A stretch of DNA of 30,299 nt from Chrysochromulina tobinii. Its lineage: Eukaryota > Haptophyta > Prymnesiales > Chrysochromulinaceae. Position 1 is the first letter of the stretch. Each line of letters begins with the position of its first letter. The translations under genes and the position numbers were made by a program. Location of the stretch: NCBI GenBank assembly GCA_001275005.1, contig JWZX01003110.1, positions 1 to 30,299 of the forward strand. Direction: 5' to 3'. Positions 1 to 30,299 of the stretch are shown piece after piece. Below the pieces are notes generated by a model. The model was given only the letters and a program-made list of their open reading frames with translations, was not told the origin of the DNA and did not search any database.

Positions 1-290
1 GCCGCCTTGGCCTCGGCCGCCGCCTTGGCCTCGGCCGCAGCCTGAGCCTCGGCGGCCGCTGCAGCCTGAGCCTCGGCGGCCGCTGCAGCCTGAGCCTCAG
101 CCGCCGCCTTGGCCTCGACCGCCGCCTTGGCCTCGGCCGCAGCCTGAGCCTCGGCGGCCGCTGCAGCCTGAGCCTCGGCCGCCGCCTTGGCCTCGGCCGC
201 CGCCTTGGCCTCGGCCGCCGCCTTGGCCTCGGCCGCCGCTGCAGCCTGAGCCTCGGCCGCCGTCTTGGCCGCTGCCGCCGCCTTGGCCGC
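1..290 (-). repeat. 18-nt coding tandem repeat (AEAKAA/AEAQAA)
   Basis: GCC, GAG/CTC and AAG/CAG codons recur in an 18-nt register with interspersed GCA/GCG codons. Variants alternate Lys and Gln at one position, and extra Ala codons break the period in places. It codes the C-terminal helix stalk of the minus-strand gene. Confidence 0.85.
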
Positions 291-1424
291 TGCCGGCTCG
301 GGCGAAGGGGTATCACGTTTGAGCGTGGGGCTGGCCCTGTGCTCGAAGTCCTTGGTCATTTCATGCACGGATCGCACCTTCTTCTCGGAAACTTCCTGCT
401 CCCCCTGCTGCTCCTCGTTGGCTCGTGCGCCCCCGATCCGTCTACGCATCGGCTCAACAGCGGCGTGCTCACGTGAGTCGTGCTCCATGGCGACCCTATC
501 GCGCACGGCCGCGTGCTCCGCGGTGATCCTATCGCGCGGCATCACCGGCTCCAGCAGCGTCAGTGCACTCGAGCGCCCAAGCAGCCGGTCCTTGAGTCCC
601 AGCATCGTCACAAACGCGAGCGCGAGCACGAGCAGCGCGAGCACTGTCGACGTCAGCAGGGGCGACGAGGCGTCCGGTACCACCGGACCGATGGCAAAGA
701 GCCACCGGGCGGCAGGCTCGGGCAGCTCGGCCATGGGTGCACGCGCGACCAGCAGCTTCGGAACCCACTTACGCGCCGCCTCCTCCGCAGCGTACGCGGC
801 CACTACGAGCGCGAGACGCGAGGCGGGCGGTCCCACCCTGACAAGGAGGCTCGCGACCTTATGGCCCAAGCCCTTGGTGGCGATCGCGGCGCTAACCTGT
901 ACGCCCTTGGTGGCGCCAAGCGAGGCGACCGACGAGACGATCTTGGTCGCGATCGCAGCGCTCATCCGCGCCCCCTTAGCGGCGCCAAGTGAGGTGATCG
1001 ACGAGACGGCCTTGGCCACCCCGACAATCATGCCCCCGCTCTTGGTCGCGATCGCAACGCTAACCTGGGCCCCCTTGACGGCGCCAACCGAGGCGACCGA
1101 CGAGACGGCCTTGGCCGCGGCGCCCATGCTCTTGGTCGCGATCGCAACGCCCCTTGAGCCCGTGACTGCGGCCTTCGCAGATGTGCGAACCACCCTGGGG
1201 AAGGTGACGCGTGCTGTCGCGAAGGTGATGGCGCGGCGTAGCATCTTGAGCATCTTCCTATTGGGCAGCACTGTGCCGACCGGGGTCACTGTGCTGCTCG
1301 CAGCGCGCCCGGCCGAAGCTGCAGCCACTGGCGGCCACGGGGTGCCGGTGGTTGTGATCCAGTGCTTCGAGGTGCGGGCCAAGAACTCGGACTGAAGCAC
1401 GGCCAACTTCGATTGCGCGACCAT
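1..1424 (-). CDS. Ala-rich single-pass membrane protein with ~30-aa repeats and AEAKAA stalk (3' end outside window)
   Basis: An open minus frame runs from ATG at 1424 to the left edge (474 codons, no stop). I do not recognise the family. Residues ~92-180 hold about three and a half copies of a ~30-aa repeat of pattern VSSVASLGAxKGxQVSAAIATK, small-residue rich like a glycine zipper or membrane-active helix. Residues ~256-278 form one clear transmembrane helix (TVLALLVLALAFVTMLGL), followed by a charged segment likely to be coiled coil (~285-365). From residue ~380 to the edge the chain is almost only AEAKAA/AEAQAA hexapeptides, coded by an 18-nt repeat and resembling the long single helix of TolA domain II. 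The start codon is the first in-frame ATG after an upstream stop at 1446-1448. It is divergent from the ankyrin gene, with 264 bp between. The opposite + frame (265-1395) is also long but begins with TTG, and its protein makes no sense. Confidence 0.7.
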   Translation of the reverse strand, partial: MVAQSKLAVLQSEFLARTSKHWITTTGTPWPPVAAASAGRAASSTVTPVGTVLPNRKMLKMLRRAITFATARVTFPRVVRTSAKAAVTGSRGVAIATKSMGAAAKAVSSVASVGAVKGAQVSVAIATKSGGMIVGVAKAVSSITSLGAAKGARMSAAIATKIVSSVASLGATKGVQVSAAIATKGLGHKVASLLVRVGPPASRLALVVAAYAAEEAARKWVPKLLVARAPMAELPEPAARWLFAIGPVVPDASSPLLTSTVLALLVLALAFVTMLGLKDRLLGRSSALTLLEPVMPRDRITAEHAAVRDRVAMEHDSREHAAVEPMRRRIGGARANEEQQGEQEVSEKKVRSVHEMTKDFEHRASPTLKRDTPSPEPAAAKAAAAAKTAAEAQAAAAAEAKAAAEAKAAAEAKAAAEAQAAAAAEAQAAAEAKAAVEAKAAAEAQAAAAAEAQAAAAAEAQAAAEAKAAAEAKA

Positions 1425-1688
1425 TGGCGTCCGCCCGTCTAAGATTCAAAGCCGACACAGATGATCGGCCACCGGAATCTACTACACGTATCCGGATATG
1501 TAAGGTGTTGAGGAGGGGCGTGGCTTCCAGGAAAGTATCCAGAAGGACGCGTTCAAAGTTTTGTGAATTAAATTGGTAATTTAAATGTGCCGAAACAACG
1601 AAGGAACCTGAGAGGGGAGGAGTAGCCTATCTCGTACGAAGAAGCGCTCGTTCCGCTTCGAGCCCATACGCCGACCAAAGGTGCAACC
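1425..1688. promoter_or_regulatory. Divergent intergenic region
   Basis: 264 bp lie between the minus-strand ATG at 1424 and the plus-strand ATG at 1689. The middle (about 1555-1590) is locally AT-rich (TTAAATTGGTAATTTAAAT) in an otherwise GC-rich window, as expected for a shared promoter. No TATA box is convincing. Confidence 0.4.
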
Positions 1689-3071
1689 ATGGGAGCCCAG
1701 AGCAGTGTAGAGGTTCCCAACACCGACCCCAAGGAAACTCGATCCAGAATTCAGACCACAGACAGCATGGATGATACGGATATCTCATTGGATGGAATCA
1801 GCCGGTCGAACTCCAAAGAGAGCCTGGGGAGCGCACGCTCCAAAGAAAGTATGCCGTCCATGTTCATCCAGTCCTATGAGAGCGACGAGAGCGAAGAGAG
1901 TGACGACGGGAATAGCCGTCCAAGGAGCATGTACGAGGAGCAGAAGCACATGATGCTCATGGGCGCTAGCATGATGATCAACACGAGGGTCCAGTCGCCG
2001 ACCGGCCTGCTCCAGGAGAAGCAAGCGACCGACCCTCCATACGGAATCCCTGAGCGCGACCTTGACGCGCTTCCGGAGGAGTCGGCGGCGACAGTTCACT
2101 CGCCGGCGAGACAGCGGCTTGGTCAGCGGACCACCGGATCCGACGCGCTGCCGCCGCTTGCCCTCGACAAGCGCCCCCTCCCGCTATTCACAGGTCAGTC
2201 AGTCCAGCTATCCACGTCCACCGGCAGGTCGTCGATGACGCCGCCTACGGGTGGGACGAGCGCTAGGAAGTCCCAAACCGGTTCGATCGGCGGCATGATG
2301 AACGCGTACACCGCGTACTCCACGTGGCGCCCAGTACTCTTGACCTCAAGAACGCTCACCAGCGTGGTGCAGCACAAGGACCCGAAGCAAGTGACGGGAG
2401 AGTTGAAGGGCCTCTCGTTGTGCGTCGCCTCCAACCAGTTGTCGCAGGTGAGGGAGCTGCTCAACCTTGGCCACGACGTGAACACGGTCGACGCTGACGG
2501 CGACCGCACGCCGCTGCATTGGGCGGCGGCACGCGGCCATCGTGAGTGCATCGACCTGCTGCTCAAGGCCGGCGCGGACAAGACTGCGCGCGATGCGGAG
2601 GGGCGTACGCCTAGCGAGCTCGCAGTCGATTGTGACCGGCCCGCAATCCGCGATCTCATCAAGTACGGAGCGCCTCGCCAAGACAGTAAGAAGATGACGG
2701 GCACGGAGGGCCCGGTCTCGATGCGCTGCGCTCTGGGCAATCCACAGGAACTTGCCGGTCTCCTGCGCGCGTTCGAAATCGAGAGGCGAAAGCGCGCGTC
2801 GGAGCTTGAAAAGGACCCGCGGCTCAGGGAACTCTTTTCCGTCAACAAGCGCGACGCTGACGGCGACCGCTTCCCACTGCATTGGGCCGCGGCGCGCGGC
2901 TCGACCGCGTGTGTCAAGATGCTCATCGAAGCAGGCGCCACCATCGGGGCGCTCGACGCAAACGGCAACACCGCCGCCGCACTCGCGTTTCAGTTCAACC
3001 AGCGCGCGACGCACGAGGTGCTGCTGCGGGCCATCGCCGATTTGCCACTCAAGGCCAGCCTTCTTGCATGA
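1689..3071 (+). CDS. Ankyrin-repeat protein, probably N-myristoylated
   Basis: 460 aa. The N-terminus MGAQSS fits the N-myristoylation consensus (Gly2, Ser6), so the protein probably sits on a membrane. Residues ~10-230 are Ser/Pro/acidic rich and look disordered, with a Ser-Asp-Glu patch near residues 60-75. Ankyrin-type repeats fill residues ~240-330 and ~385-455. Two contain a near-identical core, PLHWAAARG (residues ~274 and ~395), preceded by DADGDR, so that pair arose by internal duplication also visible in the DNA (2490-2530 and 2850-2900). The ATG at 1689 has a good context (CAACCATGGG). No kinase or other catalytic domain is seen, so it is probably an adaptor. The specific function is unknown. 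Confidence 0.88.
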   Translation: MGAQSSVEVPNTDPKETRSRIQTTDSMDDTDISLDGISRSNSKESLGSARSKESMPSMFIQSYESDESEESDDGNSRPRSMYEEQKHMMLMGASMMINTRVQSPTGLLQEKQATDPPYGIPERDLDALPEESAATVHSPARQRLGQRTTGSDALPPLALDKRPLPLFTGQSVQLSTSTGRSSMTPPTGGTSARKSQTGSIGGMMNAYTAYSTWRPVLLTSRTLTSVVQHKDPKQVTGELKGLSLCVASNQLSQVRELLNLGHDVNTVDADGDRTPLHWAAARGHRECIDLLLKAGADKTARDAEGRTPSELAVDCDRPAIRDLIKYGAPRQDSKKMTGTEGPVSMRCALGNPQELAGLLRAFEIERRKRASELEKDPRLRELFSVNKRDADGDRFPLHWAAARGSTACVKMLIEAGATIGALDANGNTAAALAFQFNQRATHEVLLRAIADLPLKASLLA

Positions 3072-3296
3072 GGCTGCCACCATGTCGCCCACACCCGGCC
3101 CACACGCTGCCGCCGAAAAAGCAGAGCGATGAAGGGCCCTCAAACGCGAAACCGATCCGTTCCGGGTTGTAGTTATGACACTGTTCATGGGTTGCGGGCA
3201 TTGTAGTAGAACGAACCGCATCATGGTGTACACGAGCGTCGAGAGAGTGTGACGGCGCTGGGCACCCACGAAGTAAACCATTAAAGAGGACGACAT
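3072..3296. other. Intergenic, no gene seen
   Basis: 225 bp between two plus-strand genes; no coding signal or repeat stands out. Confidence 0.5.
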
Positions 3297-6200
3297 ATGC
3301 CAATTGTTCCGATGAACTCGTTGGATGTTGCTCATCTCGGCGCCGCGCTCTGCGAGGCAAAACGCGGGCAACCGTACACAATGGAGAGCGCCTTGGTACC
3401 TGGAGGCGAGGGTGGCAAGCCTAAAGAGGGCTTGCTCAAGATGGCCGCGCGAGACAATGGCGGCGCGGCCAACAAGAAGCCGCCGTGGTGGTCGACGAGG
3501 GAGTATGGCCTGCCGATGGACTATGAGCAGCGAGAGCCGAGGCCGGTGGTATCCGGCGGGCCAATACTGACAGCGGAGGGCAATCCAGTCAACATGCGCC
3601 GCGCGCCCGGCATCGCAGACCTCACCCTCATCAAGAAGCGCGAGTCCGCGCTTCTCGTACAGGAGAAGCAGGTGCCGCCGTCGCGGCTTGTCGAGCTCGA
3701 GGAGAAGTTGCGCGGCGAGGTGGGGCGGCACACTCCTTACCACGAGCGCAAGACGACAGTCCTCATCCGCGCCTTCCAGACCTTTGACCACGAGCGTCGC
3801 GGCACGCTGCCGCTCGATGCTTTCCGGCGCTGCCTGGAGTGCTTCGGCGTGACGATGACGCCTGCCGAGGGGCGAGCGCTCTTCCGCAAATTTGGGCAGG
3901 ACGCGCAGAAGCGGCTCCCTTACCAGGTGTTCACGCGCGCGCTCTTCACGTCCAAGAGCCGGCTGCTCGCGTGGACGAAGACACACTACATGAACGCGCG
4001 CAGCACAAAGGGCCTGCCGCGCGGCACGCCTTTCGTCCTGGAGGCCACAAAGGAGACGCTAGCGGCCGACCGGATGTTCGACGCCAAGATCCAGCCGCTG
4101 TCGGCGGGTCCCGGCCACTCAGTGACGGGCTCGTACCCGCCCTCGCGCTGGGCCACCGACACGTGGGAGAAGGAAGGCCAGGTGCACCCAATCGTGCGCG
4201 CGCGCCAGCCGCCCGATGTCGAGCTCGAGCTCGAGCACGTGTACGGCTACAATGGCTGCTGCGAGTACGGCGTGCTCGCGGGCAAGCAATACCTCGAGCC
4301 CATCCCCTCGGTCTTGACATCCAACCTCTTCTACACGTCCACCAAGGAGGTGGTCTACGCCACCGCCGCGGTCGGCATCGTCTTGAACTGGTCCGAAACC
4401 CCCGACGGCAAGCTCGACGAGGTGAATCAGCGCTTCTTCACGGGGCACACTAAGGGCGTGCTCGCGGTCGCAGTGGACGAGTCGCGCAACTACTGCGCGA
4501 CCGGGCAGGGGCCGATCGCGAAGACCAAGGAGGGGCAGGATGTCGACCCATTCGTCTCGATCTGGTGCGTGCACTCGATGCAGGAGCTCATGCGCCTCTC
4601 TCATCGCTCCAAAGCGCGCCAAAACCTCGACCCGATGAAACCACCTAAGAAGGCCCAGCCAGGTGAGCCCGACGAGGGGTGCATGGGTATCCAGGCGATC
4701 TGTTTCTCTGAGGATGGCCAGAGGCTCATCACCGCGTGCCGCAACCCCGCCACCACCATCTTCGTCTGGGAGTGGCGGTTCGCCAAGCTCTTGTACCGCG
4801 CGGATACGAAATCGGGCGTGCCGCCGCAGTGCTATGGCGTCATGTGGAATCCCGTCGAGATAGGCGACGACGGCAAGCACTTCGACTTTGTGACCTTCGG
4901 GAACAAGTTTATCAACTTCTGGAAGGAGGACGCCCAGCCGAGCGACCCCGACTACCCCCAAAGCTGGACCAAGGAGGCGGGCAGCTTCATCGACCAGACG
5001 AACCCTAATAAGGACATCATCGTGCAGGACGTGTTCTGCTGCGCGTTCCTTGATAACGGCAACGTAGTCACGGGCATGTCGGACGGCAACATCTACCTGT
5101 GGGAACCTCAAGAGAAGACGCCCGACCCGTCCAAGCCGATGAAGTACTCGGCCAAGAAGCGGCTCCTCGTCGATGCCCCCATACCAACCGAACCGAAGAC
5201 ACGCGCGCACGTGCACACGGTGCAGGTACTCAAGATTCGCTATGTGCGCGAGGGCGGCGGTGACCCGAAGGCGACGCTGCTCTCGGGCGGCGGCGGCGGT
5301 ACAATCAAGGTCTGGGAGGACCTCGATGGTGTGGTGCCCTTGTACAAGGCCACCATCGAGCTGCCGCGCGACTTGGGGCAGCGCAAGTCGGCGCCGCCCG
5401 CTGCGGGCAACGGCGCGTCGCAGCCACCCGCCGTCAAGTCGCTCGATTGCTTCCCGGGCTCTGAGGACCTCATTGTGGGCACGGACAAGTGCGACATCTG
5501 GAAGCTCAAGCTCAAGCCGGACAACTCGACCGACGTGATGCAGCTCGTCAAGGGCAACGCAGCGGACGTGAACGGCATCGCGGCACACCCGACAAAGGAA
5601 CACATCTTCGCCTCCGCGAGCGAGTCCGACAAGATCTACATCTGGTCAGCGGATCAGAAGTCGATGGTGGGCAAGCCGGCGTCGCTCAAGGGGCGAGCGG
5701 CCTCGTGCTGCGAGTTCCGCGGCGATGGCAAGCACCTGGCCGTGGGCAGTACAGACGGGTGCATCTTCGTATTCAAGGAGAATAATGACTGGGAGGGAGA
5801 GAAGCTCGTGCTCTCGCGCGTCGACGAGATGGCCATCTGGCCGCTGCGCGACTGCACCTCGGCCATTCAAGACTTGCGCTACTCACCCGATCTGCGCACA
5901 CTCGCGGCCGCGTCGCGCGAGCAGACCATCGACCTGTACGATTGCGCCGCCTCTACGTACGTGCGGCTCGCCCGCTGCACGGGCCACTCAGCCACAGTGC
6001 TGCACATAGATTGGTCTGCAGACTCGAAGATGCTGCAGTCGCAGTGCAACGCGTACGAGCTGCTCTATTGGAATTGCGATCGCGGCGACCCCGAGCCGGA
6101 ATGGACGATTGGGCAGCCCTCACCGCTGCGCGGTCGCAAGAGGGAGCTCTACGGACGCCAGATTCTCGACGGTCAGCGCGATCAGCAGTGGGATTCGTGG

Positions 6201-7124
6201 ACCTCGTGCTTTGGCTTCGACGTGATGGGCATCTGGCCGCCCGACTACATCAACCCGGACATCAACATGGTCGCGCGCTCGCCCACGCTCGAGCGCGACG
6301 GCAGCAACCAGCGCCAGCTCGTCGCGGTCGCCGACAACCATTCGGGCGTGATGGTCCTCAATTACCCTGCGGTCGTCAACAAGCAGCCGTGCCACTACCA
6401 TCTAGGCCACTCGTCCTTTGTGACCAACGTGCGCTGGCTCAAGTACAAGAACGAGAAGGGCCTCGAGGAGCTCAAGCTGATCTCCGCGGGCGGCCACGAC
6501 CGCTCCCTCATGCAGTGGCGCGTCAAAAGGCTCGAGCCGCCAGACGAGACTGATGAAGCCTTCCAAGTGGGCGGCAAGTTTCGGGGCGGGCTCTTCCAGG
6601 ATGCCAAGTTCGCGTGGTACAAGAAGTACACGGGGCAGGAGTGGGATGGCATGGAGCCCACCTACAAGAAGGCAATCAATGTGGTCAAGGCCAACGAGGT
6701 GCTTGCCCCTGCGCGCATAGCCGCTGAAGAGAGGCGCAGATTGCGGGGAGACGCCGAGGCCATGTTCAAGGTGGTGTCCAAGGGAGCTGCACGCATCCCG
6801 CTGGACTCGATGAAGGCGTACCTGACGGAAAACAAGGTAGTGGAGGAGAACCAGATCGAGAAGCTCGTCGCCGAAGTTAACACCAATAGTGATCGCGAGA
6901 TTGACCTGGATCAATTTTGCAATGGATGGCACAAGATGCAAAAGGGCGCCGGCAGCAGCAGCAGCAGCGGAGGCGGTGGTGCGCTCAAAAGCAGCGGAGG
7001 CGGCGGTGCGCTCAAAAGCGACTCGGCGCTGCTGCAGGACACGATTGCGAAGCAGGAGGCAGCGCTCAAAGAGCAGCAGAAAAAGATCGAGGAGTTGCAG
7101 GCGAAGCTGAAGGCCAAGGGATGA
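3297..7124 (+). CDS. EMAP-like (EML) WD40 protein with degenerate EF-hand regions
   Basis: 1275 aa in one uninterrupted frame. An EF-hand-like pair lies at residues ~150-220 (FDHERRGTLPLDAF loop, lacking the usual Glu at position 12). A HELP-like motif, ELEHVYGYNG, follows near residue 308, then two tandem WD40 propellers (~330-1120) with repeat ends such as VSIWCV, IFVWEW, IYLWEP, IKVWED and IYIWSA. A second EF-hand-like region (~1147-1215, loop NTNSDREIDLDQ) precedes a Ser/Gly linker with a duplicated SGGGGALKS unit and a short C-terminal coiled coil. HELP plus two propellers is the EML arrangement, known to bind tubulin, and EF-hand versions occur in flagellated protists. A role on microtubules or the axoneme is therefore likely. 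The degenerate loops make calcium binding doubtful. The start is ATG 3297, though Met6 at 3312 is possible. Confidence 0.92.
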   Translation: MPIVPMNSLDVAHLGAALCEAKRGQPYTMESALVPGGEGGKPKEGLLKMAARDNGGAANKKPPWWSTREYGLPMDYEQREPRPVVSGGPILTAEGNPVNMRRAPGIADLTLIKKRESALLVQEKQVPPSRLVELEEKLRGEVGRHTPYHERKTTVLIRAFQTFDHERRGTLPLDAFRRCLECFGVTMTPAEGRALFRKFGQDAQKRLPYQVFTRALFTSKSRLLAWTKTHYMNARSTKGLPRGTPFVLEATKETLAADRMFDAKIQPLSAGPGHSVTGSYPPSRWATDTWEKEGQVHPIVRARQPPDVELELEHVYGYNGCCEYGVLAGKQYLEPIPSVLTSNLFYTSTKEVVYATAAVGIVLNWSETPDGKLDEVNQRFFTGHTKGVLAVAVDESRNYCATGQGPIAKTKEGQDVDPFVSIWCVHSMQELMRLSHRSKARQNLDPMKPPKKAQPGEPDEGCMGIQAICFSEDGQRLITACRNPATTIFVWEWRFAKLLYRADTKSGVPPQCYGVMWNPVEIGDDGKHFDFVTFGNKFINFWKEDAQPSDPDYPQSWTKEAGSFIDQTNPNKDIIVQDVFCCAFLDNGNVVTGMSDGNIYLWEPQEKTPDPSKPMKYSAKKRLLVDAPIPTEPKTRAHVHTVQVLKIRYVREGGGDPKATLLSGGGGGTIKVWEDLDGVVPLYKATIELPRDLGQRKSAPPAAGNGASQPPAVKSLDCFPGSEDLIVGTDKCDIWKLKLKPDNSTDVMQLVKGNAADVNGIAAHPTKEHIFASASESDKIYIWSADQKSMVGKPASLKGRAASCCEFRGDGKHLAVGSTDGCIFVFKENNDWEGEKLVLSRVDEMAIWPLRDCTSAIQDLRYSPDLRTLAAASREQTIDLYDCAASTYVRLARCTGHSATVLHIDWSADSKMLQSQCNAYELLYWNCDRGDPEPEWTIGQPSPLRGRKRELYGRQILDGQRDQQWDSWTSCFGFDVMGIWPPDYINPDINMVARSPTLERDGSNQRQLVAVADNHSGVMVLNYPAVVNKQPCHYHLGHSSFVTNVRWLKYKNEKGLEELKLISAGGHDRSLMQWRVKRLEPPDETDEAFQVGGKFRGGLFQDAKFAWYKKYTGQEWDGMEPTYKKAINVVKANEVLAPARIAAEERRRLRGDAEAMFKVVSKGAARIPLDSMKAYLTENKVVEENQIEKLVAEVNTNSDREIDLDQFCNGWHKMQKGAGSSSSSGGGGALKSSGGGGALKSDSALLQDTIAKQEAALKEQQKKIEELQAKLKAKG

Positions 7125-7302
7125 TCTTGTTAGAGTCGGCGTCGCGCAGCTAAATCAGTGTCGGCAATGCCGAGTCGCATGTGAATTCGCCCGAGAAAAT
7201 GACCAACTTCTCTAAAGTACATGTCCGCGGTGAGCAACAAAACTTGTTCCTCGACACACCGCTTGGTGCTCGACACACACGTCGTACACCAGGCAGCGCG
7301 GC

Positions 7303-9093
7303 ATGGGATCCAATGCCACTTGCGATTACTCGAAAGCGCAAGCGCGATTGCTGAACTTGGAGTTCTTGCTCGAGGACTCCGTGCCGCGCATTTCTTGGCC
7401 GTCACATTGCGGTCTAGATTGTCACATTGCGGTCTATGATGTGACGGCATCCGCAATGGACTACTGGACATCCACGTGGGCCACCGCTCTGGTGTTGCCG
7501 ACGGCCATGTTAATCCTTTATGTCGCCTACGTCTTTTGCTGCATGTGCTTGTGCCGCTCCTGCGGCTGCCGCCACCCCAAACCCGGCCAGCAGCGCACTT
7601 GCCTTCCGGCGACGGCGTACGTGGTGTCACTCATGCTTGTCCTCGCCTCTGCCGCAATGATGCTCGAGCTCGGCGTCTCCGAGGTCGACAATGGTGTCGA
7701 AACGATCCTCGATGCTTACGACGACTCCCTGAACAAGTTTACCAGCACCAACACAGCCGCTCAGCATCTCGACACGGCAGCTTCACAGGCGCTCCCCCAT
7801 CTCGATGCTCTCATTGCCGACTCCAGTGCATGCCCCCGCATGCCCGTGCAGACGCTGCTTGATGCCAGGCAGTACATCACCGACGCGCAGCAATCCCTCG
7901 CGTCGGTTCAAAAGTTCACGACGCCGCTGCTCGCCCAGCTCGACGACTTTGACGTGCGCGGCAAGCAGAACCAATACGACGTGAGCGCCATCCTGCGCGC
8001 CGCTCTCATGATCCCCACAGGGCTCGCTCTGATCGGCGTACTGCTTGAGCTCTTCCGGCTGCTCGTGCTCAAGGCGTGCGGCCGATGCGGCTGCACGGGC
8101 GCATGCACACGCTTCCTTGACTGCGCCTCGAGCCTCATCTTCCTCGCCGCCACCCTCATCCTCCTCGCCACCACGGCCGTGTACGCATTCGTCGCGCTCA
8201 GCAGCGCCGACCTATGTGAAGAGCCGGACGCCAAACTCGGCCACATCTGGGATGGGCTCAAAATGGGCTCGCCGGCGCGCGAGCTGGTCGACTTCTACTC
8301 GCTTTGTCGCGACTCAAGCTTTGTCGACGACTTACAAGCCCAGCTCACAGACGCCGATGAGTCTTTCAAGCAGCTCGAGAAGATCATCAGTGGGGACCTC
8401 AAGATGTGTCCGACGGACGACGCACGGCAGCTGCAAGCACTCCTGAAGGATGTGCAGCCGCTTTACGAGGCGCAGGTGCTTCCCCTGCAGTCGTGCACGT
8501 ACCTGCAGCCCACCTACTGCAGAGCCGTCGCCGATGGCGTGTGTGACTCAGTCGCGTTTGGCGCCACCCTCAGCCTCCTCAGCCAGCTGACCCTCTTCGT
8601 CACAATGCTCCTGTCTCTCACCTTCAGCGCGTGTGTCGCGCGCGAGCTCCGTCGGAAGCCGTACGTGCCGCCAGCGGCGGTGCCCTTCTGGGACGACCAG
8701 TATCAGACCAAGTCCACTGCCGCAGCCAGGCTACCACTGGCACAGCATACAGCGGCAGCCTCTGGCACTGGCGTGGTAAGCGATGTGCCAGTTCTGATGC
8801 CCGACCCGTCCACCCGTTCTGTCGCCCCGGCGCATCCGACGCCGACACCGCCGTCGGCACCGAATGTGCTGCCGCCGTGGCGGCAACAGCCGCCTGACAG
8901 GCCGTTGCCGCAAGCGTGTGTCGTCGCGGCCATGGCCGTGCAATCCTCCTTTCAGCCGCCAACGCCGCGAAGCGCGGCGCCGGGTGCTGCGGTGGGCGCG
9001 CCGTTGTGGGCGACGCCAGCGAGTGGCACGCCGGCCCAGGGTGTGCCTGTGCCGCCGTCCACGCCGGCACGCAGCGCAGAGCAGCACGTCTGA
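7303..9093 (+). CDS. Five-pass membrane protein, prominin/tweety-like topology
   Basis: 596 aa. Hydrophobic helices lie at ~60-80, ~104-126, ~230-256, ~275-300 and ~416-445, with two large loops (~127-229 and ~301-415) between pairs 2/3 and 4/5. That is the topology of prominins and tweety homologues. A Cys-rich juxtamembrane stretch follows TM1 (CCMCLCRSCGC) and another follows TM3 (CGRCGCTGACTRFLDC), as in prominins. The second loop carries several Cys that could form disulfides. The C-terminal ~150 residues are Pro/Ala rich and presumably cytosolic. Prominins mark curved plasma-membrane protrusions and tweety proteins are plasma-membrane proteins; which family this belongs to is my inference from layout only. 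Met52 (7456), just before TM1, is an alternative start; the residues before it include a 20-bp DNA duplication. Confidence 0.75.
   Translation: MGSNATCDYSKAQARLLNLEFLLEDSVPRISWPSHCGLDCHIAVYDVTASAMDYWTSTWATALVLPTAMLILYVAYVFCCMCLCRSCGCRHPKPGQQRTCLPATAYVVSLMLVLASAAMMLELGVSEVDNGVETILDAYDDSLNKFTSTNTAAQHLDTAASQALPHLDALIADSSACPRMPVQTLLDARQYITDAQQSLASVQKFTTPLLAQLDDFDVRGKQNQYDVSAILRAALMIPTGLALIGVLLELFRLLVLKACGRCGCTGACTRFLDCASSLIFLAATLILLATTAVYAFVALSSADLCEEPDAKLGHIWDGLKMGSPARELVDFYSLCRDSSFVDDLQAQLTDADESFKQLEKIISGDLKMCPTDDARQLQALLKDVQPLYEAQVLPLQSCTYLQPTYCRAVADGVCDSVAFGATLSLLSQLTLFVTMLLSLTFSACVARELRRKPYVPPAAVPFWDDQYQTKSTAAARLPLAQHTAAASGTGVVSDVPVLMPDPSTRSVAPAHPTPTPPSAPNVLPPWRQQPPDRPLPQACVVAAMAVQSSFQPPTPRSAAPGAAVGAPLWATPASGTPAQGVPVPPSTPARSAEQHV
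7401..7435. repeat. 20-bp tandem duplication
   Basis: GTCACATTGCGGTCT occurs at 7401-7415 and 7421-7435. The pair is bracketed by the inverted words CCGTCACAT and ATGTGACGG, so it could also form a hairpin. It lies just upstream of the first transmembrane helix. Confidence 0.7.
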
Positions 9094-9809
9094 GCAGCAT
9101 GTGTGCAGCCACTTGTGCGATGCGTGGCGCGGCGAGATCACGAAGTAGTGAACGAACGAGATGCGTGGCACAAGCCACCAGGTCATCTGATCTCAAGCGT
9201 GGCAGCGCGTCGCGCAGGCGCGGTCGTCCTGCACAGCTGCATGCGAATCCGTTGGAGACGGGGGGGACGGATGCGGGATCGACATGCCGGTCGGACGGTT
9301 CCGCGCGAGTGTGTTCAGTAAACTGTGATATCGGGCCGGGACGCCGCACGCTAGGACGGGGTCCCGGGATCGGGCGTTAACGCGGGGATGAAGGTCATGT
9401 TCCGCGCAATCAGACGGAAGAAATCAGAAAACGGCCTCAAACGGCCGACCGCGCCCCCCCCCCCGCGCCCCCCAAATCGCTCTGCAAAGCGGTCACTGTA
9501 AATTTCGATTTTTTTGCGCGCGCAGCGCCTCGAATTCAACTGAAGAGCCTTAAAGACACAGTTTTCCTTGTGTTTTCTAGCTCTGGCCGCTATTGTAGGA
9601 CCGCGCGGGGTCCGGGGCGGCGGGGGGCGAGCGGTGGAATCCGTGGTACCGTACGGAATTAACGGATTCCACGTACCACGACCGGATTGTCTACGCGATC
9701 GATACATGGATTGAATTTAGTATATCACGAGAAACGACTTCCGAACGTCCTGGGCTAACTACGATCTACGTCTCGATGCACTCATCAGGTTCGCAGGCTT
9801 CACCGCTGC
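9094..9809. other. Convergent intergenic region with poly-C run and hairpin
   Basis: 716 bp separate two convergent 3' ends. It holds an 11-C run near 9454-9464, an AT-rich patch around 9500-9600 and a perfect 11-bp inverted repeat (next entry). A minus open frame at 9351-9707 is Arg/Gly rich and looks like chance. I see no gene, tRNA or snRNA that I can support. Confidence 0.5.
9634..9672. repeat. Perfect 11-bp inverted repeat
   Basis: The arm GTGGAATCCGT (9634-9644) pairs with ACGGATTCCAC (9662-9672) across a 17-nt loop. The word GTGGTACC is partly repeated inverted just outside the right arm. It could be a 3'-end hairpin or the end of a mobile element; no coding sequence is associated. 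Confidence 0.6.
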
Positions 9810-11360
9810 TCAGCCAACAGCATCCAAAGGGTCTTCCTCGCGACCCGCACCTGTCCGATCGCTCCACGCCTGTGCGTACCGGATCGACTCGGCGTGCGCC
9901 TGCTTACTTGTGGTGAGTGGCCGCTGGGTGGCCGCGAGCCACTCGGGTGCTGCTTTTGACTCTGGCAGTGCCGCGAGCGGCACGCCCCACGGCGCAATGT
10001 GCACGTAGCTTAAAGAGAGTAGCCGCCACGAATCGTACAAATCCGGCCCCTTTGGAGCGGCGGCGGTCGCGATCCACTCCTCGGCGTGACGGACGGCTCG
10101 CAGAAGCTCAGGCGCCTGCACGGTCAGGTTGCAGCGCAGCGGCGAACCGGTGTCTCCTTTGCGCGAACCCTTGGGCTTGCACGTGGGCGTCGGCGTCAGC
10201 TCGGCCCGCACGGTCCAGTGGCGCACGCCAAGCGGCGCGCACAGGTCGGGGAAGATGAGCGCGTACGACCAGTAAATGGAGTTCGTGCGCGGTAGCATCT
10301 CGATCACGGCAGTCGGGCGCGACCCCGCAGGCAGGAAGGTTGTCCACACGAGACCCGAGCCGTGGGCGCCAATGAGGCCCGCGGACGAGGCCACGGTCAT
10401 CATCTGTTGCGCAACGGGAAGCCGCTCGAGCACGACGTGGCGCACGCGAGGGTGGTGAGCGCGAAGCTCGCGCACCAATTCAGCCCCGTTGCTTACGACG
10501 CGCGTTCCCACTGCGCGAGCGATGTACAACAGCTGCCGGTCGGCAACGGCGGCGGTAGCTGCTTGCTCTGCCGTTAGCAAAAGGGCGGCGTTGGCGAGCG
10601 CCGCGTCGCGCCAATTCCGCTGAGTGCGCCGTGCCTCCTCGTGCATGGCGTATGGGTTGTGCTCGCTCACGGATCCTTCGATTCGATCGTAGCACGCACA
10701 GTACGGTGGCGTGAGGAGCCGACGCAGGTTGGTTGTGAGCTGCTCGGGAGTGGCAGCACTCAACGACCGCACGGTAAACTCCCACGCAAACGAGCGAAAT
10801 GTGGGTGCGTGGTCCCACCGAAGCCCGGCCCAGTGGCTAGCCACTGGGATCAGGTCGGCGTCCGCGGAGAGATGTTTGCGCAGGACGGCGTAGTCCGCCG
10901 GCGCGTGGCGAAGCTGGTGGCCCATGTTGTCCGTTGAGAACGACATTGCAAGGCCGAGTTGCCGATGCGGGCAGCGATCGCGGAGCGTCTCGCGCTCTTG
11001 CGCGCCAGATACGGGCCGAATGATGGCAAGCCGGCGAAAGCCCTGCTGGAACTCGTTAAATCCGTGTACGAAGGCGCTCACACCTTCTAACGAGACGAAG
11101 TGTGCACGCCGTGTAGTGGAGGATGTGTTGTAAAAGGTGACGCACGCATTGCGCAGCGAGAACTGACCGGCGAGTGCGGTGGCCGTCTCTGCTGGCTGCT
11201 CGATGTAGGGCACAGGTGCCTCGTCGGGGCTCGTGCGCGAGACTCTGCCGAGGTGTGGCAGCGCGATCAAAGTGGCGGCCGCAGGCATTGAGGTCACCAA
11301 GTCGGCGCGGCGAGTTGAGTTCAAGGTCGGCCGTCGGTCGGCCCGTCGCTGGGGGTGCAT
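9810..11360 (-). CDS. GT61 / DUF563-type glycosyltransferase
   Basis: 516 aa from ATG at 11360. The strongest evidence is the C-terminal motif GLIGAHGSGLVWTTFLPAG (residues ~331-349), followed by VIEMLP, which is the hallmark of GT61 (EOGT, POMGNT2 and plant xylosyl/arabinosyltransferases). The preceding segment (RVRHVVLERLPVAQQMMTVAS) also fits that fold. The family transfers sugars in the ER or Golgi lumen. A clean signal anchor is missing: the N-terminus is Arg rich, with only a weak hydrophobic patch after Met25 (MPAAATLIALPHLG). The true first exon may therefore lie upstream, or Met25 may be the start. Two NxT/S sites fit a lumenal protein. It is convergent with the prominin-like gene and divergent from the macro-domain gene. 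Confidence 0.82.
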   Translation of the reverse strand: MHPQRRADRRPTLNSTRRADLVTSMPAAATLIALPHLGRVSRTSPDEAPVPYIEQPAETATALAGQFSLRNACVTFYNTSSTTRRAHFVSLEGVSAFVHGFNEFQQGFRRLAIIRPVSGAQERETLRDRCPHRQLGLAMSFSTDNMGHQLRHAPADYAVLRKHLSADADLIPVASHWAGLRWDHAPTFRSFAWEFTVRSLSAATPEQLTTNLRRLLTPPYCACYDRIEGSVSEHNPYAMHEEARRTQRNWRDAALANAALLLTAEQAATAAVADRQLLYIARAVGTRVVSNGAELVRELRAHHPRVRHVVLERLPVAQQMMTVASSAGLIGAHGSGLVWTTFLPAGSRPTAVIEMLPRTNSIYWSYALIFPDLCAPLGVRHWTVRAELTPTPTCKPKGSRKGDTGSPLRCNLTVQAPELLRAVRHAEEWIATAAAPKGPDLYDSWRLLSLSYVHIAPWGVPLAALPESKAAPEWLAATQRPLTTSKQAHAESIRYAQAWSDRTGAGREEDPLDAVG

Positions 11361-11620
11361 AGGAAATCCGGGTTATGTGTGTGAACCGTGTGAACGTTAA
11401 TACGACGTACGCGACAACCGGGGCTACGGCACTGTTACTGCCCGCTCAGAATACACACACCTTACATGGCGCCAGGCGGCCCACGACGGATACCCAGTGG
11501 AATCCTACGACCTTTTAATTTTCTCGCAGCAAACGTGCGCACGACGAGCAGTAACAGTTTCACGAAGTCTCGTCCAGCCACGTGGATTCGTCACAGAGAC
11601 GCGTTGGGTTTCGCGTGTCC
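11361..11620. promoter_or_regulatory. Divergent intergenic region
   Basis: 260 bp between the minus-strand GT61 ATG (11360) and the plus-strand macro-domain ATG (11621). No recognisable element beyond moderate AT content near 11390-11530. Confidence 0.35.
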
Positions 11621-12553
11621 ATGACGACGCAGGCCTTCGTCTCGTGGCACGCGAGCCTCGCGGGCCTGACGGAGCGACATGCCGACGTGCCATCGTCCGA
11701 CGCGGAGGGCGCGTCGCCACCTCCATTTGCCATCGAAGAGAGCATCAATCGTCGCATCGTGCTTGTTCGTGCATCGGAGCCGTGGACGCTGGCCGTGGAC
11801 GCTTTGGTGGTTGGAAACAACGAGGCGCTTACGGATCGGACGGGTGTAGTGGGCGACATCTTTAGCCACGGCGGCACAGGCCTCGAGCGCGAAGTGCTTG
11901 CAATCGAAACGGTCCGCACGGGCGAGGCGTGCGACACGGCCGGCCACGGGCTCACTGCGCGTCGGGTGGTGCATGCCATAGGCCCGCGCTATCGGGAGCA
12001 ATACGCCGAGGCGGCCGAATCGGCGCTGCACTGGGCGTACCGCACGACGCTCCAGCTGTGCCGAGACAAAGGGTTGCGCACCGTGGCACTGCTGCCGCTG
12101 CACGACGTGGAGAAGAAGCACTATCCACGCGAGGAGGGCTGCCACGTGGCACTGCGCACAATCCGACGGTTCTTCGAGCGGCATCCGGGCGCGATCGACG
12201 TGCTGCTGCTGCTCATGCCGCAGCAGGACGAGCTCGAGTCGTACAGTCGCTGCCTACCGCTCTACTTCCCCCGCACGCCCGCCGAGCTAGGGCGCTCACG
12301 AGACTGTCTCTCAGGGCGTATGCTCGGCGACGCTGACGGCGAGATCCTGGCCGTGGAGCGCCAGATTCGAATCTCGACTGGCCCGGGCGCGGGACTCGGC
12401 TCGCCGATGCGCGCCTTCACGCCCTCGCGGGGGCCGAGCGATATGTCGCCAGCCTCTGCCTCGATGGCGAAAGACGGCCGCGAGGGCAGCGAGCGCGGCG
12501 ACGGCGCCGGCGCCCATTGGTTCGGTGGCGGCGGGCGCGGCTCTGGAGGGTAG
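11621..12553 (+). CDS. GDAP2: GDAP2-like gene, macro-domain part
   Basis: The frame opens at ATG 11621 and stops at 12551-12553. Residues ~42-225 are a macro domain closely resembling that of GDAP2: INRRIVL, then NNEALTD in the ligand loop, GEACDTAGHGL, VVHAIGPRY, the AAESALHWAYR helix and LPLYFPRTPAEL at the end. Macro domains bind ADP-ribose or related ligands. After residue ~225 the chain is a low-complexity linker. In GDAP2 this linker is followed by a CRAL-TRIO domain, which here lies in the next frame (12525-14357). The two frames are both open for more than 100 bp before 12553, so a +1 frame change (indel, short intron or assembly error) in the GC-rich linker probably splits one gene. 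A GTG at 11582 lies in frame upstream but is unlikely as a start. Confidence 0.85.
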   Translation: MTTQAFVSWHASLAGLTERHADVPSSDAEGASPPPFAIEESINRRIVLVRASEPWTLAVDALVVGNNEALTDRTGVVGDIFSHGGTGLEREVLAIETVRTGEACDTAGHGLTARRVVHAIGPRYREQYAEAAESALHWAYRTTLQLCRDKGLRTVALLPLHDVEKKHYPREEGCHVALRTIRRFFERHPGAIDVLLLLMPQQDELESYSRCLPLYFPRTPAELGRSRDCLSGRMLGDADGEILAVERQIRISTGPGAGLGSPMRAFTPSRGPSDMSPASASMAKDGREGSERGDGAGAHWFGGGGRGSGG

Positions 12554-14357
12554 CGAGGGAGGCCGTTTGGGGGCGGCGGCAGGGAGCGGGGGCGCCTATG
12601 AATGGGTCCTGGCGGAGCGTGCGCCACTGAGCGGTGGCGGCGGCGGCGTCGGAGGAGGAGGAGACCAGAGTTGGGCAGACCTGCTAGGCGGCAAGGGGCC
12701 CGACGGGCTCGGCGAATTCAAGTCCGTACTCCCAGGCCCCGACGAACGGTACAAGAAGCGCTCCGCGGACGCGTCCGACGCTGGTGAGTGGGCTGAGCGG
12801 GTCGCCAGAGGGGGTGGCAGGTCCGGCGGCGGCGGAGGGGTGGGAGGCAGCGGCGGCGTGGTCGCGGGCAGCGGCAGCAGTGTGCGCAGTGTGCACAGTG
12901 TGCCCATCGTCGCGGGTGGCGTCAGGTTGCCCAACGGCTCCCACGACGAACGCCCCTGGTGGGAGGAGTGGATGGAGGTGATCCAGGAGGCCTTCGAGAC
13001 GCGGGATGAGCGCCATATTAGGGATGAGCGAGCGCCAACGGAGGCTGACGAAGCGCTCGAGGCAGCTCGACGGGCGGAGCGCGCGGCGCATGAACGCGCG
13101 GCCATGAACGGACGCAGCATCGGTGTGAACGGACGCAGCATCGGTGTGAACGGACGCAGCATCGGTGCCCTCGTCCCTCCCGCCGATCAGAATGGGCGCG
13201 TGCGCGCCAATGGCAGCACCGGAAGCGACGGCGGCGGCGGACGCGGAGGCGGAGGAGGAGGCGGCAGTGCTCACTACGGCGCGAGGAGCGTGCCCGACGA
13301 GGAGGACGAGGACGAGGAGGAGGACGAGGAGGAGCTCGAGGCGCGCGAGCAGTACGCGAAGATGATCAAGCGCGCCCAACGCAGCGAGCTCACGCACGTT
13401 GAGCGTGAGGAGCTCGTGTACCGCGGCGGCACCGACCTGCAGGGCCGGCCGAGCCTCATCCTCGTCGCGAGCCGTATCCACGCGGCGTGCGGCTCTGAGC
13501 TCGAGGCAGCCGAAGGTGACGAAACCTTCAAGACGCCGCGTTCGGAGTCCGTGGCCCTCTTGCTGCTGCGCGAGGCCAACGAGCTCGTCGGCCGCCCGTT
13601 TGTCCTCATCTTCCTGGCGGCGGGCCTGCCGGACGAGTGCGGCCCCACGCTCCACTTTCTGCGCACGCTGCTCTCGGCCCTCCCGATGCAGGTTCACAAG
13701 GAGCTCAAAGCCTTTTACATGGTCCATCCAACGCTTGGGCTGCGCGTGAGCTTCACCCTCGCTGGCATCGCGCTCTGGGGCAAGCTCAAGTTCGTCGACT
13801 ACCTTCACGACCTACACGAGTTCTTTGCCCCCGGCCAACTCCTGATGCCATCGAGCGTCACCGATGAAAATGAGCGCCGGCTCCGCCTCGGCGGCTTCGC
13901 GTCGCCGTTGGCGCCGCCGCTGCCACAGGCACGCCTCGCGCGAGGGTCGAGGAGCGCCGTACCGAGCGCCGTACCGCCACCGCACTGGAGCGCCGCAGCG
14001 AGCGCCGGCTCGCCACCGCCCAGGGCGCCGCGGATATCGAAGTCGCCGACGCAGCTGCTATCGCACGCACGCAGGGGCAGCTGTGAACAGGCTGTGAACA
14101 GGAGCGTGGCCGAGACCGCTGACCCAGAGGTGGTCTACTTGTCAGGCAAGCCCGGCGGCGCGCCCGCGGCCACGGACTATGATCCCGAGCTGCAGCTCGC
14201 GCTCGCCCTCTCCCTCTCGATGCACGAGCAGGAGCAGGAGCAGCTTCAGCAGGAGCAGCTGCTACAGCAGCGACATCTCAGCACGCCGCCGCGGGATCTC
14301 GGCTTGCAACGTGGGTGGACGGCAACAATTTGCTGCTCTAATTGCCTCATTTCCTAA
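12525..14357 (+). CDS. GDAP2-like gene, CRAL-TRIO part with C-terminal UIM
   Basis: This continues the macro-domain gene in another frame; the GTG at 12525 is probably not a start. A Gly-rich linker contains a 21-bp triplet repeat (NGRSIGV three times, 13107-13169) and an acidic run. The region coded by about 13400-13890 is a CRAL-TRIO domain of the GDAP2 type: DLQGRPSLILVASR, then VHKELKAFYMVHPTLGLRV and LKFVDYLHDLHEFF. Such domains bind lipids. Near 14179-14230 the stretch DPELQLALALSLSMHE is a textbook ubiquitin-interacting motif, which I do not know from animal GDAP2. The frame ends at 14355-14357, but a probable intron (14315-14358) would instead carry it into the PDZ frame. Poly-Gln/Glu follows the UIM. 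Confidence 0.82.
   Translation: MAAGAALEGSEGGRLGAAAGSGGAYEWVLAERAPLSGGGGGVGGGGDQSWADLLGGKGPDGLGEFKSVLPGPDERYKKRSADASDAGEWAERVARGGGRSGGGGGVGGSGGVVAGSGSSVRSVHSVPIVAGGVRLPNGSHDERPWWEEWMEVIQEAFETRDERHIRDERAPTEADEALEAARRAERAAHERAAMNGRSIGVNGRSIGVNGRSIGALVPPADQNGRVRANGSTGSDGGGGRGGGGGGGSAHYGARSVPDEEDEDEEEDEEELEAREQYAKMIKRAQRSELTHVEREELVYRGGTDLQGRPSLILVASRIHAACGSELEAAEGDETFKTPRSESVALLLLREANELVGRPFVLIFLAAGLPDECGPTLHFLRTLLSALPMQVHKELKAFYMVHPTLGLRVSFTLAGIALWGKLKFVDYLHDLHEFFAPGQLLMPSSVTDENERRLRLGGFASPLAPPLPQARLARGSRSAVPSAVPPPHWSAAASAGSPPPRAPRISKSPTQLLSHARRGSCEQAVNRSVAETADPEVVYLSGKPGGAPAATDYDPELQLALALSLSMHEQEQEQLQQEQLLQQRHLSTPPRDLGLQRGWTATICCSNCLIS
13107..13169 (+). repeat. 21-bp coding tandem triplication
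   Basis: AACGGACGCAGCATCGGTGYG repeats three times with period 21, coding NGRSIGV, in the linker of the GDAP2-like gene. Confidence 0.85.
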
Positions 14358-14358
14358 G
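14315..14358 (+). other. Probable intron linking CRAL-TRIO/UIM part to PDZ part
   Basis: Removing 44 nt from GTGGAC to the AG at 14357-14358 joins the CRAL-TRIO frame to the PDZ frame as LQRGRYFEAWLAS. The 3' end TTTCCTAAG is preceded by CTAATTGCC (14338-14346), the same branch-point-like word found in the introns of the 20-24 kb gene. A stronger-looking donor (GTGGGT at 14311) would keep the wrong frame. The exact donor is uncertain. Confidence 0.45.
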
Positions 14359-14984
14359 GAGGTACTTCGAGGCTTGGCTTGCGTCGACGGAGCGCGCGGC
14401 CGCCGCTTGGGGCCGCCGCCCGCAGGCCCAGGAGGTCATCCTGTACAAGGAGTCCAAGGACAGTAAGCTGGGCGTGACATTCTACCGACGCGATCCGCAG
14501 GAGGGCGGCGCGCCGGAAGCGGCCGGCCATCATCAGCCGGCTCGGCGCCACTGGCCCGGCCGTCGGCAAGCTGTTTGTCGGTGAGCGTATCATGTCAGTG
14601 CAGGGCCAAGACGCCCGGGGCCCGCTGCATGCTGCGCGGCTGCTGCGCGAGTCGAAGAGCTCCTTGAAAATTGAAAAGCTACCGAAGCGCGCTGACTTCG
14701 ATGCGAAGTACGAGGAGTATGCGCAATCTGATCATATGTTGCGTGGCGCGTCTAAAGTTCTAATTCAATGCGTGGCCATTGTCATGGGCCATTGTGCATT
14801 GATGGGGTCTTCCACTCCCTCACAGTGCGAGGTCGATATCCGGGACCCCCACGATGAACGCGGACAATGGACACCAACCAGCGCGTCGCATGCACGCGCG
14901 AGGTGGATATCGGACCGCCTCTGTCACACAGCGTCAACCCATGCGCATACATCTTACATGTACCGTACGGTCGCGAATGTGTAG
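14359..14984 (+). pseudogene. PDZ domain segment, frame-broken, probably 3' end of the GDAP2-like gene
   Basis: The first part (to ~14515) reads EVILYKESKDSKLGVTFYRR and onward, with KLGVTF in the place of the PDZ carboxylate-binding loop. After GGAPE the PDZ pattern continues one frame over: RPAIISRLGATGP, then KLFVGERIMSVQGQDARG and LLRESKSSLKIEKL. Together they form one complete PDZ fold, so a +1 shift lies within about 14505-14525. It may be a sequencing or assembly error, a tiny intron, or true decay. The frame after KRADFDAKYEEYAQSD looks non-coding up to the stop at 14984. A related but diverged copy of the first half lies in the PARP gene (18714-18790). Confidence 0.6.
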
Positions 14985-15127
14985 CCGATTTAGCAGTCCC
15001 CGCGACCCCGCCCGCGGCCACTGGTTACCCAAGTACTCAACGGTCTTTGTCGCGGAGAGAGATACACGACAGTCTTCCGTCCTTGCCACCACTCCTGCCG
15101 GGTGCTTGTCACTTTGCTCGTCACGTC

Positions 15128-16801
15128 TCACGACGCCGAGTGGATTTCGATCTGTACGTGCCGGGCGGACTTGTCCTTCTCCTTACTTGGCTGCGTCGTG
15201 GGCTCGGGAGATCTCTTGCCCGGGTCTGCAACCCAATCAATCGTCGTGGGCTCGGGAGATCTCTTGCCCGGGTCTGCCACCCAGCTCATGTCGGAGTCGG
15301 CGGAGAAGTTGGTGCCCTGGGAAAAGGAGTTGCCCGGGATTACGGCGCCGGAGAAGTTGTTGCCCAGGTGAAAGAGTTGCCCGGTGTTAGTGCCGGAGAA
15401 GTTGTTACCCTGGTAAAAGGAGTTGCCCGGGGTCACGGTGTAGGCAAGCTCGTTATGGAACGATTTGTCGATGTTAGCCATCTCTTCCTTGGTGGGCTTG
15501 AGCCGCAGGAACAAGCCAATCAGGCGGAGAAGGACGATCGAGACAACGTAGCTGTACAATGCTGCGAGTGACGTTGCGGCAAGCTGTTTGCCGAAGAGCA
15601 GACCACTCCGCGCAGGGCTGCCGCTGATTGTGGAGTCGGCGAATACGCCGGTAAGCACCGAACCCAGCGCGCCGCCCATCCCATGCACACCCCAGACGTC
15701 GAGCGCGTCGTCCCAGCCTGCGTGGTTCTTGAGCATGCAACAGCCGTAACAGAAGACGGAGGCAAGGATGCCGATGACAAAGGCTGCCCACGGGCGCACA
15801 AAGCCCGCACACGGCGTGATCGTGGCGAGGCCGGCGACCGCGCCAATGCACAGGCCGACGAGCGAGGGCTTGCCGTTACGCAGCCACTCGATCGCGACCC
15901 AAACGGTGAGAGCAGTCGAGGCGGTGATCTCCGAGTTGACCGCGGCAATGGCGGCGCTGCCTGTCGACGCGAGGGCCGAGCCGCCGTTGAAGCCGAACCA
16001 GCCGAACCAAAGGAGCGCCGTGCCGAGCGCGACGAAGGGGATATTGTGCGGCTGCGAGTCGACTTTGGCGCCTTCGATCTTTTCGCGCGAGCCCAGCACG
16101 TGGACCGCCGCAAGGGCGGAGAAGCCGGCGGTGGTGTGCACCACAATGCCACCGGCAAAGTCCCGGACGCCCCAAGCGGCCATCCAACCGCCGCCCCATA
16201 TCCAGTGACAGAACGGCGCGTAGACGAGTATGATCCAGAGGCTGATGAAGATGAGGTATGGGCCAAAGCGGAGACGATCCGCGAAGGCGCCGGTCATGAG
16301 CGCTGGCGTGATGCAGGCGAACATGCCCTGGTAGCCCGCGAAGACGAGGCCCGGAATATCGGAGACGACAGTGCCCGCGACGCGCGAGGGGTCGACGTAG
16401 TTGCGATAGAGCGGGCTGTCGTCCACGTTGTTGAAGGCGCCGAAAGTGGTGATCGAGCCCCAGATAAAGTAGGTGTGGCCAAAGCAGAGGGAGAAGACGA
16501 AGAGGAACCAGAGGACGAAGATCAGGCCCATCGCAACAAAGTTTTGCATCAGGATTGCAATGACCGAGCTGCGGGCACAAAGGACGCGCGAGAAACGATC
16601 CAGCATCAGCAGTATCAGCATCATCAGCAGCATGAGCGTCTCAGGCCGACAGGGCGTCCTTGCAAATATCAGGGTCTCTTACTTGTGTCTGAGGAGTCCA
16701 GCATAGAAAAATGCAAGGCCGGGCAGCATGAGCTGCACCAGTGCCATGCTAATTAGCATCCAGGCCGTGTGGCCAGAGTCTATGGCACCGGCTTGCGTCA
16801 T
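15128..16801 (-). CDS. AMT: Ammonium transporter (Amt/Rh family), two exons
   Basis: Exons are 16801-16683 and 16568-15128, joined across a 114-nt GT-AG intron, giving 519 aa. Exon 1 supplies the family N-terminus: WMLISMALVQLMLPGLAFFY, then GLLRH. The joined product continues NSVIAILMQNF. Eleven membrane segments are expected. Visible hallmarks are TPALMTGAFADR, the FCHWIWGGGWM segment, DFAGGIVVHTTAG with the first pore His, NSEITAST and VWGVHGMGGALGS with the second pore His. The protein moves ammonium across a membrane, presumably the plasma membrane, for nitrogen uptake. The cytosolic tail holds repeated GNSFxQGxNFS units and a duplicated 16-aa block (VADPGKRSPEPTT), coded by a 48-bp tandem repeat. 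It is convergent with the GDAP2-like gene. The family is certain and the exon 1 assignment strong. Confidence 0.95.
15195..15289 (-). repeat. 48-bp tandem duplication in the AMT C-terminal tail
   Basis: Two nearly identical 48-bp units begin at 15195 and 15243 (GTCGTGGGCTCGGGAGATCT on the + strand). They code a 16-aa unit containing VADPGKRSPEPTT. Confidence 0.85.
16569..16682 (-). other. AMT intron, 114 nt
   Basis: Donor GTAAGAG, acceptor CCCGCAG. In transcript sense the middle contains CTGAT three times at short intervals (within about 16600-16635), each a possible branch point. Phase 2; removing it joins LLRH to NSVIAIL, as expected for the family. Confidence 0.85.
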
Positions 16802-17068
16802 TTTGAGGCTGGGCCCTGGGTTGAGACAAATCACTCTGAAGATTGCGCGGACCTCGCCCCGTGAGATGCCCCGTGTCTCCAGAAAGATACGGAACGCCCC
16901 TTTTGCGTCGTCAATAACTGAACCTCATTGCCTCAATGACATTGTAAGCGCTTTCATACCAAACTATTAATCATCCTAATGATCTCGGTTCGTTGCAATC
17001 AAGCACTTTCGCGATTGAGATTCAACACGCTCGTTTCTCTTTGGATTGCCGTGACGGGACCCTTTAGA
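16802..17068. promoter_or_regulatory. Region upstream of the AMT gene
   Basis: 267 bp before the AMT ATG (minus strand), bounded on the other side by the pseudogene fragment. It is AT-rich around 16940-17000. No specific site can be supported. Confidence 0.3.
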
Positions 17069-17367
17069 TGAAGCCCGGCGTACTGTACTCGAGATCGAGG
17101 ACGTGATGGCGGCTGACGCGATGGGTGTCGAAGAGTCCCAAGCGCGACTCGTTCACGAAGAGAAGGCTCCCTGCCCCATCCTGAAGGCGATGGCAACCAG
17201 GGGCAATCAGAGGCTATCAGAGGCTATCAGAGGCTATCAGGGGGGATACAGAGGGAATTAGTAAAATTAGTAAAATTAGAGGCAATTAGAGGCACGTAGG
17301 AGCGCCGAGTAGTTTGCCTTCGGCACATCCCACACGGTCGCGCAACCGTTCGAGCTGTCGGATGGCG
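17069..17367 (-). pseudogene. Truncated copy of exon 6 end, intron 6 and exon 7 of the FkbM gene
   Basis: Nearly collinear with 20489-20757. It retains the exon 6 end (VPKANYSALL), the repeat-rich intron and most of exon 7. It is not functional: the donor context is changed from CTAG|GTGCC to CTAC|GTGCC, exon 7 carries small insertions that shift frame (including a duplicated AGTAC), and both ends are cut. The intron copy is 115 nt against 98 in the parent, because extra TACTAATTT-type units were gained. It lies between the AMT and PARP genes. Confidence 0.85.
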
Positions 17368-17676
17368 GTTCACAAGTGATCCTACTAGTAAGAATGTCCG
17401 AAGCAGACCTCGCGTACACAACTACATTGTATCCCCGCATCGAAATCCCGCGGAGTTTGGAATAAGTTGTGAAACCCCAACCCATATTAGGCGGTCGTCT
17501 GACCTACTTTCCTTTTGTTGTTAGAGTTTTGACGAATCTCGAACCTTATTTTTATACCAAATGCGACCACTTTTACGGCCTGCAAGCGTGCCAGTCAAGT
17601 GCACGTACGAGTACGTTCTCCAAGAAGACAACGCGGTCAACTCAGTGTCACCTCTGGTCCTCGCCTCGCCAATATC

Positions 17677-19966
17677 ATGGAACTGATCTCGATGCCCCAC
17701 ATGCGAGGCCAACACTTGCGAGAGCAACAGCGAGAGCAACAGGTGCGACTCCATGCGAAGGCGGCCGAGGAAGAGGCGGCGGCCGAGCGGGCGGCGGCCG
17801 AGAAGGGGAAGGCGATGAAGAGGGCACTCGCTAATTGGCTGAAGCGGGCCGAGGCGACGAAGAGGGCACTCGCTAATAGGCTGAAGTGGCTGAAGAAGAG
17901 GGCACTCGCTAATAGGCTGAAGTGGCTGAAGTTATATGCGCATTTGTGGTCGAGCTACGAGTATTCGATACGACGTCCTGCACGTCTCGAGGAGCTCGGC
18001 ACATTTCGGGATCAGAGCAATGAGATCCTGCGAGTCAGTTGGTCGGCGCCCCCCCCACTCATCTGTCGGTGCCCCTCTGCGCTCATCCGCCACGTACGAA
18101 GACACCAGCGAATCGCCCTGATTTGGCGAGGGCTGGCAAACGCGGCGCTCAATGCAGAGGTGGGGGAGCTCTCATGGCAGCCCGACGAACCGCGAAGGAA
18201 ACCGCTTCTTGACCGTATGTTGTCCACACCTCTCCGTATGCTCGCCAGAGCCCCGGCGAATCCTTCGCGCCCACTCACATGCCGCGAACACACAATGCTC
18301 ACCCGAGTGCGCCTCGCGGCTCTCGCCGCTCGTCCGGGAGCTTTCCCGCAGCAGCAAAGCCAATCGCCATTGAGCTTCGATTCGCGCCGCATGGTTGTGC
18401 CACCGAGTGACCGCTCATATCACCGGCCCTACGGGAGCCCACCAGTCTTGGGAGCTGAGTCGGCAGCATCACCGACCACGCCAGTGGCTGTGGAGCCTTC
18501 GGCGGAGGCAGCGTCAGCGGCAGAGGCGGCCGAGGTGGTGCTCCCCCTGACCTTTGGTGACATCTTCGTGCAGAGCCCTGCTGTGCGCTTGTGCCTGCTG
18601 CACAACTGCGAAGTTGAATCGCTCGCCGTCATGCGGCAGCTCTGCTCCACGTTCATGCGAGATGTGCCAAGGGTCATCAACAGCAAGGACTGGCAGCTGA
18701 AACATCGTTGCGTCATTCTGTACAAGGAGTCCAGCAGAAAGCAGCGCACGACATTCTACCGACGCTATCCGCAGGAGGCCGGCTGGCTCGCCATCATCAC
18801 GGGCAGCGACATGGCACGGCCGGACCTTCTGATGCAGCAGCTTGCCAGCGGTATGGCTTCGAGTCGCGTGTTCAGTTTTATCTGGACTAACTTCGAAGAC
18901 AGTCCTGACTCGAGCCGCCTCGACAGTAGCTATGGGAAGGCAAAGAAGTGCCACCCGCGTCCACACGCGCCGCCGCGGGATATCGCGGGCGGCTTCGACG
19001 CGGATGGCGGCGGCTCGGGCGGCGGCGGCGGTGGAAGTGTCGCCGAGGGGCGTGATGAACGTCACATCGAGCGCGTAAAGGCCCACGCCATGCCCGATTA
19101 TTGGGAGAAGCGCATTGCGACCACGTCGCCGGATGGCTTCGCCGCGATTCTCCTGGATCCCACTGGTCGCGACCGTAGGACGTGGGCCGCACTCCAGCAG
19201 CTGCTGCAGACCGACCCAGAGAAGCTGAAACTGAGGAGGGGCACCACGCACGACCGGCTGGAGCTCACGTGCGCGTGGCGCCTCGAGAACCCGGCGCTGT
19301 GGGAAAAGTACATGAGCGGCGTGCAGGGTGTGATGAACGACATGAAGCGTATCCGGCAGGGGCGAGTGGCATCCGCGGGCGGCGCGCCGCCTCTTACATG
19401 CGGCGTAGCGGACACCCTACCCGGCGACCTGCGCGTGGATGTCAATGAGGCCTTCCTGATGCACGGCACGAACGCCGGCGTGCTCTTCAACATCCTCTCC
19501 ACGGGCTTGAACGAGCGCTTCGCAAGCACGAAAGCCGCATACGGCGAAGGCTCCTACCTGGCCGAGGACGCGGGCAAGAATGACCAGTACACCAGGGTGG
19601 ATCTGCAGTACGATGGGGACTCGGAGCTGCACCAGCGGCTGTACGCGCACGGGTGGCACCCGGGCAAGGTCTTCTACATCCTCGTGTGCCGTGTGGCGCT
19701 CGGCCATCACGTGCGTACACATCAGATGGGTGCACAATCCACGAGCACCGATACGGGTCGACGCGTGTTCCCGATCTCGTTCCGCGAGCTCGACACGGTG
19801 GCCGGCGTTTCTCCGCCCGTGCCACCACCACTCGCTGCTTGCACCCGACCCGACCCCATCACAGGTGCGCTACCGCGAGTTCATCGTCTTCCACTCTGAG
19901 TACATCTACCCCGAGTACCTGCTGGCCTACCAGCGGTACGAGGGCGGCCGTGGGCCGATGGCGTGA
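17677..19966 (+). CDS. PARP-family ADP-ribosyltransferase with a +1 frame break
   Basis: Frame 1 runs from ATG 17677 to a stop at 19897-19899. The catalytic domain starts near residue 529 (CAWRLENPALWEKY). His596 lies in MHGTN and Tyr627 in GEGSYLAED, the first two members of the H-Y-E triad. The end of the domain is in another frame: HHHSLLA, then YREFIVFHSEYIYPEYLLAY with the expected catalytic Glu at 19877-19879, stopping at 19966. The switch lies at or just before CCACCACCAC (19822-19831), so one extra base there (real or error) would explain it. The N-terminus has three KRALANRLKWLK-like repeats and a basic, low-complexity region; some of it may be non-coding. Residues ~346-400 match a PDZ segment of the GDAP2-like gene but have lost the binding loop. 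The protein should use NAD to ADP-ribosylate targets if the frame is intact in vivo. Confidence 0.8.
17815..17931 (+). repeat. 33-39-bp tandem repeat, KRALANRLKWLK type
   Basis: AAGAGGGCACTCGCTAATAG and following bases recur three times (the first copy diverged) in the N-terminal part of the PARP frame, giving amphipathic basic helices. Confidence 0.7.
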
Positions 19967-20441
19967 GTGTGCCGAGTGAGTGTGGGCGCGCTTGAGTGGG
20001 CTAAGAGTGGGCAGTGTCTGGAACGGAGCATGACCGCGCGCCAGTATGTGAGAGTTCTTCGAACCCGCGGCCCGATCGCATGAGTCTTGGCAAGCGTGTG
20101 TGCGGGATCCCGACCTGGTGCGGAGTGTGCGGAGTGTGCGACTGAGGCGGTATGAGACTGAGGCGAGGCGCCGAGACTCAGACTGAGGCGGCGGCGCCGT
20201 TCTCAGTCGTGTAAAGGTGCGCCCGGCGCGAGATTTTGACCTTGGGCGTTGGGGGAGAGTTTCAACACTCAGGTAATTTCTAACTCCTTACCGCTACATG
20301 GTGTTTCAACATAGTGGGGCGCGAGATTTTGACCTTGGGGGAGGGTTTCAGCACTCACAGGTACTTACTCTATAGTGTTTCAACATAGTGACTGAGCCTG
20401 AGACCCTTCTTCCGTGTCGCTTCGTGTATTCGAACTTGAAC
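19967..20441. other. Convergent intergenic region with tandem repeats
   Basis: 475 bp between the PARP and FkbM stop codons. 19975-20210 is rich in GAGTGTGCG and ACTGAGGCG words. 20225-20390 is a 93-bp imperfect tandem duplication (next entry). No coding potential seen. Confidence 0.5.
20225..20390. repeat. 93-bp imperfect tandem duplication
   Basis: GGCGCGAGATTTTGACCTTG begins at 20225 and 20318, and each copy ends with GTGTTTCAACATAGTG. The middle differs by small indels. It lies in the 3' flank of the PARP gene. Confidence 0.75.
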
Positions 20442-23400
20442 TCAGGGGGGCTTGCCAAGGTTGATCGCTGCTAGCCCGCCCCTGGGACTGAAGCCCGCGT
20501 ACTCGAGATCGAGGACGTGATGGCGGCTGACGCGATGGGTGTCGAAGAGGCCCAAGCGCGACTCGTTCACGAAGAGAAGGCTCTGCCCCCATCCTGAAAG
20601 CGATGGCAACCAGGGGCAATCAGAGGCCATCAGAGGCCATCAGAGGCTATCATGGGGGGATACAGAGGGAATTAGAGGCAATTAGAGGCACCTAGGAGCG
20701 CCGAGTAGTTCGCCTTCGGCACATGGTCACGCAGCCGTTCGAGCTGTCGGATGGCGCGAACGAAGCGCACGCGTTCAAACGCCGGGTGCTGCGGACTCAT
20801 GCGGCCGTTGACGTTCACGCCTCGCCAGTCGTAGAGCTCACGGTTCACATGCATGTTGAGCCGGTAGACGGAGTACCTGATAAGGGGCATCAGATGACAC
20901 CATCAGGTGCCATCAGGTGCCATCGACTGTAATCAAGAGCCATCAAGAGCCCTCAAAAGCGGTCGGGAGTACCCCAGCTTGTGATGCAGACGCTATCAGG
21001 TGCCAACATCATCAATTGCAATCAAGAGCCATCGAAAGCAGTCGGGAGTACCCCAGTTCGTGCTGCAGCGCGTAGATGTCGTCGACGGAGCCGGCGCGGG
21101 GATTGGCCACCAGTCGATTGGAGCGCGAGACGCACCTTGATCAGGGTGGCAATTAGGGAGGCAATTAGGGGGGCAATTAGGGTGGCAATTAGGTTGGCAA
21201 TTAGGCGCCATCCGATGCAATCAAGAGCCTTCAGATGCATGCGCCACCGGTCGATTCGAGCGCGTGCCACACAGATGCTTGCGCGCGTTCTCAGGACGGT
21301 TGCATGCAGCGATACGCGTCCGACCATCACCGAGCTCGACCATGATCGCATCGAGCTCGACGCGAGATTGACGAATCATCTGGAGGGCCTCGGCAAGGAG
21401 AGCGCCGTCGTGAGAGTCTATGTCGATCTTAAGCAGCGTCACGTGTTGACCATCCAGAAGCCTGCCCAACCCCCCAAGGAAATTAGGGAGGCAATTAGGG
21501 TGGCAATTAGGGTGGCAATTAGGGAGGCAATTAGGGAGGCAATTAGGGAGGCATTTAGATCTAGAAGCCTGCCCAACTCCCAAGGCGTCGGCGCCCACCA
21601 CGGGCTGTCAGAGGCACACAGAGGTACATAAAGGCACTCAGAGGCCATCTCAGAGGCACTCAGAGTCCATCTAAAGAGGCTATCTCAAGAGACCATCTCA
21701 GAGGCGAGAGGCGGATCTCACACCTGCCCAACCCTAGCGTCGGCGCTCGCCACGAGCCTGCGGCACGATCGTCCGCTGTGCCTATCGAGCACGGCTTGTA
21801 CACGCCGTATGGCCCGCCTTTAAATGCAAGGGTGCCTCCCTCCACCGCGTGGACGTCCCTCACGACAGCAGCGTGGGTCACCTGCCATCTCATCCGAAAG
21901 GAAAGGAGCGAATGAGGAGCGAATCTGATGACATCTCAACGGCAATCAGCGCGTCCCTCACGACAGCAGCATGGGTCTAGCGTGGGTCTAGCGTGGGTCA
22001 CCTTGAGCCGTGCGCCAAAGCTCGGACCGTTGAGAGAAGCGGTCGCTTGGATGGCATCCACGAAGAAGGGCGTGGGCTCATAGCAGCGGACGTTTGCGCC
22101 GAGCGCCGCGGCCTGTGCGGCGCACGTGGACGAGGCCATCAGTATGCAATCGAACCCAATCACGAGGTCATCAGGCTCTCAGACGCAATCTCGAGCCATC
22201 TCGCATCTTTGCATCTGACGCAAAGCAGCACCTGTGCAGCAAAGTAGCCGAGATTACAGCCAATGTCAATGTAGAGGCACGGCGACGTACTATTCGGCTC
22301 GTGTGCGCTGCGCTCGCAGCCCAAGAGCAGCGACGTGAGCACCTCGGCAGATTCAGCCTCCGGCTCGGAGCACCCCGCCCTGCCTCCCTCCGCACTGTCG
22401 CTCGCTAGTTGCTCGCACTGGGCCGAAGATGTCAATCGCGGGCATGCGAGTGTGAAAGGAGGGGCTGGCCACGGAGGGCCGATCCGAACTGTCGGCCAGA
22501 CAGATGACACAGCCGCAGCAGCCGCAGCAGCCGCAGCAGGAGCAACGGGAGCAGAAGATGATGATGATGATTCCCCAGCGACGGCAAGGCGACGTGAAGA
22601 GAACTGTGAAGAGGCTGGTGCGGGTGCCGCTGCGGCGGCAGCGGCGGCAGCCTCAGCTCGTGGAGCGGCGGCAGCCTCGCCCTGCACGAGGCGGGTTGCG
22701 AGCCGGTAGCAATCGTCGAGTCGAACGCGTGAGCAGTCTACTTCCCCGCTCGCGCGCACCACGATCGCGGGGAAGGAGGCGACGCAGCCAGGCACGACGA
22801 TCGCGTTGCCATGCGTCGCGAGGTCATGGGGTGTACCGAGCGGCGGCTCTGCAGCCATCCCCTTCTCCATCCCCTTCTCCATCTCCGCATGCATCCCACT
22901 GCCACCGCCAAGCCCTTGACCAACCTCAGCATGCAAGTGCTCGTCAGGGCGCTCGCGATGGAAGGAGCACTCGGGCAAGGGGCGATCGTGGTATAGCTCC
23001 CGTCGAAGCAGGAAGAGCTCCGCACCCTGGCTGCGCGCGACCTGGAAGGAGCCACGCATGCAAAGGCGGTCTACCACCCCGTACGCGCGTGCAAAGATGT
23101 AACGAGCCCAGGCGATCGGCATCACGAAGAACCAGTCGCCCGCAACCATTGTCTCGTTGTGCCGACGGTAGACGGCCGCCGGGCTGGCGGGATCCGCCTT
23201 GCGAATAAAGATGGGCACATGGGCGGCGGAGAGGGCCGCGATGATCAACGAGGGGGCACCGGGCGGCCGGCTGGTGCGCGCGCGCAGGTAGAGGATATCA
23301 GGACGCGTGCGTAGAACGTGCGTGAGCTGGAGCGTGCTGCTGCCGATGGGCTGGCGCTGCTGTCGCTTCTGGTCCATCCATTCGACGCACTTCCACAGCT

Positions 23401-23800
23401 CGAGATACTGCAGAAAGCCCGACCTTCCAGGCCCCTTGTTTCCGTAGCGGTCGGGACCTGCGTGCCCCGGCGCGCAGCATCTCTCACGCCGATGGTGGTC
23501 GCAGGAGGACTCGTTGTGCAGCGTGATCTGCAGTGCTTGCAAGTGAGGATGGAGCGGCCGCAGCTCCGCACGCAGCGTGGCCTCGTCGTCATTCCAGTGT
23601 GCCGCGCGCGTCAGGGTGCAGAGCGTTTGGTTTTGTGTGAGCGCGATGCCATCACACGAGCTCACACGCGCGATGCTCATGTAAAGCGCCGCGACCCGCA
23701 CCTCCTGGAGGAGATCAACGAGCGCGCTGCGCATGGGTGCGAGGTGGAATGAGCGTGCCTCGCCGGTAACGCACGCGCCAACGGAGAATGGTAGTGACAT
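20442..23800 (-). CDS. Glycosyltransferase-like region fused to FkbM-type methyltransferase, seven exons
   Basis: Exons: 23800-22232, 22112-22002, 21881-21724, 21461-21273, 21135-21052, 20876-20692, 20593-20442. All introns are GT-AG, the phases fit, and the product is 815 aa. The N-terminal ~330 residues begin SLPFSVGACVTGEARSF and contain THVLRTRPDILYL and NETMVAGDWFFVMP, resembling uncharacterised algal/plant glycosyltransferase-like proteins. Poly-Ala/Ser linkers fill ~385-435. The methyltransferase follows: YIDIGCNLGYFAAQ (residues ~510-523, SAM motif I), CYEPTPFFVDAIQATASLNG (motif II and the family NG) and LLKIDIDSHDGALL (~622-634), the FkbM signature. FkbM enzymes O-methylate sugars and other small molecules, so a glycan-modifying bifunctional enzyme is likely. 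No signal anchor is seen, so an upstream exon may be missing. It is divergent from the HPAT-like gene 162 bp away. Confidence 0.83.
20594..20691 (-). other. FkbM gene intron 6, 98 nt
   Basis: Donor CTAG|GTGCCT, acceptor TTTCAG|GATGG, phase 1. It is composed of CTCTAATTGCC and CTCTGATGGC units. A mutated 115-nt copy exists in the pseudogene at 17181-17295. Confidence 0.85.
20877..21051 (-). other. FkbM gene intron 5, duplicated junction
   Basis: Donor GG|GTACTCCC and acceptor AG|GTACTCCG share GGTACTCC minus its first contextual base. A second copy of the exon 5 end (CTGGGGTACTCCCGACC) lies inside near 20963-20980. TGATGGCACC-type units precede the acceptor TTATCAG. Phase 2. Confidence 0.82.
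21136..21272 (-). other. FkbM gene intron 4, starts with a copy of exon 5
   Basis: The first ~32 nt (GTGTGGCACGCGCTCGAATC and onward) align with the start of exon 5 (GTGCGTCTCGCGCTCCAATC and onward). Five CTAATTGCC units follow (21141-21210), then CTGATCAAG as acceptor. Phase 2; removal gives KHLCVSRSNRLVANP. Confidence 0.82.
21462..21723 (-). other. FkbM gene intron 3, contains a fossil of the joined exons and a CTAATTGCC array
   Basis: Donor GGGTTGGGCAG|GTGTGAG and acceptor GGGTTGGGCAG|GCTTCTGG share 12 bp across the junction. Inside (minus sense, 21603-21559) lies GCGCCGACGC, GTTGGGCAG and GCTTCTAGAT in one run, i.e. the exon 3 end continuing directly into the exon 4 start. Six CTAATTGCC/T-type units follow at 21480-21550, and CTCTGAG-type units come before. 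Confidence 0.88.
21882..22001 (-). other. FkbM gene intron 2, starts with a copy of exon 3
   Basis: Both ends read AGGTGACCCACGCT (14 bp) across the splice sites. Further inside, GCTGCTGTCGTGAGGGACG repeats the next bases of exon 3, after extra CTAGACCCA units. Phase 0; removal joins RLK to VTHAAVVRD. Confidence 0.88.
22113..22231 (-). other. FkbM gene intron 1, 119 nt
   Basis: Donor CAG|GTGCTG, acceptor CACAG|GCC, phase 0. The flanks share GCACAG|G. Removal joins GYFAAQ to AAALGANV within the SAM-binding fold. Confidence 0.85.
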
Positions 23801-23962
23801 GGTGACCGAACGTGTGGGGCTAAAGCGGAGAAACTACTATCCTATTCATGTGCACATGCATGCATTCAGACAACGTGTCCGAGGTGTGATGTGATCACTG
23901 AAAAAACGGCCCCGGCGTTCCCATCGGTGTGAACGTTCCCGAAAAACACCGCCCTCGCCGCG
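23801..23962. promoter_or_regulatory. 162-bp shared divergent promoter region
   Basis: It separates the ATGs of the FkbM (minus) and HPAT-like (plus) genes. It is less GC-rich than the flanks, with a repeated GTGCACATGCATGCAT-like stretch near 23850-23868. Co-regulation of two glycan-active genes is plausible but inferred. Confidence 0.45.
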
Positions 23963-26492
23963 ATGTCTTCGGCACTCCAGAGCGCGCTTGCGGTGCTGCT
24001 CGCGTGCGCCGTGGTGATGCTGCTACTTAACATGATGCACGTGCTGAGCCACGAGGACGCGGGCGTCGTGCAGGCGGTCTCGGACCAGCGGCTAGAGCGC
24101 AAGCTCAAGTCGCTCTTGAAGCAGTCTGCCAAGATGGACGAGCAGCTCGCGGAGCTGCTCGCAGCGACGGAGGCGTTGCAAGGGCACACGAAGACGGCCG
24201 TGGGTGAGGAGCATTCAGTGGGCCATGCTGCCGATGAGGATCTCGGGCAGGACGAGGCGGACGATGCCGCGCCGCTGGCCAAAAAGCTGCGGAAGAGGAA
24301 GGTGAGGAAGGCGAAGGCGAAGGAGAAGGCGGCGGCGGCGGCGGCGGCCACGCACGCCGAGGAGGAGCCAACGTGCCCGGGCCGGCGACCGTACCACACG
24401 GTGCTGACCGCCACTGGATCCAATTATCAGCAGTGGCAGGCGCGCATCATGTACCATCACTGGAAGAAGCAGGCTGCTGCGGGCGGGCCGTGCACCGATA
24501 TGGCGGCGTTCACTCGGCTGTGTGCGACGAATAACGGGAAGCCGGACGGGCTGCAGGACGAGATCCCGACACTGTTCACCGTTGAGCTCAGCCGGGAGGT
24601 GATCAACGCCCACTTCGGCTTCGGCGTCCTAAATCGACCCAATTCCGTCAAGCAACTGATGGAGAGTGAGTGGCACTTGTTTGTCAATGAGTGCACTTGA
24701 TTGCCTCTCGAGTGCACTTGATTGCCTCTCGAGTGCACTTGATTGCCAATGAGTGCCACTTGATTGCGTTTGAGTGCGAGAGTTGTCCTAGAGTGAGCCG
24801 AGGCACCCTGGCTCCAAAGCGCCATGATGAGCACTTGCATGCACACAGAGTTGTCCAAGAGTGAGCGGAGGTTGGCGGTGGCGCAGATGAGACGCTCAGC
24901 ACGGCGCCCTCACCACCGCTCAGCACGGCGCCCTCACCACCGCTCAGCACGGCGCCTTCCCTCAGGTGAGACGCTCCTCGCCGAGATCCGAAAGACTTCG
25001 GACTACGTGCTCATCCTCGAGACCGACCACGTGATCATGAAGCCCATCCCCAACCTGGCGACCCCGGAGATGCCCGCCGCCTTCGTGTTCGGATACATGT
25101 TTCCGCAGCAGAACCAATTATGGGTCATCAAGAAGTATTGGCCCGAGGGCACGCTCGACAAGGTACAGCTGTCAACCCGAACCCGAACTCGAACCCGAAC
25201 CCGAACCCGAACCCTAACCCTAACCCTAACCCTAACCCTAATTGGCCCGAGGGCACGCTCGACAAGGTACAGCTGATCGTCGGCCCCTCCCCAATCAGCA
25301 TGCAAGTGCTCAGCACGGCGTCCCCCTCCCCACTCCCCACAGGTACAGCTGATCGTCGGCCCCTCACCAATCAGCATGCAAGTGCTCAGCATGGCGCCCC
25401 CCTCCCCACTCCCCACAGGTACAGCCGGTCGGCCCCTCCCCCGTCATCATCCACCTCGACCAGCTCCAGAAGGTGTACCAGAAATGGCTCGATTTCTCAA
25501 TGGACCTTCGCTCCAACGCGGACGCCGAGAAGGACATTCAGGGGTGGGTACAAGAGATGTGGGGCTACTCGATCGCGGCCGCTTCGCTCGGCATCCGGCA
25601 CAAGCTCGTCGAGAACTTCCAGGTCTGATTGCACCTGATTGCATCTGATTGCATCTGATTGCATCTGATTACATCTGATTGCATCTGGCACAAGCTCGTC
25701 GAGAACTTCCAGGTCTGATTGCATCTGATTGCATCTGATGACGTCTGAGTGCATTGCATGCAGGTCGAGCCCGGGGCCCTCTCCGCCGCGGATCAGCTCA
25801 AGTTCTTCCAAAATGGCCATTACTATATCTTCCACTACACGTACCAGTTTGAGTACATGCTGGACGGCAAGCCGTGCCAGCCGTGGACAATCGGCGAATG
25901 GAGCCTCGACAAGCGCCACTTTAATGATTACCACCCCGCCTATCCGCTGCCACAACCGCCCAAGGGCGCCAACGTCGCGGGCGTCTGGCTGCTGAACGCG
26001 TGGAACGAGGCGATGGCGGCCAACCCGAAGTGGCCGAAGAAGCAGCCAGCAGCGGATTCAGACGCGCCGCCCATCCAGACGCTCTATGGCCGCCGACGGC
26101 TCGACTGGTTTTCGCGCCATGCGAATGGCTTCGCGCAGGAGATAAGCAAGAACACGCTGGTGAAGCAGACGGCGGGGAAGCGATACGGGTGCATCAAGGA
26201 GGATGGAGGGCAGGAGGATCCTCTCGAGTTCCTGAGCTCGGGTGACGTGACGATCGGACGGCACGAGAAGCTGACTGGCCGCTGGGGCGCGATGAACGAC
26301 CCAACGATTGGCGAGGAGCGCTGCCCAATAGGACAGTGCCTCTTCGTCGACTTTGCTGGGGGAGGCCAGATGATGAACGCTCACGTCGACGGGCAGTCGC
26401 TGACGATCTACCAGGACCACTACAAGGTTCGGAGTGCCGCCAAGCGCGCGACGCCCACTTGGCGGTGCAAGTTGGACCCTCGTGATGCTTGA
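23963..26492 (+). CDS. Hydroxyproline O-arabinosyltransferase-like (GT95) type II membrane protein, four exons
   Basis: Exons: 23963-24665, 24966-25162, 25419-25622, 25764-26492, giving 610 aa with every join in frame. Residues ~8-28 are a signal anchor (LAVLLACAVVMLLLNMM), followed by a coiled-coil stem and a Lys/Ala-rich stretch. The catalytic region starts near 143 with YHTVLTATGSNYQQWQARIM, a match to plant HPATs. Further family landmarks are GKPDGLQDEIPT, LNRP, the DxD-like ETDH (253-256), PNLATPEMPAAF, GPSPVIIH, WGYSIAAASLGIRH and HYTYQFEY with IGEWSLDKR. HPATs add arabinose to hydroxyproline in the Golgi. The C-terminal ~150 residues, with several Cys, extend beyond the plant enzyme and are unrecognised. 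The introns are repeat-rich and carry exon copies. Confidence 0.9.
24666..24965 (+). other. HPAT-like gene intron 1, 300 nt, two tandem arrays
   Basis: Donor GAGA|GTGAGT, acceptor CCTCAG|GTGAG; GTGAG stands on the 3' side of both boundaries. A 21-nt unit (GAGTGCACTTGATTGCCTCT plus one base) repeats at 24689, 24710 and 24731 with decayed copies after. A 24-nt unit (CGCTCAGCACGGCGCCCTCA and four more) repeats at 24893, 24917 and 24941. TGAGACGCTC from the start of exon 2 also occurs inside, near 24888. Phase 1. Confidence 0.9.
25163..25418 (+). other. HPAT-like gene intron 2, 104 + 76 + 76 nt, stuttered splice sites
   Basis: AG|GTACAGC occurs at 25163, 25267, 25343 and the exon start 25419. 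The last two intron units are exactly 76 nt, each beginning GTACAGCTG and ending CCCCACAG, so each is itself a possible GT-AG intron. Each unit begins with a near copy of exon 3 (GTACAGCTGATCGTCGGCCC versus GTACAGCCGGTCGGCCCC). Phase 0. Confidence 0.92.
25172..25240 (+). repeat. Telomere-like tract, (CCCGAA)n then (CCCTAA)n
   Basis: About 69 nt of CCCGAA-type units pass into roughly five perfect CCCTAA units, the complement of the TTAGGG telomere repeat. It sits in intron 2 of the HPAT-like gene between two 35-bp direct repeats (25137-25171 and 25241-25275). Confidence 0.9.
25623..25763 (+). other. HPAT-like gene intron 3, 141 nt, CTGATTGCAT array with an exon copy
   Basis: Donor CAG|GTCTGA, acceptor GCAG|GTCGAG. 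CTGATTGCAT units repeat with 10-nt period on both sides of a copy of the exon 3 end (25682-25723 repeats 25592-25633, period 90, including the donor site). Phase 0. Confidence 0.9.
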
Positions 26493-26765
26493 TCCTTCAG
26501 GCTGGGGGTCCACGTGGCGTGAGCGCGGGCTGAAGCGCGCCGACTTTGAACGCCGGGCTCACAGCTTCCAAATTAGGGCTGGAGCATTGAGAGAGATGAA
26601 GAGCTCCTTTGAGGCCGTCAGAGGTTCCAGAGGGAAGAGGCACGCAGAAGTCGAAAAGAGAGATCTAGTAAGTGCCGGACCACGTGTTAACGTTTACATT
26701 CACATTCACAACCGTGCACGAAGGGCACGGAGCAGCCGGTGGAAGCGGAGCCCAAGGACCCCGAA
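26493..26765. other. Intergenic / 5' leader of the GNAT gene
   Basis: 273 bp between two plus-strand genes. A stretch of short CATTCACATTCACA repeats lies near 26697-26710. The GNAT frame is open upstream of 26766 without an ATG. Confidence 0.4.
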
Positions 26766-27944
26766 ATGTCGGGAGTCGAGTCCGAAGCGCCTTCCCTCGA
26801 TTTGCGCAAGGCGCCGGCCTTCACCCTGCGCAAGGCGGTCGAGGAGGACCTGCCACATATGGCGGTGCTTTCGGGCGCGGCAGGCGGCAAGATTGTGCCT
26901 GGCGGTGGTGACTTTGTGCTCCAGGCATGGCCAAACTGGTGGAAGCAGGACCCTCGGCTGCACTTCAACACGTTTTGCTTTGACGGTGAGCGCCCGGCCG
27001 GCTTCGTGCGAGTCGAATGCTACGGCAAGCCTCAGTCGCCCGATTCTGGCTGGCTCGAGGGACTGCGAGTTGATCCGTTAAGCCAGGGCCTCGGAGTCAT
27101 GACCAAAGTCATCGATGCCTGCACGACCACGCTGCCCAGCACGGTGCGCTCGGCCATCTATCTGGCCGTCGGCTCAACCAACGAGAAGATGGTGGCCATC
27201 TCGAACAAAAAGTACGAGTTCCTTGGTGGCATGATCATGCAAGGCTTCAATCCACAGGCCGAGACTGCAGGCGCCACCAATGCCGTGGCCGCCTCCATGC
27301 ATGTGCGCCCGCTGGCAGAGGCAGATCTGGGTGCCGCGTGGGCCTTGCTCTCGTCGCAGCCTGCGCACAAAGCGGGTCAGCTGCTGCTGCCTGGCCGCTT
27401 CTATGGCTTCCGGGCGGCCAATTTTGGCGCTCTCGCCGAAAAGATTGAGTGTGGGAAAGCCGTGGGTGTCTTCGGCAGCGGCGATGCAACCCCGCTGCTC
27501 GCGTTGGTGCTCGCCTTTGATTCTGGCATGGAGCGCGAGGAGAACGGTCAGAAGGTAGTGATCGAGATCCACACGATCGTCGTCTCCACGCGCCTCGAAG
27601 CTGCCACTGTCGGCGGCGTGCTGCTCGCCTTTGGCCGCAGTCGACCCACCGCCGCTCCAAGCGGCGCCAACTTGCGCACCCTGCTCTCCACCGGCCCATT
27701 TCTACCAGCCACGGCGGATGACCCAGGCTCAGTCGACGTGGACGAGCGGCTCAAGCAGGCGCTCGCACTCGCGGGCTACTCTCGCCCCATGGCATCGCAC
27801 CTCCGCGTGTACCGCATGCCTCAACCGGAGGGTGCCTCGAGCGCTCCTGTCGAGTCGTCTCGCCTCATGACTATCGCCGTCACGAGCGTCGCCGTCGGCT
27901 TGCTAGCTGTCGCCGCGGCTCTGGCGTCTCGCCGCGGGCGATGA
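26766..27944 (+). CDS. Tail-anchored GNAT acetyltransferase, NAT16-like
   Basis: 392 aa from ATG 26766; the frame is open from a GTG at 26739 but that is an unlikely start. Residues ~20-170 resemble the GNAT domain of NAT16: FTLRKAVEEDLPHMAVLSG, then WPNWWKQDP, GFVRVECYG and WLEGLRVDPLSQGLGVMTKV, where QGLGV (~105) is the acetyl-CoA-binding Q/R-x-x-G-x-G/A type loop. A second, degenerate GNAT-like half (~180-350) follows, as in NAT16. The end is a hydrophobic helix (~366-386, MTIAVTSVAVGLLAVAAALA) and a short basic tail SRRGR, i.e. a tail anchor to the ER or an organelle. NAT16 of fish acetylates histidine; the substrate here is unknown. Confidence 0.82.
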   Translation: MSGVESEAPSLDLRKAPAFTLRKAVEEDLPHMAVLSGAAGGKIVPGGGDFVLQAWPNWWKQDPRLHFNTFCFDGERPAGFVRVECYGKPQSPDSGWLEGLRVDPLSQGLGVMTKVIDACTTTLPSTVRSAIYLAVGSTNEKMVAISNKKYEFLGGMIMQGFNPQAETAGATNAVAASMHVRPLAEADLGAAWALLSSQPAHKAGQLLLPGRFYGFRAANFGALAEKIECGKAVGVFGSGDATPLLALVLAFDSGMEREENGQKVVIEIHTIVVSTRLEAATVGGVLLAFGRSRPTAAPSGANLRTLLSTGPFLPATADDPGSVDVDERLKQALALAGYSRPMASHLRVYRMPQPEGASSAPVESSRLMTIAVTSVAVGLLAVAAALASRRGR

Positions 27945-28541
27945 GCTGTCAGTGGACAAGGGCACCATTTGGGCTGCGCGATCCAACAACTTGGTACGAC
28001 TGTCTGTCAGTCTGTGCCCGCCCTGGGCTGCTTTTGAGTTTATTGTGATCGTTCTTAGCCGTGTGCGATCCCGCGAATTCTAGCTTTAGCCCCGTCGATA
28101 TGCATGGTATTCTACGGGTCAAAGGTTCATTGCGTCGTACCTCGTACCGTACGATCCAGGTATCCAGCCTCCACGACTTTTAATAGTACTTCGCTTCAAA
28201 TCTCGATTAAATCTGACCACACGCGCATGCCACACGCGACACGGTCGCACGTCGAGTCGTCACAGTGGAGCTGCGACACGCACGATCACCGGTCAAAACC
28301 CCAACTCGTCCCGTGACGAATCCGGAAACGATGTCGTGCGCAACTCCGGGTCGCCCCCTGCAATATACTGTTCATGTCGGGACCGGAACGTGCCAATTAT
28401 GTAATAGCGTCGGGATCCCAATGGGACCCCGTCTTCCACTCGTCGAGGTTGCGTCGAGATTAGCAGTCGTTCTCACTCCGCACCAGCGCAGCCGCTGCGG
28501 CCGGCGCGCACGCAGCATGCATATGGCATTCATCTGATCGC
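27945..28541. other. Convergent intergenic region, nothing recognised
   Basis: 597 bp between the GNAT stop and the repeats behind the FCP gene. Composition is more balanced than in the genes. No long coding frame, tRNA or conserved motif is evident. Confidence 0.5.
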
Positions 28542-28690
28542 CTAGAAGCCGAAGCCAGTCTCGAAGGGCTTCGTGTACTCACCACATTAGGCGATCTAGA
28601 AGCCGAAGCCAGTCTCGAAGGGCTTCATGCACTCACCACATTAGGCGAGCTAGAAGCCGAAGCCAGTCTCGAAGGGCTTCATGTACTCAC
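28542..28690 (-). repeat. 54-bp tandem repeat spanning the 3' end of the FCP gene
   Basis: Units start at 28542, 28596 and 28650. The third is the real gene end (KPFETGFGF plus stop). The two downstream copies repeat that coding end and stop, then GTGGTGAGT-type sequence. Copies differ by a few substitutions. Confidence 0.9.
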
Positions 28691-29651
28691 CCGCGTACGG
28701 AGCGATCGGCAGCGTGTCGAGACCCGGCACGATGCAGCCCTTCGAGACGGAGAGGCAGCCGAGGAGGCCGAGCATCGCCGCACGCCCGTTGTTGAGCTCG
28801 ACGAGCAGCCCTCGCGCCTTTTGCTCGGGCGTCTTGTTCTTGGAGAAGCCGAGGGGGTCGAAATAGTCCAAGGGCACCGGGTGCGGAACCGCCTTCTTGA
28901 GCGACGGGAAGTAACCCGGCTTGCCTCCTGCGCGGGGGTGGTGGAGGTCGCAGGGTCAGAGCCTAGAGCCGAACGGGCGTCGTAACGGGCGCCGCCTCTG
29001 CATGGGCGCTGCGTGCTCGGGTGGAGCACGGCGCACCGCGCATGTAGTGCGGCGTTCCGTCAATCCTCGGAGCCGCCTCGCCGAAGATCTCCATCAGGCC
29101 AGCGAAGAGGATGATCTGCCACTTCGCGTTCGCTGGGAGTGCATCCCACTGGTCACCAGGGCCGCCCGCCGCGCTGATCTCGGCAAAGGGGTGGCCGGGT
29201 GTGATGTCCCAGGGCCAGTGTACGCCGGCCGACTGCACCAGATAGCCCACGAAGCCGAACATCGCCACGCGCCCATGCTTGATCTCCGCTTGGCGGAACC
29301 AGCCGATGGTCTCTGCCTGATCCTTTTCCCACAGGTTGCCCTGGAAGCCGAGGCCCATGTGGTTGTCGTCGGCGAGACCGAGCGGGTTCCAATCTGGACA
29401 GCAGATGGGTGGCGTACGGGCAAGCGTTAGAGAGCGGTTCGGGACGAGTGGCCACGCCGCTGCCGCCGCCTCCGCCGTGGGGTGCGAGAAAGGACGGCGT
29501 GCTCACAGCCAAGAATGGGGTTCAGCTCATTCGCCAGCTTCTTAAGGTCCGCGACCGTCTCCATCTTGATGGAGGAGGAGAACACCACGCGCGGTGCAAC
29601 CGCCGTGGCCATTGGCGCGAAGCCCGCAGTAAAGGACGTGAGGGCGAGCAT
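28650..29651 (-). CDS. Fucoxanthin-chlorophyll a/c binding protein (LHC family), three exons
   Basis: Exons: 29651-29507, 29393-29037, 28927-28650, with introns of 113 and 109 nt (GT-AG, phase 1 each), giving 259 aa. The N-terminus (MLALTSFTAGFAPMATAVAP) looks like the start of a plastid-targeting presequence. Helix 1 contains EIKHGRVAMFGFVGYLV and helix 3 contains LVELNNGRAAMLGLLG, the paired E-x-x-H/N-x-R chlorophyll-binding helices. Helix 2 is WQIILFAGLMEIF. GYWNPLGLAD near the mature N-terminus is typical of FCPs. It collects light for photosystems in thylakoids. The introns look ordinary (CTAAC and CTGAC branch-like words, no arrays), unlike those of the genes at 20-26 kb. The 3' end is tandemly triplicated. 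Confidence 0.95.
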
Positions 29652-29715
29652 CTTTGTTGCGGGAATTTGACGAGACTTGAAATTAAATAAATTCCTCACG
29701 AATTCGACCGCAATA

Positions 29716-29777
29716 TAATATTGAGAGGCCTTCATATCATTCGTTCGTTCGTTAATATTGAGAGGCCTTCATATCAT
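29716..29777. repeat. 25-bp direct repeat upstream of the FCP gene
   Basis: Two identical copies 37 bp apart, each containing GAGAGGCCTTC. The position upstream of a highly expressed photosynthesis gene makes a regulatory element possible. Confidence 0.75.
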
Positions 29778-29835
29778 ATCATCACACACGGTTCAGGCAC
29801 AGCATGTAGCGGGAGTGTCGGATAACTTTAATTCA

Positions 29836-29864
29836 GACTTGACTTGACTTGACTTGACTTGACT
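29836..29864. repeat. TTGAC pentanucleotide microsatellite
   Basis: ACTTG/TTGAC repeats about five times in a row. Confidence 0.85.
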
Positions 29865-29960
29865 CTTTCGGAGTCCAAAAATAACCCGAACTTTTTGAGA
29901 CCCTCGCTCCTTTTTTGACATTTTCTTTGATTTTGGCCGTCGGCGGCCTGTTTGACAGCC

Positions 29961-30299
29961 ATGCTGCCGGCGCGAGGAGTCCTCTTGTGGATTGGGCTCT
30001 CGTACATCGGGCTCTCGTATGGGAATTTCCCTCCTGAACCGCCTGAGCCGCCTTCTCCGCCCAACCCGTCCCCTGCACCATCGAGGCCACCGTTGCCGCC
30101 AGGCTACGCGTCATTGTCGATTGCCGTGTGCGAAAACATCTGCATCGATGAGAGTGGCAATGATTGGGCGAACGATGGAGTTTGCGACGACGGCGGCCCG
30201 GGTTCGGATTTTTCCGCTTGCGGATTTGGACTCGGCTCCGATTGCCTAGACTGCGGCCCGCGTCGGAGCGATGCCCTCCGGCTGTGCACCTCGTGCCCC
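29961..30299 (+). CDS. Secreted Pro-rich / Cys-rich protein (3' end outside window)
   Basis: The frame is open from ATG 29961 to the right edge (113 codons). It begins with a signal-peptide-like MLPARGVLLWIGLSYIGLSY. A proline-rich linker follows (residues ~22-48, PPEPPEPPSPPNPSP). The next part is a Cys-rich domain with CENICIDESGNDWANDGVCD, then DDGGPGSDFSACGFG and SDCLDCGPR. This DGVCDDGGPGS...DCxDCGPR pattern, somewhat LNR-like, recurs in predicted extracellular proteins of haptophytes and related algae; its function is not known to me. It probably belongs to a longer cell-surface or secreted protein. Confidence 0.8.
   Translation, partial: MLPARGVLLWIGLSYIGLSYGNFPPEPPEPPSPPNPSPAPSRPPLPPGYASLSIAVCENICIDESGNDWANDGVCDDGGPGSDFSACGFGLGSDCLDCGPRRSDALRLCTSCP

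Follow-up and report, generated by a model that had tools for sequence, protein, structure and literature searches.

A probable introner-type intron with long target duplications and a telomere-repeat unit in an arabinosyltransferase-like gene of Chrysochromulina tobinii

Where new introns come from is a long-standing question, and in most cases the traces have aged too much to be read. An intron of the haptophyte Chrysochromulina tobinii that holds copies of its own exon borders brings this question to a single locus: by what events did it arise, and in what order? It lies in a window of 30,299 nt (contig JWZX01003110.1, positions 1 to 30,299), the whole stretch of DNA that was analysed, in a plus-strand gene whose hand-spliced protein matches the Pfam family HPAT (PF23452, E=2.1e-107) and which, by this homology, is a predicted hydroxyproline O-arabinosyltransferase (HPAT) homologue. 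Among named homologues the best are from two haptophytes, Prymnesium parvum (48%) and Diacronema lutheri (57%), and green algae rank lower. The gene model comprises the coding part of exon 1 from its first ATG (23963-24665; Pfam PF23452 and homology), intron 1 (24666-24965), exon 2 (24966-25162), intron 2 (25163-25418, 256 nt), exon 3 (25419-25622) and intron 3 (25623-25763), all on the plus strand. The border between exons 1 and 2 was placed by homology (LMES|ETLLAEIRK), and protein homology likewise backs exon 2, which ends in ACGCTCGACAAG, and exon 3, which begins with GTACAGCCGGTCGGCCCC (VQPVGPSP). The splicing of intron 2 is also read from protein homology: removal of 25163-25418 gives LDK|VQPVGPSPVII, in agreement with the homologues. 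Most likely the cell excises this segment from the first donor to the last acceptor, either at once or one unit after another; by inspection, all paths between these two points via the flush AG|GT sites would give an identical mRNA.

Intron 2 is composed of one 104-nt telomeric unit followed by two 76-nt units, with flush AG|GT joins from unit to unit. As the initial annotation had reported, AG|GTACAGC recurs at 25163, 25267, 25343 and 25419, and exon 3 itself (GTACAGCCGGTC) starts at 25419 with the same word as the units. Its measurements of the last two units also hold: each is exactly 76 nt long (25267-25342 and 25343-25418) and runs from GT to CCCCACAG, the second being a tandem copy 96% identical to the first (Tandem Repeats Finder score of the array, 301). 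Each joins an exon-3-like start, GTACAGCTGATCGTCGGCCCCTCCCC (exon 3 itself reads GTACAGCCGGTCGGCCCCTCCCCC), to a cassette; in unit 1 the exon-3-start copy spans 25267-25297 and the cassette 25298-25342, and in unit 2 the cassette spans 25374-25418. The copy of the exon-2 end inside the intron is real and exact, with ATTGGCCCGAGGGCACGCTCGACAAGGTACAGCTG standing at 25137-25171 (the end of exon 2 plus the first 9 nt of the intron) and again at 25241-25275 with 35/35 identity. The description of three like tandem units, however, fits the two 76-nt units and fails for the first, in which a telomere-type array (AACCCG/AACCCT)n, C-rich strand in sense, occupies 25172-25240 between the two copies of this 35-nt duplication.

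In its second half, the 76-nt unit consists of a repeat dispersed through the genome. Comparison of the intron region with its own genome (53,154,812 bases in 2,253 contigs) returned at least 43 matches, with 40 of 79 candidates scored, and many of them start at the cassette. The latter, of about 42 nt, consists of a 23-nt core, GCATGCAAGTGCTCAsCACGGCG, a pyrimidine tract and CCCCACAG; within the core, CTCAC is a putative branch point. With up to 3 mismatches the 23-nt core has 2,360 matches in the genome (1,136 forward and 1,224 reverse), as against 0 in a reversed control of the same genome. An exact 15-nt core occurs 971 times, and the core followed after 3-30 nt by CCCACAGGT has 449 matches beside these 971. 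More than half of each 76-nt unit is dispersed repeat, and because its core recurs across the genome the unit is a member of this family. The status of the family as introns is backed by protein homology for two copies, in HPAT and in an RNase Z-like gene, the genes at the other copies being unannotated; in both genes relatives lack the intron at the same position. We propose, with a probability of roughly 0.7, that HPAT intron 2 is an introner-type intron whose donor came from a long target duplication. That the whole intron is duplicated exon sequence can be ruled out, as the cassette at 25298-25342 is dispersed repeat and not exon.

Several other repeats lie in the same window. Intron 1 contains a reversed, imperfect copy of the family core (24819-24842), a truncated core recurring every 24 nt (24893-24956) and, at 24884, a 14-nt near-copy of the exon-2 border. 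In intron 3 the end of exon 3 is exactly duplicated over 37 nt (25597 and 25687) around a TGATTGCATC minisatellite. A reading frame of ammonium-transporter type holds a 36-nt exact duplication with a 12-nt insert (15194-15277, period 48), and a 54-nt repeat of 2.8 copies (28542-28691) lies near a chlorophyll-binding-protein-like reading frame.

Long target duplications are widespread at copies of the cassette. A first pass over loci L001-L038 and L069-L108, which include loci found with the intron itself, covered 107 core instances, 84 of them with the CACAG end; the upstream and downstream flanks matched without gaps in 50/84, a score found in 0.49% of shuffled pairs, and 38 copies scoring at least 12 had duplications of 25-45 nt. 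A gapped null used at first (39/84 at its 99th percentile) was contaminated by pieces of the same contig under different ids, and was replaced by 911 mismatched pairs. For a cleaner set we took L009-L038 and L069-L108, 89 instances in contig order rather than at random, from 100 exact places listed (30 as loci and 54 of the other 70); an instance needed at least 80 nt of upstream and 150 nt of downstream sequence to be retained, and other core matches within the pieces were kept. Here, a flank duplication above the 99.9th percentile of the mismatched pairs is present at 66/89 copies (53/68 with CACAG and 13/21 without), and 23/89 have none that is significant. The aligned duplications measure 15-55 nt with a median of 30, and 40/66 fall within 25-45 nt; the 3-9 bp target-site duplication of short-duplication DNA-transposon introners is not what this family displays. 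The downstream repeat starts 0-3 nt before the CACAG end in 38/53 copies and elsewhere in 15/53, the span from repeat start to core has a median of 38, and 37 of those 38 copies have a GT donor. L016 is a clear case, with 33/34 exon letters on both sides of the cassette.

Copies of other make-up also occur. Among the 13 duplicated copies without CACAG, six (at L022, L095, L103 and L104) have a second repeat within 6 nt of the core and periods of 48, 48, 60, 48, 45 and 51, all multiples of three, two of these copies being adjacent within one array; the 45-60 nt that these acceptor-less copies add look as if they were translated. The other seven have periods of 84, 92, 83, 111, 167, 115 and 79. 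A second core lies on the same strand within about 115 nt in 25/89 copies, indicating tandem involvement; the repeats flanking a cassette should ease its doubling, which would explain the two 76-nt units of HPAT. The openness of the reading frame proved uninformative as a test of splicing in this GC-rich genome: 28/38 frames were open when spliced, 28 when unspliced and 26 in antisense.

Enzyme-driven non-autonomous DNA transposons have been proposed for many introners, and one making an unusually long stagger would account for the fixed 23-nt core, its thousands of matches and the duplications at most sampled copies. We nevertheless regard it as unlikely here, since the aligned duplication length is spread over 15-55 nt, no terminal inverted repeats were noticed by eye in the copies inspected (a visual rather than a systematic scan), and telomere and minisatellite inserts come with duplications of similar size.

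The relatives of the gene bear on the order of events. From 120 listed homologues, 16 were aligned at the junction between exons 2 and 3, and in 15 of them it is uninterrupted and reads VQPVGPSP or similar, although transcripts or spliced gene models may be among them, P0006 being a transcript and P0027 and P0033 named gene models. A genomic origin is most likely for P0013, because at another place its sequence passes into a non-homologous tail, and the sixteenth, P0019, stops earlier, apparently in intron 1. A second protein search yielded 20 matches, nine of which (P0121-P0129) were read, the alleles of these relatives being known here as proteins only. Seven extend beyond the exon-2 border, and their reading frames show the intron; P0121 stops at this border and P0126 before it. 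By eye, at the protein level, the telomere array is missing from P0125, P0127 and P0128, which have one unit, and from P0124 and P0129, which have two; it is present in P0122 (a short array and one unit) and in P0123 (the array, a duplicated YWPEGTL, a partial unit and a full unit).

Scores of whole proteins against models of the alleles tracked the reading frame and missed these structures, giving the best score for P0122 and P0123 to an array-free model of two units and that for P0125 to a model of the array plus one unit. For this reason, the assignment of alleles rests on reading the sequences and on stretch placement, in which 24-34 letters were set against degenerate back-translations, with shuffles, P0128 being left out. 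By this placement the first 24 letters of exon 3 fit P0124 both inside the intron and at exon 3 (24/24, shuffled maximum 21), and the letters of unit 1 come ahead of those of exon 3 in P0122, P0123, P0125, P0127 and P0129.

The likely order, from these comparisons, is an uninterrupted gene, then one unit, then two units and then the telomere insert. A late telomere insertion fits the 35-nt duplication, which holds GTACAGCTG, the spelling of the unit and not that of exon 3. Individual alleles that lack the telomere array could also be later losses between the 35-nt repeats. The search among relatives for intronless and one-copy alleles, which had been suggested at the outset, has thus yielded, at the protein level, uninterrupted forms in more distant relatives and one-unit, two-unit and telomere-bearing forms in close ones. 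It also overturns the claim that 25241-25300 preserves the ancestral uninterrupted coding sequence: telomere-less relatives join exon 2 to the introner unit at this place (TL[DN]K|V[QP]LIVGPSP), which makes the read-through there an exon 2/introner junction predating the telomere insertion.

This weighs on the account of the locus proposed at first, in which the intron came from plain tandem duplication of an exon segment with AGGT and 25241-25300 is old coding sequence. The four flush AG|GTACAGC sites and the exact exon copies agree with it, but more than half of each 76-nt unit is dispersed repeat, and the read-through is, in relatives without the array, the introner junction just described. 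Plain tandem duplication is not supported, because the acceptor and the pyrimidine tract come from the dispersed cassette, and we hold it to be very improbable. What stands of the initial proposal is that the intron grew recently through events that duplicated AGGT-bearing exon ends and left their steps readable. Many introns here carry a copy of the exon that they entered, which allows their source and order to be followed; intermediate alleles seem to survive in close relatives, and the growth of an intron becomes readable step by step.

As for the array itself, (CCCTAA)n was found, among the first listed of 147 matches, at or close to the beginning of contigs C103, C992, C1485, C1490, C1678 and C1970, and it also ends C855. 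Such positions at contig ends mark it as the telomere repeat of the organism, and the array in intron 2 is built of this same unit and an AACCCG variant. The first unit, of 104 nt, is a separate event, in which telomere repeats would have come in together with a 35-nt duplication. We examined 16 internal telomere arrays; L047/L111 and L063/L117 among them are copies of one repeat each. Four have exact flank duplications: of 35 nt in HPAT intron 2, 47 nt in L060, 30 nt in L049 and 18 nt in L116, the last extending by eye to about 25 nt with one mismatch. Shorter flank repeats were seen by eye in L109 (10 nt) and L110 (12 nt), and no flank repeat of 10 nt or more, array sequence excluded, was found in 10/16. 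The 47-nt duplicated piece of L060 (C881) contains GCAACGCAG|GTGCGC; as it holds CAG|GT, insertion alone would supply both donor and acceptor, and L060 looks like a newborn intron. L113 (C1556) is a possible intron made wholly of telomere-type repeats, G|GTAACCC...CCCTAG|G.

A further route of spread is suggested by the 5' part of the HPAT unit, GTACMGCTGATCGTCGGCCCCTC, which occurs three times in the genome: in the two HPAT units and on contig C1182, where an 80-nt intron is about 90% identical to the HPAT unit. We take the C1182 gene to be RNase Z-like from its motifs and one source name (P0149); scanning its downstream frame (L002:1482-2039) against Pfam turned up no family. Its relatives P0142, P0143 and P0144 match Pfam PF12706 and are uninterrupted at the intron position, and P0140 (98%) has the intron. 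P0141 seems to have two units, the second matching the first 24 letters of HPAT exon 3 at 23/24 (shuffled maximum 22) and its first 30 letters at 26 (shuffled maximum 27); with its unrelated N-terminus, it may be chimeric. No flank duplication was found at C1182 by either ungapped or gapped comparison of the flanks. The start of HPAT exon 3 occurs once in the genome and VGPSP is conserved among HPAT homologues, which makes HPAT the likelier source of the shared intron. One intron appears to have been copied whole between HPAT and the RNase Z-like gene, more probably from the former. The 5' tags of three other copies led to no other source gene, those of L011 and L069 being unique and that of L014 recurring only on C977, so that whole-intron sharing stands at one case in four tags tried.

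The shared intron could also speak for reverse splicing, in which the 3' end of an excised intron RNA attacks AG|GT and reverse transcription follows. This would account for the two genes sharing an intron with about 90% identity over its GT-to-AG length, for the lack of a detected duplication at the RNase Z-like copy, and for a site that P0142-P0144 read through and at which P0141 apparently has two units. As the means of spread it is nonetheless quite unlikely, given that the other three tags pointed to no other gene, most sampled copies have long duplications of their own flanks, and duplications also accompany copies without CACAG (13/21).

The recurrence of the L014 tag touches on the assembly. 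L122 and L123, on C29 (the contig of L014 itself) and C977, are 99.96% identical over 2.3 kb, and by this identity the pair is an uncollapsed haplotype or an assembly duplicate. Such a duplicated contig pair, and the presence of tandem copies in a draft assembly, might suggest that the HPAT pattern is an assembly artefact of tandem repeats; however, proteins from other contigs share its architecture with differing copy numbers, and we consider an artefact extremely improbable.

We return to the introner-type reading. Drawing on the anatomy of the intron, the genome-wide family, the duplications and the read-through proteins of relatives with simpler forms, all of which are directly observed, we advance the following plausible mechanism. 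A cassette of about 42 nt would have inserted into an uninterrupted exon beside AG|GT, duplicating about 30 nt of the exon. The cassette would supply the 3' splice site and the branch-point-like CTCAC; the upstream exon copy would become the 5' part of the intron and give the donor, with the downstream copy remaining exon. The resulting introner unit would then have doubled, and a later break at the exon-2 border would have been patched with telomere repeats, duplicating 35 nt and adding a GT...AG unit. We infer that one kind of staggered break with filling-in makes both the cassette and the telomere insertions, just as the order of events and splicing in the cell are inferred.

More tentatively, and with less confidence than we place in the account of HPAT intron 2, this may be extended to a single break-and-fill process with 20-50 nt staggers that makes introns from any fill, the finished introns being sometimes copied whole into other genes. 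The fills would be the introner cassette, telomere repeats and the TGATTGC-type minisatellite; each would duplicate the exon end, and the AG|GT of the target would yield the donor and, if needed, the acceptor. The exon-derived 5' part would then label the origin of introns copied whole, as from HPAT to the RNase Z-like gene. A scan for exact duplications of at least 18 nt around an insert, in the window and the fetched loci, gave 157 pairs: 40 around the core, 14 around or with a partial core, 21 around the TGATTGC-type minisatellite, 3 telomere-like, 31 around other simple repeats and 48 others. The scan leans towards cassette loci, counts ordinary tandem repeats as well and is without L060, most likely removed by the complexity filter; its pairs suggest one common break process.

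These features can be set against known systems, as described in the portions of the literature drawn on here. Gozashti et al. 2022 (PMC9860276) describe introners whose target-site duplications supply one splice site, citing 3-9 bp for earlier families and showing cases of 4 and 8 bp; the one from Chrysochromulina, with duplications of 4 bp, carries the 5' splice site. Dispersed similar introns are found here too, but with duplications of 15-55 nt (median 30) in place of 3-9 bp. The introner elements of Amoebophrya (PMC7789003), mostly non-canonical introns with direct repeats of 3-5 nt and inverted repeats of 8-20 nt, share with this family the placement of repeated introns between direct repeats. 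In Daphnia pulex, intron gain at staggered double-strand breaks leaves exon-end repeats of 4-12 bp (PMC4202315); exon-end direct repeats and serial insertions within new introns are common to both, whereas the Daphnia account features no dispersed cassette and the string 'telomer' is absent from its main text. Mammalian interstitial telomeric sequences at breaks have duplicated flanks at 6/130 rodent and 4/25 primate loci (PMC2246262): there, as is proposed here, telomere repeats were put into a break, sometimes with flank duplication, but the present array lies in the intron of a coding gene and adds a possible donor and acceptor. A limited open-literature search of titles and abstract openings returned no match for telomere repeats as the raw material of an intron unit. 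In the potato case (PMC4974935), where an intron was gained through a tandemly duplicated AGGT segment, the donor comes, as in HPAT, from a duplicated exon piece, whereas the acceptor here comes from a dispersed cassette. Rogers and Bendich 2025 (PMC11782384) report repeats of 4-30 bp, with a mean of 11.4, for 213 introns of several types. Judged against these published values for introners and break-made introns, the present duplications exceed them several-fold in length, and this suggests that another kind of break or enzyme is at work. The architecture, by comparison with these accounts, is that of an introner; its distinguishing features are the long duplication and the telomere unit.
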